Source: Granulicella sp.
GTDB lineage: Bacteria > Acidobacteriota > Terriglobia > Terriglobales > Acidobacteriaceae
Direction: 5' to 3'
DNA: 63,891 nucleotides
NCBI GenBank assembly: GCA_003132145.1
Contig: PKWU01000009.1
Coordinates: 1-63,891, forward strand
Positions 1 through 63,891 of this stretch are shown one piece after another (the first letter of the stretch is position 1; the number at the start of each line of letters is the position of its first letter). A program made the position numbers and the translations under genes. Below the pieces are notes generated by a model. It searched no databases and was not told the DNA's origin. It worked only from the letters and a program-made list of their open reading frames with translations.

Positions 1-31
1 AACCTCTTGAAAGATCACAGGCGCCCCGATA

Positions 32-77
32 CCCCACCTTAGCGACGATGATGCCGTCGCGAAGATGGGGCACCCGG
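32..77. repeat. Palindromic REP-like repeat, copy 1
   Basis: Left end CCCCACC, right end GATGGGGCACCCGG, with an internal hairpin pairing GCGACG with CGTCGC around a short loop. One of twelve copies of this element in the window; a second copy follows at once. Confidence 0.8.
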
Positions 78-84
78 CTTCGTC

Positions 85-128
85 TCCCACCCTTCCGCGA
101 TAAGACTGAGGAAGGATGGGGCACCCGG
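85..128. repeat. Palindromic REP-like repeat, copy 2
   Basis: Same ends as copy 1 (TCCCACCC and GGATGGGGCACCCGG), but the internal stem is CTTCC/GGAAG around GCGATAAGACTGA. It lies directly after the stop codon of the DUF4145-like gene. Confidence 0.8.
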
Positions 129-135
129 CCTCTTC

Positions 136-783
136 CTAAACTTTTGGCTTGTCGCGGTCTTTAATGCCCTTGAGCTTATCGTCGGGAATCTTTTGGTAAA
201 GTTCGTCAATCAGTTTTGGCTTGCTGATTTGATCATCCACAATGAAATTTACTAGCGCGAAGAGTTTTGCCGCAATTTCTGGGTTATCGCGCACGTCTAA
301 AGTTCCCGGATGGACTTGTTCATTACCAACAACGCGGACGACATCCAGAGCCTTTTGTACTTTTGGGGACAAGCCCTTGGCAACCAGGCTACCGATGTCC
401 TTGTTTATATCCTTTCCCGGTTCCCCGAGTTCAATACAAAGTTTCTGTACGCAAAGACGAAGTAGAGCTGCGGCTGACCGGGGAGAAGAATTAAACACAC
501 TGCGGGCTTCCCGGTAATCTTTCGCTATGTCAGTTGGCATATCATCATGCTCCATTGGAGCAGTTGACGCGTTCGGCCAAAGCATTAAATCTGAAAGCCA
601 GATGGAGGCACGACCACAGTGTGAGCACGAAGCAAAGCTAAGCTCCTTGCTCCATTTTTCGAGCCTGTTGCCTGACGGGATGAGGGTGTAAAAGGACTGC
701 CAAAGCTGTTCTGCGTACGCGTTGCAAAATGGGCAGTTAAATGCCCTGAGCGAAAGTTTTGGCACTGTGTATGGCTGACTCAT
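136..783 (-). CDS. DUF4145-like hypothetical protein
   Basis: A 215-aa protein. The chosen ATG (783-781) overlaps the purB stop codon in an ATGA arrangement, so translation is probably coupled to purB. The reading frame stays open upstream, but only inside purB. The N-terminal third has two CxxC pairs (CPFC near residue 18, CSHC near 53) that suggest a zinc ribbon. The C-terminal part (AAALLRLCVQKL, then NEQVHPG) resembles the DUF4145 domain found in defence-associated and stand-alone proteins. No enzymatic motif is visible. The family assignment is by pattern only and the function is unknown. Confidence 0.75.
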   Translation of the reverse strand: MSQPYTVPKLSLRAFNCPFCNAYAEQLWQSFYTLIPSGNRLEKWSKELSFASCSHCGRASIWLSDLMLWPNASTAPMEHDDMPTDIAKDYREARSVFNSSPRSAAALLRLCVQKLCIELGEPGKDINKDIGSLVAKGLSPKVQKALDVVRVVGNEQVHPGTLDVRDNPEIAAKLFALVNFIVDDQISKPKLIDELYQKIPDDKLKGIKDRDKPKV

Positions 784-2078
784 TTGAGCACCCGTGTGAA
801 GATGGCGTCGACGTTGGCGAGTTGGCGGTGGTAGTCGAAGGCGCGGACGAGCTGGGCGGGGGTGAGGCGGGCTGTGATCTCGGGGACGCGGGCGATCTCG
901 TCGCGGAAGACGAGGTATTCCTTCCAGGCGCGCATGGCGTGAGACTGGACGAGGCGGTAGGCGTCTTCGCGGCTCATGCCGGCGGCGGCGAGATCGAGCA
1001 GGAGCTGGCCGGAGAAGATGAGGCCGCCGGTGGATTCGAGGTTGCGCAACATGCGCGCGGGGTAGACGAGGAGCTTGGCGATGAGTTGCTCGGTCTTGGC
1101 GAGGAGATAGTCGGCGAGGATGGTGGAGTCGGGGAGGATGATGCGCTCGGCGGAGGAGTGGGAGATGTCGCGCTCGTGCCAGAGGGCGATGTCCTCGAAG
1201 GCGACCTGGGCGTTGGCGCGGACGACGCGGGCGAGGCCGCTGATCTGCTCGCTGGTGACGGGGTTGCGCTTGTGCGGCATGGCGGAGGAGCCTTTTTGTT
1301 TTTCGGAGAAGAACTCCTCGACCTCGCGGACCTCGGTGCGCTGGAGGTGACGAATCTCGGTGGCAATTTTGTCTAAAGTCGAGCATAGGATGGCGAGCGA
1401 GGCGATGTAGGCGGCGTGGCGGTCGCGCTGGACGATTTGTGTTGCGACGGCGACGGGCTTGAGGCCGAGTTCGGCGCAGATGGCTTCCTCATGCTCCGGC
1501 TTGAGGTGGCCGAAGGTGCCGACGGCGCCAGAGAGCTTGCCGACGCGGAGGTCTTCGGCGGCGGTGTCGAAGCGGGTGAGGTTGCGCAGGACCTCCGAGT
1601 ACCAGATGAGGAGCTTGAGGCCGAAGGTGGTAGGCTCGGCGTGGACGCCGTGGGTGCGGCCGACGATGGGGGTGTGCTTGAACTCGATGGCGCGATTTTT
1701 TAAGGTTTCGGCGAGGGCGAGGATTCCGGCGCGGATGAGGTCGGAGGCGGCTTTGAGTTGAAGCGCCTGGGCCGTGTCGACGACGTCGGTGCTGGTGAGG
1801 CCGAAGTGCAGCCAGCGGGAGACTTCGGGATCGGCGATGTGTTCGGCGACGGTGGTGGTGAAGGCGATGACGTCATGGCGGACTTCGGCCTCGATTTCGT
1901 TGATGCGATCGACGGTGAAGTTGCCGCGGTCGCGGATGGCGTCGGCGGCGGCTTGCGGGACGAGGCCGAAACGGGCGAGGACTTGCGAGGCGGCGGTCTC
2001 AACGGTGAGCCACGAGCGGAACTTGTTTTCGTCGGACCAGATGCGGCCCATGGCAGGACGTGTGTAACGGGCGATCAT
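780..2078 (-). CDS. purB: Adenylosuccinate lyase
   Basis: A 432-aa cytosolic enzyme of the fumarase/aspartase superfamily. It cleaves SAICAR to AICAR and adenylosuccinate to AMP, so it acts twice in purine synthesis. The superfamily signature GSSAMPHKRNP is at residues 263-273, the catalytic-loop serine stretch; TSTDVVDT is near 95 and the GRTHGVHAEP histidine segment near 140. Length matches the bacterial short PurB class. It is followed by the DUF4145-like gene with a 4-base stop/start overlap. Confidence 0.97.
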   Translation of the reverse strand: MIARYTRPAMGRIWSDENKFRSWLTVETAASQVLARFGLVPQAAADAIRDRGNFTVDRINEIEAEVRHDVIAFTTTVAEHIADPEVSRWLHFGLTSTDVVDTAQALQLKAASDLIRAGILALAETLKNRAIEFKHTPIVGRTHGVHAEPTTFGLKLLIWYSEVLRNLTRFDTAAEDLRVGKLSGAVGTFGHLKPEHEEAICAELGLKPVAVATQIVQRDRHAAYIASLAILCSTLDKIATEIRHLQRTEVREVEEFFSEKQKGSSAMPHKRNPVTSEQISGLARVVRANAQVAFEDIALWHERDISHSSAERIILPDSTILADYLLAKTEQLIAKLLVYPARMLRNLESTGGLIFSGQLLLDLAAAGMSREDAYRLVQSHAMRAWKEYLVFRDEIARVPEITARLTPAQLVRAFDYHRQLANVDAIFTRVLK

Positions 2079-2088
2079 AAGGACCTTT

Positions 2089-2126
2089 AGGTTGCAGGTT
2101 ACAGGTTGCGAGTTGCAGGTTGACAG
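2089..2126. repeat. GTTGCAGGTT-type short tandem repeat
   Basis: Degenerate tandem units of GTTGCAGGTT/GTTACAGGTT between the glutaredoxin-like gene and purB. The same simple sequence recurs near 38083, 53274, 54661 and 61181. Confidence 0.7.
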
Positions 2127-2129
2127 ACG

Positions 2130-2378
2130 CTAGACGTTGAAGAGGGCGGACATTTCGTCGTGCAGGAAGCCGTGGCCGGGACGGTAGGGCTGAATCCAGC
2201 GGCCGTCGAGGACGAACTGGGGGATGGCATGCTTGCCGGTGTGGGCGAGGACCTCGGCTGCGGCGCCGGGAGTGGAGTCGATGTCGATGTCGGTGTAGGG
2301 GATGGAGTGAGCGGCGAGGAAACGCTTGGCCTCGCGGCAGTCGCGGCACCAGGCGGCGGAGTAGACGAGGAGTTCCAT
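2130..2378 (-). CDS. Glutaredoxin-like thiol-disulfide oxidoreductase
   Basis: An 82-aa thioredoxin-fold protein. The redox motif CRDC is at residues 11-14 after the first beta strand, and the cis-proline segment IPQFV is at 52-56. The CxxC is not the classic CPYC, which places it with the NrdH/mycoredoxin-like or glutaredoxin-family small proteins. It probably reduces disulfides or mixed disulfides in the cytoplasm; the substrate is unknown. It lies upstream of purB in the same direction. Confidence 0.85.
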   Translation of the reverse strand: MELLVYSAAWCRDCREAKRFLAAHSIPYTDIDIDSTPGAAAEVLAHTGKHAIPQFVLDGRWIQPYRPGHGFLHDEMSALFNV

Positions 2379-2455
2379 GCCACTATTTTACGACGCGGGA
2401 GCGGTTTGACGGGGAGGCGTGTAATCGCTGCGAGAAAAACAACGTCTAATGGGGT

Positions 2456-2998
2456 ATGAACGGACCGCGTGCGGTACAACTTTATCTTCGGCTGGGCTTG
2501 ATCGCGCTGGGAACGATTGGCTCCTCGGTGCTTGCAATGGGACAGAGTACGGCAACAACCGCGCAGACGGCGACGACGGCCAAGGCGGAGTCGCTGACGG
2601 TGGCCAACAAAGCGTACGACGCGGGCAAAGAGCTGCCGCGCATGGCGAAGCGCTACAGCCTGAGCGCGGAGCAGATGAAGAAGATCCAGCCGCTGCTGCT
2701 GGAGCAGCAGAAGCAGATTCATACGCTGGGCGAGGATGCGTCGCTGACCAATGCGGAGTGGGCCTCGGCGGTGCGCAAGGTGCACCAGAAGACGGTGGCG
2801 CAGGTGAAGCTGCTGTTGACCGACGAGCAGTTGAGCAAGTACGTCCAGGACGAGGTGAAGCGGGCAAAGAAGTCAGGGAATGATTCGGGGGACGATGACG
2901 ACGACGGGCCGCCGTATGGGCCTCCTCCGGGCGGCGGGCCGGGCGGGCCGGGTGGGCCGGGCGGCGGCGGGCCAGGCGGTGGGGGGCCTCCGGACTAG
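2456..2998 (+). CDS. Exported Spy/CpxP-like protein with Gly/Pro-rich tail
   Basis: A 180-aa protein with an N-terminal signal peptide (hydrophobic segment LGLIALGTIGSSVLAMG, likely cleavage after AMG). A helical charged middle follows, containing LSAEQMKKIQPLL and LLTDEQLSKYV, which resemble the LTxxQ motifs of Spy/CpxP periplasmic proteins. The last 35 residues are acidic (DDDDD) and then almost pure Gly/Pro repeats. The protein at 36671-37120 has the same design. A periplasmic location is inferred and the function is unknown. It is transcribed divergently from the glutaredoxin-like gene. Confidence 0.75.
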   Translation: MNGPRAVQLYLRLGLIALGTIGSSVLAMGQSTATTAQTATTAKAESLTVANKAYDAGKELPRMAKRYSLSAEQMKKIQPLLLEQQKQIHTLGEDASLTNAEWASAVRKVHQKTVAQVKLLLTDEQLSKYVQDEVKRAKKSGNDSGDDDDDGPPYGPPPGGGPGGPGGPGGGGPGGGGPPD

Positions 2999-3447
2999 GT
3001 GCGGCGGGCGCGGAAGAATGCGGTGAGGAGCGAGCCGCACTCCTCGGCGAGGAGGCCGGAGGAGACTTCGACCTGGTGGTTGAGCTGGGGGTGGTTGAGG
3101 ACGCTGAGGACTGAACCGCAGGCGCCGGCCTTGGGGTCGACTGCTGCGTAGACCAGGCGACTGACGCGGGCGTGGAGGATTGCGCCGGCGCACATGGCGC
3201 AGGGCTCGAGGGTGACGTAGAGGGTGCAGCCCTCGGGCAGGCGATAGTTGGCGAGGGCGCGGGCGGCGTGGCGGAGGGCGACGATCTCGGCGTGGGCGGT
3301 GGGGTCGTGGTCGCGCAGGACGCGGTTCTGGCCGCGGGCGATGATGTCGCCGTTGTGCACGATGATGGCGCCGATGGGGACTTCGCCATCACGCTCGGCG
3401 GCGCGGGCTTCGGCGATGCAGGCGTGGAGGTAGTCGAGGTCAGTCAT
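2995..3447 (-). CDS. tadA: tRNA-specific adenosine deaminase
   Basis: The 150-aa TadA domain makes inosine at wobble position 34 of tRNA-Arg(ACG). The zinc/catalytic motif HAE is at residues 52-54 and PCAMC at 82-86, both intact. The frame stays open upstream into the ORF that starts at 3780, so the product may also be made as a 261-aa fusion. An internal start is favoured here because AGGAGA lies 11 bases before this ATG and the domain is full length from this methionine. The stop codon overlaps the end of the convergent Gly/Pro-rich gene. Confidence 0.93.
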   Translation of the reverse strand: MTDLDYLHACIAEARAAERDGEVPIGAIIVHNGDIIARGQNRVLRDHDPTAHAEIVALRHAARALANYRLPEGCTLYVTLEPCAMCAGAILHARVSRLVYAAVDPKAGACGSVLSVLNHPQLNHQVEVSSGLLAEECGSLLTAFFRARRT

Positions 3448-3780
3448 CAACTGGCTATTCTCCTGCGCTCTTGGCTTTGCATCCGGCCCAAATACGTTGG
3501 CAATCTGTTCCGCGAGATTCTGTAGAGCGGGACGCCGAAGAGCTAACTCCTTGTCGTCGTCGATAAAGTTCCTGCGCCATATTGCTTCGAGTGTTTGGAG
3601 CAGTTTGCTGACTGTTATCTCACTGGTTTGAAGCTGCGCGATTGTGGCATGAAGAGTTTCGGCTTCCTTATCGTATTCATTGTCGGGCGCTCCATGAATT
3701 TCGATGAGACCTTCAACGTCGGCTTCGCTGACGAGTTTACGAATCGAATCAAGATCGATAGTTGGAGGCCGAGTGTTCAT
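3445..3780 (-). CDS. Small hypothetical domain in frame with tadA
   Basis: The ATG at 3780 overlaps the agmatine deiminase stop codon (ATGA). The frame runs 111 codons straight into the tadA start with no stop codon, so the listed end is a domain boundary, not a stop. Residues 20-45 (DVEGLIEIHGAPDNEYDKEA) resemble small DUF1871-like proteins; the match is weak and by eye. The residues are helical and acidic with no catalytic motif. It is either a real N-terminal fusion to TadA or a small upstream protein whose stop codon was lost. Confidence 0.55.
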
Positions 3781-4946
3781 ACGGGTTCCTGCTGGGTTAG
3801 GCAATGGAGGGTGCCGAGGCCCCAGACGAGGTCGACGGCGTGGATGCCGACGATCTGGCGGGTGGGGAAGCAGGAGGCGATGATGTCGAGGGCGCGGCGG
3901 TCGTTGGGGTCGTTGAAGGTGGGGACGAGGACGAGCGAGTTGGCGATGTAGAAGTTGGCGTAGCTGGCGGGGAGGCACTGGCCCTCGAAGACGACTGGCG
4001 CGGGCATGGGGAACTCGACGATCTTGAAGGGCTGGTTTTTGTTGGGGGCGTGGGTGCGACGGAAGGCGTGGAGGCGGTCGAGATTTTCGGCGAGCGGGAG
4101 GTGGTTCGGGTCGGCGGGGTTGGGTTCGACGCAGGCGAGGATGGTGTCGGGCGAGACGAAGCGCGCGATGTCGTCGACGTGGCCGTGGGTGTCGTCGCCG
4201 GCGCAGCCGCGATTGAGCCAGAGGGTTTGGTCGATGCCGAGGTGGCGGTGGAAGGCCTGTTCGAGGAGTGCGCGGGTCTCGTCCGCAGAGCCGAGGCCGG
4301 GATTTCGCTGCTGGACCTCGGAGAGGAGGCATTCTTCGGTGGTGAGGAGAACGCCCGCGCCGTTGGTGTCGATAGAGCCGCCTTCGAGGACGATGCGGTG
4401 TGGCTTACCACCCCGACGAGCAAGTGCGCTCGTTGGGGGCCCCGGTTTGGATTCGGCATCGGCGGGAAGGACTTCGGGCTGGATCTCGGGGAGGTGGTAG
4501 AGCTGGGCGACGCGGTGGGGGACCTGATCGTCGAGATGCCAGTTCGAGTACTTGGCCCAGGCGTTGAACTTCCAGTTGAGGACGGCGAGGTTGGCGGCGG
4601 AATCCTTGACGGAGCCTTCAGCTTTTTTAACGGAGCCTTCAGCTTTGACGAAGATGGGGCCGGAGTCGCGCAGCCAGACGCGGTCGGTGGGCCAGTGATG
4701 GAAATGCACGCGCGTGAGATTCGCTCCGCCGCGCTTTAAAATTCCAGTGGCGCGGCGCTCGGCGGCGAGATCGTTGACCAGGATGTGGACGCGCTCGACG
4801 CGGGAGAGATGGCGGACGATCTCGGCGTAGACCCAGGGGATGGGCTGAAACTTGCCGGGCCAGTCGTCGGGGTTGTGGGGCCAGGCGATCCATGTGGCGG
4901 CGTGAGGGGACCACTCGGCGGGCATGCGGGTTCGGGGGGTGGTCAT
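3777..4946 (-). CDS. aguA: Agmatine deiminase
   Basis: A 389-aa cytosolic enzyme converting agmatine to N-carbamoylputrescine and ammonia, a step toward putrescine. Family motifs are intact: WLRDSGP (91-97), EGG (188-190), HGHVDD (254-259) and the C-terminal nucleophile Cys382 in GTLHCLTQQEP. Two oddities are visible. Residues 101-114 are a duplicated KAEGSVK heptapeptide. Residues about 166-183 are encoded by a palindromic repeat element inserted in frame just before the EGG strand. The arginine decarboxylase at 14855-15418 would supply its substrate. Confidence 0.95.
   Translation of the reverse strand: MTTPRTRMPAEWSPHAATWIAWPHNPDDWPGKFQPIPWVYAEIVRHLSRVERVHILVNDLAAERRATGILKRGGANLTRVHFHHWPTDRVWLRDSGPIFVKAEGSVKKAEGSVKDSAANLAVLNWKFNAWAKYSNWHLDDQVPHRVAQLYHLPEIQPEVLPADAESKPGPPTSALARRGGKPHRIVLEGGSIDTNGAGVLLTTEECLLSEVQQRNPGLGSADETRALLEQAFHRHLGIDQTLWLNRGCAGDDTHGHVDDIARFVSPDTILACVEPNPADPNHLPLAENLDRLHAFRRTHAPNKNQPFKIVEFPMPAPVVFEGQCLPASYANFYIANSLVLVPTFNDPNDRRALDIIASCFPTRQIVGIHAVDLVWGLGTLHCLTQQEPV
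4407..4445. repeat. REP-like repeat inside aguA, copy 3
   Basis: Matches the element by its CCACCCCGACGAG/CTCGTTGGGG stem and the AAGTGCG loop seen at 13225. It lies wholly within the agmatine deiminase reading frame and keeps it open. Confidence 0.7.
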
Positions 4947-5036
4947 GGTGCGGCGCTCCTGCGGCGTGATGCAGCTACCAGAGTAACAAGGCGCGAGGTT
5001 CGAGGTGCGAAGTGCTGGATGCGCGGCATTCGATGA

Positions 5037-5118
5037 TCCGGGGCTAAAGCCCTGGGAATCGATGGACCTATTCAGGGGGCTGAAGCCCCCTGCTCCCTCC
5101 GAAGAAAAGGAGCAGGGG
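5037..5118. repeat. GGGGCTAAAGCCC / GGGGGCTGAAGCCCCC hairpin repeat, copy a
   Basis: Two small palindromes (GGGCTAAAGCCC and GGGGGCTGAAGCCCCC) separated by about 20 bases, followed by TGCTCCCTCCGAAGAA. The same composite occurs near 10294, 39143 and 53373. Confidence 0.8.
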
Positions 5119-5171
5119 CCAAGACAGAAGCAGATTCCCTACGGGAATGAAAAACAAAACAAGCATAGGCA

Positions 5172-5209
5172 TCCCACCCATCGCAAAGAGCGCGATGGAT
5201 GGGGCACCC
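5172..5209. repeat. REP-like repeat, copy 4
   Basis: TCCCACCCATCGC, loop AAAGA, then GCGATGGATGGGGCACCC. Stem CCATCGC/GCGATGG is perfect. Confidence 0.85.
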
Positions 5210-5255
5210 AGATTGATTGTCCGTGGGATCGGGTATTCTGTGGGCTGGAGGAAGT

Positions 5256-5702
5256 ATGAAGCGAATTCGTTCCGCCCATTCCGCACCCGTTATTCCTGCG
5301 CCGCTGAAGGTGCAGGGCGCGCCGCCACAGGTTGGCGCAGGCCAGCCGTACACCATTGAGTACTACTACAAGGTGCAATGGGGCCATCAGGAGGAGTTTC
5401 TGCAACTGTTCCTGAAGAACCACTATCCGCTGCTGGAAAATATCCGGGGGACGGGGCGGATTCTCGCGCTGAAGATCGAGACGCCGGCATACCACACGAC
5501 GGAGGACGGGCGATGGGACTATCGGGTGACGATCCGGTACAAGGACTCGACAGTGGCGACGACGGCGAATCCCGATGAAGAGGCGTTCAAGAAAGAGCTA
5601 TGGCCGGACCAGGCGACGTTTGCGAAAGAGGAGCAGCGGAGATTCGAGATTCTGCTGGCGCATTGGGACCTTCCGGTGACGGATATTACTGCGGCGAAGT
5701 AG
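5256..5702 (+). CDS. Hypothetical protein
   Basis: A 148-aa soluble protein. The ATG at 5256 is chosen because GGAGGA precedes it by 4-5 bases and upstream codons lie in repeat DNA. The sequence YTIEYYYKVQWGHQEEFLQL and a later WDYRVTIRYKD stretch suggest an alpha/beta dimeric-barrel-like fold (inference). A signal peptide is unclear: the N-terminus is basic and proline-rich rather than hydrophobic. Function not recognised. Confidence 0.75.
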   Translation: MKRIRSAHSAPVIPAPLKVQGAPPQVGAGQPYTIEYYYKVQWGHQEEFLQLFLKNHYPLLENIRGTGRILALKIETPAYHTTEDGRWDYRVTIRYKDSTVATTANPDEEAFKKELWPDQATFAKEEQRRFEILLAHWDLPVTDITAAK

Positions 5703-5734
5703 GGTGAGGCGAGGTTCAAGATTCGAGGTTTGCT

Positions 5735-5780
5735 ACCCCACCTTAGCGACGATAAAGCCGTCGCGAAGATGGGGCACCCG
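5735..5780. repeat. REP-like repeat, copy 5
   Basis: CCCCACCTTAGCGACG, loop ATAAAGC, CGTCGCGAAGATGGGGCACCC. Nearly identical to copy 1 but with a different loop. Confidence 0.85.
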
Positions 5781-5783
5781 AAA

Positions 5784-5823
5784 TCCCACCCATGACGATG
5801 AAGCTGTCATGGATGGGGCACCC
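5784..5823. repeat. REP-like repeat, copy 6
   Basis: TCCCACCCATGAC, loop GATGAAGCT, GTCATGGATGGGGCACCC. The stem is CCATGAC/GTCATGG, different from its neighbour but fully paired. Confidence 0.85.
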
Positions 5824-5838
5824 AGAACGTGAGAGCGC

Positions 5839-6657
5839 TTAGGGCAGGGGATCCATGAGAACTTCGATGTCAAGGCGAGTTGTGCTGCCGGGGATGTCCA
5901 TGGAGCCGAGCAACTGCGGCTTTCCGGGTGCGAGGAGGGCCACGCCTTTGAGCGAGGACTGGCGCACGATCGGCTCCTGAACGCCTCCTATGTCGGACTT
6001 TTCCGGCGCTACGCTGGACTGCTCGACGGAGGACTTCAGCATGGCGTTATTGCCCATTCCGGTCAAGGTTGCGTCGAAGTTCATGCCTACATCGAGATAG
6101 GTGAACTGGGTCTGCACGCCCGCGGGAGCGTGCTCGGTGGCCTCGCCGCTGTAGGAGCCGGTGACAACGGGGATTTTGCTGCCCTGCTTGAGCGTGGTCG
6201 TCTGCCCGGAGGCCACGACCATGGCGTAGCGCTGTGTGCGGACCAGCTTGGCGCCGTCCTTCTCGCTGACGGTGTAGGTGAGGCGGTAGGATTTTTTGGG
6301 GCGGTCGAGGTCGTTGATGAGCTTCTGCGCGAGCGCGATATCTTCGGGAGTGGCGTGGACGACAATGGCGTTCTGGTTGGCGATCAAGTAAATCTTGTCG
6401 TCTTGCGGGAGGAGATTGCGCAGAGCGGTGACGACCTCGTTGGCGTCGCTCTGCTGGCTGACGTTGTTGAGGTAGAAGGTCTGGACGGGGCAGAGTTCTG
6501 AATTCGGTCTCGCGCATGGGGATTGCGGGGCCGGCTTCGCGGCGATTGCGGCGGGGACCGGCTTATCGGTTGCGGGCGCGGCCTGCGCGAATGCGATGGG
6601 ACTGCACAACGCCACGGCCAGAGTCAGGGTGAAAGATATCCTTGCGAAGTTCATCAC
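5839..6657 (-). CDS. Exported secretin-domain-like protein
   Basis: A 272-aa protein with a signal peptide (FTLTLAVALCSPIAFAQA). Residues about 60-115 (VQTFYLNNVSQQSDANEVVT, then IAVVHATPEDIALAQKLI-like text) follow the N1/secretin short-domain pattern of type II/IV secretion pores, with the typical NDLDRP ending. The C-terminal part is a beta-rich region also seen in secretin-like proteins, but there is no full secretin pore domain. Probably periplasmic or outer-membrane associated. It stands alone, with no other secretion genes nearby. Confidence 0.7.
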   Translation of the reverse strand: MMNFARISFTLTLAVALCSPIAFAQAAPATDKPVPAAIAAKPAPQSPCARPNSELCPVQTFYLNNVSQQSDANEVVTALRNLLPQDDKIYLIANQNAIVVHATPEDIALAQKLINDLDRPKKSYRLTYTVSEKDGAKLVRTQRYAMVVASGQTTTLKQGSKIPVVTGSYSGEATEHAPAGVQTQFTYLDVGMNFDATLTGMGNNAMLKSSVEQSSVAPEKSDIGGVQEPIVRQSSLKGVALLAPGKPQLLGSMDIPGSTTRLDIEVLMDPLP

Positions 6658-6857
6658 GGGTCTCCCTTATACGTTCAATTTAATTTCATTGGCGATCATC
6701 TTGCGGATTGCGGTTTTGCCGGCGGAGCAAGAAAGCTCGCAGGCTCTAACGCTAGCCAAGTTCCGGTTGATGTAGTTATTTCCTGCTATTTCGTAGACGC
6801 GCGGGGAGACGATCTGCTCAGAATTATTTTCAACGCGCCCAAAGAGGCGGGGCTGCG

Positions 6858-6987
6858 TCTAAGCCATTTTCGATAATGGTGTAGACCGTTGCGCAGCGAG
6901 CAAAAGCAGATTCCTCCCCCTTCGACTTCGCTCAGGGTGCGGAATGACAAACAAGTTGGTCTATAGCAACTCAGAAAATACGTCTAA
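6858..6987. mobile_element. MITE-like element, copy 1
   Basis: The left arm contains ATTTTCGATAATGGTGTAGACC and the right arm GGTCTATAGCAACTCAGAAAAT, which are inverted copies of each other. Between them lies a CAGATTCCTCC...GCGGAATGACAAAC repeat. CGTCTAAGCCA occurs directly at both outer edges, as a target duplication would. A second copy is at 45752-45865. It fills much of the gene-free interval 6658-7080, where nothing else is recognised. Confidence 0.6.
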
Positions 6988-7080
6988 GCCAATCGCGCCA
7001 AAGGCGGGGCTGTCCCGATACAATAGATCGGCAGCGGTACGGGTTGCAAAAGCGGCAAGGATTTTGCAGAGGATGCGCGG

Positions 7081-7971
7081 ATGAGCTGGTTCAAGCGGGA
7101 AGACAACGAGATTGTCAACGATGCGCAGAAGACGGTGCGCACCGAGGGGCTGTGGACGCAGTGCGGAAGTTGTCACCTGGCGATCTTCAAGCGGGACCTG
7201 GAGGCGAACCTGTTTGTGTGTCCCAACCCGAAGTGCGGAAATCATTTTCGCATCGGGGCGCGGCGGCGGATCGGAATGCTGCTGGAGCCGGGCTACGAGC
7301 TGGTTGACCTGGAGCTGCGCTCGACCAACCCGCTGGACTTCACCGACCTGAAGCGCTACGAGCACCGGCTGACGGAGGCGCGCAAGAAGACGGGACTGAA
7401 CGACGCGATTGTGAATGCGGTTGGAATGATGGGGCCGCACGCGGTGACGGTGAGCGCGATGGAGTATGGGTTCATCGGCGGCAGCATGGGCGCGGTGGTG
7501 GGCGAGACGATTGCGCGGGCGGTGGACCGCTCGCTGGCGACGCGGAACCCGCTGATTATTGTGGCGGCGTCGGGCGGCGCGCGGATGATGGAGGGGATCG
7601 TGTCGCTGATGCAGATGGCGAAGATCTCGGCGGGTCTGGCACGGCTGGACGACGCGCGGATTCCGTACATCTCTGTGATGACGGACCCGACGACGGGCGG
7701 GGTAACGGCGAGCTTCGCGATGCTGGGCGACCTGAACATCGCCGAGCCGGGCGCGCTGATTGGATTCGCAGGGCCGCGGGTGATTGAGCAGACGACGCGG
7801 CAGAAGCTGCCGGAGGGATTCCAGCGGTCGGAGTTTTTGTTGCAGCATGGGTTTCTGGATGCGATTGTGGAGCGCAAGGATTTGAAGGGGTACCTGGTGC
7901 AGGCGCTGGGGTGGATGGGGGCGGAGGGTGCGAGCGCGGCGGGCGAGAAGAGCGCGGCGGTTGGGACTTAA
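7081..7971 (+). CDS. accD: Acetyl-CoA carboxylase carboxyltransferase subunit beta
   Basis: A 296-aa subunit of the AccA/AccD transferase that moves the carboxyl group from biotin to acetyl-CoA to form malonyl-CoA, the first committed step of fatty acid synthesis. The N-terminal zinc ribbon has Cys28, Cys31, Cys47 and Cys52. The crotonase-fold body shows GGSMGAVVGE and SGGARMMEG oxyanion loops. Length is typical. accA is not in the window. Confidence 0.97.
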   Translation: MSWFKREDNEIVNDAQKTVRTEGLWTQCGSCHLAIFKRDLEANLFVCPNPKCGNHFRIGARRRIGMLLEPGYELVDLELRSTNPLDFTDLKRYEHRLTEARKKTGLNDAIVNAVGMMGPHAVTVSAMEYGFIGGSMGAVVGETIARAVDRSLATRNPLIIVAASGGARMMEGIVSLMQMAKISAGLARLDDARIPYISVMTDPTTGGVTASFAMLGDLNIAEPGALIGFAGPRVIEQTTRQKLPEGFQRSEFLLQHGFLDAIVERKDLKGYLVQALGWMGAEGASAAGEKSAAVGT

Positions 7972-8020
7972 TCCATTTTCCGTATGGCGAACCCTGAAAC
8001 AAAGACAAATACAGAGATTA

Positions 8021-8205
8021 TGGCTTCGCCAGAATGACGACATCTGTGGGGCTTCGCCAGAATGACGACCTCTGTGGGGCTGCGCCAGAATGACGAACAA
8101 GAACAAGCAACGACGAAATGCGGGGATTCTTCGCTGCGCTCAGAATGACAATTCTTGATGAGCTGCTCCAGAATGACAATTCTCAATGCAGAGCTGCGCT
8201 AAGAA
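8021..8205. repeat. Tandem GGCTTCGCCAGAATGACGA repeat array
   Basis: About three tandem 31-base units built on GGCTTCGCCAGAATGACGA, then related units ending CAGAATGACAATTCT. They fill the space between accD and the convergent methyltransferase gene. Confidence 0.75.
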
Positions 8206-8219
8206 TGACAAACCATCGA

Positions 8220-9074
8220 TTAGACCCAGGCGCTGAGGAGTCGTGCGGCGGTGGCGTGCAGCTTGAGGCTGTCTGAACGGGCGGCGAAGTAGCGGGCGTT
8301 GATCTCTGGGGAACCGAGGTCTTCGATGGTGTGGAAGGCGGCGAGTTCGGCGGCGATTTCGGTGGGGGTGAAGAAGAGGTGGAAGGGCTCGCCGGCGAGG
8401 TGCACGCGGGAGGCGAGCGAGTCGCGGGCGAGCTGCTCGTTTGGGGAAAGCGCGGCGCGGGGCTGGGTGTAGTCGAGGATCACTCCGCTGCCGTGCGGTT
8501 GCGACGCGATGAAGGCGAGCGTGGCGCGGAAGGCTTCAATCGTGAGGTAGGGCACGACGCCGAGCCATGCGAAGAGGCTGGGCGCGGTGGGATCGAAGCC
8601 TGCGGCGCGGAGTTGAGCGGCGAGGGAGTGGCGCTCGAAGTCCACGGGCGCGTAGGCGAGGCGCGCGGGGGAGGGAAGGTTGGAGGCGCAGAGGAGATCG
8701 CGCTTCCACTGCTGCGTGGAGGGGTGGTCCACCTCGAAGACGCGGAGATGCGGGAAGGGATTGCGGTGGGCGAAGGTGTCGAGGCCCGCGCCGAGCATGA
8801 CGTACTGGGTGACGCCGCGCGCGACTGCTTGAGCGAGGAGGTCTTCGGCGTAGCGGCTGCGGGCGACGAGGAATGCGCGCAAGCCGATGGAGTGGGGACG
8901 CGGCTTGTGCGCTGGATTGCGGCCTGGAGTGCGCTGCAACTGGTCGGCGTAGGGGCCGAGCATGGGAATGGCGATGGGATCGACGAGCACCAGCGGGGGC
9001 GCGTCGTAGATCTGGTGGGCGGCGCGGCGCAGGGCGACACGCAGTGCGGTGCGCGATGGGCGGGAGCGGTCCAT
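8220..9074 (-). CDS. Class I SAM-dependent methyltransferase (LCMT/TIGR00027-like)
   Basis: A 284-aa protein. The SAM-binding motif YVMLGAGLDTFAHR (91-104) and the following EVDHPSTQQWK are characteristic of the leucine carboxyl methyltransferase-like family that includes many actinobacterial and acidobacterial proteins. The start ATG shares one base with the stop of the upstream membrane gene (TGATG), so the two are probably co-translated. The methyl acceptor is unknown; a role in polyketide or lipid modification is possible but not shown. Confidence 0.85.
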   Translation of the reverse strand: MDRSRPSRTALRVALRRAAHQIYDAPPLVLVDPIAIPMLGPYADQLQRTPGRNPAHKPRPHSIGLRAFLVARSRYAEDLLAQAVARGVTQYVMLGAGLDTFAHRNPFPHLRVFEVDHPSTQQWKRDLLCASNLPSPARLAYAPVDFERHSLAAQLRAAGFDPTAPSLFAWLGVVPYLTIEAFRATLAFIASQPHGSGVILDYTQPRAALSPNEQLARDSLASRVHLAGEPFHLFFTPTEIAAELAAFHTIEDLGSPEINARYFAARSDSLKLHATAARLLSAWV

Positions 9075-9391
9075 CAGATGCGCCGCAGGATGCGCCGGAG
9101 CCAGAGCGTGCCGAGGGCGCCGAGGGCGACGGCCATGACGACGAGGCCGATGGGAAGGCCGACGCGGCGATAGGTGAGCGCGAAGTCGAGGGCTGAGTGC
9201 GTGGCGCTGTTGTAGATGAGGATGAAGACGATGGCGCAGAAGGTGGCGGCGAAGAAGGCCATGAAGCCGGAGGCGACGGCCATCAGCAGGCTGGCGAACC
9301 AACCGAGGTTGCCGAGCGGCACGCCAAAGAGGTATCCGGCGGCAAAGGTGCGCTGGGTTGCGGGCGGATTTGTGGGGGGATTGCGCGACAT
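9074..9391 (-). CDS. Small integral membrane protein
   Basis: A 105-aa protein with three likely transmembrane helices: roughly residues 25-45 (LGNLGWFASLLMAVASGFMA), 47-62 and 80-98 (LPIGLVVMAVALGALGTLW). The N-terminus is polar. It overlaps the methyltransferase start by one base. Longer upstream starts are possible, but this ATG keeps the divergent intergenic space. Function unknown. Confidence 0.7.
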   Translation of the reverse strand: MSRNPPTNPPATQRTFAAGYLFGVPLGNLGWFASLLMAVASGFMAFFAATFCAIVFILIYNSATHSALDFALTYRRVGLPIGLVVMAVALGALGTLWLRRILRRI

Positions 9392-9410
9392 GCAGGTAGA
9401 ATACCTTCTT

Positions 9411-10268
9411 ATGGTGGAAGGCGCGAAGGCGATGGCTGAGAGCATCCAAAGCGGGCTGGTGCAGGCGACGCAGGTGGCGCGGGAGGCGACGGTTCGGCGG
9501 GCGGCCAACGGCGTTTATTTCGCCACGTTCGGCGAGACGGGACTGGACGACGCGGACCTGGTGCGCATGGTGCAGGCTGTGCCGTCGGCTGTGGCGGCGG
9601 CGCTGGGGCGCAAGACGTACTACTTTGTGCCGCTGGCGCTGGCCGAGGGACGCAATGCGGAGAGTGCCGGGCACCGCAGCGGCAACGAGGAGACGACGAT
9701 CTCGCCGGTGTACACGGCGGAGCTGGCCGAGCAGGCGATCTGCCACCGCAACGTGGCGCTGGGAGGGGGCGCGGAGAAGGGCGCAGGGAAAAATGACGAG
9801 GGGAGCGAGGGGGTCTTCATCTCCACGCGGCTGCTGAGCGACCGCTTCTCGCTGGCCTTCGAGCTGTTCATCAACGTGGGACACGCGTTTGTGGACGCGG
9901 CGGGCGTTGCGGAGAGTTTCAGCGAGCTGGCGTGGAACCAGGCGGTGGCCGACGTGAGGGGCGAGACCAGCCTGGATGCGTGGGAGTGCCGGGCGCAGGC
10001 GGTTGGTGGCGGACAGAATGCGGGGCGCGAGGGCGGGCCGAAGATCGACGAGAAGGCCAAGACAGAGTTCATCGAGGCGGCGTTTTCAGACGCGATAGCA
10101 ATTTATTTGCTGTCGCTGTCGGTGGACTTCGACTACTCCGAGCTGCGCGAACGCGAATACCCTCTGCTGGCGCCGCAGGCCCTGGCGGAGCGGCTGCGGC
10201 TGGTGGCGCGGCTGTTCCCGCCCAATGCAGAGTACGAGTTCGCCATTCGGTATCGACGGCGGGCGTGA
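9411..10268 (+). CDS. Hypothetical protein
   Basis: About 285 aa, soluble. The start is uncertain: ATG at 9411 is used, with ATG at 9432 as an alternative; upstream codons overlap the divergent membrane gene. Contains GVYFATFGETGLDDADLVRM near the N-terminus and a hydrophobic helix AIAIYLLSLSVDFDYSEL near the C-terminus. A Gly/Glu-rich variable insert is near residues 120-140. No catalytic motif is recognised. Confidence 0.65.
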   Translation: MVEGAKAMAESIQSGLVQATQVAREATVRRAANGVYFATFGETGLDDADLVRMVQAVPSAVAAALGRKTYYFVPLALAEGRNAESAGHRSGNEETTISPVYTAELAEQAICHRNVALGGGAEKGAGKNDEGSEGVFISTRLLSDRFSLAFELFINVGHAFVDAAGVAESFSELAWNQAVADVRGETSLDAWECRAQAVGGGQNAGREGGPKIDEKAKTEFIEAAFSDAIAIYLLSLSVDFDYSELREREYPLLAPQALAERLRLVARLFPPNAEYEFAIRYRRRA

Positions 10269-10293
10269 TGCATTGGGGAGGGTTACGTAAAAG

Positions 10294-10370
10294 GCCCGGG
10301 GCTAAAGCCCGGTGAATCCAGTGGCTTTTTTCAGGGGGCTGAAGCCCCCTGCTCCCTCCGAAGAACAGGA
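10294..10370. repeat. GGGGCTAAAGCCC hairpin repeat, copy b
   Basis: Same two-hairpin composite as at 5037, followed by TGCTCCCTCCGAAGAACAG and then a CCTTCGCAACGCTCAGGATGACA unit between two convergent genes. Confidence 0.8.
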
Positions 10371-10455
10371 GCAAAGGCAAATACAGCGGTCCTTCGCAAC
10401 GCTCAGGATGACAGACAGGTGGGTGGGATGCGCCCGGTTTATATCACATCCGGGT

Positions 10456-11388
10456 TCAGCCGTAGTTTTCGGGGAGGCCGGAGGGCCAGGTGAGGTTGGC
10501 GACCGGGGCGACGGTGACGCGAATCTCTTCGAGCAGAGCTGGATCGTTGGCGAGCGTGAGGCACTTGAGATTGCCTTCGACGTGCTTGCGCGAGGACATG
10601 CCGACCAGGGTGCTGGCGACGCCGGGGTGGTCGAGGCAGAAGCGCAGGGCGAGCTCGGAGGCGTCGACGCCGCGGGCGCGGCAGAGGGCGACCACGCGCT
10701 GGCCGGCGTCGCGGACCTGCTGCGGCGCGGGGTGCCAGTCGGGCGCGCCGCGCTCGGTGATGATGCCCATGTGCAGCGGAGATGCGTTGATGATCCCGAT
10801 GCCGTTCTGCTTGGCGAAGGGGATGAGCTCGGAGTTGATGTCGTCGATCATGAGGTTGTAGCGGCAGTAGGTGAGGATGCTGTCCACTTTGACCTGGGCG
10901 GCGATGGCCATGAGGTTCTTGAGCGAGAAGCCGGTGATGCCGATGAAGCGGGCCTTGCCCTGCGCTTGCAGCTTGCGCATGGCGGGGACGGTCTCTTCGA
11001 CGATCTGGCGTGCGTCGCCGAACTCGACGTCATGGGCCTGCAGGAGATCGACGTAGTCGGTTTGCAGGCGGGCGAGCGACTCGTCGAGGCCGGCGGTGAT
11101 GCGTGCGGCGGAGAAGTCGAACTGGTCTGCGCTGTAGCGGCCGCACTTGGTGGCAAGGATGACCCGCTGACGCAGGCCGACGAGCGCCTCTCCGAGACGC
11201 GTCTCGGCGAGGGTGAGGCCGTAGTAGGGAGATACATCGAAGTAGTTGATGCCGCGCTCGACCGCGAGATGGACTGCGGCCTTTCCCTCGGCGGGATCGG
11301 TCTGGCGAAAGGCGTTGCCCAGCGGCGAAGCGCCGTATCCAAGGATTGAGATGCGCAGCGATGTATTGCCCAGTTGACGGTATTCCAT
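10456..11388 (-). CDS. Aldo/keto reductase
   Basis: A 310-aa (beta/alpha)8 NAD(P)H oxidoreductase. The catalytic tetrad is visible: Asp and Tyr in YFDVSPYYG (about 49-57), Lys in ILATKCGRY (about 77-85) and His in LLQAHDVEF. The sequence is close to the L-galactose/L-fucose dehydrogenase branch, and the gene lies downstream of a deoxysugar isomerase and kinase. A sugar dehydrogenase role is therefore plausible, but the substrate is inferred. Confidence 0.88.
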   Translation of the reverse strand: MEYRQLGNTSLRISILGYGASPLGNAFRQTDPAEGKAAVHLAVERGINYFDVSPYYGLTLAETRLGEALVGLRQRVILATKCGRYSADQFDFSAARITAGLDESLARLQTDYVDLLQAHDVEFGDARQIVEETVPAMRKLQAQGKARFIGITGFSLKNLMAIAAQVKVDSILTYCRYNLMIDDINSELIPFAKQNGIGIINASPLHMGIITERGAPDWHPAPQQVRDAGQRVVALCRARGVDASELALRFCLDHPGVASTLVGMSSRKHVEGNLKCLTLANDPALLEEIRVTVAPVANLTWPSGLPENYG

Positions 11389-11474
11389 GGTTTCCCTCGT
11401 GCAGTTTGGATTCTAGGTTGAAAATGGGTTGAAGATCGTGGAGCTACAAGCGGTTTCGGGGGTCCTTCGACTCT

Positions 11475-11501
11475 GCCTCTCGCGATGAGACTGCGAGAGG
11501 C
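11475..11501. repeat. Palindrome of the CCTTCGAC...CAGGATGACA repeat
   Basis: GCCTCTCGC pairs perfectly with GCGAGAGGC around GATGAGACT. The same loop word appears in several REP-like copies although the stems are unrelated. It may also act as a hairpin terminator after the isomerase gene. Confidence 0.6.
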
Positions 11502-11564
11502 TCCGCTCAGGATGACACATTTACATTAATCGATCACTTACGCGTTACGAAGACCTCGATTCAG

Positions 11565-13196
11565 CTATATTGTTCCGCAGAGATGGACTTCGATGCCGAG
11601 TTCGGCCATCATTGCGGACTTAGCGGCGAGGGCGCGATCGGCTTGCTCGGCGGTTTCGGTGTATGCGACGTTGATGTGGTTTGCAGGATGGCGCGCCATG
11701 AACTGGTCGCGCGTGATGCCATGCAGCAGGACGTTCATGATGGGCCACTGCGGCGTGACGGCTTGCAGGCGGCGCTCGGTCTCTTCGGCGGGAAGCTCGA
11801 CTGCGGTGGCTCGGCCGATGTCGGCGTGGAGCTTGCCTCCTTCGCTGAAGACGCGGCTCCAGACGACGGGGCCAGGCTTGCAGACGCCCTTCAGGGTCCC
11901 TCCGCCGAGGCGGAAGTACATGGGCGGCTGGCGCTCGCTGGTGGCACCAGCGTATCCGCCGGCGATGTGCGAGGCGGGGACGGCGCCGGAGATCTGGAAG
12001 AGCCAGACGAAGTCGTCTTTATACTGCTCTCCCCAGCGCACATCGTGGAGGGTTGTGGCGGGGTCGAGGTGCATGGCGGTCCAGACGCGATTGGTGAGGA
12101 TGAGGTCGATGCCGGCGCACTCGTCTGCCTCGTTGAAGTGGGGTAGCGGCCGGCCGGCGTAGAGTTCCTTGCCCGCGGCATCGAAGACCGGAGGCCGCTC
12201 CACGTTGTTCAGCAGGCCTTCGGCCAGGTCGGATGCGGGGACGAGGTCCTTCAGACCCTGCTGGTAGGGGATGCCGATGGAGTCGCAGCCAAACTCGTCG
12301 GCGATGCGCATGGCAGCGATGTACATCTTGCACTGTTGGAGAATCTGGGCGTCGGTGAGGTCGGTCTCCTCGTTTGGCCCGGTGAGGAACTTCATTCCGC
12401 TGCGGTCCAGCCACTGGCGGACCGAGCCTGCTTCCTCATCCGAGACGGTGCGCATGGCGGCGACCAGAGCGGACTGGCTCATCCTCTCCTTGAAGACGCT
12501 GGCGGCGTTCAGAAGATCGTCGTCGATGATGGCGTTCATCATGCCCATGCAGCCCTCGTCGAAGACGCCGAGGATGGCCTTGCGGCTCTTAAGAACCTTG
12601 GCGAGAGAGACGCCGAGCTGACGTTCGGCGGCGGGCAGTTTGGATGCGTCGAGCGGGTGAACGTGGCTCAGGTCGTGGTCGATCCTGCCCTCGCGAATCC
12701 ACTGGCGCAGGCCGTTGACGAAGAAGGGATCGGTGAAGTCCTTGCTCCAGAGGGTGCTGTACTTGATACCCGCCTTGCGCATGCAGCCGTTGAGGTTGAG
12801 CATTCCGACGAGGCCGGGCCACTGGCCGGACCAATTGGCGATGGTGAGGATGGGACCGCGATGGCTGAGCAGGCCGGCGAGGATGTGGTGGCTGTACTGC
12901 CAGACGGACTCGACGACGACGAGAGGGGAGTTGGGGTCGATGCGCTCGAAGACATCCATTCCCATGCGCTGGCTGAAGATGAAGCCGTGCTTGAGGTCGT
13001 CGCGGTAGGGATGGGCGCGGCGGACCTTGAGGCCCTCGGCGGCGAAGGCCTGGATGACGGCGCGCTCGGCCTCGGCCTGGGCGGGCCAACAGACCTGGTT
13101 GGCGGATTGACGCAGATCGCCGCTGGCGATGAGAACGACTTCTCCGGGGACGGCTGCGATGGGGGCTTCAATCTGAGGAATGGAATACGCGGACAT
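11565..13196 (-). CDS. L-fucose isomerase family protein
   Basis: A 543-aa protein. The start ATG at 13196 follows AGGAG by 6-7 bases; codons further upstream are repeat DNA. FDEGCMGMMNAIIDDDLLN and KERMSQSALVAAM are typical of FucI-type ketol isomerases that bind a catalytic Mn ion through Glu/Asp. The likely reaction is L-fucose (or a related aldose) to its ketose in the cytoplasm. It follows a rhamnulokinase-like gene in the same direction and precedes the aldo/keto reductase. The exact sugar is not decided by sequence. Confidence 0.85.
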   Translation of the reverse strand: MSAYSIPQIEAPIAAVPGEVVLIASGDLRQSANQVCWPAQAEAERAVIQAFAAEGLKVRRAHPYRDDLKHGFIFSQRMGMDVFERIDPNSPLVVVESVWQYSHHILAGLLSHRGPILTIANWSGQWPGLVGMLNLNGCMRKAGIKYSTLWSKDFTDPFFVNGLRQWIREGRIDHDLSHVHPLDASKLPAAERQLGVSLAKVLKSRKAILGVFDEGCMGMMNAIIDDDLLNAASVFKERMSQSALVAAMRTVSDEEAGSVRQWLDRSGMKFLTGPNEETDLTDAQILQQCKMYIAAMRIADEFGCDSIGIPYQQGLKDLVPASDLAEGLLNNVERPPVFDAAGKELYAGRPLPHFNEADECAGIDLILTNRVWTAMHLDPATTLHDVRWGEQYKDDFVWLFQISGAVPASHIAGGYAGATSERQPPMYFRLGGGTLKGVCKPGPVVWSRVFSEGGKLHADIGRATAVELPAEETERRLQAVTPQWPIMNVLLHGITRDQFMARHPANHINVAYTETAEQADRALAAKSAMMAELGIEVHLCGTI

Positions 13197-13224
13197 TTTT
13201 TTCTCCTTATGTACTTGGTTGAAA

Positions 13225-13262
13225 TCCCACCCATCGCAAAGTGCGCGATGGATGGGGCACCC
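13225..13262. repeat. REP-like repeat, copy 7
   Basis: TCCCACCCATCGC, loop AAAGT, GCGCGATGGATGGGGCACCC. First of a tandem pair between kinase and isomerase genes. Confidence 0.9.
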
Positions 13263-13267
13263 GTCAA

Positions 13268-13306
13268 TCCCACCCATCGCAAAGTGCGCGATGGATGGGG
13301 CACCCG
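13268..13306. repeat. REP-like repeat, copy 8
   Basis: Identical core to copy 7, 5 bases further on, showing local tandem duplication. Confidence 0.9.
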
Positions 13307-13319
13307 GCGTCATCGGTTG

Positions 13320-14816
13320 TCACTCCTTCGGTGGCGCCGATGAAGATGCTTCCAGAACGGTGTAGCGCATCTGCGCGTCAGCCCAACTGACGCTGGGATG
13401 CGGGGCGTAGGAGACGCACTGGAGCGACTCTCCGATGGAGGCGCGACCGGCTGCGATGCCGGGCAACGCGCCGGTGGCGACCGCCTGCAGCATGACATTG
13501 CCCAGGGCGGAGGCCTCCACAGGCCCGCTGACTACGTTACATCCGCAGGCGTCGGCTGTCATCTGGCAGAGATATTGATTCAGACATCCGCCGCCGACGA
13601 CGCGGAGGGTGCGAATCTCGCGGGAGGTCAAGGACTGCAGGGCGTTGAGGGTGGACCAGTAGGAGAGGCTGAGGCTCTCGAAGCAGCAGCGCGCGACATC
13701 GCCGACGGATTGCGGCACGGGCTGGGCGGTGGATTGGCAGTAGGAGCGGATGGCCAGCAGCATGTCGGCGGGCGCGAGAAACTGATGCGCATCGGGATGG
13801 ATGAGCGAGCGGAAGGGTTGGGCGGCGGCGGCCGCGGCGATCAGGTTGTCCCAGGTGTAAGTGTGACCCTGCTGCTCCCACTGGCGGAGGCACTCCTGCA
13901 GGGGCCAGAGGCCGGTGAGATTGCGCAGGAAGAGCGTGGAGTTGCCGCAGCCGCCTTCGTTGGTGAAGCGCAGCGAGCGGGCGCGCGGGGTGGCGATGGG
14001 TGCGTCGAGTTCCATGCCCATGAGGCTCCAGGTGCCGCTGCTGATGAATGCGCTGTGCTGGTCGAGATTTGGAATGGAGGCGACGGCGCTGGCTGTATCG
14101 TGCGATGCGACGGCGATGACGGGGAAGGACTTGCTGAAGCCGCAGAGGTCGAGGACGCTGCGGCCAACATTGGAGAGGACGGTGGCGGGCGCGACAACCG
14201 GGGGCAGAATGCGATCTGGGATGGAGAGCTTGCGGAGCAGATCGCGGTGCCAGTCGCGCGCGGCGTGGTTGTACATTTCTGTGGTAGAGGCTTCGGTGAA
14301 CTCGACGGCTTTTTCGCCGCAGAGGAAGAAGTTGAAGAGGTCGGGAATCATCAGCAGGGTTTCGGCGGATTCGAGCCTGGGGTCGCGCGCAAGCACCATG
14401 GAGTAGAGCTGGAAGAGGGTGTTGAACTGGAGCGTCTGCACACCGGTGGCGGCGTAGAGATCGGCTTCAGGGACGCGCTGGAAGAGACGCGCCGGGATGC
14501 CGTTGGTGCGGGGGTCGCGGTAGTGCGAGGGATTGTCGAGCAGATGGCCACTAGGGTCGAGCAGGGCGAAGTCGACGCCCCAAGCATCGACGGCGATTCC
14601 GGCGGGAGGCTCGGCGAAGCGCGAAGAATACTTGGTGAGGCCGGTTTGGACCTCCGACCAGAGCCGCGGCGCGTCCCAGTAGATGCTGCCGTGCAGGTTG
14701 ACGCCGCCGTTGGGGAAACGATGCAGTTCGTCGAGAGAGAACCGGCGACCGTCGCAGTGGCCGACCATCAACCGGCCGCTGGCTGCGCCCAGATCGACGG
14801 CGACAAAGTGTGACAT
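13320..14816 (-). CDS. Rhamnulokinase-like FGGY carbohydrate kinase
   Basis: A 498-aa FGGY-family kinase. The N-terminal ATP-binding strand VDLGAASGRLMVG is diagnostic of rhamnulokinase/RhaB-type proteins, and GGGCLNQYLCQMTAD near residue 440 is the C-terminal nucleotide-binding loop. It should phosphorylate the ketose made by the neighbouring isomerase. In several bacteria RhaB-like kinases work with FucI-like isomerases, so L-fuculose and L-rhamnulose are both candidates. It is 38 bases downstream of the arginine decarboxylase gene. Confidence 0.88.
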   Translation of the reverse strand: MSHFVAVDLGAASGRLMVGHCDGRRFSLDELHRFPNGGVNLHGSIYWDAPRLWSEVQTGLTKYSSRFAEPPAGIAVDAWGVDFALLDPSGHLLDNPSHYRDPRTNGIPARLFQRVPEADLYAATGVQTLQFNTLFQLYSMVLARDPRLESAETLLMIPDLFNFFLCGEKAVEFTEASTTEMYNHAARDWHRDLLRKLSIPDRILPPVVAPATVLSNVGRSVLDLCGFSKSFPVIAVASHDTASAVASIPNLDQHSAFISSGTWSLMGMELDAPIATPRARSLRFTNEGGCGNSTLFLRNLTGLWPLQECLRQWEQQGHTYTWDNLIAAAAAAQPFRSLIHPDAHQFLAPADMLLAIRSYCQSTAQPVPQSVGDVARCCFESLSLSYWSTLNALQSLTSREIRTLRVVGGGCLNQYLCQMTADACGCNVVSGPVEASALGNVMLQAVATGALPGIAAGRASIGESLQCVSYAPHPSVSWADAQMRYTVLEASSSAPPKE

Positions 14817-14854
14817 ATGAACCTCAGGGGCTAAAGCAAGACGATACTCTTCGG

Positions 14855-15418
14855 CTAATTGTCGTCGAAGAGGAGGATGGCTCCGGCGATGGTGGTGGTC
14901 CAGCGGCCGTTCTTGTCACCGACGGCGGACTGGGTGACGTTGGCGGTGCGGACGATCTTGTTGGAGATGCGGTAGATCTCTTTTTTCTCGTCCCAGCTCT
15001 TGTCGGGGTCGAAGTCGACGTCGAGAGTCGTCGCGAGCATTTCGGCGGCGAGCTCTTCGGCGTAGTCTCCGGCCTGGTCCTCGGTCTCGCCGAAGCTGTG
15101 GTGCTCGGAGAGATAGCCGTAGGTGGCGCGGTCGGTGGGGATGGCGACGCCGATGGAGCTGACGACGAGGCGATGGGCCTCTCGGGTGGAGTTCTCGGCG
15201 ATGACGGCGAAGACGACCTCGCCGGGGTTGAGGTACTTGAGGCCCTCCTTGCGGGTGATGAGCTTGCAACGCGGCGGGAAGATGGAGGAGACGCGGACCA
15301 GGTTCTGGGCGGCGATGCCTGCGTCGCGCAGGGCGAGCTCGAAGCTGGTGAGGCGCTCTTTATGCTTGCCGACGCCCTTGGTGAAGAAGAGGCGCGTGGG
15401 AACCATGTTCATGCCCAA
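14855..15418 (-). CDS. Pyruvoyl-dependent arginine decarboxylase
   Basis: A 187-aa proenzyme. [20 protein letters not shown] (11-30) and the self-cleavage region [11 protein letters not shown] are the hallmark. Cleavage between Ser44 and Ser45 would give a beta chain and a pyruvoyl-bearing alpha chain. It converts arginine to agmatine, the substrate of the agmatine deiminase at 3777-4946. ALRDAGI and the C-terminal [13 protein letters not shown] are also typical. An alternative start at Met5 is possible. Confidence 0.93.
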
Positions 15419-15835
15419 TTTGGAAGACCCTCCGGGGAAGATTCAGGATGTGGCGCTGGGGCGACCGCTGTTGCGTAGACCGTGTCAAAGTTATCACAGC
15501 GGGGCGGGGGAGTGGGTTATTACGGGGTGACGATGGGGAAAAGGCGGGTATTGCAGGCGGGCGCGGAGCAGGGCTTGAGAGGCGCAGCAATGTCCGGCAG
15601 GGCTGGACGGGGAGGGCGGCTTCGCGCGGAAGCGGGCGATTAGCGGTGGTTGGCGGCGGAAAAGATGTAAAAATGCCATTAAGTTGGTGCAACAGCGAGA
15701 TCAATTTGGGTGGAATCTGTTATTTTTTAATTACCACTGTTTCACTTTGGTCATTGGAACTCACCTGCTTCGATGCGGGGCAGGGTGAGTTGCAGACGCC
15801 GCGTCAACCCAAAAACCTACGTAATAAGGAGCACC
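15419..15835. other. Intergenic region upstream of glutamine synthetase
   Basis: No gene is recognised. The last 160 bases are AT-richer (TTATTTTTTAATTACC near 15720) and probably carry the glnA promoter. A GGTGAGTTGCAGACGCCG stretch follows before the ribosome site AAGGAG at 15827. No known riboswitch is identified. Confidence 0.4.
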
Positions 15836-17266
15836 ATGACGAGCGAATATCGCGATTTTCTGGAACTTCCGTATGCAGAGCTAGAGGAACTCAACCTGAA
15901 GGCCAAAGAGCAGCGCCGAAAGCGCGTGGCGATCGACGTCATCCAGGAAGAGCGGCTGAAGTATTTGCGAGACGAGAAGCGGATCAAGGCGGTTACGGTA
16001 CTGTTCAGCGACCTTGAGGGCCGTCTGCACATGCTGGACTATGACAAGAAGTTTCTGGTGAAGAGCTGGGACAACCTGACGTTCGACGGGTCGTCGATCC
16101 GCGGGTTTACGGCGCAGAAGGAGAGCGACCTGCGGTTGGGGCTGGATTGGCGCGCATTCTACTGGGCACCGGCGGATGTCTTCGGTGCGGGCAAGGTGCT
16201 GGTGTTCGGCAACGTGATCGACAAGGACGGCGGGACGTACAGCGGGGACATCCGCGGCGTGCTGAAGCAGTACTCGCAGGAGATGTTCGAAAAGCACGGC
16301 TACACGATGAACGCGGCCAACGAGATTGAAGGATTCCTGTTCGCCGGGATTGATGCGGAGCAAACGTATCGCGAGACGGGCGCGTTCGAGTACACGAACA
16401 TGGGCGGGTACTACCACTCGCTGCCGGGCGACCCGCTGCGGGAGTTCATCGACCGGACGGCCGAGGTGCAGCGTGCGATGGGCTTCGAGAACGAGAAGGA
16501 CCATCCCGAGGTTGCGCCGTCGCAGTTCGAGATCAACTACGGATACTGCGAGGCAGTTGCGGCAGCGGACCAGATCCAGTTATACAAGCTGATCTGCCGC
16601 CAGGTGGCGACGCAGGCCGGGATGACGGCGAGCTTCCTTCCCAAGCCGGTGGTTGGCGTGAACGGCAGCGGGATGCACACCAATATGTCGGTGTCGAAGA
16701 ACGGGAAGAACCTGTTCTGGGACGCGAAGGGCGAGGAGAAAGTATCCAAGATGGCGTGGCAGTTTGTGGATCGGATTCTGACCCATGGACTGGACCTGTG
16801 CCTGGTGATGAATTCGAGCGTGAACTCGTATCGCCGGCTGGACCCGCATTTTGAGGCTCCAAACCAACTGAATGCGTCGGCGGTCAACCGTGGAGCGATG
16901 GTCCGGATACCGATCGGCAACGAGAAGTCCGCGCGCATCGAGGTGCGGTCGGTGGCACCGGATGCGAACCCGTACATGGTGCTATATACACTCTTCAAAA
17001 CCGGACTTGAGGGCGAGACGTCGAAGATCAAGAACCTGCGCTCGGCGAGTCGCTACCTGCCGGACAACATCTACACGGCGATGGAGGACTTCCGCAGCGC
17101 GGAGTGGACAACGACGCTACTGAGCGAGGATGTGAAGGCCCGCTATGCCGACCTGAAGCAGGCCGCGGCCGATCGCTGCCCACGGTTGCTGGGGACGATT
17201 GTGAAGACGTCGGAGATCCAGTTCCACCACGCTGTTTACAACCAACTGCTGTGGAACCAGTTCTAG
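15836..17266 (+). CDS. glnA: Glutamine synthetase
   Basis: A 476-aa ligase forming glutamine from glutamate, ammonia and ATP. DGSSIRGF (84-91), the metal-binding NEIEGFLF, GVNGSGMHTNMS and the ATP-binding NRGAMVRIP are intact. The ATG at 15836 follows AAGGAG. A classic GS-I adenylylation tyrosine motif (NLYDLP type) is not visible in the C-terminal third, so regulation may differ from the enteric enzyme. Confidence 0.95.
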   Translation: MTSEYRDFLELPYAELEELNLKAKEQRRKRVAIDVIQEERLKYLRDEKRIKAVTVLFSDLEGRLHMLDYDKKFLVKSWDNLTFDGSSIRGFTAQKESDLRLGLDWRAFYWAPADVFGAGKVLVFGNVIDKDGGTYSGDIRGVLKQYSQEMFEKHGYTMNAANEIEGFLFAGIDAEQTYRETGAFEYTNMGGYYHSLPGDPLREFIDRTAEVQRAMGFENEKDHPEVAPSQFEINYGYCEAVAAADQIQLYKLICRQVATQAGMTASFLPKPVVGVNGSGMHTNMSVSKNGKNLFWDAKGEEKVSKMAWQFVDRILTHGLDLCLVMNSSVNSYRRLDPHFEAPNQLNASAVNRGAMVRIPIGNEKSARIEVRSVAPDANPYMVLYTLFKTGLEGETSKIKNLRSASRYLPDNIYTAMEDFRSAEWTTTLLSEDVKARYADLKQAAADRCPRLLGTIVKTSEIQFHHAVYNQLLWNQF

Positions 17267-17286
17267 GTTCCGCCGCATGATTTGAG

Positions 17287-17320
17287 GAAGAGGCCCGCCG
17301 CGCGCGGGCCTCTTCTGTTG
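17287..17320 (+). terminator. Hairpin terminator after glnA
   Basis: GAAGAGGCCCG pairs with CGGGCCTCTTC over 11 bases around CCGCGCG, followed by TGTTG. The U-tract is weak. Confidence 0.6.
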
Positions 17321-17429
17321 TGGCAGCCTTGCGGCGTCGTTGCCATGCGCGGAGGTGGGTGGTAGGCTGCGAAGGCTGGTCTATTTCTGGCCATTTCTTC
17401 TGGCCTAACCCCTGGAGCGACGCGCGCAT

Positions 17430-18836
17430 ATGCAGACGAATTACAACGGCATTCCTGTTCCGGCAAACGGCAAGGCCATCGAGTATGCGAACGGGGTGTA
17501 CACCGTTCCCGACCATCCGATTATTCCGTTCATCGAGGGCGATGGGACGGGGCGTGACATCTGGCGGGCGTCGAAGCGCGTCTTCGACGCGGCGGTGGAG
17601 GCGGCCTACGGCGGCAAGCGCAAGGTGGAGTGGTACGAGGTGCTGGCGGGCGAGAAGAGCTATCGCAAGAACGGGGAGTGGCTGCCCGACGATACGGTGA
17701 AGGCGACGATGGACTTTCGCGTGTCGATCAAGGGACCGCTGACGACCCCGGTGGGCGGCGGGATCCGCAGCCTGAATGTGGCGCTGCGGCAGTTGATGGA
17801 CCTGTACCAGTGCATCCGGCCGGTGAAGTACTACGCTGGCGTGCCCAGTCCGGTGAAGCATCCGGAGAAGCTGAACGTGGTGATCTTCCGCGAGAATACG
17901 GAGGACATCTACGCGGGGATCGAGTTCCGCGAGGGGACGCCGGAGGCGGCGAAATTAATTGCATTCGTGAACGACGAGATGCTGAAGGGGACGAAGAAGC
18001 GGGTGCGACTGGACTCGGGCGTGGGGATCAAGCCGATCTCGATTACGGGGTCGAAGCGGCTGGTGCGGGCGGCGATTGCGTTTGCGCTGAAGGAGGGGCG
18101 CAGGACGGTGACGATCGTACACAAGGGGAACATCCAGAAGTTTACCGAGGGGGCGTTCCGCGAGTGGGGATACGAGGTTGCGGTCGAGGAGTTCCGCGCC
18201 GAGACGGTGACGGAGCGGGAGAGCTGGATTCTGGGGAATCTTGAGGCGAACCCGAAGCTGACGGCGGAGGAGAATGCGGCGCTGATCGAGCCGGGGATCG
18301 AGTTTGCGGCGAAGGAGTTTGGCGAGGGTGTGGTGGCCGAGGTGAAGGCGGTGCTGGCGTCGATCGGCGAGACGCACGGCGCGGGGAAGTGGAAGCAGAA
18401 GGTGCTGATCAACGACCGGATTGCGGACTCGATCTTTCAGCAGATTATTCTGCGGCCAGAGGACTACTCGATTCTGGCGACGACGAACCTGAATGGCGAC
18501 TACATCTCGGATGCGGCGGCGGCGCAGGTGGGCGGGTTGGGGATTGCGCCGGGAGGGAACGTGGGCGACGGCTACGCGGTCTTCGAGGCGACGCACGGGA
18601 CGGCCCCGAAGTACGCGGACAAGGACGTGATCAATCCCGGCTCGTTGATTCTATCGGGAGTGATGCTGTTCGATTTTCTGGGCTGGAACGAGGCGGCGCG
18701 GCTGATCGAGTCGTCGATAGAGAAGACGATAGCGCAGAAGTTTGTGACGTACGACTTCGAGCGGGCGATGCAGGGCGCGACGAAAGCAAAGACGAGCGAG
18801 TTCGCTACGCGGATGATCGAGAACATGCAGGGCTAA
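17430..18836 (+). CDS. icd: Isocitrate dehydrogenase (NADP+)
   Basis: A 468-aa TCA-cycle enzyme oxidising isocitrate to 2-oxoglutarate. The isocitrate-binding loop [13 protein letters not shown] (Ser equivalent to the phosphorylated Ser113 of E. coli) is at about 110-122. [14 protein letters not shown] and the NADP-binding region [14 protein letters not shown] are intact. It is longer than the E. coli enzyme, mainly in insertions in the second half. A malate dehydrogenase gene follows after a toxin-antitoxin pair. Confidence 0.96.
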
Positions 18837-18840
18837 GAGA

Positions 18841-19257
18841 TCAGCCTTTGGGGAAGAGAAACGGATTCACAAGGGGAACCTCGAAGCGCTCGAAGTCACG
18901 GGTGTTGCGTGTGGCGACGGTGAGGCCGTTGACCTTGGCGATTGCGGCGATCATTGCATCCTCGATCAAGAGCTTCGATTGCCGCGCCATCAACCTTGCT
19001 GCCTCACGGGCGGACACGCCGTCGAGTGGAAGCACGACGGCACCGTTCGCCAATGCCTCTACCCATCGCTCGATCTCCCGCGCCTTCTCCGCGTCCTGCC
19101 GACGCGTGATCTCCGCGCCGGCCTGAATCTCGTATAGTGCAAGCGCGGGCACCGCAAATGCGGTAGCCAAATGGCTCTTGTACCACGCCAGAACGGCCCC
19201 GTGAGGCCTCGCCTTTCGAAGCTCCGAGAGCACGTTCGTATCCAGAAGGAAGATCAA
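18841..19257 (-). CDS. VapC-like PIN-domain toxin
   Basis: About 138 aa. The PIN-domain acidic residues are visible in FLLDTNVLSEL (Asp near 6), in ALALYEIQAG (Glu), and in IEDAMIAAIA plus ATRNTRDFE near the C-terminus. It is expected to be a Mg-dependent RNase. The TTG start at 19257 overlaps the antitoxin stop (TTGA) and gives the normal VapC N-terminus; an in-frame ATG at 19284 is an alternative. Paired with the Phd/YefM-like gene just upstream. Confidence 0.88.
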   Translation of the reverse strand: MIFLLDTNVLSELRKARPHGAVLAWYKSHLATAFAVPALALYEIQAGAEITRRQDAEKAREIERWVEALANGAVVLPLDGVSAREAARLMARQSKLLIEDAMIAAIAKVNGLTVATRNTRDFERFEVPLVNPFLFPKG

Positions 19258-19505
19258 AATCTGACCGGCTTCCTCATCTTCCACCGTCCTCGCGGCGGGA
19301 TCTGCAGATCGAACTGAGGACCCGACTGAAGGATCTCCAGCAGAGTGGGCTTCGATCCCCGGTTAATCGCCCGCCACTGCTCGATCGGCACAATGACAGC
19401 TTTTTCAACACCCCGGCGGGTAATCGTCTGGGGCCCCGATGTCTCCGCGACCTCCAACAGTTCACTAAACTTCGCTTTGGCATCCTGCACCGGCCATGTT
19501 CCCAT
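19254..19505 (-). CDS. Phd/YefM family antitoxin
   Basis: An 83-aa protein. WPVQDAKAKFSELLEVAE followed by GPQTITRRGVEKAVIV is the DNA-binding Phd fold; the C-terminal RGSKPTLLEIL region would wrap the toxin. The ATG follows CAGGAG. It overlaps the toxin start and is preceded by two perfect inverted repeats likely used for autoregulation. Confidence 0.9.
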   Translation of the reverse strand: MGTWPVQDAKAKFSELLEVAETSGPQTITRRGVEKAVIVPIEQWRAINRGSKPTLLEILQSGPQFDLQIPPRGRWKMRKPVRF

Positions 19506-19516
19506 CGCCGTCTCCT

Positions 19517-19536
19517 GACTAGTTACCAGACTAGTC
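19517..19536. promoter_or_regulatory. Putative toxin-antitoxin operator
   Basis: GACTAGT-N6-ACTAGTC is a perfect 7-base inverted repeat ending 12 bases upstream of the antitoxin ATG, over the likely promoter/ribosome-site region. Confidence 0.6.
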
Positions 19537-19540
19537 TATC

Positions 19541-19559
19541 AGATGCAGTCAATGCATCT
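19541..19559. promoter_or_regulatory. Second inverted repeat upstream of the antitoxin
   Basis: AGATGCA-N5-TGCATCT, perfect over 7 bases, placed 24 bases centre-to-centre from the first operator-like site. Either a second operator half or part of the promoter. Confidence 0.4.
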
Positions 19560-19604
19560 CGGTCCTCGTGCATTGTCAAAGACGAAGCCGCTGGCACGTT
19601 ATGA

Positions 19605-20582
<978 letters not shown>

Positions 20583-21005
20583 GGGGTTGTTCTCTGCTTC
20601 TTCGCTAACAGATATAGGGCGGGCTTTCAGCCCTCGGTGGTCTTGTCTGGACTTGAACCCAGGCTGGTATGGGATGCGCCGTTGGCGCTTTTGAACAACG
20701 GCCAGAGCAAGTGCAGAAGCAGATTCCTCCGCTGCGCTGCGGAATGACAAACAAAAAGGGCTGCGGAATGACAAACAGAGGGGCTGCGGAATGACAAACA
20801 GTTGGGCGGCATACAGGGTGTGTGGAGGGGTGCGCATGCCGGGTGCGCGCGGAGGTGTGATGCGCGGCACAGGGGGCGTCTGGGGAGCGGGGTATACTTC
20901 GAATTAAGCCAATGTTTGCTCTGGAATCGGAGCCGTAGTTTATCCGGAGAGGCTGGTTGTGCGCGATTGTGCCGCACTCAATTTTATACAGAGAAAGAAG
21001 CATCA
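20583..21005. other. Intergenic region with tandem repeats
   Basis: No gene. From 20713 to about 20800 it holds CAGATTCCTCCGCTGCG followed by three tandem units of GGGCTGCGGAATGACAAACA. A TATACT -10-like hexamer is near 20900, so the promoter of the CoA-transferase is probably in the last 100 bases. Confidence 0.65.
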
Positions 21006-22550
21006 ATGTCATCGAGTTCGACAGGCCAATCAGGCAACAGAGTTCAGAATTCAGTGTTAGCGCAGCGCGTGATGAGTGGGGAAGAGGCGGCCGCGCTGAT
21101 CCAACCCGGCGCACAGATTGGGATGAGCGGGTTTACCGGATCGGGATACCCGAAGGCCGTGCCTACGGCACTGGCGCGACGCATCGCAGACGCTCATCTG
21201 CGCGGCGATAAGTTCAAGGTGAACGTGTTTACCGGGGCCTCGACCGGGCCGGAGCTGGACGGCGCGCTGGCCATGGCCGGCGGAATGCAACTGCGGATTC
21301 CGTATCAGTCGGACCCGATCACGCGCAAGCTGATCAACTCCGGCGAGATGCAGTACATTGACATGCATCTGAGCCAGGTTGCGCAGTATGTCGAGTATGG
21401 ATTCATGGGCAAGCTGGACCTGGCGCTGATCGAGGTGACGGCGATCCTGGAGGACGGGCGGGTGATTCCGAGCACGTCGGTGGGCAACAACCAGACGTGG
21501 ATCGACTGCGCGGAGAAGATCATTCTGGAGGTCAACTCGGCGTTGCCGATGGAGCTGGAGGGGATGCACGACCTGTACTATGGGCTGGGACAACCGCCAA
21601 ACCGGTACCCGATTCCGTTGACCTCGGTGTGCCAGCGGATTGGCGAGCCATATCTGAAGATCCCCGCGGAGAAGGTGATTGCGGTGGTGCATACCGACTC
21701 GCCGGACCGCTCCAGCTCGTTCAAGGCTCCGGATGCGAACTCGAAAAAGATTGCGGGAAACATCCTGGATTTTCTGGGCAACGAGGTGAAGAAGGGACGT
21801 CTTCCGGCTTCGCTTCTGCCGCTGCAATCCGGCGTTGGGAACATTGCCAACGCGGTGCTGTACGGGCTGGAAGAGGGGCCGTTCAACGGCCTGACCGCGT
21901 ATACAGAGGTGATCCAGGACGGGCTGGTGAGCCTTCTGCGGTCGGGCAAGATGACCTGCGCATCGGCCACGGCGTTTTCGCTGAGCCCGGAGGGGACGGC
22001 GGAGTTTATCCCCAAGATCGGGGAGTTCCGCGACCGGATTGTGCTGCGCTCGCAGGAGATCTCGAACCATCCGGGGATCATCCGTCGGCTGGGCGTGATC
22101 GCGATGAACGGCATGATCGAGGCGGACATCTATGGCAATGTGAACTCGACGCACATCATGGGGTCGAGCATCATGAACGGGATCGGGGGGTCGGGCGACT
22201 TCGCGCGCAATGGGTTCATGTCCATCTTCATGGCGCCGTCGACGGCGAAGAACGGGACGATCTCGTCGATCGTTCCCATGGTGTCGCATGTGGACCACAC
22301 GGAGCACGATGTTTCGGTGGTGGTGACGGAGCAGGGGCTGGCCGACCTGCGCGGACTGTCGCCGACGCAGCGGGCCAAGCTGGTGATCGAGAACTGCACG
22401 CACCCGGACTATCGCGGGGAGCTGCGGGACTACTTCAAGAGCGCGTTATCGCTTTCTTACGGCAAGCACACGCCGCACCTGCTGTCGGAGAGCCTGAGCT
22501 GGCACAGCCGGTATCTGCGCACCGGGCACATGCTGGGGAAAGCGGAGTAA
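21006..22550 (+). CDS. Acetyl-CoA hydrolase/transferase family protein
   Basis: A 514-aa protein of the AarC/Cat1 group, likely succinyl-CoA:acetate CoA-transferase. SGVGNIANAVLYGLEEGPF and the glutamate-bearing TAYTEVIQDG match the CoA-binding and active-site region; SMSHIMGSSIMNGIGGSGDF-like text near residue 390 is the second CoA-binding glycine loop. It would move CoA between succinyl-CoA and acetate, in the same region as mdh and icd. Confidence 0.9.
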   Translation: MSSSSTGQSGNRVQNSVLAQRVMSGEEAAALIQPGAQIGMSGFTGSGYPKAVPTALARRIADAHLRGDKFKVNVFTGASTGPELDGALAMAGGMQLRIPYQSDPITRKLINSGEMQYIDMHLSQVAQYVEYGFMGKLDLALIEVTAILEDGRVIPSTSVGNNQTWIDCAEKIILEVNSALPMELEGMHDLYYGLGQPPNRYPIPLTSVCQRIGEPYLKIPAEKVIAVVHTDSPDRSSSFKAPDANSKKIAGNILDFLGNEVKKGRLPASLLPLQSGVGNIANAVLYGLEEGPFNGLTAYTEVIQDGLVSLLRSGKMTCASATAFSLSPEGTAEFIPKIGEFRDRIVLRSQEISNHPGIIRRLGVIAMNGMIEADIYGNVNSTHIMGSSIMNGIGGSGDFARNGFMSIFMAPSTAKNGTISSIVPMVSHVDHTEHDVSVVVTEQGLADLRGLSPTQRAKLVIENCTHPDYRGELRDYFKSALSLSYGKHTPHLLSESLSWHSRYLRTGHMLGKAE

Positions 22551-22572
22551 ATTGGTAGGTTAGGAGTCCGAC

Positions 22573-23139
22573 ATGAAGATGTCGAAAGTGGTTATCTTTA
22601 CTGTCCTATCAACTTTAGCTGGAACACTGACGTTACAAGCCGGAACCAACAAGACTGCCGATTCGTCAGCGCTAGCAATTGCGCCGATTTACGACCTGAC
22701 AGGTGTTTTAGGTAGTGATTCTTACGGAGATACCGGCAGTTTCACAGACTCGCATGGTAATACGACAAGCGTCACCTGTGTCGGCTCGAATTGCTTCGAG
22801 GGGGTCGGAATGAGCTATTGGGTCACACTTCCCGATAAGACAAGACTGTATTTTCCTCCAGATAGGGGCGTAGACCTTGATCATTGGACAGGTCGTGATG
22901 GTTATGGAACATCTATGATATATCCAATCGCCGATGCACATTTAGAGAATCTCCAGTTCCAGGGACAGACAATTAGCTTTCGATTCCGTACAGCCGCTGT
23001 GGTTGTGGGTGAGGCTGGAGGTATCACAGACCCGATCAAGGGTCACAAGGAACGCTTCATTTGCGTTCCTTTGAAGATTGACCTGAACGGAAAGACGAGA
23101 GTAGCCTATGCTAAGAGCCACAGCATGGAGGCTTGTTAA
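22573..23139 (+). CDS. Exported hypothetical protein
   Basis: A 188-aa protein with a signal peptide (VVIFTVLSTLAGTLTLQA). The mature part is beta-rich with four Cys, including CVGSNC near residue 75. The codon usage is clearly less GC-biased than in the surrounding genes, which suggests recent acquisition. Family not recognised. Confidence 0.7.
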   Translation: MKMSKVVIFTVLSTLAGTLTLQAGTNKTADSSALAIAPIYDLTGVLGSDSYGDTGSFTDSHGNTTSVTCVGSNCFEGVGMSYWVTLPDKTRLYFPPDRGVDLDHWTGRDGYGTSMIYPIADAHLENLQFQGQTISFRFRTAAVVVGEAGGITDPIKGHKERFICVPLKIDLNGKTRVAYAKSHSMEAC

Positions 23140-23157
23140 AAAATACTTGGTTAACTG

Positions 23158-23748
23158 ATGCCGCCCATCCCTACTATTGATCGCGTACAAGCAGAATGCA
23201 ATGCATTCGACGATGATCCATTCACCAAACTTGGCGAGCAGGCGCTGTTACAACTTCGTGAGCAGTTTCCCCGGAACGTAGATGCCTCCCACGTACTTTT
23301 AAAAATTCTCGCTCTGAATCAGCTCTACAGCACACGAATCAACTATGTTGATGTTGTTCCGCTTGCTCGCCACATAGCGGGACTTGGCATTGATTCGCTT
23401 CTCGACCAAGGATCACCACGAGCCGTCGATCTCATCTTCGTCTGCCCTCCCCTACCAAAATATTACTCATTCGCCACAAAGTTTTGTAGCTTGCACAATC
23501 CCAGTGCCTTTCCAATCTATGACCATTATGTCGATGAATGTCTCTGGTTGTACAAGAAACAAGATGGGTTTTCTGCGTTTGATCACCAAGACCTTTGGAT
23601 CTATGAGAAATTTGTCGATATAGTTGCCGCTTTTAGAAATCGCTACGAACTAAACCGTTTTACCTTCAGAGATATTGACAAGTTTCTATGGCTAACTGGA
23701 GAGCGAATTCTTCGCGAACGGATTGTTCCTTTAGCGCCGCAATCTTAG
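23158..23748 (+). CDS. Hypothetical protein
   Basis: A 196-aa soluble protein, 18 bases after the previous gene and with the same low GC. The pattern LLKILALNQLYSTRI, then YYSFATKFCSLHNPSAFPIY and later WLYKKQDGF, recalls small helical proteins with a DNA-glycosylase-like or DUF6308-like core; this is a resemblance only. No signal peptide. It ends just before a shared terminator. Confidence 0.7.
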   Translation: MPPIPTIDRVQAECNAFDDDPFTKLGEQALLQLREQFPRNVDASHVLLKILALNQLYSTRINYVDVVPLARHIAGLGIDSLLDQGSPRAVDLIFVCPPLPKYYSFATKFCSLHNPSAFPIYDHYVDECLWLYKKQDGFSAFDHQDLWIYEKFVDIVAAFRNRYELNRFTFRDIDKFLWLTGERILRERIVPLAPQS

Positions 23749-23767
23749 AGTACATTCCAAACCAAAA

Positions 23768-23795
23768 GGCCTCTCCAATGCGGAGAGGCCCATTT
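23768..23795. terminator. Bidirectional terminator
   Basis: GGCCTCTCC-AATGC-GGAGAGGCC, with TTTTG to the right and AAAA to the left. It can end both the rightward hypothetical gene and the leftward branched-chain amino acid operon. Confidence 0.8.
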
Positions 23796-23822
23796 TGTTC
23801 GAGTGAATAGCTATCGGGTTGA

Positions 23823-24848
23823 CTATGCCTTGACGACGACGCCGTCGACGACTTTGACGGGATCGAGGAAGGGCATGGAGGCGCGCAGCTTGGCGCCGAT
23901 GACCTCGATGGGCTGGAGGGCTTCGGCGGCGCGGATGCGGGTGAACTCCTTGCGGCCAGACTCGTTCTCGGCGATGAAGCGCTTGGCAAAGCTGCCGTCC
24001 TGGATCTCGTCGAGCAGCTTGCGCATGGCGGCCTTGGTTTCGGCGGTGATGATGCGCGGGCTGGCGACGTAATCGCCCCACTCGGCGGTGTCGGAGATGG
24101 AGTGGCGCATGTATTGCAAGCCGCCGCGATAGATAAGGTCGACGATGAGCTTGAGTTCGTGGCAGCACTCGAAGTAGGCGAGCTCGGGCTGATAGCCGGC
24201 CTCGCAGAGGACCTCGAAGCCGGTCTTGATGAGGGCGGAGACGCCGCCGCAGAGGACAGCCTGCTCGCCGAAGAGGTCGGTTTCGGTCTCCTCGGTGAAG
24301 GTGGTTTGCAGGACTCCGGCGCGGGTTGCGCCGATGCCCTTGGCGTAGCTGAGGGCGAGGGCGAGCGCGTGGCCGCTGGCGTCCTGCTCCACGGCTACGA
24401 GCGCCGGTGTGCCGCCGCCTTCGACGAAGACCTCGCGGACGCGATGACCGGGGGCCTTGGGAGCGACCATCGAGATATCGACGGTGGCGGGCGGAGTGAT
24501 GGTGCGGAAGCGGATGTTGAAGCCGTGGGCGAACATAAGGGTGACGTTGGGCTTCATGTTGGGCGCGATGTCGGCGTGGTAGACCTTGGCGGCGGTCTGG
24601 TCGGGGGTGAGGTTCATGATGACATCGGCCCACTTGGAGACGTTGGCCACGGTGCCGACGATGAGGCCAGCAGCGCGCGCGCGGGCGGCGCTGGGCGAAT
24701 CGGCGCGCAGGCCGACGCGGACATCGACGCCCGAGTCCTTGAGGTTGAGAGCGTGGGCGTGGCCCTGCGAGCCGTAGCCGATGATGGCGACTTTTTTCGC
24801 CTGGATGAGAGAGAGGTCTGCGTCTGCGTCGTGATAGGTCTTAGCCAT
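23823..24848 (-). CDS. ilvC: Ketol-acid reductoisomerase
   Basis: A 341-aa class I KARI that isomerises and reduces acetolactate and acetohydroxybutyrate. The NADPH-binding loop [19 protein letters not shown] is near residue 24-42, and the metal-binding acidic helices (NESGRKEF and [10 protein letters not shown]) are intact. Last gene of the leftward leu-ilv cluster, 59 bases after ilvH. Confidence 0.98.
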
Positions 24849-24907
24849 GGTTGTAGGTTTTCCTTTGATGTAATGGTAGCTGAAATGAAGGGAGCGCGAC
24901 TGCGGGG

Positions 24908-25507
24908 CTAGTCTTCGTCGGGGAGGGTCTTGGCGGCGGGCTTGGGTTTGGGCTTGGTGTCGGGGCTGCCGTTGGCCAGGCCGAGGGCCTTGAGGACGCG
25001 GCTGGTGTGCAGACCTCGGCGCATGGCCATGCGGCCGGTGCGAGAGATTTCGAGGATGGTGTAGCCGGACTCGCGCAGGACCTGGATGAGGCCCTCGATC
25101 TTGCTGGAGCCGCCGGTCATCTCCAGCATGATGGACTCAGGCGCGAGATCGACGACGCGGGCGCGGAAGACGTTGGCCAGCTCGAAGATCTGGGAGCGGG
25201 AGTGGAGGCCGGCGGGTTCGTTCGGCCCGGCGGCGACCTTGATGAGGCAGAGCTCGCGGATGACGGCTTCGGAGCGGCTGACCTCGTCGACGTCGACGGT
25301 GATCTCGAGCTTGTAGAGCGAGGCGCGGATGCGGTCGGCGGCGGTCTCGGGGGCCTCGCAGACGATGGTCATGCGCGAGGTGTCTGGCTGCTCGCTCTCG
25401 CCGACGGTGAGCGAGACGATGTTGATGCTGAGACGGCGGAAGAGCGAGGCGACACGGGTGAGGACGCCGGGCTTGTCTTGCACTAGAGCTACGAAGGTGT
25501 GGAGCAT
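24908..25507 (-). CDS. ilvH: Acetolactate synthase small (regulatory) subunit
   Basis: A 199-aa protein. The N-terminal ACT domain ([19 protein letters not shown], then [11 protein letters not shown]) binds the feedback inhibitor valine; the C-terminal ALS_ss_C domain follows from about residue 85. Its first 21 codons plus 8 upstream bases are perfectly repeated at 25910-25980 as the start of an unrelated gene. The true ilvH has the ribosome site GAAAGG upstream. Confidence 0.96.
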
Positions 25508-25515
25508 GGGGACCT
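25445..25515. repeat. 71-bp direct repeat, ilvH copy
   Basis: Identical over 71 bases to 25910-25980. It covers exactly 21 codons of ilvH plus the AGGTCCCC before the ATG. Confidence 0.95.
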
Positions 25516-25522
25516 TTCTATG

Positions 25523-25972
25523 CTACTCAGTGAATGAAAATGTTCCGCTATGGCAGGAATGGTGTTGGAAGCAGACCGTTGCTTTGTAGGGAGTTCCTTT
25601 TTGGAGGACAAATGTCTTCTCGGTTGCTGGAAAGGTTACGCGGTACTCGCCGTGGGCTGTATTGATGGATGAGGTCTGATTGACGCCGGAACTTAATTTG
25701 AAATTCCAAGTCTGAAAGGTGTCTACTCCTTTGATTGAAAACACTGCTGTGCTGGGCTGTTCTACTCGCGTCACCGCGAACGACTCGATGGTGGTCGGAT
25801 ATTCACCCAATGTCTCCACATGGATTACTGCTTGGTTCTTGCCGCTGTCAATCGGAAGCGTTCGATTACACCCCGAACAGATCACGCATAGTTCGACGGC
25901 CAAGATTACCGAGGCGACACGGGTGAGGACGCCGGGCTTGTCTTGCACTAGAGCTACGAAGGTGTGGAGCAT
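25523..25972 (-). CDS. Chimeric exported protein with IlvH-derived N-terminus
   Basis: A 149-aa protein. Residues 1-21 are identical to IlvH ([20 protein letters not shown] and Ser21), then the sequence changes to a hydrophobic VILAVELCVICSGC segment that looks like a signal or lipoprotein signal. The rest is a beta-rich polar domain with two C-terminal Cys (CFQHHSC). The stop is 15 bases before the ilvH ATG. The body has lower GC than the flanking genes. Function unknown. Confidence 0.8.
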   Translation of the reverse strand: MLHTFVALVQDKPGVLTRVASVILAVELCVICSGCNRTLPIDSGKNQAVIHVETLGEYPTTIESFAVTRVEQPSTAVFSIKGVDTFQTWNFKLSSGVNQTSSINTAHGEYRVTFPATEKTFVLQKGTPYKATVCFQHHSCHSGTFSFTE

Positions 25973-25980
25973 GGGGACCT
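25910..25980. repeat. 71-bp direct repeat, second copy
   Basis: Perfect copy of 25445-25515. Sequence differs at once on both sides: GTACCCCCG instead of GCATAGAA upstream of the ribosome site, and a new reading after codon 21. Confidence 0.95.
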
Positions 25981-26000
25981 CGGGGGTACGTGGTTGGCGG

Positions 26001-26483
26001 TTAGTTTGGAGTCTCGCCTTTGACCTTTTCCATCAAGGTGAATGGACGCTCGAAGAGGATCAGTTCGCCGGGCTTGGCTGTGACGCGGATGGTTCCGCAG
26101 GTGTTTTCCGCGGAGATTCCCTTGTTGAGGATTTCGGCGACGGAGTAGAGGAGCTGGAAGGACTGCTGGTTTGCGGGGAGGGTGCGGCAGCTTGCATTCA
26201 GATTTTCATCCAGAGCGATCTGCGCGTTGCCGTCGACTTTGAGGAGGACCGAGCCGGTTGCATCGGTGGGCCACAGATCGGCATCGACGTGGTTTCTGGT
26301 GGTCCAGACGCGGAGGGTTTCGTTCTTGATGGGGCGGCCGTTCTTTCCGTTGACGATGCGGATGTGGATTTCGACGGTTTGCGCGTGGGAGACGCAGGGC
26401 ACGATGAGGAGCGCGCAGAGCAGAGCGAGGCGGGTGAGATAGACGCGTTTGGGTTGGATGCGGGCTACGAAAGGGTGGAGCAT
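26001..26483 (-). CDS. Exported protein with a degenerate IlvH-like N-terminus
   Basis: A 160-aa protein. MLHPFVARIQPKRVYLTRLA aligns position by position with the IlvH start and is followed by a good signal peptide (LLCALLIVPCVSHA, cleavage before QTV). The mature part is beta-rich (VEIHIRIVNGKNGRPIKNET), reminiscent of prealbumin-like folds. The bases before its ATG (GAAAGGCCCCA) also resemble the ilvH ribosome-site region. Function unknown. Confidence 0.8.
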   Translation of the reverse strand: MLHPFVARIQPKRVYLTRLALLCALLIVPCVSHAQTVEIHIRIVNGKNGRPIKNETLRVWTTRNHVDADLWPTDATGSVLLKVDGNAQIALDENLNASCRTLPANQQSFQLLYSVAEILNKGISAENTCGTIRVTAKPGELILFERPFTLMEKVKGETPN

Positions 26484-26500
26484 TGGGGCCTTTCAAATTA
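26420..26500. repeat. Degenerate third copy of the ilvH-start repeat
   Basis: Aligns with the 71-bp repeat with a short deletion and many substitutions. GCTACGAA, GGTGGAGCAT and GGGG..CCTTTC are shared. Similarity to the ilvH copy extends into the sequence upstream of the ATG. Confidence 0.65.
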
Positions 26501-26530
26501 CTCTATTGAGATAACCGTTTTGTGCACTGC

Positions 26531-27094
26531 CTAATTTAAAGGGTCGAAATGTAAAAGCGAATCCTCTCCGTCGCTCATAATCTTGCAATACCAATCGTTC
26601 TTGAGTGGTGATATATCCATAATGAGATATTGTTCTCCTGCTCGATGATCGCCATATTCCTGAAGATGTTGAGTCAGTTTTTTTATTACTTCCGATTGGG
26701 TCAGTATTTTGCTGTAAGAGTCAAATATCATCAATTTGACGGACGCTTTAAAGCTAAGCAGCTTGTCAAAGTCTTCAGCTACTAATTCAGGGTTTCGACG
26801 TGGATCTCTTGAATTCCCCCATTCAATCTCACAAGCGAGAACCGTTCTGCTACCTGGTCCTTCTTGCCACCATATAAAATCCAGCATGAACTCCCTCATA
26901 CCCTGCCTGTCTGTGTAGATGGGTACTAAGTCGAATTCATGCGCTCTGAGGTCAAGCCAATACTTCACTGCATGCGTCCAGAGAGTAAACTCTCCACGCA
27001 CCTGCGGCACCTGTCCTGACTTGGTTAGACCTTCGACTTCACTGCGAAGAGAATTGGCAAATTCTGGAGCGCTAAAAGAAAACTCTTTCGACAT
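26531..27094 (-). CDS. Hypothetical protein, possibly nuclease-fold
   Basis: A 187-aa soluble protein. Residues about 75-110 contain FMLDFIWW, then TVLACEIEWGN, and later EDFDKLLSFKASVKLMIFD. The D...E-x-E order resembles the core of PD-(D/E)xK-like proteins, but the usual lysine is absent, so this is only a suggestion. The ATG at 27094 is chosen because an earlier one (27136) overlaps the upstream gene. Low GC. Confidence 0.65.
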   Translation of the reverse strand: MSKEFSFSAPEFANSLRSEVEGLTKSGQVPQVRGEFTLWTHAVKYWLDLRAHEFDLVPIYTDRQGMREFMLDFIWWQEGPGSRTVLACEIEWGNSRDPRRNPELVAEDFDKLLSFKASVKLMIFDSYSKILTQSEVIKKLTQHLQEYGDHRAGEQYLIMDISPLKNDWYCKIMSDGEDSLLHFDPLN

Positions 27095-27098
27095 GAGA

Positions 27099-27773
27099 TT
27101 ATCTCGCTTGGCCTTGGGTGATGGTCGCTGCCTCAATCGCAGTGGTCGCAGTGGACTCTTCGACTTGCTGGCAGTAAATCTGTGATTGACCCATCGATTC
27201 GCACTTTGTTAGAAATGCTGACGATTCTTGCGGGCACCCTCTACTGATGAGTGTCCTGCTTGCTGAGGGGTTAGAAACATCATCTCGCGTGGGATCGGCT
27301 CTGGCTATCACACAGTCTTTAAAGGCTGTGACAGGGTCTTGTTTTTCGATGACTGACGCTACCCCCATGGCAGTGATCGTCATAGTTTCTGCCATTTGGT
27401 TGCAGTAGTCCGAGTCTCCCCCGAGCGACTCGCATCGTGAATGCCAGGCCTCCGATTCTCGTGGGCATTCTTTACTCATTAAGTCTGCGGCTGCATTCTT
27501 ATCGCCAACAACATACATATATGGGTTGGCTCTTTTAATTAAGCAATTCTTAAACGGCTCAGTGAGCGGATCGTTGTATGCAATGGCCGTTATATCCTCA
27601 GTGCTTTGCGAACTTTGTTCGCCGTTGTTGTGTGGAATTTCATTGATAGTACTGTTATCGTCCGAGGGCCTATCGCCGGATGAATGTCCAATGTAGGCGA
27701 TAGATATTAAAATCGCGCCCACAAAGAGCATGAAAATTGCGAGTTTTATATTTCGAGGATTAGCTGATCCCAT
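27099..27773 (-). CDS. Membrane-anchored protein with duplicated Cys-rich domain
   Basis: A 224-aa protein with an N-terminal transmembrane anchor (IKLAIFMLFVGAILISIAYIG) and a Ser/Asn/Gln linker. Two homologous units of about 65 residues follow, starting FKNCLIKRANP and FKDCVIARADP. Each has four cysteines in matching positions (NC, KECP/RGCP, RCESLG/KCESMG, YCNQ/YCQQ). An extracytoplasmic disulfide-bonded domain is inferred. GC is low. Function unknown. Confidence 0.75.
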   Translation of the reverse strand: MGSANPRNIKLAIFMLFVGAILISIAYIGHSSGDRPSDDNSTINEIPHNNGEQSSQSTEDITAIAYNDPLTEPFKNCLIKRANPYMYVVGDKNAAADLMSKECPRESEAWHSRCESLGGDSDYCNQMAETMTITAMGVASVIEKQDPVTAFKDCVIARADPTRDDVSNPSASRTLISRGCPQESSAFLTKCESMGQSQIYCQQVEESTATTAIEAATITQGQAR

Positions 27774-27856
27774 GGACCTACCATCCTTTCGTCGGGTCTA
27801 CTTGTTTTAACTATACGTCCGTTCAAATGAAGCTACGCAAGATCACCTAGGAGTAT

Positions 27857-29653
27857 TTATTCGGCCTCGGGGAGTTCGATGAGGGGGTCGGCGGCGGGGC
27901 GGCGGACCATCTCGTGGAGGGCGGAGCCGGGGGCGATCATGGGGTAGACGCCGTCTTCCTTTTCGACCTGGAAGTTGATGAGGAAGGGATGGCCGCTGGT
28001 GCGCGCGCGGGTGACGGTGGGGATGACTTCGGCGCGCTGGCGGACGTGCGTTCCGGCGATGCCGTGGGCGGCGGCGAGCAGAACGAAGTCCGGCGAGAGG
28101 ATGGGCGTGCACTCGTAGTTCTTGTCGTAGAAGATCTCCTGCCACTGGCGGACCATGCCGAGGAAGCCGTTGTTGATGACGGCGATGTTGATGGCGATGT
28201 GCTCCTGCTGGATGGTGGAGAGCTCGGCGGCGGTCATCTGGAAGCCGCCGTCGCCGGCGATGACCCAGACATCTTTTTCAGGGCAGGCGAACTTTGCGCC
28301 GATGGCCGCGGGCAGGCCGAAGCCCATGGTGCCGAGGCCGCCGGAGGTGATGAGCGAGCGCGGCGTGTCGTGGCGGAAGTACTGCGCCTCCCACATCTGG
28401 TGCTGGCCGACGTCGGTGACGATGATGGTTTGGGCGAGGCGACCGGCGGCCTTGGCTTCGCTCCAGATGTCGTGGATGACGTGCGCGGCGTAGAGATGGC
28501 CGTTGTCGGGAAGGTTGATGATGTCGCGGACGCTGGCGTCGCCCTTCATGGCTGCGATTTCGCGGAGCCATTCGGTGGGAACCCACCCATCGCGGTGAGA
28601 CTGCGATGGATGGGGCACCCGGTCTAGTGGAGTGACGAGCGGCAGGAGGGTTTCGAGGACGGCGCGCAGGTCGCCGATGAGGGCGACGTCGGCGTGGACG
28701 TTCTTATCGATTTCGGCGGGGTCGATCTCGATGTGGATCTTCTTGGCGTGAGGCGCGTAGGTGGCGAGTGTGCCGGTGACGCGGTCGTCGAACCTCATGC
28801 CGAAGGCGAGCAGGAGGTCGGACTGCTGGATGGCGTGGTTGACCCAGGACTCGCCGTGCATGCCCATCATGCCGAGGGCGAGAGGATGGCCGGTGGGGAA
28901 GGCCCCGAGGCCGAGCAGAGTGCTGGCGACGGGGATATTGCGGCGCTCGGCGAAGGCGAGGAGCTGGGATTCGGCTTCGGAGATGAGGACGCCGTGACCG
29001 GCGAGGATGACTGGACGCTTGGCCGCGGCGATCAGCTCAATGGCCTGCTCGATGGAGTTGGCTTCCGCGCGCAGCATGGGGTGCGGGCGATGCGCGGCGG
29101 GCGCGGCGGCGGCGAAGTCGAAGGGCGCGGAGGCCTGCTGCGCGTCCTTGGTGATGTCGACCAGCACCGGGCCGGGACGGCCGGCGACGGCGATCTGGAA
29201 GGCCTTGCGGATGGTGGGTGCGATGTCTTCCGGGCGCGAGACGAGGAAGTTGTGCTTGGTGATGGGAAGAGTGATGCCGGTGATGTCGATCTCCTGGAAG
29301 GCGTCTGTGCCGAGGAGCTTGGAGGAGACCTGGCCGGTGATGCAGACGATGGGGATGGAGTCCAGCATGGCCGTGGCGATGCCGGTGACGAGATTGGTGG
29401 CTCCGGGGCCGGAGGTGGCGACGCAGACGCCGGTGCGGCCGGATGCGCGCGCGTATCCATCGGCCATGTGGGCCGCGCCCTGCTCGTGGCGAACCAGGAC
29501 GTGGTGGATGGGGAACTTGCGCAGCGCATCGTAGGTGGGCAGGATGGCCCCGCCGGGATAGCCGAAGACGGTGGTTACGCCCTCGCCGACGAGGGTGGCC
29601 CAGATGATTTCGGCTCCGGTGAGGGTGGGGATGTTCTGCGATTTGTTTGCCAT
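27857..29653 (-). CDS. ilvB: Acetolactate synthase large (catalytic) subunit
   Basis: A 598-aa ThDP/FAD enzyme condensing pyruvate to acetolactate or acetohydroxybutyrate. FGYPGGAILP, RHEQGAAHMADGYAR (catalytic Glu) and the ThDP motif VIAGDGGFQMTAAEL...NNGFLG are intact. ATG at 29653 follows AAGGAG; an earlier ATG at 29698 lacks one. A REP-like repeat at 28581-28622 is read in frame as part of a surface loop. The gene follows leuD closely. Confidence 0.96.
   Translation of the reverse strand: MANKSQNIPTLTGAEIIWATLVGEGVTTVFGYPGGAILPTYDALRKFPIHHVLVRHEQGAAHMADGYARASGRTGVCVATSGPGATNLVTGIATAMLDSIPIVCITGQVSSKLLGTDAFQEIDITGITLPITKHNFLVSRPEDIAPTIRKAFQIAVAGRPGPVLVDITKDAQQASAPFDFAAAAPAAHRPHPMLRAEANSIEQAIELIAAAKRPVILAGHGVLISEAESQLLAFAERRNIPVASTLLGLGAFPTGHPLALGMMGMHGESWVNHAIQQSDLLLAFGMRFDDRVTGTLATYAPHAKKIHIEIDPAEIDKNVHADVALIGDLRAVLETLLPLVTPLDRVPHPSQSHRDGWVPTEWLREIAAMKGDASVRDIINLPDNGHLYAAHVIHDIWSEAKAAGRLAQTIIVTDVGQHQMWEAQYFRHDTPRSLITSGGLGTMGFGLPAAIGAKFACPEKDVWVIAGDGGFQMTAAELSTIQQEHIAINIAVINNGFLGMVRQWQEIFYDKNYECTPILSPDFVLLAAAHGIAGTHVRQRAEVIPTVTRARTSGHPFLINFQVEKEDGVYPMIAPGSALHEMVRRPAADPLIELPEAE
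28581..28622. repeat. REP-like repeat inside ilvB, copy 9
   Basis: ACCCACCCATCGC, loop GGTGAGACT, GCGATGGATGGGGCACCCGG. Encodes RVPHPSQSHRDGWV in the acetolactate synthase frame. Confidence 0.9.
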
Positions 29654-29690
29654 CGTTGACTCCTTATGCTGCTGTGCTGATTTGATCTTG

Positions 29691-30326
29691 TTAGGCATTT
29701 GCAGGCCTCGGGGTTAGCCAGAACTCTTTGTCGTGGGCGGATTCGAATTTGTCGAGGGCGGCGGCGTGGCGGAGGGTGAGGCCGATGTCGTCGAGGCCGT
29801 TGAGCAGGCAATATTTGCGGAATGGGTCGATGTCGAATGTTGCGCTGAAGCCTGCTTCGTCGGTGACGGTCTGGGCTTCGAGCGAGATGGTGATCTTGTG
29901 CGCGGGGTTCTGCGTGCTGCGCGCGGTGAGCAGTTCGACGTCGGCTTCGGGCAGGCGGACGAGGACCATGCCGTTCTTGCCGGCGTTGGAGAAGAAGATG
30001 TCGGCGAAGCTGGGGGCGATGACGACCAGGAAGCCGTAGTCGGTGAGCGCCCAGGCGGCGTGCTCGCGGGAGCTGCCGCATCCGAAGTTCTTGCTGGCGA
30101 TGAGAATCTGCGCTCCCTTGTAGGCCGAGTTGTTGAGGATGAAGGCGGGGTCGGGCTGGCCTGCGTCTGGGCCTTCCTGGATGCGGCTCCAGTCATAGAA
30201 GAGGAATTCGCCGTAGCCGGTGCGCTCGATGCGCTTGAGAAACTGCTTGGGGATGATCTGGTCGGTGTCCACGTTGGGGCGCGGGAGGGGGACGGCGGCG
30301 GAGGTGAGAGTGTTGATGGCGATCAT
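29691..30326 (-). CDS. leuD: 3-isopropylmalate dehydratase small subunit
   Basis: A 211-aa swivel subunit of isopropylmalate isomerase. NVDTDQIIPKQFLKR near the start and NFGCGSSREHAAWAL (substrate recognition) are characteristic. It combines with LeuC. Spacing to leuC is 124 bases, filled with short GGAATGACAAAC-type repeats. Confidence 0.97.
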   Translation of the reverse strand: MIAINTLTSAAVPLPRPNVDTDQIIPKQFLKRIERTGYGEFLFYDWSRIQEGPDAGQPDPAFILNNSAYKGAQILIASKNFGCGSSREHAAWALTDYGFLVVIAPSFADIFFSNAGKNGMVLVRLPEADVELLTARSTQNPAHKITISLEAQTVTDEAGFSATFDIDPFRKYCLLNGLDDIGLTLRHAAALDKFESAHDKEFWLTPRPANA

Positions 30327-30354
30327 AGGGTTCCTTCGGAACGGTTGTCAGTAA

Positions 30355-30445
30355 AAGCAACAACAAAAGCAGAAGCAGATTCCCTTCGGGAATGACAAAC
30401 AAAAGGGCGGGAATAACAAACAAAAGGGTGGGAATGACAGGCAAA
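30355..30445. repeat. GGAATGACAAACAAAAGGG tandem repeats
   Basis: CAGATTCCCTTCGGGAATGAC followed by two more GGGAATGACA/GGGAATAACA units between leuC and leuD. Confidence 0.75.
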
Positions 30446-30450
30446 GGGAG

Positions 30451-31956
30451 TCATGATTTTTCCTTGAAGTTCCAGGTGCGGATGTCGGTGAAGTGGCCGG
30501 CGATGGCGGCGGCGGCGGCCATCTGCGGGCTGACGAGGTGGGTGCGGCCGGCGCGGCCCTGGCGGCCCTCAAAGTTGCGGTTGGAGGTGCTGGCGCAACG
30601 CTCGCCGGGGGAGAGCATGTCGGGGTTCATGGCGAGGCACATGCTACAGCCGGGCTCGCGCCAGGCAAATCCCGCTTCTTTAAAGATGCGGTCGAGGCCT
30701 TCGGATTCGGCTTGGGCTTTGACTGCTTGAGAGCCGGGGACGACCATGGTGCGGACGGTGGCGGCGACCTTGTAGCCGCGGACGACGGCGGCGGCGGCGC
30801 GCAGGTCCTCGATGCGGCCGTTGGTGCAGGAGCCGATGAAGACGCAGTCGATGGCGATCTGCTGGATGGGCTGGCCGGGCGTGAGGCCCATGTAGTCGAG
30901 CGCGCGGTCGAAGGCCTTGCGGTCGGCCTCGCTTGCGTTGGGGTCGGCGAGCGGGACGGTGGAGTTGATGCCGGTGACCATGCCGGGCGATGTTCCCCAG
31001 GAGACGGTGGGGGTGATGTCGGCGGCGTTGAGGGTGAGCTCGCGGTCGAAGGTTGAGCCGGGATCGGTGACGAGTTGCTTCCAATGAGAGACGGCTTCGT
31101 TCCAGATGGATTCGTCGACCGGACCAGAAGCAGATCCCTCCGCTTCGCTACGGGATGACAAGCCAATAGGGGTAGTTCCGGGGGAGAAGCGGCGGCCCTT
31201 GAGGTAGGCGAAGGTGGTGGCGTCGGGGGCGATCATGCCGGCGCGGGCACCGGCCTCGATGCTCATGTTGCAGAGGGTCATGCGGCCCTCCATGGAGAGG
31301 GCGCGGATGGCGGAGCCGGCGTACTCGACGACGCAACCGGTGGCTCCCGCCGTGCCGATTTCGCCGATGATGTGCAGGATGATGTCCTTGGCGGTGACGC
31401 CGGTGGCGAGCGCGCCTTCGACGTTGATGCGGAAGGTCTGGGGCTTGGACTGGGGGAGGGTCTGCGTGGCCAGGACGTGCTCGACCTCGGAGGTTCCGAT
31501 GCCGAAGGCGAGCGCGCCGAAGGCTCCGTGGGTGCTGGTGTGCGAGTCGCCGCAAACGATGGTCATGCCGGGCTTGGTGAAGCCGAGTTCGGGGCCGATA
31601 ATGTGGACGATGCCCTGCGAGGGAGACTGCACGTCGAAGAGCTCGATGCCGAATTCGGCGCAGTTGCGGCGGAGGGCTTCGACCTGGCGCGAGGAGGTTT
31701 GGTCGACGATGTTCAGGCGGTCGGCGATGGAGGTGGTGGGGACGTTGTGATCGACCGTGGCGACAGTGCGGTCGGGTCGGCGAACCTTACGGCCGGCGAG
31801 ACGGAGGCCGTCGAAGGCCTGCGGACTGGTGACCTCGTGAACGAGCTGGAGATCGATGTAGAGCAGCGAAGGCTCGCCTGCGGGCTCGGCAACAAGATGC
31901 TGTTGCCAGACTTTTTCGAAGAGGGTGCGGGGCGTGTTGTTCATGGCTTGGGTCAT
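30451..31956 (-). CDS. leuC: 3-isopropylmalate dehydratase large subunit
   Basis: A 501-aa aconitase-family subunit. The 4Fe-4S cysteines are in [10 protein letters not shown] and [11 protein letters not shown], and [20 protein letters not shown] is intact. About 13 residues ([13 protein letters not shown]) come from a CAGATCCCTCC...GGGATGAC repeat inserted in frame at 31126-31163. The start overlaps the stop of the upstream secreted ORF. Confidence 0.96.
31126..31163. repeat. Palindromic repeat inserted in leuC
   Basis: AGAAGCAGATCCCTCCGC, then TTCGCTACGGGATGACAAG. It matches intergenic copies at 38131 and 45790 and keeps the leuC frame open. Confidence 0.85.
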
Positions 31957-32648
31957 GGTGTCACTTTCGTTTCAGAAATAGCGGGATGTGGCGCGATGCC
32001 GAGCGTTGCGGGCGCGAGCTCATGCGGCGTGCCGTCGGGATCGACCAGAATGGCGTGGGTGATGTTTTGCACGATGGCGGAACCGGCGAGCGGCTGGGCG
32101 GTCCATCGGGCGAGGGCTTTGAGGAGCGCGGCGGGCGGGTGCTGCGCGCCGCTTAACGAATCGTTGGGGAAGAGCCAGAGGGTGTACTCGGCGGCGGGGT
32201 CGGTGGTGGGCTTGTCGGCCTTGATCCAGTCGATGGCGGCGAAGACGACGAGATGATGCGATCCGTTGAGATCGAGCCAGAGCAGGCCGCGCGCGGGACA
32301 GAAGTGGACGACGCAGCCGGAGATGGAGATGTAACGATTCTCGTCGGCGAGGACGCTGCCGGGAACGGTGAGGTGGTCGAGCGCGGTGCTGGCGAGCGAG
32401 CGATAGCGACCGTTGACGGGCGCGCCCCAGAAGGTTTGCGGAGCGGTGAGGAACTGATCGAGCAAGGGACGGAAACGATCATCCTGCACGAGGTCGTTCT
32501 CGCGGCCCTGCTTGTTGGTGTCGTCGGGCGTGTACTGCCAGATCCATTCGACGTTTTCGGGCGCGGGCTTGGGCTTCTTGACTGCTTGCGCGGGGGCGAG
32601 CGTGGTCACGAGCAGGAGAGCGATGGCGAGTTGGAGGAGGCGGCGCAT
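31953..32648 (-). CDS. Exported hypothetical protein inside the leu cluster
   Basis: A 231-aa protein with a clear signal peptide ([19 protein letters not shown]). The mature part has [28 protein letters not shown] (two Cys) and [10 protein letters not shown]. The stop codon overlaps the leuC start (ATGA), so it is translated with leuC. No role in leucine synthesis is known; the family seems lineage-specific. Confidence 0.75.
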
Positions 32649-32653
32649 TTTTC

Positions 32654-32750
32654 TAGAAGCATATCCCTACGGGATGACAACAAAAAACAAACAACAGCAA
32701 GTACAAGAACAAAAACCAATACAGAGATTCTGGCTTCGCCAGAATGACGA
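32654..32750. repeat. CCCTACGGGATGACA / GGCTTCGCCAGAATGACGA repeats
   Basis: Two units of the GGNATGACA family flank an A-rich CAACAGCAAGTACAAGAAC spacer between leuB and the secreted ORF. Confidence 0.7.
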
Positions 32751-32759
32751 CGGTTTGGG

Positions 32760-33887
32760 TTAGACGGCGTGCATGGACTGGCGCTGGTCGATGGACTGGG
32801 CGAGCGCCTGGTGGACGAGTTTGCCCATCTCGGTGGTGGAGACGAGGTGTTGGGCTGAAGCGTTGACGGCGGCCGCTGCGTTGCCGCGGGCGATGTCTGC
32901 GGTGCGATGGCCGTCGGCGAGGACGGTGCGGACGGCGGCTTCGATGGCGGAGGCGTCCTGTTCGAGATTGGCGGAGTGGCGCAGAAGCATGGCGGCAGTG
33001 AGGATTGCGCCGAGGGGATTGGCCTTGCCTGTGCCGGCGATATCGGGCGCGGAACCGTGGACGGGCTCGAAGAGATTGACCGTGCCGCCGATGGTGGCCG
33101 AGGGCAACATGCCGAGCGAGCCGGTGATGATGGAGGCTTCGTCGGAGAGGATGTCGCCGAAGAGATTTTCTGTCAGCACGACATCGAAGTTGCGCGGGAT
33201 GTTCATCAGGTGCATGGCCATGGAGTCGACGAGCTGGTGCTCGAGGGTGACGGAGGGGAAGTCGCGGGCGACTTCGGTGACGGTGGCGCGCCAGAGCTGC
33301 GAGACTTCGAGGACGTTGGCCTTGTCGACGGAAGTGACTTTCTTGCGACGCTTGCTGGCCAGTTCGAAGGCGACGCGGGCGACGCGGGCGACCTCGGCCT
33401 TGGTATAGCGCATGGTGTTCCATGCCTCGCCGGTGGATTTGTTCCACTCGCGCGGGGAGCCAAAGTAGAGGCCGCCGAGCAACTCGCGGACGAAGAGGAT
33501 GTTGGCGCCTTCGGTGACCTCGGGGCGGAGGGGCGAGTTGGCGGAGAGCGCGGGGTAGGCGATGGAGGGGCGGAGGTTGGCGAAGCCGCCGAGGGCGTGG
33601 CGAATCTGAAGGAGGCCGGCCTCGGGACGCTTGTCGGGCGAGAGAGCGTCGAATTTTTTGTCGCCGACCGCGCCGAGCAGGACGGCGTCGGACTCGAGGC
33701 AGGCGTCGAGCGTGGCGGTGGGCAAGGGCGAGCCGGTGGCCGTGATGGCTACTCCGCCGAGCAGCAGGGGCACGAAGGAGAAGTCGTGACCGCCAAACTC
33801 GGCGACTGCCTTGAGGATGTTGACGGCTTCGTTGGTGACTTCGGGACCGATGCCGTCACCGGCGAGAATGGCTATCTTAAGCTTCAC
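32760..33887 (-). CDS. leuB: 3-isopropylmalate dehydrogenase
   Basis: A 375-aa enzyme oxidising and decarboxylating 3-isopropylmalate. AGDGIGPEV near the start, the arginine-rich IRHALGGFANLRP, the YTKAEVARV segment and the NAD-binding HGSAPDIAGTGKANP are intact. The start is GTG at 33887, sharing GTGA with the stop of the small membrane gene. Confidence 0.97.
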   Translation of the reverse strand: MKLKIAILAGDGIGPEVTNEAVNILKAVAEFGGHDFSFVPLLLGGVAITATGSPLPTATLDACLESDAVLLGAVGDKKFDALSPDKRPEAGLLQIRHALGGFANLRPSIAYPALSANSPLRPEVTEGANILFVRELLGGLYFGSPREWNKSTGEAWNTMRYTKAEVARVARVAFELASKRRKKVTSVDKANVLEVSQLWRATVTEVARDFPSVTLEHQLVDSMAMHLMNIPRNFDVVLTENLFGDILSDEASIITGSLGMLPSATIGGTVNLFEPVHGSAPDIAGTGKANPLGAILTAAMLLRHSANLEQDASAIEAAVRTVLADGHRTADIARGNAAAAVNASAQHLVSTTEMGKLVHQALAQSIDQRQSMHAV

Positions 33888-34218
33888 TTGGTTCGTACCT
33901 CGTCTAATTTGATTACGGTTTTATTTCTGTGTTCTCGCCTGGATCGCAACAGACGCTGTGCTACAGCAAACACAATAGTGTTGACCGAAAGCGCGAGCGG
34001 CAAGTAGAGGGCGTCCGTCAAGAGCATTCCATGGAAATCGCGCATGCCTAAGAGCGCCAAAGGTATTGCAACTAATGCTCCCGGAAGAAGAAGGACCACA
34101 CCCAATAGCTGGGCCGCTATACTCCAGGTCGAGCCAATTATGTTCGCGGCACACCCTAGGGCTTGAACGGCCCAAAAGGCTGTCCACGGCTTCCGATGAA
34201 TGTGATCGAGTAAGTCCA

Positions 34219-34219
<1 letters not shown>
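33884..34219 (-). CDS. Small membrane protein between leuA and leuB
   Basis: A 111-aa protein with two or three transmembrane segments (AFWAVQALGCAANIIG; AAQLLGVVLLLPGALVAIPLALLG; LYLPLALSVNTIVFAVAQRLL) and a basic C-terminus. Its ATG overlaps the leuA stop by one base (TAATG) and its TGA overlaps the leuB GTG. It is therefore embedded by translational coupling on both sides. Function unknown; leucine or intermediate transport is only a guess. Confidence 0.75.
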
Positions 34220-35454
<1,235 letters not shown>

Positions 35455-35484
35455 GGGTTCGACCTCGGTGCCTTGTGATTAAGA

Positions 35485-35499
35485 ATAACTCAGACTTAT
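35485..35499. promoter_or_regulatory. LysR-type binding box (ATAA-N7-TTAT)
   Basis: Fits T-N11-A inside an inverted repeat, in the 130-base gap between leuA and the divergent LysR gene. A second box is at 35516-35530. Confidence 0.5.
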
Positions 35500-35515
35500 A
35501 GTGTTTCGCACGAGT

Positions 35516-35530
35516 ATTATTATTTCTAAT
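35516..35530. promoter_or_regulatory. Second LysR-type box (ATTA-N7-TAAT)
   Basis: Also T-N11-A within an inverted repeat, 31 bases (three helical turns) from the first. AT-rich sequence raises the chance of coincidence. Confidence 0.4.
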
Positions 35531-35584
35531 TGAGATATTCATGGCCGGGCGTGCGGAGTGCGCTCGGGGAGGGCGGAGGACGCG

Positions 35585-36508
35585 ATGGACCTTTTTCAGT
35601 TGGAGACGTTTCTTGCGGTGAGCGAGGAGCGGAGTTTTTCGCGAGCGGCGACGCGGCTGCACCGCACACAGCCGGCGGTGAGCCAGGCGATTGCCAAGCT
35701 GGAAGCGGAGCTGGGCGAGGTGCTGCTGGAGCGGTCGTCGCGCGATGGCACGCTGACGGACGCTGGCGATGTGTTGCGCGAGTACGCGGTGAAGTTGCTG
35801 AATCTGCGGACGGAGGCTGCGGGCGCGCTGAACGAGTTGCGGGAGCTGCATCGCGGACGGCTGAACATTGCGGCCAACGAGTACACGTGCCTGGTTCTGT
35901 TGCCTCTGCTGGACGAGTTCCGGCGATTGAATCCGCGGATCAAGGTGACGGTGCAACGGGCGCTGGCCAGCCGCATCGCGGACGACGTGCTGGTGCACAC
36001 GGTTGAGATCGGCGTGCTGAGCTTCCGTCCGGACGACGCGGCGATCCGGTCGGTGGTGGTGTATCGCGATGAGCTGGACCTGGTGGTGAACCCGAAGCAT
36101 CCTCTGGCGCGGGCGGGCGAGGTTTCGATCCGGCAGCTTGGGGCGGAGAACTTTATTGCGCACAATATCTCTTCTCCGCAGCGGCAGAAGGTGATCGAGA
36201 CGTTCCGGCGGCACAAGACCCCGCTGCGCATGGGGGTGGAGCTGCCATCGCTGGAGGCGATCAAGCGGTTTGTGGAGATGGGCAACGGGGTGGCGCTGGT
36301 GCCGGGGTTGACGGTGCGGACGGAGCTGGCCTCGGGCGCACTGGTGCGGGTGCGGGTGCGGGAGCTGCAACTGGAACGCAGACTGCGGCTGGTGTACCGG
36401 CGGCAGGCGAGCCTGTCGCACGTTGCGGTGGCGTTCCTTAAGGTGGTGGAGAATTATGCTGCGGCACACGGCGATCCCTATTGCTTTCAGGCGGAGCGGG
36501 CGGGTTGA
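35585..36508 (+). CDS. LysR family transcriptional regulator
   Basis: A 307-aa protein. The winged helix-turn-helix lies in residues 1-60 (LETFLAVSEERSFSRAATRL, then TQPAVSQAIAKLE), and the effector-binding domain starts near 88 (GRLNIAANEYT). ATG at 35585 follows GGAGGA. Divergent to leuA, so control of the leu-ilv cluster and itself is likely, with a pathway intermediate as effector (inference). Confidence 0.92.
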   Translation: MDLFQLETFLAVSEERSFSRAATRLHRTQPAVSQAIAKLEAELGEVLLERSSRDGTLTDAGDVLREYAVKLLNLRTEAAGALNELRELHRGRLNIAANEYTCLVLLPLLDEFRRLNPRIKVTVQRALASRIADDVLVHTVEIGVLSFRPDDAAIRSVVVYRDELDLVVNPKHPLARAGEVSIRQLGAENFIAHNISSPQRQKVIETFRRHKTPLRMGVELPSLEAIKRFVEMGNGVALVPGLTVRTELASGALVRVRVRELQLERRLRLVYRRQASLSHVAVAFLKVVENYAAAHGDPYCFQAERAG

Positions 36509-36670
36509 AGCGGAGCTGGCGAGCAATGTTGCCTTCCGGTTATGAAAGATGTTTTGCGAAGCGTAAACAAATCTGGGGGCTGGGTGCGTCCGAAGTGGCG
36601 GATTGAACGTCTGTAGCGGTAGACTTGTCCGCCGGAGAATCAAGCCGGAACCGACACGGGAGAGCAGCCA

Positions 36671-37120
36671 ATGAAGAACATGTTTCGTAAGTTTGCCATG
36701 CGCGCAGGCGCAGTGGCTTTGTGCAGCGCCGCGCTATGCGCGGTGCCGGCGATGGCGCAGGGCGGCGGCGGCGGCGGCCGCATGCAGATGACTTCGGACC
36801 AACGCGTAGCCGCGATCGACAAGGCCGTGACGCTGACCGATGATCAGAAGATCAAGATCAAGGCGATCTATGAGGCCGGCCAGAAGAAGATGGCCGACCT
36901 ACGCGATTCGGGCGAGGACTTTTCGACCCTGATGCCGAAGATGCAGGCGATCCGCGCGGACGAGAATGTGCAGATCAAGGCGCTGCTGACGGACGAGCAG
37001 AAGCCGAAGTTCGACGCGTATCTGGCCTCTCTGCCGCAGGGCAGAGGTCCTGGCGGCGGCGGACCGGGCGGACCTCCTCCAGACGGTGGCGGAGCACCTC
37101 CACCTGCGCCTCCACAGTAA
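36671..37120 (+). CDS. Exported Spy-like protein with Gly/Pro-rich tail
   Basis: A 149-aa protein with signal peptide (AGAVALCSAALCAVPAMAQ) followed by a GGGGGG run. The helical core has LTDDQKIKIKAIYEAGQKKM and LLTDEQKPKFDAYL, typical of LTxxQ Spy/CpxP-like periplasmic proteins. The last 35 residues are Gly/Pro-rich. The design parallels the protein at 2456-2998. A role in envelope stress or metal/peptide binding is inferred only. Confidence 0.8.
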   Translation: MKNMFRKFAMRAGAVALCSAALCAVPAMAQGGGGGGRMQMTSDQRVAAIDKAVTLTDDQKIKIKAIYEAGQKKMADLRDSGEDFSTLMPKMQAIRADENVQIKALLTDEQKPKFDAYLASLPQGRGPGGGGPGGPPPDGGGAPPPAPPQ

Positions 37121-37144
37121 TTGCGGCGAGGATTTGACAGGCGG

Positions 37145-37176
37145 GCCGGAGAGCTAATTGACTCTCCGGCCTTTCT
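37145..37176 (+). terminator. Hairpin terminator after the Spy-like gene
   Basis: GCCGGAGAG-N8-CTCTCCGGC followed by CTTTCT. Confidence 0.75.
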
Positions 37177-37316
37177 GCGTGCGGCGCGCTGCACGGCGCT
37201 CGGTCTACAGGTACAATGATGGGAGCGACCGAGCCAGTGTTCGTTGCGATGCGAGGAGCATCGCCAGCGAGTTGCGGGGCCGGGCTGCGAAGGAACAAGA
37301 AGGGGCAGAACGAAGA

Positions 37317-37958
37317 ATGAAGAAGACGATTTTGTTGGGTGTGCTGATGCTGACGGCGGCGGCCTGTGTTGCGCAGGAGAGCCGGCAGGACGTGAGCTTC
37401 AGCGGGACCGGGCTGTTCGGGCCCACGATCCACGGACCTGGGGCCGTGGTGGCGAATTCAACCGGCGCACTGGGACTGCTGACCAGCTACCGGTTCATGC
37501 TGACACCGCACAGCGCGCTGGAGGCGAACTACAGCTTCATCCAGAACAACCAGAAGTATTGCATCGGTGGAGGCTGCCTCCCGGGCGCCCCTGTCATCCC
37601 TGGCCAGACCAATTACTACAGCTACCGGATCCACTCTCGGATACAGGAGGCCACGGGCGCGTATGTCTTCGGCATGACCTTCAAGCGGTATAACCCGTTT
37701 CTGGAGGCTGGAGGCGGCACACTGATCTTTACGCCTGTGCTGGACAATGGGACGAAAGAGCTGGGCACCAAGGGGACGAAGGGGATGGCGGGACTGTTCG
37801 GCGGCGGGCTGGCGTATGAGCTGAGTCCGAGCTTCGACATTCGCGCCGAGTACCGGGGCCTGTTGGTGAAGACGCCGGCCTTCGGCGAGACGAACATCGT
37901 CACAGACCGCTATGAGATTCTCAACATGCCGACGATCGGCGTGGCTTACCACTTCTAG
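37317..37958 (+). CDS. Outer-membrane beta-barrel protein
   Basis: A 213-aa protein with signal peptide (ILLGVLMLTAAACVAQ). Alternating strands such as ALEANYSFIQNN and NYYSYRIHSRIQEATGAYVF, and a terminal aromatic strand TIGVAYHF, are typical of small OmpA/OmpW-like eight-stranded barrels. A Cys pair (CIGGGC) sits in a loop. ATG at 37317 is chosen for the signal peptide. Confidence 0.8.
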   Translation: MKKTILLGVLMLTAAACVAQESRQDVSFSGTGLFGPTIHGPGAVVANSTGALGLLTSYRFMLTPHSALEANYSFIQNNQKYCIGGGCLPGAPVIPGQTNYYSYRIHSRIQEATGAYVFGMTFKRYNPFLEAGGGTLIFTPVLDNGTKELGTKGTKGMAGLFGGGLAYELSPSFDIRAEYRGLLVKTPAFGETNIVTDRYEILNMPTIGVAYHF

Positions 37959-38004
37959 AGTGGGTTGACGGTTAGCGCGTGCTCCATGGTTTTTGCAATG
38001 CAAC

Positions 38005-38036
38005 TGCCCCGCATCTCTTCGATGAGATGCGGGGCG
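38005..38036. terminator. Terminator-like hairpin
   Basis: CCCCGCATCTC-TTCGAT-GAGATGCGGGG, 11 paired bases, followed by CGGTTTCG. It lies between convergent genes (barrel protein and zinc-motif protein). Confidence 0.6.
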
Positions 38037-38082
38037 GTTTCGTCTGGGGCTGCCGGCGCAGGCTTGGAGGGAGGGGAGGATA

Positions 38083-38220
38083 GTTGCAGGTTGCAGGTTG
38101 TCAGTTGCAGGTTGGGGGTTGTCAGACTGACGAGAAGCAGATCCCTCCGCTGCGCTACGGGATGACAACGAATCCGCGCTGCGGGATGACTAGGAATCCG
38201 CGCTACGGGATGACAACAAG
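38083..38220. repeat. GTTGCAGGTT repeats and CTACGGGATGACAA tandem repeats
   Basis: Four GTTGCAGGTT-like units are followed by three tandem units ending GCTACGGGATGACAA / GCTGCGGGATGACTA. They run up to and into the 3' end of the next gene. Confidence 0.75.
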
Positions 38221-38858
38221 GAAGGATCGGGGGTGGGGGTGGGGAGGATCTCTGGTGGCTGGGCGGGGAAGCAGTTCTCTTTCAGGAAGAGGGCGAAGGC
38301 GCTGCGGTGCGCTTCGGCGGCGGCTTCGGGTGGGGGGAGCTCGGCGATGGGGGCGATGGGGCCGAGGTCTTCATCGAGGATGAGGTCTTCGACGAAGTCG
38401 TTTGTATCGTTTGCGTTGGGGTCGGAGGAGATGGATTCACGGCTGGAGGAGGAGCTGGATTCGCGGCTGTCATGGCTGTCGCTGCGGGCGGCGGCGGCGG
38501 GGCGGGTTTCGTGGAGGTTCCAGATGGCCAGTTTCAGGGTGTAGAGGATGGCGTTGGCGCGCTTTGGGTCGAGCTGCGCGGTGGTGAGGCGCGCGAGGAT
38601 CTGGGCGAGGGCAAACTGGATGCCCTCGCGGTCGTCGATCAGCGGCATCTCGAAGATGGACTGCTCGGGGTGGACTCCGCGGTGGCGGGGTGCGGGGCGG
38701 CGGGTGGTGTGGTGGTAGTAGCAGAACTGCTCGCCGTGCAGCGAGGCCGAACGGCAGCGGCGGCCAGAGGTGAGGATGTGACGGCACTGAAAGCGCTTGG
38801 GCGCGGGTTCAGAGGATGGAGATGGGTTGGCCGGTGCGGTTTCGGTTGCGTTCGTCAT
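38190..38858 (-). CDS. Small zinc-motif hypothetical protein
   Basis: A 222-aa protein. RFQCRHILTSGRRCRSASL followed by FCYYHH gives a Cys/His set suited to one zinc ion near residues 24-52. A helical region (IQFALAQILARLTTAQLDPK) and a long Ser/Asp/Pro-rich low-complexity tail follow. The C-terminus is encoded by repeat DNA. ATG at 38858; an earlier ATG at 38900 would read through the C10G5 tract. Function unknown. Confidence 0.7.
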   Translation of the reverse strand: MTNATETAPANPSPSSEPAPKRFQCRHILTSGRRCRSASLHGEQFCYYHHTTRRPAPRHRGVHPEQSIFEMPLIDDREGIQFALAQILARLTTAQLDPKRANAILYTLKLAIWNLHETRPAAAARSDSHDSRESSSSSSRESISSDPNANDTNDFVEDLILDEDLGPIAPIAELPPPEAAAEAHRSAFALFLKENCFPAQPPEILPTPTPDPSLLSSRSADS

Positions 38859-38864
38859 TGTGGA

Positions 38865-38879
38865 CCCCCCCCCCGGGGG
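38865..38879. repeat. C10-G5 homopolymer tract
   Basis: Ten C followed by five G, 7 bases upstream of the start codon of the zinc-motif gene. Prone to slippage. Confidence 0.85.
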
Positions 38880-38915
38880 TAAATAGCGTAAAGTATTCAA
38901 AATATGTAAGTTAAG

Positions 38916-38985
38916 CTCGCGCTAAGCGCGCGAGACGTATTAAAAGCGAAGACCCGGCGGTTGGCCGGGTCTTTCGGTGTTTTTG
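38916..38985 (+). ncRNA. Candidate small RNA end with terminator
   Basis: CTCGCGC-TAAGC-GCGCGAG (38916-38934) is followed by a 10-base stem AAGACCCGGC/GCCGGGTCTT (38949-38973) and TCGGTGTTTTTG. It is an intrinsic terminator on the plus strand with no upstream plus-strand gene since 37958. It may end an unannotated RNA. No promoter is defined. The rest of the gene-free 38859-39359 holds only repeats. Confidence 0.35.
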
Positions 38986-39142
38986 CTTACTGATTTAATT
39001 ATACGCGTTGGAGGGAAACTACTATGCCAACTATTTTTCGGATTTATGTGGTTTAGTTGGTGTGAGTTAGGGGGATTTGGGGGCGTCGAGGGTCTTGACA
39101 AGGGGATTTGCTGGGGTTTTTGCGGGTCATGGAGCGAAAAAA

Positions 39143-39325
39143 AGGCCCGGGGCTAAAGCCCCTTGATTCCAAGAGGCTTATTCACGGGGCTGAAGCCCCC
39201 TGCTCCCTCCGAAGAACAGACAACAGCAAGAGCAGAAGCAGATTCCTCCGCTGCGCTGCGGAATGACAAGCAAGGGGGGCTGCGGAATGACAAACAAAGG
39301 GGCTGCGGAATGACAAACAAGGAAC
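39143..39325. repeat. GGGGCTAAAGCCC hairpin repeat (copy c) plus GCTGCGGAATGACAAAC array
   Basis: The two-hairpin composite is followed by CAGATTCCTCCGCTGCGC and three tandem GGGCTGCGGAATGACAA units. Confidence 0.8.
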
Positions 39326-39359
39326 AGGGAACGGCACGCGTACCGCGGCCGGCGCGCGA

Positions 39360-39947
39360 TCAGTGGCTGAAGCGATAGGCAACGCCGAAGGTGAAGACAG
39401 AGGGGGAGATGCTGGGGGTGCCGTATCCGGGCCAGCTCTGGCTCTCGTAATCGAAGGCGCGGATGACGATCTTCCGGTTGTAGAAGATGTCGAGACCACC
39501 GCCGATGGAGTAACCGATGTTGCTACCGCTCTGGAGCCCGACGTTATCCTGCTGCTCCTGGATGTAGAGGTCGCGGATGCCGGCGAGGGCTTTTCCGTAG
39601 AGGACGAAGCGGCCATAGGGAAGCATGAGCCTGGGACCGAGGAAATAGGTCAACTCGGCGCGGTCGAGGGAGGTGATGAGACAGAGGCAGTGGAAGTCGC
39701 CTTCCACGCCCAAGTGCCGGGTGAAGTCATAGTCCCCGTATCCGGTTACGCCGGCGATGGACTGGGACTGATACTTTGGATCGCCGATTTTGGGCTGGAT
39801 CCAGAAGTCTGGAGTGGCGTAGCTGAATGCCGCACCGACCTGAGTTTTGCCCATGCCAGTGGCGGTGGGCAGCGCCTGGGTCCGCCCGATGGAGGGGAGG
39901 GCGAGCAGGGCGGCCAGCCAGGCGATGGAGATCAGGGTCTTGCGCAT
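39360..39947 (-). CDS. Outer-membrane beta-barrel protein
   Basis: A 195-aa protein with signal peptide (LISIAWLAALLALPSIGRTQA). Repeated amphipathic strands (YGDYDFTRHLGVEGDFH, RFVLYGKALAGIRDL, IGYSIGGGLDIFY) and the final FTFGVAYRFSH aromatic end indicate an OmpA/OmpW-like barrel. ATG at 39947 fits the signal peptide. Confidence 0.8.
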   Translation of the reverse strand: MRKTLISIAWLAALLALPSIGRTQALPTATGMGKTQVGAAFSYATPDFWIQPKIGDPKYQSQSIAGVTGYGDYDFTRHLGVEGDFHCLCLITSLDRAELTYFLGPRLMLPYGRFVLYGKALAGIRDLYIQEQQDNVGLQSGSNIGYSIGGGLDIFYNRKIVIRAFDYESQSWPGYGTPSISPSVFTFGVAYRFSH

Positions 39948-40079
39948 TTCAACAACTCCGGGAAAAGCGCTGCAAAATGCTGCATGGACGATCTGTGTCT
40001 GCGGGGTGTGAGAAACGCGGCAAGAAGCGGCCGTCTGGAGCACATCCCGGGGAAAACCTACTGGGCCCGGACTGTCTGG

Positions 40080-41963
40080 TTACTGGGTTGGAGCAGCCGC
40101 CGGCGCAGGTTGCTGGGCTGCCGGAGGGGCGGCAGTGGCGCCCGCCGGGGGTGCGGTGGCGTCTGGCGTTGGGTTGGCCGGTGCGGCGACGGGCGGCGGC
40201 GCCGGGGCCGCTGGTGTCTTGAAGTAGGTGAGCTTGAGGTAGACCGGCTCAACCTCGAAGGGCATCTTGTCGCGGTCTGTGATGAGGGGCTCGAAGGTGG
40301 AGTGCATCTGGATGAGCTGATCGGTCCAGGGATCGAATCGGAGGAAGCTGGCCAGCGGCATGGCGGCCTGCTGCTTGAGGTCCTTCATGTTGAGCTTGAT
40401 GCCCTTGGGAATCATGGCGGCCATCCAGAAGGAAGTGTCTGTGTCGCTCTTGATAAGGGCGTCGCCGAGCACGGGCTGGTTGAGCGCGGTAAGGGCCTTG
40501 ACGCGCAACTGGAGTTGCTGGAGATAGAGGCCGAAGTACTTTTGCCCGTCGGCGAGTTCCTTGACGCTCAACAACTGCAGGGCTTTCTTGGCGGCTTCAG
40601 TATTCTCCTGGGCGGTGTGGTGCATGGGGATGCGCTCGAAGACGGAGGTGGAGGGAAAGAGCAGGCGGTCGTTGAATGCGAACTTGGTGTCGAGGCGATG
40701 TCCGAGGACGATGTGGGCCAACTGGAATGCGAGGATGGCGTTGAGATTACCCATCTGCTGGGAGCCGTCCGCGTCGACGACGGAGGTGGTGTCGAGCAGG
40801 CCCTTGGAGATGATGATGGTGTTGCCGACGGCGAGGGACTCGAGCGGCTCGGTGAGCAGGGTACGCACGCGGATGGGGCGGGCGGTCTGAATGTTGTTGT
40901 AGACGAGGATGTTTCCGGCGAGGGCTTCGAGGGTCTTGTCGAAGTCGCTGGGAGCGTCGAGGAGGCCTGCCTGGAAGAGGCGCTCGATGACGTTGTCCTC
41001 CGCCTGCTGCGCCCACTCTCGCTGCGCGCCCAGTGGGCTGACATCGGGCGCGTCGTTGGAGACATCCTGTGCGTTGACGACCTCGAGCGAGGTGTTCTCG
41101 GCATCGGTTGGAGGGACCTTGAGGGCGTAACCCCAGACGTAGTTAATGGCTTTGAACTTGAGGGTGCTGGTGGTGCTCTTTGGGTCGCTCTCCTCGACGT
41201 AGAAGGCGGTGGGGAGCCAGAGGTCGGGCTGGATGTTGGTGCGCCAACTGTCGAAGTGGTAGAACTCCTTCATGGTGAGGATGGAGCCGGCGAAGTCTCC
41301 GTTGAAGCGGATGACGTTGCCACCCTTGGTCTCGATCCAGATGCGGCCGGAGAACCGTCCGAAGTCCTTTCTGGCGTTGGTGGGGGTGACGTCGAATACG
41401 GCGGTGGGGACGTTGCCGAGGAAGTCGTTGCGGACGAACATGAAGGTGTAGTGCTGGCGGTCGAAGTTGTTGGAGTCCATGAGCATCATCTGGGTGAAAC
41501 CGGACTCGTGGAAGGTGAGATGAAGACTGGAGGAGATGCCGGTGAGAGCGGCGAGGGAGTTTTTGAACGAGCCGAGGGGGCCCTTCTTCTTGGCCGAGAA
41601 GTTACCCTTGTTGCTCTTGTAATCTTCGTCATTGATGACCTTGCTGAAGTCGACGCGCGCGAGGAAGTGCTGGTCACTCTCGGGGACCTGGGAGAGGACG
41701 GGGTCGGGCTTCATGTTCTGGATGTAAGTCTCGACCAGGGGTGCGCGCTCCTTGACGGTCTTGATGACCTCTTTTTCGCGCAGGACTGCCTTGTCGATGA
41801 GGGCATACTGGGCTGCGGTGGGCTTGCGCCCAGGCATGGAGTCTTCGGCGGGCTTCTTCTTGGGGAATGGGGAGTGGAAGCCTATCGCGGCCATTGCAGG
41901 CAGCGAAGTTGCGAGGAGAAGCGCCAGGGTTGCACCGGCGATGGATCTTGAACGGAAAATCAT
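40080..41963 (-). CDS. Exported M48-peptidase-like protein lacking HExxH
   Basis: A 627-aa protein with signal peptide (GATLALLLATSLPAMAA). The C-terminal half follows the M48 layout: VGNTIIISKGLLD, then NAILAFQLAHIVLGHRLD where the active M48 enzymes have HExxH. His and Glu are replaced (QLAH), so zinc proteolysis is unlikely. The N-terminal half is a beta-rich domain of unknown type. The tail is Ala/Pro-rich. Probably periplasmic. Confidence 0.75.
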   Translation of the reverse strand: MIFRSRSIAGATLALLLATSLPAMAAIGFHSPFPKKKPAEDSMPGRKPTAAQYALIDKAVLREKEVIKTVKERAPLVETYIQNMKPDPVLSQVPESDQHFLARVDFSKVINDEDYKSNKGNFSAKKKGPLGSFKNSLAALTGISSSLHLTFHESGFTQMMLMDSNNFDRQHYTFMFVRNDFLGNVPTAVFDVTPTNARKDFGRFSGRIWIETKGGNVIRFNGDFAGSILTMKEFYHFDSWRTNIQPDLWLPTAFYVEESDPKSTTSTLKFKAINYVWGYALKVPPTDAENTSLEVVNAQDVSNDAPDVSPLGAQREWAQQAEDNVIERLFQAGLLDAPSDFDKTLEALAGNILVYNNIQTARPIRVRTLLTEPLESLAVGNTIIISKGLLDTTSVVDADGSQQMGNLNAILAFQLAHIVLGHRLDTKFAFNDRLLFPSTSVFERIPMHHTAQENTEAAKKALQLLSVKELADGQKYFGLYLQQLQLRVKALTALNQPVLGDALIKSDTDTSFWMAAMIPKGIKLNMKDLKQQAAMPLASFLRFDPWTDQLIQMHSTFEPLITDRDKMPFEVEPVYLKLTYFKTPAAPAPPPVAAPANPTPDATAPPAGATAAPPAAQQPAPAAAPTQ

Positions 41964-42111
41964 GATTTACAACTCCCTGTGGCGGCGCGGAGGCCGCCAT
42001 CCTGTGTACAACCAGCGTATTCGAGCAGAGCGCGATAGTGAAGCGATGAACGCAAAAGAAGATTGACACAAAAGATACGAGCGAACTGGCGACGAGCGAC
42101 GGACATTGCTG

Positions 42112-43203
42112 CTACCCCGCGAGCTGAAAGGTGACATTGACGATCACATCCGATGCGACGGCATGTCCGAGGCCATCGGTTGCGGGCTCAAACCTGGTGG
42201 CCATGACGGCGCGTTTGGCGCTCTCGTCGAGGCCGTGTCCAAGACCGTTGACCACGTTCAGAATTTCGATGGAACCATTGGACTGGACGCGGACGCGGAG
42301 GGTGACGACGCCTTCGATGTGCAACTGGCGCGCCTCTTCGGTGTACTCCGGCTTGGGCTTGGAGGTGAGCTTGGCCATCTTGGGCTGCACCAGCGAGGCG
42401 ACGGGCGCGGGCCTGGGCGCGGGCGGCGGAACTGCCTGGGCAAGATTGACCTGACTGACCGCGGGACCCTTTCCCGTGCCACCGGTGACACCGTGGGGAA
42501 TGCCTGCGATGGGAACCACGCTGTTGCCGCGGATGCTGGTGCCGCCGGGAGAGCCGTTGCCGAGAACGACCTTGGTGGAACGCGGGCCGTTCCCAGTGTT
42601 GGCGGAGTTCATGCCGGCAAAGCCCGCGCCCAGATTGACCCTGGAGACGGCGGGGCCGTGGAGGTTGTTGAGGGGACTGTTTGGATTTCCCAGGCGGACG
42701 GCGGAGGGATGCGCGTCGTTGTTGGGCACGGAAGCGGCCTGGGGCTTGGCGCCGAGGTTCACCACCTGCGGGGCAGCCATGGCGATGACCCTGGTGGGCG
42801 CGGGCGCAGCGATGACGGGCTTGAGCGCGTCCATCTTGACCTCGGGGGGCTTGGGCGCGTCCGGCGGCCTCACGATAACGATCCGGGGAAGCTGCACTTC
42901 GATCCTGGGGACATTGGGAAGGACTGGCGGCGGGGGCGGCGGGGGTGGGACGAACTTGGGCTTGATGGGTTCGACCTTCTTGGCGACGACCGGTTCGGTG
43001 AGCTCGGTGAGCAGATGGCGATTGTCGATGGACTTCTTGGCGGCGGCGCTGACGACGATGGCGATGAATAGGATGACGACATTGAGCACCACGGAGACGA
43101 AGAGCGATGGCTTGCTCTGGCTGCCGGAATCGAGGACGCCGAAATGGGCAAACTGAACGTCGATCGGTTGGCCGAGTTTCTCGCTCCTAGGCGGCATTTC
43201 CAT
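42112..43203 (-). CDS. TonB family energy-transducer-like protein
   Basis: A 363-aa protein. A cytoplasmic N-terminus of about 30 residues precedes one transmembrane helix (FVSVVLNVVILFIAIVVSAA). A Pro/Lys-rich periplasmic span follows (PPPPPPPP near residue 90), then the C-terminal TonB domain: KPEYTEEARQLHIEGVVTLR, then GLGHGLDESAKRAV. The ATG at 43203 is chosen at the last methionine before the conserved segment. ExbB/ExbD genes are not in the window. Confidence 0.88.
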   Translation of the reverse strand: MEMPPRSEKLGQPIDVQFAHFGVLDSGSQSKPSLFVSVVLNVVILFIAIVVSAAAKKSIDNRHLLTELTEPVVAKKVEPIKPKFVPPPPPPPPVLPNVPRIEVQLPRIVIVRPPDAPKPPEVKMDALKPVIAAPAPTRVIAMAAPQVVNLGAKPQAASVPNNDAHPSAVRLGNPNSPLNNLHGPAVSRVNLGAGFAGMNSANTGNGPRSTKVVLGNGSPGGTSIRGNSVVPIAGIPHGVTGGTGKGPAVSQVNLAQAVPPPAPRPAPVASLVQPKMAKLTSKPKPEYTEEARQLHIEGVVTLRVRVQSNGSIEILNVVNGLGHGLDESAKRAVMATRFEPATDGLGHAVASDVIVNVTFQLAG

Positions 43204-43621
43204 AGTCGGACAGTCCTTCAATAATCGCTCCCGAAGAGAGCGATGAGTTGATCTTAAGTATGACGCAATATGAGACGCGGGGGTAACAAATTGCGCAACC
43301 AAGAACACTCAATAAAACCCGCTAGTACCTGGAACACTGTGCAAGTTGCTCAGAAACACTGGATTGACGAGGCCAAGTCAGTGTTTCGCTTACCGATTTG
43401 ATGCGCCGATCCATCAAAGGACTGAATCAAGTTAGATGCGGGCTGCGGGAATTCGCTGTGGTTTGAAGAGGCTGCGACTGCCTCTGCCAACGGGCCCTCC
43501 TTTCGCGCTGTCTCGCGCTCCCATCCATCTTTCCTTAACCCGGGTTTTGCGGGAATCACTCTTTTTGCGCTGAAATCCCTATACTTTGGTTGTAGCTGCA
43601 AACTAGATGCAGGGAGAAGCG
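43204..43621. other. Divergent intergenic region, TonB gene to galE
   Basis: No convincing gene and none of the window's repeat families. It contains CAGAAACACTGG and CAGTGTTTCG in inverted orientation (about 43348-43390). Presumably both promoters lie here. Confidence 0.4.
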
Positions 43622-44590
43622 ATGCGGATTCTGGTAACAGGCGGTGCAGGGTATATTGGCGGGACGGTGGCGCGGCTTCTGCTGGCGGGCGGGGATGGGG
43701 TGACGATTTACGACAATCTGTGTCACAGCAAGCGGGCCGCGGTGGCGGCGGGGGCGGAGTTTGTGGAGGGGGACGTGGCCGACCGGGCGCTGATGGAGAA
43801 GACGCTGCGGGCCGGGCGGTTCGATGGAGTGATGCACTTTGCGGCGCTGATCGAGGCGGGCGAGAGCATGCAGAAGCCGGAGATTTATTTCCGGAACAAC
43901 ACGGCGGGGACGCTGGCGCTGCTGGAGTCGATGCTGGCGACGGGGCAGAAGCGGCTGGTGTTCAGCTCGACGGCGGCGTGCTACGGCGAGCCGGAGACGA
44001 CGCCGATTCTGGAGGACGCAAAGCTGGCACCGACCAACGCGTACGGCGAGAGCAAGTTGATGGTGGAGCAGATGCTGGGGTGGTTCAACCGCATTCATGG
44101 GCTGAGGTACGCGAGCCTGCGCTACTTCAACGTGGCGGGCGCGATTGCAGGATATGGCGAGGCGCATGAGCCGGAGTCGCATTTGATTCCGCTGGTGCTG
44201 GATGTGGCGCTGGGACGGAGGAAGAGCATTAAGATCTTTGGCGAAGACTATTCGACACGCGATGGGACTTGCGTCCGCGACTACATCCATGTGCAGGACC
44301 TGGCGGACGCGCACCTGCTGGCGTTGGCGGCGTTGAAGGAACGGGACCGCGTGATATACAACATCGGCAATGGACAGGGATTTACGGTGCGGGAGGTGAT
44401 CGAGTCGGTGCGGCGCGTGACGGGCAAGGCGATTGCGGTGGAAGAGTGCGCGCGGCGGGCGGGCGATCCGGCGGTGCTGGTGGCGGGGTCGGAGAAGATC
44501 AAGCAGGAGTTGGGCTGGAGGCCGAAGTTCGCCGAGTTGGACACGATTGTGCGGAGCGCGTGGGAGTGGCAGCAGATGCGCTACGCGTGA
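43622..44590 (+). CDS. galE: UDP-glucose 4-epimerase
   Basis: A 322-aa short-chain dehydrogenase-like epimerase interconverting UDP-glucose and UDP-galactose. The NAD motif VTGGAGYIGGTVA is at 5-17, Ser in FSSTAACYGEP and the YxxxK pair in NAYGESKLMVE. ATG at 43622 follows AGGGAGA. No other Leloir genes are adjacent. Confidence 0.94.
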   Translation: MRILVTGGAGYIGGTVARLLLAGGDGVTIYDNLCHSKRAAVAAGAEFVEGDVADRALMEKTLRAGRFDGVMHFAALIEAGESMQKPEIYFRNNTAGTLALLESMLATGQKRLVFSSTAACYGEPETTPILEDAKLAPTNAYGESKLMVEQMLGWFNRIHGLRYASLRYFNVAGAIAGYGEAHEPESHLIPLVLDVALGRRKSIKIFGEDYSTRDGTCVRDYIHVQDLADAHLLALAALKERDRVIYNIGNGQGFTVREVIESVRRVTGKAIAVEECARRAGDPAVLVAGSEKIKQELGWRPKFAELDTIVRSAWEWQQMRYA

Positions 44591-44629
44591 GGCGAAGTCG
44601 AGTGGTGAGCGGAAGTGCGACGAGAATTT

Positions 44630-45538
44630 ATGAGATCGCCGATGAGAAGTTCGCGTTCAACCGGTGAGTATTGGCTTGCGGCCATCGTTCTGTTCGGCTT
44701 GCTGGCGGGCTTGCGCGCGGGGGCGGCACAGCGGGCAGAGACGACGCCGCAGATGGCAGAGACGCCTGTGCAGAAGACGGAGCCGCCTACGCTGGAGGAG
44801 ATTCTGCAGCGACTGCAGAAGAATCTAGACCAGTACGATTCTGGTGTGCCGAGCTTCTTCGCCGACGAGCATGTGGTCTCGCGGATGGTGCCCGACGTAC
44901 ACGATCAGGAGACGGTTACGGATTCCGTCTTCCGCCTGAAGCGCGTACTGAACGCCGACCATACGACGACGCTCGAGGAGTCGCGCGAGGTGAAGACGGT
45001 GAATGGCCAGCCCGAAAAATCGCAGGAGTTGGGCGGGCCGTCCATCGTGGATGGAGCGTTCGAGGGCGGACTCGCCGTGGTCTCGCTGAGCCAGCAGTCG
45101 TGCATGAACTACACGCTGGAGCGAATGAAGCGAAACGATGCGCAGGCGCCAATCGTCGTGCGCTTCGCGAGCGTGCTGACTCCGGAAAATACCGGCGGCT
45201 GCCTGCTGCAGGAGAACGGCAGAGGGCAGGTCTTCATCGACCGCGCAACCATGCAGATTACACGGATGGAACTGACGACTCCGCATCACATCATCATCCC
45301 GGGAGACGGGATGGGCTACGGGACGAGGGTGGGCGAGTGGGTGCTCTCGGTGGACTATGCGCCGGTGATGCTGGATGGAAAGAGCTTCTGGATGCCGGCC
45401 ACGATTAATTCGCGTTCCACCAGCGGGCGGGGAAGCTTTCATCCGATCATCTGGACGTTCAAGGCCAGCTATCGCAACTTCCACAAGCTGGAGGTGACGT
45501 CGCGGATTCTGCCCGCCAGCGAGACGCCGGTGCAGTGA
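44630..45538 (+). CDS. Exported hypothetical protein
   Basis: A 302-aa protein with an N-terminal hydrophobic segment (WLAAIVLFGLLAGLRAGAA) as signal peptide. The mature part starts with a helical TLEEILQRLQKNLDQYDSGV, then a beta-rich domain with two Cys (SCMNYTLERM, GGCLLQENG). Strand patterns resemble outer-membrane lipoprotein-sorting folds (LolA/LppX-like), as inference. Start ATG at 44630; a GTG at 44615 and ATG at 44642 are alternatives. Confidence 0.7.
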   Translation: MRSPMRSSRSTGEYWLAAIVLFGLLAGLRAGAAQRAETTPQMAETPVQKTEPPTLEEILQRLQKNLDQYDSGVPSFFADEHVVSRMVPDVHDQETVTDSVFRLKRVLNADHTTTLEESREVKTVNGQPEKSQELGGPSIVDGAFEGGLAVVSLSQQSCMNYTLERMKRNDAQAPIVVRFASVLTPENTGGCLLQENGRGQVFIDRATMQITRMELTTPHHIIIPGDGMGYGTRVGEWVLSVDYAPVMLDGKSFWMPATINSRSTSGRGSFHPIIWTFKASYRNFHKLEVTSRILPASETPVQ

Positions 45539-45751
45539 TGCCACGCATATTCGCCATCGGCTAGAAGCAGATTCCTCCCCCTTCGACTTCGCTCAGGGTG
45601 CGGAATGACAAACAAGATCAGGCAACGACGAAATGCGGGGATTCTTCGCTGCGCTCAGAATGACAAGCAAGAACAGGCAACGGCGCATTACAGATGCTGG
45701 AGTGGTTCCAGCAAAGAAAACCATCGCGCGGGGGGTTTGCTTCATCTGAGT

Positions 45752-45865
45752 TAGAGCGTTTTCGATAATGGTGTAGACCGTCATTGAGCGAGCAAAAGCA
45801 GATTCCTCCGCTTCGCTACGGAATGACAAACGAAATTGGTCTATAGCAATTCCGAAAATGCTCTA
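45752..45865. mobile_element. MITE-like element, copy 2
   Basis: 114 bases. The left end TAGAGCGTTTTCGATAATGG and the inverted right end TAGAGCATTTTCGGAATTGC both continue to TAGACC, making about 28-base imperfect terminal inverted repeats. The centre carries a CAGATTCCTCC...GGAATGACAAAC palindrome. No coding capacity. It lies upstream of acs in the gene-free 45539-45917, which also has two more GGAATGACAAAC units at about 45563-45670. Confidence 0.7.
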
Positions 45866-45917
45866 GTGCTAAGCCGTTGATGAACCGACGGCGGCACAAC
45901 GAAGACGAGGGACGGGC

Positions 45918-47900
45918 TTGCAGACATCGGTTGGAACGAATGTGGAGTCGCTGCTGCGGGAGAACCGGGTGTTTCCACCGCCGGCGGAGTTTGCGGCGGG
46001 TGCGCGCGTGGGGAGCCTGGAAGAGTATGAGGCGATGTACCGGCGCAGCGTGGAGGAGCCGGAGGCTTTCTGGGCGGAGGCGGCGAGCGGGCTGGAGTGG
46101 TTTGCGCCGTGGGACAAAGTCGTAGAGGGAGAGATGGGCTCGGCGAAGTGGTTCGTCGGCGGGAAGCTGAACCTGAGCCACAACTGCGTGGACCGGCACG
46201 CGGCGGGCGCGCGGCGAGAGAAGATCGCGCTGCTGTGGGAGGGCGAGCCGGGCGAGGTGCGGCGGATTACATACGGCGAGTTGCATGGGCTGGTGCAGCG
46301 GTTTGCCAATGTGCTGAAGGGGCTGGGCGTGGAGCGCGGGGACCGGGTGGCGATCTACATGGGGATGGGGCCGGAACTGGCGATTGCCATGCTGGCGTGC
46401 GCGCGGATCGGAGCGGTGCATTCGGTGATCTTCGGGGGATTCGCGGCGCAGGCGATTGTGGACCGGGTGAACGATTCGGCGTGCGTGCTGGTGCTGACGC
46501 AGGATGTGAGCTACCGGAGGGGCGCCGAGGTGAGGCTGAAAGCGATTGTGGATGAGGCGATCGAGCGCTGTCCGACGGTGAAGCATGTGGTTGTGTATCA
46601 GCGAGCGGCTGCGGTTGCGGCTTCGATTGCGATGAAGGCGGGGCGCGACCTTTGGTGGCACGAGCTGATGGATGCGGCTCCGCCTGACTGTCCAGCGGAG
46701 TGGATGGACGCCGAAGACCTGCTATACATCCTGTACACATCGGGCACGACGGGCAAGCCGAAGGGGTTGGTGCATACGACGGGCGGCTACGCGGTGCAGA
46801 GCTACCTGACGAGCAAGTACGTCTTCGACCTGCGCGAGGAGGATGTGTACTGGTGCACGGCGGACTGCGGATGGGTTACGGGGCACTCTTATGTGGTGTA
46901 TGGGCCGCTGCTGAACGGGGCGACGGTGCTGATGTACGAGGGCGCGCCGAACTTTCCGGAGAACGATCGGTTCTGGAAGATTATTGACGACCACAAGGTG
47001 ACGATTTTTTATACCGCGCCGACGGCGATCCGGGCGTTTATCAAGTGGGGCGACGAGTGGGTGCGGAAGCATTCGCTCGAGTCGCTGCGTCTGCTGGGGA
47101 CGGTGGGCGAGCCGATCAACCCGGAGGCCTGGATGTGGTATCACCGGGAGATTGGCAAGGAGCGCTGCCCGATTGTGGATACGTTCTGGCAGACGGAGAC
47201 GGGGGCGATCATGATTGCGCCGATTCCGGGGGCGGTGGCGACCAAGCCGGGGTCGGCGACGCTGCCATTTTTTGGGATTGTGCCGGATGTGGTTACAAAA
47301 GAGGGCGGGGCGGTTCCGGCGGGGCAGGGCGGGCTGCTGGTGGTGCGGCGACCGTGGCCAGCGATGGCGCGGACGATCTGGTCGGAGAAAGACGGGGGCG
47401 ATGCGGCGCGGTTCCAGGAGACATACTTCTCGGCGGTTCCGGGGAGCTACTTTACCGGCGACGGCGCGCGGCGGGACGCGGACGGCTACTACTGGCTGAT
47501 GGGGCGGGTGGACGACGTGATCAACGTGAGCGGACACCGGCTGGGGACGATGGAGATCGAGTCGGCGCTGGTGTCTCACCCGAAGGTGGCGGAGGCGGCG
47601 GTGGTTGGTCGTCCCAATGAGATGAAGGGACAGGATATTGCGGCGTTTGTGACTCTGGATGAGGGTTATGCGCCGAGCGAAGAGCTGCGCCAGGAGCTGC
47701 GGCAGTGGGTGGCGAAGGAGATTGGAGCGCTGGCGCGGCCGGAGTATCTGCGGTTTACCCAGATGCTGCCGAAGACGCGCTCGGGGAAGATCATGCGGAG
47801 GCTGCTGCGGGAGGTGGCGTCCAACGGCGAGGTGCTGGGCGACATAACGACGCTGGAGGACTTTACAGTGCTGGCCAAGCTGCGGGAGGGGGACGAGTAA
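45918..47900 (+). CDS. acs: Acetyl-CoA synthetase
   Basis: A 660-aa AMP-forming acyl-CoA synthetase. The ATP loop [13 protein letters not shown] is at about 270-282, the adenylate motif DTFWQTETG and the hinge [20 protein letters not shown] are intact, and the C-terminal acetylatable lysine motif [12 protein letters not shown] is present. The TTG start at 45918 follows GAGGGA. Converts acetate to acetyl-CoA. Confidence 0.95.
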
Positions 47901-47997
47901 GGCAGGTGTATCTGCTGCAATATGTGATGCAGGAGGGTAGAATACAACGCGTGGCTACAAGCATTGAGGGGCGGTTATTGCGACGCGAGGGCGAAGA

Positions 47998-48717
47998 GTG
48001 AGTGTTGCCGAGAGTCTCCCCGGAAGACAGATAATCTCGGCGGCTACCAGAGCCTTGATTGAGGGCGTGACTAACAAACGGGCCCGGTTTGTTCTTGACT
48101 CAATTGTCAAGAATGGGATGGTATCCACAGAAGAGATAAACAACGCTGGATACGACCACCCACCTCGCGCGGCCCAGGACGTCAAGGATCTCGGCTTTCC
48201 CCTAAAGAGACTGAAGGTTAAACATAGCAATGGGAGAAGCATTGCTGCGTACACTCTTGATCTTGAGAAGCTGCAAAACCCCGGAATGGTTGGCAGGAAG
48301 GCCATTTCAAAGAAAGAACACAAGCAGATCGTTGAGAGATTGGGCAGTCAATGCAGAATCTGTTCTTCCACTCTCAATCTTCAGGTCGATCATCGTATTC
48401 CGTATCAGATTGCCGGTGAATCGAAGGGCACAGACGAAGAAATGTTCCAGATTTTATGCGGCTCCTGCAATCGCAAGAAATCCTGGGCTTGTGAACACTG
48501 CCCGAATTTTCTGAAGACGAAAGATGCGCAGACCTGCCGTTCCTGCTATTGGTCTGGTTCCGATTCCTACACGCACGTTGCAGCGGTCGCGGAACGGAGG
48601 ACGGACTTGATCTGGGTTGGCAAGCCTGAGACGGACGTGGCCGACAGGCTCAGCCGAGAGGCGAAGACGGTTGGCAAGAGGCCGACCGAATACATCAAGG
48701 ACATCTTGAAGCGTTAA
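47998..48717 (+). CDS. HNH-type restriction endonuclease (putative)
   Basis: A 239-aa protein. The zinc-supported HNH core reads CRICSSTLNLQVDHRIPY then ILCGSCNRKKSWACEHC, with the DHRIP histidine as general base. The N-terminal 100 residues may form the DNA-recognition part. It is convergent with a D12-class adenine methyltransferase whose stop shares bases with its own, so it is probably the restriction partner. Start GTG at 47998. Confidence 0.8.
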   Translation: MSVAESLPGRQIISAATRALIEGVTNKRARFVLDSIVKNGMVSTEEINNAGYDHPPRAAQDVKDLGFPLKRLKVKHSNGRSIAAYTLDLEKLQNPGMVGRKAISKKEHKQIVERLGSQCRICSSTLNLQVDHRIPYQIAGESKGTDEEMFQILCGSCNRKKSWACEHCPNFLKTKDAQTCRSCYWSGSDSYTHVAAVAERRTDLIWVGKPETDVADRLSREAKTVGKRPTEYIKDILKR

Positions 48718-49622
48718 GCAAACATGCTGGTCTGAGGACTGAAGTGGGCAAGAGGCAGAGGCGCATGGGAGCCTGCGTATTTCAGGCATCGCGAGATGTA
48801 GAGCGACTCGATGGTGACGTGGTCATTGCCGTTGAGCGTGGCCTGACTTGAGCGTCCCACGTCCAGAAGGACTCTGTCTGCAAGATCGGCTGGGAGAGGC
48901 TCTCCGTAGTACATGTTTCCGCACGATCCGTCGTAGCTGAGCACGAATGGAATCCCCTTTTCGTTGAGGAGGGCCAGTCCCTCTACGATGCGCTTGCGCG
49001 ACACGCTCTCGAAGTAGCGTTGATCTCTTCCTTCGCTTGTGCCCTGATACGGAGGGTCAAGGTAGAAGAAATCGCCTGGGCGGGCCTGCTCGAAGAGCGA
49101 CATGAAATCGCTTGTGACTGCCTGAGACCTGCCGTGAAGCAGCCGGTGCGCGGCATTCAGTTCCGCGCGCATGGTCGTCGGTTGTGTGCCGGTACGGCGT
49201 TTATCCGGGGATTGATTGAACTGACCTGAAGGGTTGAAGCGAACTGAGTTTTTTACGCATCGCGCCAGAAGGTAGAGCAGTTTAGCGGGGTTCCTGTCGA
49301 TATTGAACTCGGAGCGGATGAGGTAATACTCAGCGATTGGATTCCTTCGTTCCCTGTTCCAGAGAGCCTCATACTGATCTGCTATTTCGTCTGGCGATTG
49401 AATGATGTCTTGCCACAAAGCGATCAGCGGATCCAACGCATCTCCGATAAGAAACGATGGAAACAAGTTACTCGATGCGGCAGCTAGAGTGATCGCTGCG
49501 GAGCCTGCAAATGGTTCAATCAGCCGCTTGTACTTGTGACGCCCGACATGGCTTAGAACGGCGTTTGCGAGCCGCCGTTTGCTGCCCTGATACGGGATGG
49601 GATGAGGTACTGAATATCGCAC
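48714..49622 (-). CDS. D12-class N6-adenine DNA methyltransferase
   Basis: A 302-aa enzyme. Motif X (PIPYQGSKRRLAN), SAM-binding motif I (LIEPFAGSAAIT) and catalytic motif IV (YLDPPYQGTSEGRDQ) appear in the Dam/alpha-class order. The PPYQGTS..RD pattern is common in type II, often IIS, restriction systems. It would protect host DNA from the convergent HNH nuclease. The recognition sequence is unknown. Confidence 0.9.
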   Translation of the reverse strand: MRYSVPHPIPYQGSKRRLANAVLSHVGRHKYKRLIEPFAGSAAITLAAASSNLFPSFLIGDALDPLIALWQDIIQSPDEIADQYEALWNRERRNPIAEYYLIRSEFNIDRNPAKLLYLLARCVKNSVRFNPSGQFNQSPDKRRTGTQPTTMRAELNAAHRLLHGRSQAVTSDFMSLFEQARPGDFFYLDPPYQGTSEGRDQRYFESVSRKRIVEGLALLNEKGIPFVLSYDGSCGNMYYGEPLPADLADRVLLDVGRSSQATLNGNDHVTIESLYISRCLKYAGSHAPLPLAHFSPQTSMFA

Positions 49623-49742
49623 GGTTCGACACCCTCGAATAGAGTCTACGCTATAGCGAACGCAAAGCGAATCTTGTTTTGAGGAAATCTACGTTTGTAC
49701 GCGGACACTTTCCAAAACGGAACAGACTCCGCAGGACTTGGT

Positions 49743-51104
49743 TCAGCGGTGGAGTTCGCCGATGTAGACGGCGAACGGTGGGAGGGCGACGGCGTCTAGG
49801 TCCTGCGGGCCGATTGCCTGGTCGGAGCGCAGAAGGGTGAGCAGAAACGATCCGCGCAGGTTGAGGCTGTGGACGGCGGAGGTGAGCGACAGGCGCAGCG
49901 GCGAGGACGATAGGTTGCAGACCACGACAACTGGCGGGGCGAGAGCGGAGTTCGCGGCCGGGCGGATGATCCAGACCAGAGCGTTCTGGGCGTCGAAGTC
50001 GAGGACGGTGACAGAGCCGTAGCGCACGGTTGCGTTGCCGTGGTGGAGGGCGCTGAGTTTGCTGATCCAATCGGCCAGGGTTGGGGTTGGAGGAGCGGCG
50101 GGGCGAAAGATTGGCGCGGGGTGGTTGACGGCGAGGGTGCGGGCGGCGGCGGGCGGCGGCGCGGCTTCGGGGGTTGCGTCGGGCTGAAGGACGAGGGTGG
50201 GGCTGGCGTCGATGAGCGCGGCGGAGTGGGTTGTAAGCAGGATGGCGGAGATGGCGCGGGCCACCGCGGGGTAGGGATCGGGCGAGCTGGGCGGTGGAGT
50301 TGGCGGGTAGAAATCTAATAGAATGTTTGGAGTGAGGAGTGATTGCGCAAGTAGAGGGCGAAGGTTGGCGGCTTCGGGGAGATCGAGCTGGGAGAGCTCT
50401 GAATCGATCTGGAGCTGGGCGTTGAGGGCGTCGCCGGAGCGATTGGCGCGACGGGTGGAGGCAGTGCGGGAGGGGTGGCGAGAGGCGGGCGGGGCGACGG
50501 GAGTTGCGGTTGCGCCGGGGTTGAAATCGGAGAGGACGATGCGCTGGCCGACGGCGCTGTTGGTGATTCTGCGCAGGGACTGCAGGAGGGATTGGGAGTC
50601 CTGCAGGCTGGCGGAGGGTGGGGTGACGAGGCGGAAGCCGGCGACTCCGCGGGAGAGCCAGAAGCGCGCGATGGGTGCGAGATCGGAGGGAGCGGAGGAG
50701 ACGGAGGGGGCGGGGAGGGTGACGAGGACTCGGATGCCGCGACGGCTGGCCTGATGGATCAGCTCGTCGAAGTCGTCGAGGGCGGGATCGGGGGCGAGCG
50801 AGGTGGGCAGAGGGGGCATGGGGACGATGAGCGCGTCGACGCCGAGGGTGTGCAGGGCATCGAGACGGGCGGCGATGAATTTGAAGTCCGCGCTGTGCTG
50901 AAGCTGGAGCTGTTCGGCGGGGCTTCCGCCGGGTGGGTTGGCGGGGCTTGAGGAGACCTGATAGAAGACGGCCTGACGCCACCAGGGATCGGTGTTGAGG
51001 CCGGAGCCTGCCCATCCGGGACGGGCCAGGGTCTGCGCGGCGGCGGGGAGGGCGAGTGCAAGCAGAAGGAGGGCTGGGACCGAAAGACGATGTCTCCCAC
51101 CCAT
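49743..51104 (-). CDS. Exported GH13-like protein with degenerate active site
   Basis: About 453 aa. A signal peptide (SVPALLLLALALPAAAQ) follows the chosen ATG at 51104, which lies inside a REP-like repeat; the next in-frame ATG upstream is at 51194. DPWWRQAVFYQVSSS matches the start of alpha-amylase barrels. The nucleophile region reads GVAGFRLVTPPS where active enzymes have GFRxD, so catalysis is unlikely. The C-terminus is an all-beta domain. Role unknown, possibly carbohydrate binding. Confidence 0.75.
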   Translation of the reverse strand: MGGRHRLSVPALLLLALALPAAAQTLARPGWAGSGLNTDPWWRQAVFYQVSSSPANPPGGSPAEQLQLQHSADFKFIAARLDALHTLGVDALIVPMPPLPTSLAPDPALDDFDELIHQASRRGIRVLVTLPAPSVSSAPSDLAPIARFWLSRGVAGFRLVTPPSASLQDSQSLLQSLRRITNSAVGQRIVLSDFNPGATATPVAPPASRHPSRTASTRRANRSGDALNAQLQIDSELSQLDLPEAANLRPLLAQSLLTPNILLDFYPPTPPPSSPDPYPAVARAISAILLTTHSAALIDASPTLVLQPDATPEAAPPPAAARTLAVNHPAPIFRPAAPPTPTLADWISKLSALHHGNATVRYGSVTVLDFDAQNALVWIIRPAANSALAPPVVVVCNLSSSPLRLSLTSAVHSLNLRGSFLLTLLRSDQAIGPQDLDAVALPPFAVYIGELHR

Positions 51105-51136
51105 TCCGCAACGGGCGCGGAATGGATGGGGCACCC
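51094..51136. repeat. REP-like repeat at the amylase-like start, copy 10
   Basis: TCTCCCACCCATTCCGC, loop AACGG, GCGCGGAATGGATGGGGCACCC. Stem CCATTCCGC/GCGGAATGG. It supplies the probable start codon of the downstream gene. Confidence 0.85.
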
Positions 51137-51264
51137 AAAGCGTGTGGTTAGAGATGGGGGCGAGAGAGTGCGGGAGCGGGGAGAAGCTCGGCATAGATTG
51201 ATTGTCTCGCGCAATTTTCGCGGCGGGAAGTACGGAGATGGTACGCGGGCGGATTGGGGCGCGG

Positions 51265-51567
51265 CTAGTTTGGAGTGGGGGGCTCGACGTGGTCGATGAC
51301 GAGGGTCTTGACGGGGACTTTGGCGGGTTGCAGTTTGAGGCCGAGCTTTGTGGAGCGCCACGACATGGAATAACCTCGGGAGTTGGTCGTGGTCCCAGCG
51401 GCTTCATCGACGGCGGGCGGGTTCGATGCCTGGAGCTTGGGGCTGCCTTTGGCGAGGATGAGATCGTAGCCCGAGACTTCCTTTGTGCCGCGATGAACGG
51501 TCAGCTTTAGCCGGTCTGCAAGCAGTATGATATGTCGTTTTGTAGCACCGGGGAACCGCGTATTTCT
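51265..51567 (-). pseudogene. TIGR03435-family C-terminal remnant
   Basis: An open frame without a start codon. It reads LLADRLKLTVHRGTKEVSGY then DLILAKGSPKL and ends LGLKLQPAKVPVKTLVIDHV-EPPTPN before the stop at 51265. This order (LLADRFKL..VH, AKGGPKL, KLEPAKxPVxxLVIDHVExP) is the C-terminal signature of the soil-associated TIGR03435 proteins. The segment between is far too short and the N-terminal two thirds are missing, cut by the neighbouring oxidoreductase gene. A degraded copy. Confidence 0.75.
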
Positions 51568-52676
51568 CAGGCGATGGGGTTGCCGGCGGCTTTGTAGATG
51601 GACTCGATGGCGAGGAGGTCGTGGAGGCCTTCTTCGCCGGGCGTCCTAACCTCAGCGCCGGTGCGGATGCAGTTGGCGAAGTGCTCGGCCTCGAGCTTGA
51701 ATTGGAACGGCTCCTCGCGCTGGGTGGTGAGGTCGATGTGGGTGGGGCCGCCGAGATTGGCGAGGTGGACACCCTGATAGCTGTAGGCGCTGGTGATCTC
51801 CAGCGAGCCTTTGTCGCCGTGGATGCGCAGGAAGCCGGGCATATCTTCGCCATAGGTGCTGGAGAGCGATGCGACGATGCCTGAGGGGAACTTCATGGTC
51901 CAGGCGAGGGTCTGTTCGACCTCGGCGAAGCGGCCGCTGTCGTGGTCGCGGGTGGCGGCGACGGCGGTGAACTCGGAGGGTTCTTCGTTGGTGAGCCAGC
52001 GGGTCTCGTTGAGCGGGTAGATGCCGACATCCATCAGCGATCCGCCGCCGCCGTATTGTTTGGTGAGGCGCCACTGGTGGGGCTGGGCGTTGAAGCCGAA
52101 GGCGCCTTCGAAGGCCTGGAGCTGGCCGAGGGCGCCGGAGTCGACGATGCGCTTCGCCTCTAGGTGGGTAGGGTCGTAGTGGACTCGGTAGGCGCACATC
52201 AGCAGCAGGTTGGAGTTGCGGCAGGCGGAGATCATGGATTCGCACTCGCCGGAGGAGATGGCCATGGGCTTCTCGCAGAGAACATGCTTGCCGGCGCGCG
52301 CGGCGCGGACGGTGAACTCGCGGTGCATGCTGTTGGGCAGGCCGACGTAGACGGCGTCGACGGCTTTGTCGTCGGCGATGCGGTCGAAGGTCTCGTAGGT
52401 GTAGATGGAGGTTTCGGGGATGCCGTACATGGCGGCGTATTTCTTGCCCTTGGTCTCGGGGTGGCCGGTGACGAGGGCGGTGATCTTGGCGGTCTTCGAG
52501 TTGGCGCAGGCGCGCATGAAGATGTCGGAGATGGCGCCGAGGCCGATGGCGGCGTAGCCGACGGGGCTTTGGGCGGCGGTCGTGGTTGCTTGCGCGAAGG
52601 CTGGGATACGGGAGCCGGCTAGGGCCAGGACAGAGAGTTTGTTGAAGGCGCGGCGGTCAATCCTGAGCATGGGCAC
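51567..52676 (-). CDS. Gfo/Idh/MocA family oxidoreductase, probably exported
   Basis: A 369-aa NAD(P)-dependent sugar oxidoreductase. The N-terminus has a twin-arginine-like signal (RIDRRAFNKLSVLALAG). The Rossmann loop YAAIGLGAISDIF follows, then the family motif HVLCEKPMA with the catalytic lysine. GGGGSLMDVGIYPLN lies in the C-terminal domain. The layout recalls glucose-fructose oxidoreductase. Substrate unknown. A start two codons later (52670) is equally possible. Confidence 0.9.
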   Translation of the reverse strand: MPMLRIDRRAFNKLSVLALAGSRIPAFAQATTTAAQSPVGYAAIGLGAISDIFMRACANSKTAKITALVTGHPETKGKKYAAMYGIPETSIYTYETFDRIADDKAVDAVYVGLPNSMHREFTVRAARAGKHVLCEKPMAISSGECESMISACRNSNLLLMCAYRVHYDPTHLEAKRIVDSGALGQLQAFEGAFGFNAQPHQWRLTKQYGGGGSLMDVGIYPLNETRWLTNEEPSEFTAVAATRDHDSGRFAEVEQTLAWTMKFPSGIVASLSSTYGEDMPGFLRIHGDKGSLEITSAYSYQGVHLANLGGPTHIDLTTQREEPFQFKLEAEHFANCIRTGAEVRTPGEEGLHDLLAIESIYKAAGNPIA

Positions 52677-52840
52677 CAGCTTATGTCAGATGCTACGGGT
52701 GTGTCGAGCGAGGGAGGAGGGTGTGGTTGATGCGGACTGGGCGCGGGCGATGGGCGCGGCGAGGATGATGAGTGCGGCGAGAGCGAGGCGGTGCATGAGG
52801 ATGAGGGTACTGCGCGGAGTGGGGGTGGGGCAAACTCGGA

Positions 52841-52886
52841 ACCCCACCTTAGCCGCGATGAGACTGCGGCGAAGATGGGGCACCCG
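52841..52886. repeat. REP-like repeat, copy 11
   Basis: CCCCACCTTAGCCGC, loop GATGAGACT, GCGGCGAAGATGGGGCACCC. Outer arms as copy 1, but the inner stem is GCCGC/GCGGC. Confidence 0.85.
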
Positions 52887-52930
52887 CCATGAATGGGGAC
52901 CCTGCTGCTACGAGTGGGACATCCGGCGGG

Positions 52931-53074
52931 TCAGCGCAGGAGCAGGACGATGAGCACGATAAGAAGGATGAGCGAGAGACTGCCTCCGCCGTAGTAGCCG
53001 AGGCCCGGGCCCATGCGGTAGCCGCCAAAGCCGAAGCCGAAGATCAGGAGGATGAGAATAATTGGAATAAGCAT
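52931..53074 (-). CDS. DUF3309-like small membrane protein
   Basis: A 47-aa protein: a hydrophobic MLIPIILILLIFGFGFGG start, a Gly/Tyr-rich turn (YRMGPGLGYYGGG), then SLSLILLIVLIVLLLR. This two-helix hairpin with a glycine-rich turn matches the DUF3309 family of tiny membrane proteins. The ATG at 53074 has GGAG upstream (AACGGAGTCTTCC). Function unknown. Confidence 0.75.
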   Translation of the reverse strand: MLIPIILILLIFGFGFGGYRMGPGLGYYGGGSLSLILLIVLIVLLLR

Positions 53075-53168
53075 GGAAGACTCCGTTCAAGAGAGGATTT
53101 TGTAGCGGCCGGATCAAGGGCCTGAGGGGTAGGATGCGGATTCCGGGGGGGATGGTAGACTTGGGGTG

Positions 53169-53263
53169 TGCCGGGCCCTACGCGACGTAATCCCGCCAAC
53201 CCCGCCAGGTCCGGAAGGAAGCAACGGCAACGGGTCATTACGGGTGCAGTAGGTCGCCCGGTA
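53169..53263 (+). ncRNA. ffs: Signal recognition particle RNA, small bacterial type
   Basis: About 95 nt. The conserved apical domain CAGGTCCGGAAGGAAGCA with the GGAA tetraloop binds Ffh; the ends pair (GCCGGGC with GCCCGG). It is followed by TACTTTTAA, a weak terminator. Strand and extent follow the fold. Confidence 0.93.
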
Positions 53264-53273
53264 CTTTTAATGC

Positions 53274-53306
53274 AGTTGCAGGTTGTCAGTTGCAGGTTGT
53301 CAGTTG
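53274..53306. repeat. GTTGCAGGTTGTCA tandem repeat
   Basis: Two and a half units of GTTGCAGGTTGTCA just downstream of the SRP RNA. Confidence 0.7.
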
Positions 53307-53372
53307 ACGACGGGCTGGCCGGGATTGTCCCATTGAACAATTTGAGGCGTGGTTTGGCGCGCGTGGAAAGAA

Positions 53373-53446
53373 ACCCGGGGCTAAAGCCCTTTTCTTCTGT
53401 TGCTATTTTTCGCAGGGCTGAAGCCCTGCGCTCCCTCCGAAGGACA
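53373..53446. repeat. GGGGCTAAAGCCC hairpin repeat, copy d
   Basis: GGGGCTAAAGCCC and CAGGGCTGAAGCCCTG followed by CGCTCCCTCCGAAGGAC. A CCTTCGAC...CAGGATGACA unit follows at about 53510-53551. Confidence 0.8.
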
Positions 53447-53638
53447 AAGTCGGGTGGTTTATGGGAGAAAGGGGCGGGCGGTTGTGACAGGTTGGAGCCC
53501 ATCGGGGTCCTTCGACTGCGCGCTTCGCGCTCCGCTCAGGATGACAGTCAATTGTTGGCTGGGACTTGTTCTTGGGGCGCGGGTCGGCGAGAATGATTCG
53601 GGGCCGAGTTGGTCCAGAAGAGACAGGGAGGCGATGGA

Positions 53639-54655
53639 TTGAGTCTGACGTTGAAGGCGCACGAGAGCGTGAGGGTGAAGATCAGTTCGGTGGGGACGTA
53701 CGTTCCTCCGCGGCTGCTGACCAATGCCGACCTGGAGAAGTTGGTGGCAACCAACGACAAATGGATCACGGAGCGGACGGGGATCCGCGAACGGCACATT
53801 GTGGACAAGGGCGTGGCGTCGAGCGACCTGGGCGCGGAGGCGGCGCGGCGGTGCCTGGCGGCGCGTGGAATCGAGGCGAGCGAGGTTGAGGTGATCGTGG
53901 TGGCGACGGTGACGCCGGACATGCTGTTCCCGGCGACGGCGTGCCTGATCCAGGAGAAGATTGGGGCGAAGGGGGCGTGGGGATTCGACCTGTCGGCTGC
54001 CTGCTCGGGGTTTCCCTACGCGCTGCAGGTGGGGGCGAAGCTGGTGGAGACGGGCGCGCACAAGAAGGTGATGGTGGTGGGCGCGGACGTGATGAGCTCG
54101 ATCACCGACTATACGGACCGGACGACGTGCGTGATCTTCGGGGACGGCGCGGGGGCGGTTCTGCTGGAGCCGTGCGCGGCAGGCGAGGTGGGGCTGATCG
54201 ACTACTGGCACGAGATCGATGGGTCGGGCGCGGTTTCGCTGTATATGCCGGGAGGGGGGAGCCTGCACCCTCCGTCGGCCGAGACGGTGGCGAAGAAGAT
54301 GCACTACATACACCAGGACGGGCCCGCGGTGTACAAGTTTGCGGTGCGCAAGATGGCGGAGGCGACCGAGACGGTGCTGGCAAATAACGGACTGACCGGC
54401 AAGGATGTCGATTGCTTCATTCCGCACCAGGCGAACAAGCGGATCATCGTGTCGACGGCGGAGCGGCTGGGACTGCAGATGGAGCGGGTGATTATCAACA
54501 TCGACCGCTTCGGAAATACGACGGCGGCGACCATCCCGATGGCGATGCAGACGGCCATGGAAGAGGGCCGGCTGAAGAAGGGCGACCTGGTGCTGCTGGC
54601 CAGCGCAGGGGCGGGATTTACCGTGGCGGCGACGTTGTTGCAGTGGGAGATTTGA
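53639..54655 (+). CDS. fabH: 3-oxoacyl-ACP synthase III
   Basis: A 338-aa condensing enzyme that starts fatty acid chains from acetyl-CoA and malonyl-ACP. The catalytic triad is visible: Cys in [11 protein letters not shown], His in [10 protein letters not shown] and Asn in [10 protein letters not shown]. The TTG start at 53639 has GGGAGG seven bases upstream; the only nearby ATG (53633) is followed at once by a stop. The window's accD supplies the same pathway. Confidence 0.95.
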
Positions 54656-54660
54656 AGGAC

Positions 54661-54690
54661 AGTTGCAGGTTGCAGGTTGTGAGTTGTTAG
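54661..54690. repeat. GTTGCAGGTT short repeat
   Basis: GTTGCAGGTTGCAGGTTGTGAG between convergent fabH and mqnA. Confidence 0.7.
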
Positions 54691-54714
54691 TAAAGGCAAG
54701 GAGCCGGTGGGGCT

Positions 54715-55626
54715 CTACAGGAAGCGGAGGGTGGGGAGCGGAGGCAGGAGGCTGGCTTCGGCGGCGTAGCGGCGGAAGAGTTCGACGGCAGCGACGCAGG
54801 CGGGCGTAAGGGTGTAGTGGATGTTGCGGGTGAGGTAGTGACGGGTGGTGGCGGGTGGGATGGCGATGCGGGGGGTCCACTCTTCGACGAGGCTTTCGAT
54901 GTGGGCGAGGCCGTGGTCACGGGAGAGCTGAAGGTCCGCGGTGAGTTGGGTGGGGGTGAGGGGTGAGCCGGTGAGGGCGACGGTGCGGACGGCCCAGACG
55001 GCGGCGACCCAGGGGAGGTGGGTGCGGTAGGTCCATTCGTGAGCGAGGTCGAGCCATAGGCATGGGCCGATGGTGGATTCGATGCGGGTGCGGTTCTCAA
55101 GAGCCAGCAGCGCGGGGTCGCCGATGAGCAGGGCGGCGTCGGCGTGGCGCAACATGGCGATGGGGTTGGCGGGCGCGGGAAGGAATTGGGGCGCGGTGCC
55201 GATGAACTTCTTGAAGAGGATTTGGGCGTAGGCGAGGGAGCTGCGGGATGCGGTGTCGGCGGCGATGGTGCGGACGCGGGCGAGGGCGCGATCTGTGTCC
55301 ACTTGCGCGGTGAGGGGATTCAATTTACCGCTGTGGCTTTTTAGTTTAATGATGAGCTGGATGGAGCGGACGCAGTCGAGCGAGGCGATGGCGCAGTCGG
55401 AGACGATGGCCAGCTCGGGGGTGAGGGCGGCGATGGGGATGAGGCCGAGGTCGGCGCGACCGGCGAGGAGCTCGTCGGCGCAGAGGGAGGGTTGGGTGGA
55501 GTGGACCTGGTAGCGGGCGGCGAGGGCGGAGGCGAGCGGGGGGTGGTCGAAGTCCCACATGAGGGGCGCGGGATTGAGGAAGTCGATGGCGGCGACGCGC
55601 AGGCGGGTTGGGGCGGAGTGGGGCAA
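54715..55626 (-). CDS. mqnA: Menaquinone biosynthesis protein MqnA (chorismate dehydratase)
   Basis: A 303-aa periplasmic-binding-protein-like fold enzyme. VAAIDFLNPAPLMWDF at the start, LLAGRADLGLIPIAAL and the DSSSRSS-like TASRSSLAYAQIL segment fit MqnA of the futalosine pathway, which dehydrates chorismate to 3-enolpyruvyl-benzoate. MqnD is related, but the NPAP start favours MqnA. Other mqn genes are not in the window. Confidence 0.85.
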   Translation of the reverse strand: MPHSAPTRLRVAAIDFLNPAPLMWDFDHPPLASALAARYQVHSTQPSLCADELLAGRADLGLIPIAALTPELAIVSDCAIASLDCVRSIQLIIKLKSHSGKLNPLTAQVDTDRALARVRTIAADTASRSSLAYAQILFKKFIGTAPQFLPAPANPIAMLRHADAALLIGDPALLALENRTRIESTIGPCLWLDLAHEWTYRTHLPWVAAVWAVRTVALTGSPLTPTQLTADLQLSRDHGLAHIESLVEEWTPRIAIPPATTRHYLTRNIHYTLTPACVAAVELFRRYAAEASLLPPLPTLRFL

Positions 55627-55677
55627 GAGATTAGTTTATGCGCTGCGGAGGGGGAGGGGTGGTTTTCGCCAAGTTGA

Positions 55678-55750
55678 AAAGCAAGAACAGGCAACGACGC
55701 AATGCAGAGATTCTGGCTTCGCCAGAATGACGATTCGTAGGCTTCCCAGA
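55678..55750. repeat. GGCTTCGCCAGAATGACGA repeat unit
   Basis: One unit with the AATGCAGAGATTCT leader seen near 8005 and 32715, between mqnA and dprA. Confidence 0.65.
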
Positions 55751-55830
55751 ATGCGAAGTGGGAAAAGGAGGGTTTCGTGTTAGTCTCCTGCGAATGTAGG
55801 ATTTGTCTGCGAGTGATTTGACGGAGAGAG

Positions 55831-57060
55831 ATGGCGACGAACAGCGACACAGAGCGGGATGCGCTGAAGAGTGACGAGGTGGGGCGGCTGGGGTGGATGG
55901 CGCTGATGCTGACGCCGGAGATGGGGCCGACACGGATTGCGCGGGCGATGGAACGGCTGGGAGCGAATGCTTCCGGTGAGGAGGAGCGTGCATTTCGCGG
56001 GGCGGAGCGGGTGTTCGAGGCTTCGCTGACCGAGCTGGAGGCTGCTGGGATGCCGGCGCAGGCGGCGCAGTTTGTCAGCGATGGGAGGGCGCGGGCGGCG
56101 GCGGAGAAAGAGGCGAAGCAGGTCGCGGAGGCGGGTGGATTTTATCTGACGCGCGAGGATGAGGATTATCCGGGAAGGCTGCTGAATATCTACGATCCGC
56201 CGGCGGTGCTGTGGGTGCGCGGAGATGCGAAGCTGCTGGAGCGACCGGGGATTGCGGTGGTGGGGACGCGGCATCCTACTCCGTATGGGTTGGGGATGGC
56301 GGAGATGCTGTCGCGCGACCTGGCGAATAGAAGGATGACGATCCTGAGCGGGATGGCGCGCGGGGTGGACGCGGCGGCGCACAAGGGCGCGCTGGATGCG
56401 GGCGGCAAGACGGTGGCGGTATGGGGGACGGGGATCGATGTGGTGTATCCCAAGGAGAATAAAAAGCTGGCGGAGCGGATTGTGGCGAGCGGCGGGGCGA
56501 TTGTGAGCGAGCTTCCGCTGGGGACTTTTCCCGCGCCGCAGAACTTTCCTCTGCGCAACCGGATTTTGAGCGGGATGAGCGTGGGCGTGCTGGTGGTGGA
56601 GGGCGGCGAGTACAGCGGCACACGGATCACGGCGCGCTGCGCGATGGAGCAGAACAGGGATGTGTACGCGGTGCCGGGCAATGTGACCAACAAGATTGCG
56701 TGGGGGCCGAATACGCTGATCAAGCAGGGAGCGAAGCTGACCGCGACGTGGGAGGACATCTGGGAGGACCTGCCGACACAGATCCGGTTGCAACTGGAAG
56801 AGGAGATGGAGGCGGCGGGGCAGATTGAATCGAAGACGGGCGGGAGTGCATCTCTGTTTGAAGACGAGAAGCCGATGCCGGAGGCTGAGCGGGTGGTGCT
56901 GGAGAAGCTGCGGCGCGATGAGTCGGTGCAACTGGACGAGCTGATCGAAGGGCTGGAAGGAACGCTGGGGTCGGCGGAGATCTTTACGGCGCTGTTCGAG
57001 TTGGAGCTGAATGGGCGGGTGAAGCAGATGCCGGGAAAGAATTACGTGCGGTGCTTCTGA
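55831..57060 (+). CDS. dprA: DNA-processing protein DprA
   Basis: A 409-aa protein that loads RecA on incoming single-stranded DNA in natural transformation. The Rossmann-like core shows VVGTRHPTPYG, SGMARGVDAAAHKGAL and GTGIDVVYPKENKKLA, then FPLRNRILSGMSVGVLVVE. The C-terminal winged helix (DELIEGLEGTLG) is present. It is followed by topA, a common arrangement. Confidence 0.95.
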   Translation: MATNSDTERDALKSDEVGRLGWMALMLTPEMGPTRIARAMERLGANASGEEERAFRGAERVFEASLTELEAAGMPAQAAQFVSDGRARAAAEKEAKQVAEAGGFYLTREDEDYPGRLLNIYDPPAVLWVRGDAKLLERPGIAVVGTRHPTPYGLGMAEMLSRDLANRRMTILSGMARGVDAAAHKGALDAGGKTVAVWGTGIDVVYPKENKKLAERIVASGGAIVSELPLGTFPAPQNFPLRNRILSGMSVGVLVVEGGEYSGTRITARCAMEQNRDVYAVPGNVTNKIAWGPNTLIKQGAKLTATWEDIWEDLPTQIRLQLEEEMEAAGQIESKTGGSASLFEDEKPMPEAERVVLEKLRRDESVQLDELIEGLEGTLGSAEIFTALFELELNGRVKQMPGKNYVRCF

Positions 57061-57411
57061 GGCGAAGCGGAGCGCGGATTTGCTCGGATTGAGAACATGC
57101 AACGGCAAACGCAGAAGCAGATTCCTCCGCTGCGCTACGGAATGACAAACCGAAAAAAACGGAATTACAAACGAGACGGATTTGTGGTGGGGGAGTGTAT
57201 GGGTGTAGATTCTCGACTGGCGCCGGAGTTTTTGCCGGGGCGGGTGGGTTCGCATCTTTTTGCGGTTCCGTGTTAGGTTCGCAATGGAAACGTGAAAGAC
57301 GAAGAAGAAGACGAACATAACGACGAAGAAACAGGACGAAGAAGAAATCGAAGCGAGAGACGAAGACGGGGATTGCCGTGTGGCAATCGGAATTTGAATT
57401 GAAGGGGACGA
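57061..57411. other. Intergenic region upstream of topA
   Basis: No gene recognised. A CAGATTCCTCC...CGGAATGACAAAC repeat is at about 57113-57150. A long purine-rich ACGAAGAAG-type tract spans about 57298-57365. A perfect hairpin GATTGCC-GTGT-GGCAATC is at 57371-57388, 25 bases before the topA start. Confidence 0.55.
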
Positions 57412-60228
57412 ATGGCAAAGTCACTTGTGATCGTGGAATCGCCGGCGAAGGCGAAGACGATCAATAAATATCTGGGCAGCGAGTATGTGGTGGAAGCCTC
57501 GATCGGGCACATCATGGACCTGCCGAAGAATGACATTGGGGTGGAGCTGGAACGGCGGACGTTCGAGCCGACGCTGGTTGTGTCTCCGGGCAAGGAGAAG
57601 GTGGTGGAGCGGCTGAAGAAGCTGGCGGCGAAGGCGGACTTCGTCTATCTTGCGCCGGACCCGGACCGCGAGGGCGAGGCGATTGCGGCGCACCTGGCGA
57701 TGCAGTTGCTGCCGGTGATGAAGGACAAGAGCAAGCTGCGGCGGGTGACGTTCAACGAGATTACGCAGAAGGCGGTGAAGGCGGCGTTCGCGCACTCGCG
57801 AGACATCGACGAGAACCTGGTGGACGCGCAGCAGACGCGGCGGGTTCTGGACCGGTTGGTGGGCTATCAGATCTCGCCGCTGCTGTGGGAGAAGGTGCGG
57901 CGCGGGTTGAGCGCGGGGCGGGTGCAGACGGTGGCGCTGCGGCTGATTGTGGAGCGCGAGCAGGAGATCAACGAGTTCAAGCCGGTGGAGTACTGGAATA
58001 TCGATGCGAAGTTGAAGGCTTCCGAAGCGAGTCTTAAGACGGGGAAGAGCGAGGCGTTCACGGCGAAGTTTGTCGGCGTGGATGGCGTGGCGGCGCGCGT
58101 CTCGAACGGCGTGGACGCGGAGGGGAAGGAGCAATTTCTTTCCAGTGCGCTGCCGGACAAAGAGGCTGTTGAGGAGGTCCTGGCTGAGTTGGAGACGGCC
58201 AAGTGGAGTGTGCGCGGCGTGGAGAAGAAGGAGCGGCGGGCGAACCCGACAGCACCGTATATCACCAGCAAGCTGCAGCAGGACGCATCGAGCCGGCTGG
58301 GCTTCAACGTGCGGCGGACGATGGGCGTGGCGCAGCGGTTGTATGAGGGCGTGGAGATCGGCAAGGAGGGGACGGTCGGACTGATTACCTATATGAGGAC
58401 CGACTCGACGCGCGTTTCTCCGGATGCGATTGTGGAGGCGCGGGAGTTTATCGCGAGGCTGGGCAAGCAGTATCTGCCGGAGAAGGCAAATGAGTTTGCA
58501 GGCAAGCGGCAGGCGCAGGCGCAGGACGCGCACGAGGCGATCCGGCCGACGCGGGTGGACTTTACTCCGGAGTCGATTCGCGCTTCGCTGAGCGAAGAAC
58601 AGTACAAGCTGTACAAGCTCGTCTGGGAGAAGTTTGTGTCGAGCCAGATGACACCGGCGATCTTCGACCAGACGACAGTGGATGTTGCGGCGCGGGCGGA
58701 GCGGACGTACGACTTCCGCGTGACGGGAAGCGTGCTGAAGTTCGATGGATTCCAGAAGGTGTGGGAGAGCGGATCGGAGGACACGATCCTGCCGGAGCTG
58801 ACGGCGGCGCAGGCGCTGGAGAAGATTGCGGTTTCGAGCGAGCAGAAGTTTACCCAGCCGCCACCGCGGTTCAACGAGGCGAGCCTGGTGAAGACGCTGG
58901 AGGAGCGGGGGATCGGGCGGCCATCGACGTACGCGTCGATCATCAATACGATCCAGGACCGCGATTATGTGAAGAAGATCGACAAGAAGTTTGTGCCGAC
59001 GGAGATTGGCACCGTGGTGACGGGGCTGCTGGTGAAGAACTTTCCGTACATCTTCGATCTGCTGTATACGGCGAAGCTGGAGAGCGAGCTGGATGCGGTG
59101 GAAGATGGACAGGAAAAATGGACCGACCTGCTCAATGGGTTCTATGACTACTTTGAAGAGGAGCTGGTGGTTGCGGGCAGGGAGATGGAAGACATCAAGC
59201 GCATGGAACACGCGACCAATGAGATCTGCGACAAGTGCGGGAGCCCGCTGCTGTTGAAGTGGGGCAAGTTCGGGAGCTTTTATTCCTGCTCGAACTTCAG
59301 CAGGCTGAAGCCGGTGACGGTCTCCGCCGGGCCGTGGAAGAAGGACGCGAAGGCTGTGACGAAGAAGATTGTGAAGGCGCTGAAGTTCCCTATGACAGTG
59401 AAGGCGGCGAATGGGCATGTGACGGAGTTTTCACAAGAAGTTGCCGACGCGGGTGAGATGGCGAAGGCCGTCGAGCTAGCGCAGCAGGCGGGCAAGAAAG
59501 TGACGGTGGAGCAGGTGAGCTGCGACTTCACCAAGGAGAACTTCGCGGCCAAGCCGGACCTGAGCGCGCCGGGAGCGGACGAGGTTCCGGAGGAGGAGTT
59601 CTGCGACAACTGCGGGCGGGTGATGGTGCTGCGCAATGGGCCGTGGGGGCCGTTCATGAGCTGTCCGGGCTACTCGGAGGACCCGCCGTGCAAGACGATC
59701 CGCAAGCTGACGCAGAAGGTGCAGCAGAAGCCGCCGGTGGTGCTGGATGAACTGTGTCCAAAGTGCGGCAAGCCGATGTTGCAGCGCGACGGGCAGTACG
59801 GCGAGTTCATTGCGTGCAGCGGCTATCCGAAGTGCAAGTACGTGAAGCAGGAGCTGCTGGAGGTTGCTTGCCCGAAGTGCGGCGGCGACGTTGCGGTGCG
59901 CAAGACCAAGCGGGGCGATACGTTCTATGGGTGCGTGAACTATCCCAAGTGCGATTTTTCGAGCAACCAGAAGATGATCAACGAGGTCTGTCCGAAGTGC
60001 GATAGCGCGTATCTGTTGGAGTTGGCGAACGCGAAGGGGACGTTCCTGGTGTGTCCAAACAACCGCGAAATGCTGCCCAAGCGTCGGCCGAAGAAGGGCG
60101 CGAAGGTGGAAGAGCCGAAGACGCCGGAGTGCGGGTTCCAGAAGAAGATTGGGCCGCCGGCGGTGGTCCCGGTGCTGGAGATGCCCGATCCGGAGAAGAC
60201 GCGCGCGGTGGTTGAGAGCGTGGCTTGA
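57412..60228 (+). CDS. topA: DNA topoisomerase I
   Basis: A 938-aa type IA topoisomerase relaxing negative supercoils. The Toprim domain starts at residue 3 (LVIVESPAKAKTINKYLG) with APDPDREGEA. The catalytic tyrosine is in GLITYMRTDSTRVS near residue 327. Five zinc-ribbon-like modules lie in the C-terminal third (CDKCGSP, CDNCGRV, CPKCGKP, CPKCGGD, CPKCDSA); the first and last lack a full Cys4 set. ATG at 57412 follows AAGGGG. Confidence 0.97.
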   Translation: MAKSLVIVESPAKAKTINKYLGSEYVVEASIGHIMDLPKNDIGVELERRTFEPTLVVSPGKEKVVERLKKLAAKADFVYLAPDPDREGEAIAAHLAMQLLPVMKDKSKLRRVTFNEITQKAVKAAFAHSRDIDENLVDAQQTRRVLDRLVGYQISPLLWEKVRRGLSAGRVQTVALRLIVEREQEINEFKPVEYWNIDAKLKASEASLKTGKSEAFTAKFVGVDGVAARVSNGVDAEGKEQFLSSALPDKEAVEEVLAELETAKWSVRGVEKKERRANPTAPYITSKLQQDASSRLGFNVRRTMGVAQRLYEGVEIGKEGTVGLITYMRTDSTRVSPDAIVEAREFIARLGKQYLPEKANEFAGKRQAQAQDAHEAIRPTRVDFTPESIRASLSEEQYKLYKLVWEKFVSSQMTPAIFDQTTVDVAARAERTYDFRVTGSVLKFDGFQKVWESGSEDTILPELTAAQALEKIAVSSEQKFTQPPPRFNEASLVKTLEERGIGRPSTYASIINTIQDRDYVKKIDKKFVPTEIGTVVTGLLVKNFPYIFDLLYTAKLESELDAVEDGQEKWTDLLNGFYDYFEEELVVAGREMEDIKRMEHATNEICDKCGSPLLLKWGKFGSFYSCSNFSRLKPVTVSAGPWKKDAKAVTKKIVKALKFPMTVKAANGHVTEFSQEVADAGEMAKAVELAQQAGKKVTVEQVSCDFTKENFAAKPDLSAPGADEVPEEEFCDNCGRVMVLRNGPWGPFMSCPGYSEDPPCKTIRKLTQKVQQKPPVVLDELCPKCGKPMLQRDGQYGEFIACSGYPKCKYVKQELLEVACPKCGGDVAVRKTKRGDTFYGCVNYPKCDFSSNQKMINEVCPKCDSAYLLELANAKGTFLVCPNNREMLPKRRPKKGAKVEEPKTPECGFQKKIGPPAVVPVLEMPDPEKTRAVVESVA

Positions 60229-60257
60229 CCGGCAATCCATAAAAGGAGAGAAACTGA

Positions 60258-60683
60258 ATGGCGACAACGGCAGATGCTGAGGTGATGATGCGGCTTTACG
60301 AGTTACGGCGCGAGGAGACGCTGCGGAAGGCGCGTCACTTTATGGTCTTCGAGTTTCAGCCGAAGACCCTGGAGCAGTTACGCGCAGTTTCGCGGGACGT
60401 GTCGGCGAAAGAGAATGTGTACTGGCGTCAGGCACTCAGCTACTGGGAGATGGCAGCCTCCTTTGTAATGCACGGGGCAGTCGATGCGGATTTGTTCCTG
60501 GCCTCCAGTGGCGAGGGCATCCTGCTCTATGCCAAGTTCCATCACTTTCACGCCGAGACGGAGAAGGAGTCTGGCAGTCCGTTCATGAGACACACGGCCG
60601 CCATGATCGACAAGTACCCAGGGGCAAAGGCACTCCACGAGATGTTTCTGAAGATGTTCGGACCGACCAAAGTTGCCGGCTAA
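60258..60683 (+). CDS. Hypothetical protein
   Basis: A 141-aa soluble, mostly helical protein. ELRREETLRKARHFMVFEFQ and YWEMAASFVMHGAVDADLFL are the most distinctive segments. It starts 30 bases after topA with GGAGAG before the ATG, so it may be co-transcribed. Function unknown. Confidence 0.8.
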   Translation: MATTADAEVMMRLYELRREETLRKARHFMVFEFQPKTLEQLRAVSRDVSAKENVYWRQALSYWEMAASFVMHGAVDADLFLASSGEGILLYAKFHHFHAETEKESGSPFMRHTAAMIDKYPGAKALHEMFLKMFGPTKVAG

Positions 60684-60898
60684 GCTGGCTCAGGTGGGAT
60701 CCCGAAGTTATTAAGAAGAGGATAGATCTTCCCGATGGGCAGGGATCCCGGCTACCCCGTGCGGGGGACGGCCATTTCCTTTTATGCTACATTTCTGTTA
60801 CAAAGGCGATGTGGAATGTTGGGATTGAGAGCCTGGGATGCCTGTCGGGTTTTCTCCGTTGGCGGCGTAACTTATTGAAAAGAATGCAGGGTTAGTCT

Positions 60899-61180
60899 AT
60901 GGCTAAGGCAGTATGGAATGGTCAGACCCTCGCCGAAAGCGAGACGGTTGAGACGGTTGAGGGAGTTATTTACTTTCCGGACGAATCGATGAACCGGGAG
61001 TTTTTCCGGGCCAGTTCGACGACTTCGAGCAACACCTGGGGGCAGGCGCGGTACTACACGCTGGTGGTGGATGGACAGGAGAACCCGGATGCGGCGTGGT
61101 ACTACCCCGACCCGAATCCTGTGGCGCGCAGCGTGAAGCACCATGTGGCGTTCTGGCGCGGGGTGGATGTTACGACGTAG
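60899..61180 (+). CDS. DUF427 domain-containing protein
   Basis: A 93-aa single-domain protein. AVWNGQTLAESETVETVEGV, YFPDESMNREFF and the C-terminal YYPDPNPVARSVKHHVAFW are the DUF427 pattern (small beta-barrel of unknown function). The 215 bases before it hold a GC-rich inverted repeat (CCCCGTGCGGGG near 60754) but no gene. Confidence 0.93.
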   Translation: MAKAVWNGQTLAESETVETVEGVIYFPDESMNREFFRASSTTSSNTWGQARYYTLVVDGQENPDAAWYYPDPNPVARSVKHHVAFWRGVDVTT

Positions 61181-61221
61181 GTTGCTGGTTGACGGTTGTT
61201 GGTTGACGGTTATCAAAAGGG

Positions 61222-61250
61222 AAGGCCCGGCTGTGTGCCGGGCTTTTCTG
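61222..61250 (+). terminator. Hairpin terminator after the DUF427 gene
   Basis: AAGGCCCGGC-TGTGT-GCCGGGCTTTTC with T-run; preceded by GTTGACGGTTG-type repeats (61181-61212). Confidence 0.75.
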
Positions 61251-61266
61251 TGTCTTGATGCACGCA

Positions 61267-61306
61267 TCCCACCCATCGCAAAGTACGCGATGGATGGGGC
61301 ACCCGG
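61267..61306. repeat. REP-like repeat, copy 12
   Basis: TCCCACCCATCGC, loop AAAGTAC, GCGATGGATGGGGCACCCGG, between convergent genes. Confidence 0.85.
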
Positions 61307-61313
61307 CCTGGGT

Positions 61314-62882
61314 TTATCTGGGCGTAGGTTCGTGGGGGAGCTGCCAGAGTTCGATCCGGTTGGAGGTGGCGTAGAGCGCTGGGTGTAGGCTCCAGCCAAT
61401 AAAGCGCTGGTTGGCGGAGTAGACGAGGACGGAGTCGGGAGTGGGACGTTTTCCGATCCAGTACTGCGCGCCCTGGGAGCGGGCCCAGAGCAGGAAGGCC
61501 GGGGGTGGGGCGCTGAGGTAGGGGATGGCGTCGGGACGGGTGATTCCGCTGGTGTCGAGGATGGGATGCTGGGAGAAGAAGGCGATCTCTCCGATGGAGT
61601 AGTCTACGACGGGCGCGCCGGGCGGGAGGTGGTCGCGGATGAAGAGGGCGAGGTCTTTGGAGGTCTGGCAGTCGATGGCCTTGTTGCGGATGAAGGGACG
61701 GACGGTGAGCACGCTGACGGCGAGGGATGCGGCGAGGGCCAATCCATATACGGCGCGGGCGGCGAACGGCGCGGCCTGGAGGGCGAGCAGCAGGATGACG
61801 AGGGTGAGGGCGGGAGCCGTGACCAGGATGTAACGGGTCTGGACATGGGTGTGGTTGGCGATGTAGAAGAGGGTCGCGATGAGGGGCCAGAGGAGGAAGA
61901 TCCAACCGGCGAGGGGAAGGCTGGAGGAGCGTTGCGCGGCGGTGGGCGTGGGGGGATTGAATGCTGCGGACACGGCGTTTTGCAGGGAGCGGCGGACGGC
62001 GGCGGGGCGCAGCAGGAGATAGAGGATGCCGGCAATGAGACCGCAGAGGATGAGAGGGAAGCCGGCCGCGTAGATGGAGAGGAGATGGCGGACGACGGAG
62101 TCCGCGGGGCCGGCGCGCTTGGCGGCGTTGGTGTTGGGCAGGAGATGTCCGAAGGCGCGGAGCGAGTAGAGGGACCAGAGCAGGACGGGGGCGGCGACGA
62201 GAAACAGGCCGGAGACGAAGGCTGCGAGTTTGGAGGGTGAGGTTGGATTGCCGGGAAGGCGACGCCACTGGGCGAGGAGTGGAAGAAGGAGGAGCGCGGA
62301 GAGGAAGAACATCTCCGGCCGCAGGAGTGGGGCGAGACCGGCGAGCAGGCATGCGGCGAGGAGGGTTTTGATGGTGGGCTGCGCCTGCGTGGCGGCGAGA
62401 ACGGCAAAGAAGGCGAGGCCAGCGGCGGCCAGCGGTTCCATCCCGGAAAAGATCCAGTAGCAGGTGTAAGGGTTGGCTACGACGAGGAGCAGGAGGGCGG
62501 CTGGGAAGAGGGCTGCGTCGGGGCTGGAGGGAAGCATTGTGGCGGCGAGGCGGCGGGCGAAGGCGTAGAGGCCGGCGAGCGAGAGGGCCGCGCCGAGGGC
62601 GGTGAGGACTTTTCCGGCGACGAGCCAGTTGGGGATGAGAGCGTGGCTTGCGGCGAGAAGAAAGACCCAGAGGGGCGCGGTGTCTCCGGCGACGACGCGA
62701 CCGTTGAAGGCGAAACCGCGGCCGGCGGCGAGGCTGCGGGCGAACTCGAGATGGATGAATGCGTCGTCCTCCCAGTAGTGCCAGGAGTGGACGAACCAGT
62801 AGATGCACCAGAGGAGGGCGAAGGCGACGAGGAGCGCGGAGGCGATGCGGGCTTGCGCGGTCGAGCTGTTTTGAGAGGGCAT
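61314..62882 (-). CDS. Polytopic membrane protein, glycosyltransferase-like
   Basis: A 522-aa protein with about ten transmembrane helices. After the first helix comes SWHYWEDDAFIHLEFARSLA, with an acidic pair in the first extracytoplasmic loop as in GT-C/ArnT-like lipid-linked sugar transferases. GRGFAFNGRVVAGDTAPLW is also typical of this group. A soluble C-terminal domain follows. It probably uses polyprenyl-phosphate sugars; the acceptor is unknown. ATG at 62882. Confidence 0.8.
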   Translation of the reverse strand: MPSQNSSTAQARIASALLVAFALLWCIYWFVHSWHYWEDDAFIHLEFARSLAAGRGFAFNGRVVAGDTAPLWVFLLAASHALIPNWLVAGKVLTALGAALSLAGLYAFARRLAATMLPSSPDAALFPAALLLLVVANPYTCYWIFSGMEPLAAAGLAFFAVLAATQAQPTIKTLLAACLLAGLAPLLRPEMFFLSALLLLPLLAQWRRLPGNPTSPSKLAAFVSGLFLVAAPVLLWSLYSLRAFGHLLPNTNAAKRAGPADSVVRHLLSIYAAGFPLILCGLIAGILYLLLRPAAVRRSLQNAVSAAFNPPTPTAAQRSSSLPLAGWIFLLWPLIATLFYIANHTHVQTRYILVTAPALTLVILLLALQAAPFAARAVYGLALAASLAVSVLTVRPFIRNKAIDCQTSKDLALFIRDHLPPGAPVVDYSIGEIAFFSQHPILDTSGITRPDAIPYLSAPPPAFLLWARSQGAQYWIGKRPTPDSVLVYSANQRFIGWSLHPALYATSNRIELWQLPHEPTPR

Positions 62883-62949
62883 CGGCTTGGGGTCGATTAT
62901 AACGGGGCGGGATGAGGCGGATGGGGCGGGAGCGATTATTCTGGATGCT

Positions 62950-63765
62950 ATGCGGAGCTTTCTTGAGCTGGTGGATGTGCATGTTGCGCGCGGCGGGAGG
63001 ACGGTGCTGCACGGGATTGATCTGCGGGTGGAGGCGGGCGAGCAGATTGCGGTGCTGGGGCCGAATGGGTGCGGCAAGTCGACGCTGATCAAGACGATGA
63101 CGTGCGAGTGCTATCCGCTGGCGCAGGAGGGGACTCGGGTGAGCATCTTCGGGCGCGAGCGGTGGGACCTGACGGAGCTGAAGCGGCGGCTGGGGGTGGT
63201 GTCGGACGAGCTGCCGGGAAGGCCGACGTTGCGGACGACGGGGCGGGATGCGGTGCTGACGGGGTTCTTCTCCAGCTCGACGCTGTGGCCGAACCTGACG
63301 GTGACGGCGGAGATGCGGGCGCGGGCCGAGAAGGTTCTGGAGCTGGTGGGCGCGGCGGGGATCGCGGACAAATTGGTGGGAGAGATGTCGGCGGGCGAGC
63401 AGAGGCGGGTGATGATCGGACGGGCGCTGGTGGGGTCGGGTGCGAGCGGGGCGGAGGGTTTTGTGGGGACGAATGAAAACCAGATGCTGCTGCTAGATGA
63501 GCCTTCAAATGCGCTGGATATTGCGGCGCAGCAGGGGCTGCGAGGGATGCTGCGGCGGCTGGCCCAGCAGGGGACGGGGATTCTGATGATTACGCACCAG
63601 ATTGCGGACATTCTGCCGGAGATTGGGCGGGTGATCCTGATGCGGGCGGGGCGGATCGTGGCGGATGGTGCGAAGGAAAAATTGTTGACGGCGCCGGTGC
63701 TGAGCGAGCTGTTCGGGGTGGAGGTGCGGGTGATGCAGCGGGATGGGTTCTACCATGCGTGGTGA
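62950..63765 (+). CDS. ABC transporter ATP-binding protein
   Basis: A 271-aa ATPase. Walker A GPNGCGKST at about 37-45, a non-canonical signature MSAGEQRR, Walker B MLLLDEPSNALD and the switch His in MITHQIADIL. About 10 extra residues (GSGASGAEGFVGTNENQ) sit between signature and Walker B. No permease is adjacent, so the partner is unknown. ATG at 62950. Confidence 0.9.
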   Translation: MRSFLELVDVHVARGGRTVLHGIDLRVEAGEQIAVLGPNGCGKSTLIKTMTCECYPLAQEGTRVSIFGRERWDLTELKRRLGVVSDELPGRPTLRTTGRDAVLTGFFSSSTLWPNLTVTAEMRARAEKVLELVGAAGIADKLVGEMSAGEQRRVMIGRALVGSGASGAEGFVGTNENQMLLLDEPSNALDIAAQQGLRGMLRRLAQQGTGILMITHQIADILPEIGRVILMRAGRIVADGAKEKLLTAPVLSELFGVEVRVMQRDGFYHAW

Positions 63766-63809
63766 GCACTTCGTGCGGTTCTCGACGGCACTTCGTGCGG
63801 TTCTCGACG
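63766..63809. repeat. 22-bp perfect tandem duplication
   Basis: Two copies of GCACTTCGTGCGGTTCTCG plus ACG immediately after the ABC gene stop. Each contains the hairpin GCAC-TTC-GTGC. Confidence 0.85.
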
Positions 63810-63891
63810 CTTCGCGTAAAGGCAAAGACAGATTTCTGGCGCACCTGAGAATGAGGCGGCGGGGCATGAGGCGAACCTCGGGTTGAAGGAT

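Follow-up and report, generated by a model that had tools for sequence, protein, structure and literature searches.

Copies of the ilvH start front short genes between ilvB and ilvH in Granulicella and its relatives

We analyzed a stretch of 63,891 nucleotides (hereafter, the window) from Granulicella sp. (GenBank assembly GCA_003132145.1, contig PKWU01000009.1), whose genome assembly comprises 89 contigs. The genes ilvB, ilvH and ilvC lie in this order on the minus strand, and short ORFs, two of which we call cargo A and cargo X, occupy the interval between ilvB and ilvH. Loci and contigs used for comparison are numbered with L and genomes with G (the genome of the window being G000), and left and right follow the minus strand. 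The features are as follows.

23823–24848, minus strand: ilvC, the next gene downstream of ilvH (an ORF, named by sequence look); its start carries a like insertion in L085.
24908–25507, minus strand: ilvH, acetolactate synthase small subunit, intact, 199 aa (ORF; Pfam ALS_ss_C, 6.7e-23, and ACT_AHAS_ss, 3.3e-15).
25445–25515, minus strand: right copy of the 71-bp repeat, AGGTCCCC plus ilvH codons 1–21 (repeat search).
25516–25909, minus strand: 394-bp insert between both perfect copies, 49% GC versus 67% in ilvH (empty site in L032; composition).
25523–25972, minus strand: cargo X, 149 aa, IlvH residues 1–21 in frame with a lipoprotein-like body (ORF; leaderless homologues in L128 and L129).
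25910–25980, minus strand: left copy of the 71-bp repeat, within the ancestral upstream context of ilvH (repeat search; comparison with L032).
25981–26000, minus strand: spacer from cargo A to the left copy, the same as the cargo A–ilvH spacer of L032 (comparison with L032).
26001–26483, minus strand: cargo A, 160 aa, secreted-looking, a predicted beta sandwich with a diverged IlvH leader (ORF; model).
26421–26491, minus strand: diverged third copy of the ilvH start, 69% identical over 71 bp (repeat search; a related leader occurs in G027, L124).
26531–27136, minus strand: ORF in the ilvB–ilvH interval, 201 aa, 45% GC, no family above the cut-off.
27099–27773, minus strand: ORF in the ilvB–ilvH interval, 224 aa, 48% GC, no family match.
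27857–29698, minus strand: ilvB, acetolactate synthase large subunit, the upstream border of the interval; its true start may be further in (ORF; Pfam).

Read on the minus strand, the perfect (100%) direct repeat of 71 bp detected in the window consists of AGGTCCCC (8 bp) followed by the first 63 nt (21 codons) of ilvH. As an earlier sequence-only reading of this DNA had claimed, the repeat opens a lipoprotein-like ORF: the 149-aa ORF of cargo X starts with the middle copy, and the 160-aa ORF of cargo A with the third. The same reading described a diverged leader on the next gene upstream, and this was also borne out, the cargo A leader being identical to ilvH at 43 of 63 nt and 12 of 21 amino acids. 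Pfam confirmed ilvH and ilvB; cargo X matched only a fragment of ACT (residues 8–23, below the cut-off), and neither cargo had a family above the cut-off in Pfam or NCBIfam. By eye, the ends of the insert (GTAATC.. and ..CATAGAA) do not pair as terminal inverted repeats would. Elsewhere in the window, two ORFs of 188 and 196 aa with no Pfam match lie downstream of ilvC on the opposite strand (22573–23748, plus strand), possibly a further island, and a DprA-like DNA-processing domain is encoded at 56131–56742 (plus strand).

We compared the ilvB–ilvH interval across relatives, the check that the sequence-only reading had proposed, and found the site empty in L032: cargo A and the same spacer are followed by ilvH with nothing between, whereas the window has at this place the left copy, the 394 bp and then the right copy. 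Four further comparisons within the interval, and one at ilvC, show this anatomy again. L068 has an empty site in the place where L061 carries leader-fused cargo A and leader-fused cargo X, and L090 is without the cassette that L049 carries at a cargo leader (both L049 leaders have AAC at codon 4; the cargo leader of L090 and ilvH of L049 have ACC). In L079 and L084, an ilvH start remnant of ∼19 nt stands before a 101-aa ORF at a site that is empty in L086 and L072, and in L085 an 11-nt remnant stands before a GNAT-like ORF at a site that is again empty in L086. At the ilvC start, a 34-bp duplication surrounds an insert in L085, with L084, L079 and L086 empty; the copy is not in frame with a long cargo. 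In each pair compared, it is the left copy that retains the ancestral surroundings, and the right one is the complete gene, preceded by new sequence. The claim that cargo sits at the ilvH start, with ilvH whole and its start fronting the cargo, thus describes both the window and several relatives, and in filled loci ilvH is restored by a new start, as for integrase-driven 5′-end islands.

IlvH was present in 57 of 62 genomes of the genus, and of 123 confirmed ilvH loci, 80 named ones were retained. The near group comprised L032–L093 and the window (63 loci), in 58 of which the ilvB–ilvH interval was measured, the other five having no scored ilvB. The median interval was 824 bp in the near group, with at least 500 bp in 45 of the 58 loci, versus 64.5 bp in the distant loci (L094–L111, n = 18), where only one reached 200 bp or more. 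Swelling was less marked in the ilvH–ilvC gap, with medians of 144 bp (61 near loci) and 114 bp (15 distant loci) and a tail to 1977 bp. By sequence look, the interval contains secreted-looking genes of family A (in pairs within one interval in L043, L049 and L061), lipoprotein-like genes of family B, GNAT-like enzymes and RAYT-like ORFs; the IS200/RAYT-like ORFs lie on the minus strand of the interval in L049, L060, L067, L071, L074, L082, L089 and L091.

The front of the interval ORFs was compared with the IlvH leader of the same locus by a prefix-anchored protein comparison, in 67 loci with a usable interval and with 300 shuffles. Ten of the 67 loci (the window, L042, L061, L088, L043, L090, L046, L035, L079 and L049) scored at least 40, which none of the 300 shuffled leaders reached in the ilvB–ilvH interval; chance or low complexity was rejected as a source of the leader copies. 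Scores were weaker in L085 (P = 0.007) and L084 (P = 0.010), and those of L068, L060 and L051 (P = 0.027–0.033) were no more than 67 tests would give. At the DNA level (E up to 1e-3), 7 of the 80 named or window loci had copies of the ilvH start, and these seven were all among the near group's 62, as recounted on the 80 starts because an initial set of 114 included repeats of the same contig; the leader in L043, L046 and L035 was evident from protein similarity alone. The leader precedes families A, B and X and other ORFs, and 11 of the 14 tabulated ilvH-leader copies continue in frame into ORFs of 147–197 aa, a count with a small bias towards in-frame cases because the search requires an open leader frame; the other three (L079, L084 and L088) are out of frame with a long cargo. 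In a leader pattern search of the 62 genus genomes, copies without mismatch occurred, among the matches listed (to G041), only at ilvH or within ∼0.5 kb of it. Two of the matches with one mismatch away from ilvH were examined (G001 and G006), neither of which is a leader, and two similar ones occur in G008 and G009.

For all three loci with two tabulated copies (the window, L061 and L049), the copy closer to ilvH resembles it more over 63 nt, although the first 24 nt are equally similar in both L049 copies. The earlier view that one leader in the window is old and the other recent is probable, but it stops short of proof since gene conversion could also perfect the repeat. An assembly artefact, which that view had named as an alternative, is unlikely because leader copies with the same anatomy occur in named-strain records not labelled MAG (L042, L046, L061, L079, L084 and L085) and L032 has an empty site. 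In G027, contig L124 ends inside a cargo A gene with the old leader and L050 begins inside the ilvH leader (codon 10), a pattern that an assembler could produce on meeting a repeat.

We then read the depth of the joints. The least eroded copies stay similar to ilvH for the first 19 nt (L079, 100%), 63 nt (in the window, 100%) and 79 nt (L088, 91%) of the gene, and more eroded ones for 24–59 nt, with 11 nt in L085; sequence decay can shorten the similarity of old copies and mimic an early joint. Duplications around inserts measure 34, 71, 71 and 149 bp, unlike the constant target duplication expected of a transposon. The sequence-only reading had placed the insertions at a fixed point in ilvH, which is at odds with these depths, with the event separating L049 from L090, which used a cargo leader, and with the starts of ilvB and ilvC, which were also hit. 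A fixed attachment core is not supported, given that the joint depths differ and several genes are targets, though old copies may have been shortened by decay. The left joint varies in place, as expected of the non-homologous junction of homology-facilitated illegitimate recombination (HFIR), at which 3–10 bp of microhomology occur in most cases. In L061, codon 8 of the X leader is CAC, as in ilvH of the empty L068 (a two-base change), and L061 ilvH has CTG, as in L040, L038, L035 and L041; in this single case, a resident start appears to have been left behind and a donor start brought in. Both repeat copies of the window are identical, and such a donor/resident signature is absent from it. 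Of the 17 family B loci, 12 have a leaderless B gene that ends no more than 100 bp from ilvH, and L042 has a leader-fused B.

The search for other affected genes led to ilvB and to gene ends. In 818,606 bases around ilvH, we obtained 34 repeat pairs, 9 of which, in 8 loci, are ilv or cargo starts, and most of the others resemble dispersed repeats. In a more distant relative (L108, 6732–7966), the region downstream of ilvH shows several ilvC-like 3′-end copies in alternation with dispersed repeats. A survey of 2901 starts gave 73 matches, which include contig-end self-matches and GC-rich out-of-frame pairs and were used as a lead to ilvB only, which was then read base by base. The ilvB start is duplicated upstream around an insert in L056 (1255–1403 and 2739–2886; 149 bp, 95%) and in L071 (646–716 and 2014–2084; 71 bp, 90%), in both cases with the cargo not in frame. 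In 1,145,139 bases from three genomes, 22 repeat pairs remained after repeats of >3 copies or >350 bp were dropped. Three of these were read closely (L184, L212 and L218), and L212 and L218 proved to be duplications of gene 3′ ends around inserts. Both belong to the genome of the window and are mirror images of the ilvH case, in which the 3′ end of another gene is duplicated: L218 (7881–7948 and 8847–8914) has 68 bp around ∼0.9 kb, and L212 (9196–9271 and 11317–11392) has 76 bp around ∼2.1 kb. From these two cases, the duplication process is not confined to ilvH, although ilv starts look enriched by a rough comparison of differently filtered searches.

Cargo X is rare, being found in 4 of 398 genomes of the family; both occurrences in this genus sit at ilvH with the leader, and the genome of the window has one match. 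Its homologues outside the hot spot (L128 and L129) have no IlvH leader and begin with ordinary-looking lipoprotein signals, from which we conclude that the IlvH leader on cargo X is probably a derived state. No donor with a leaderless cargo X directly upstream of ilvH was found in the 398 family genomes, and no source of the insert was found in phages or plasmids by blastn, nor was a cargo X relative confirmed in viral contigs. Between the window and L061, dS of ilvH is 0.39, yet cargo X is just 34% identical, which argues for separate acquisition or exchange of X in the two. For cargo A, the window and L032 differ by seven synonymous and five non-synonymous changes in 122 codons, and dN of 0.018 versus dS of 0.085 suggests that it is under constraint. 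The models of cargo A and cargo X are beta-rich (mean pLDDT 77.7 and 72.1, respectively) and look like small beta sandwiches. A structure search with them gave no telling PDB match (best E 4.2e-3 and 2.9e-3, with TM-scores of at most 0.41 by query length among the matches listed), and we claim no function for either because these matches are weak. A tree of family A bodies was left aside; its branches are long, most of its forks are open, and the number of independent captures cannot be read from it.

We lean, with moderate confidence, towards one-sided homologous insertion, either homology-facilitated illegitimate or of the Campbell type, of DNA that carried an ilvH start, with subsequent retention of in-frame fusions; the route of recombination and the expression and export of the cargo are what we infer. 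On this view, the ilvB–ilvH interval in the Granulicella/Edaphobacter group would be a hot spot for the insertion of short genes, many of which encode exported proteins. Incoming DNA with a cargo gene beside an ilvH start would recombine homologously on the ilvH side and be joined non-homologously on the other, as in HFIR; alternatively, it may circularize and insert by a single crossover. Where the left joint fell among the initial codons of the ilvH already present, a truncated copy of this resident start would stay on the cargo, with a complete ilvH downstream; where it fell before ilvH, the cargo would arrive without a leader. The persistence of in-frame fusions would be explained by what the captured part provides, namely a ribosome-binding site, a start codon and the first portion of a signal peptide. 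The codon-8 pattern of L061 and the leaderless B genes beside ilvH are as expected of a resident left copy and a donor right copy. We counted in favor the empty and filled pairs, the differing joint depths, the AT-richer insert, the rarity of X, the 11 of 14 in-frame copies, the flanking duplications known from plasmid integration in Escherichia coli (PMC3240628) and the presence of the DNA-uptake proteins ComEC and DprA, both above the cut-off in G000, a weak indication because 10 of 14 control genomes were also above it in each search. Counted against were the missing X donor, the identical copies of the window, the loss of recipient DNA that is general in published HFIR, the wide distribution of competence genes and the out-of-frame copies (L079, L084 and L088; ilvC in L085; ilvB in L056 and L071).

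An older origin of the leader-cargo genes would explain why the window and L061 share the order leader-A, leader-X and ilvH: in an ancestral array, L032 and L068 would have lost the genes through direct-repeat recombination, and the perfect repeat of the window would reflect recent gene conversion from ilvH. The 71-bp repeat is a plausible substrate for such a deletion, which would give exactly the L032 site, but the divergence of X between the window and L061 at their ilvH distance is too great for simple vertical descent, the insert is AT-rich, and L068 would need two deletions to join its cargo A context with a cargo-X-like leader; we regard this explanation as unlikely. The variable duplications, together with the similar 68 and 76 bp at gene 3′ ends, would also follow if offset nicks in ilvH were filled in and a foreign fragment was end-joined between the copies. 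Ku is present in 50 of 62 genus genomes, including the insertion carriers G022 (L061), G046 (L049) and G015 (L079), but Ku (PF02735) was not found in G000 (96% complete), G026 (L032), G027 or G041 (L090), of which G026 and G027 are merely 83% complete, and the codon-8 signature of L061 is not expected from a staggered break; we consider such capture decidedly improbable.

The direct repeat that spans the start of a gene left whole recalls integration at dusA and of SXT at prfC, as outlined in the part of PMC8409611 cited here, and a small non-autonomous element might use the ilvH start as an attachment site with a recombinase supplied from elsewhere, the genome having 20 Phage_integrase matches. 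None of these 20 tyrosine-recombinase matches lies on the window contig (C5), consistent with the absence of a visible integrase already remarked on in the sequence-only reading; in addition, the joint depths differ, other genes and a cargo leader were also targeted, and the window insert is a single gene, which leaves site-specific integration very improbable. Tandem duplication within one genome, from the start of a cargo upstream of ilvH to ilvH codon 21 with loss of the parental copy, would give the same fusion without foreign DNA and fits the family-A pairs in single intervals. However, L032 has cargo A, not X, directly upstream of ilvH, the genome has a single X match, and the repeat stops 8 bp before the ATG without reaching into a parental 3′ end, so that we give this explanation the least credence of all.

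One-sided insertion has known precedents, and the ilvH case would be a variant in which the start is copied onto the cargo. According to the portion of PMC3240628 used here, HFIR has been described in Streptococcus pneumoniae, Acinetobacter baylyi and Pseudomonas stutzeri and was studied in Escherichia coli conjugation, and it generally deletes recipient DNA; in E. coli, most integrations of a plasmid homologous at a single end were flanked by duplications (PCR, 56 of 60 clones; 109–950 bp in 14 sequenced), which that study ascribes to a single crossover of a circular molecule. Pneumococcal merodiploids arise by transformation (PMC3784515, in part). HFIR as presented in that portion of PMC3240628 would share with the present case one homologous end and one non-homologous junction, together with a short foreign insert and no visible integrase, whereas here the events are natural and repeated at one locus, and the joint lies within the anchor gene, whose start becomes the in-frame front of the cargo. 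In the effector–immunity arrays of the Vibrio cholerae T6SS, as far as the consulted part of PMC5361080 goes, cargo is likewise added stepwise beside a constant anchor, older genes are pushed away, and HFIR is proposed with no integrase; in contrast, the anchor here is a metabolic gene, the cargo bears a copy of its 5′ end, and neither a toxin nor an immunity function was seen. The dusA and prfC islands resemble our case in their insertion in a gene 5′ end and the restoration of the frame with a new start, but the dusA/yicC islands are 22.8–37.1 kb with their own integrase (excerpt of PMC8409611), compared with ∼0.4 kb, no integrase match on the contig and differing joints here. Integron cassettes are similar solely in being single-gene inserts beside an anchor. 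Among the titles and abstract beginnings of the open-access matches listed, we found no description of ilvH-start insertion in Acidobacteria.

The case also indicates that an integrase-like footprint, in which a direct repeat marks the start of a restored gene, is no sure sign of an integrase. A new gene needs transcription, a ribosome-binding site and a start, and one joint appears to give all three while placing the cargo within an operon and leaving the neighbour intact. With the empty and filled relatives, the steps can be followed base by base, and these relatives constitute a natural experiment on how foreign ORFs come to be expressed and exported. More tentatively, and with some doubt on our part, the ilvH start may be a recurrent donor of starts: an integrase-free cassette array anchored on the 5′ end of a housekeeping gene, in which genes for exported proteins would obtain a native start codon, with its ribosome-binding site and the front of a signal peptide, from the joint itself and then diverge. 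If this is true, recurrent start donation would be a general route by which operons of Acidobacteriota recruit and translate foreign genes.
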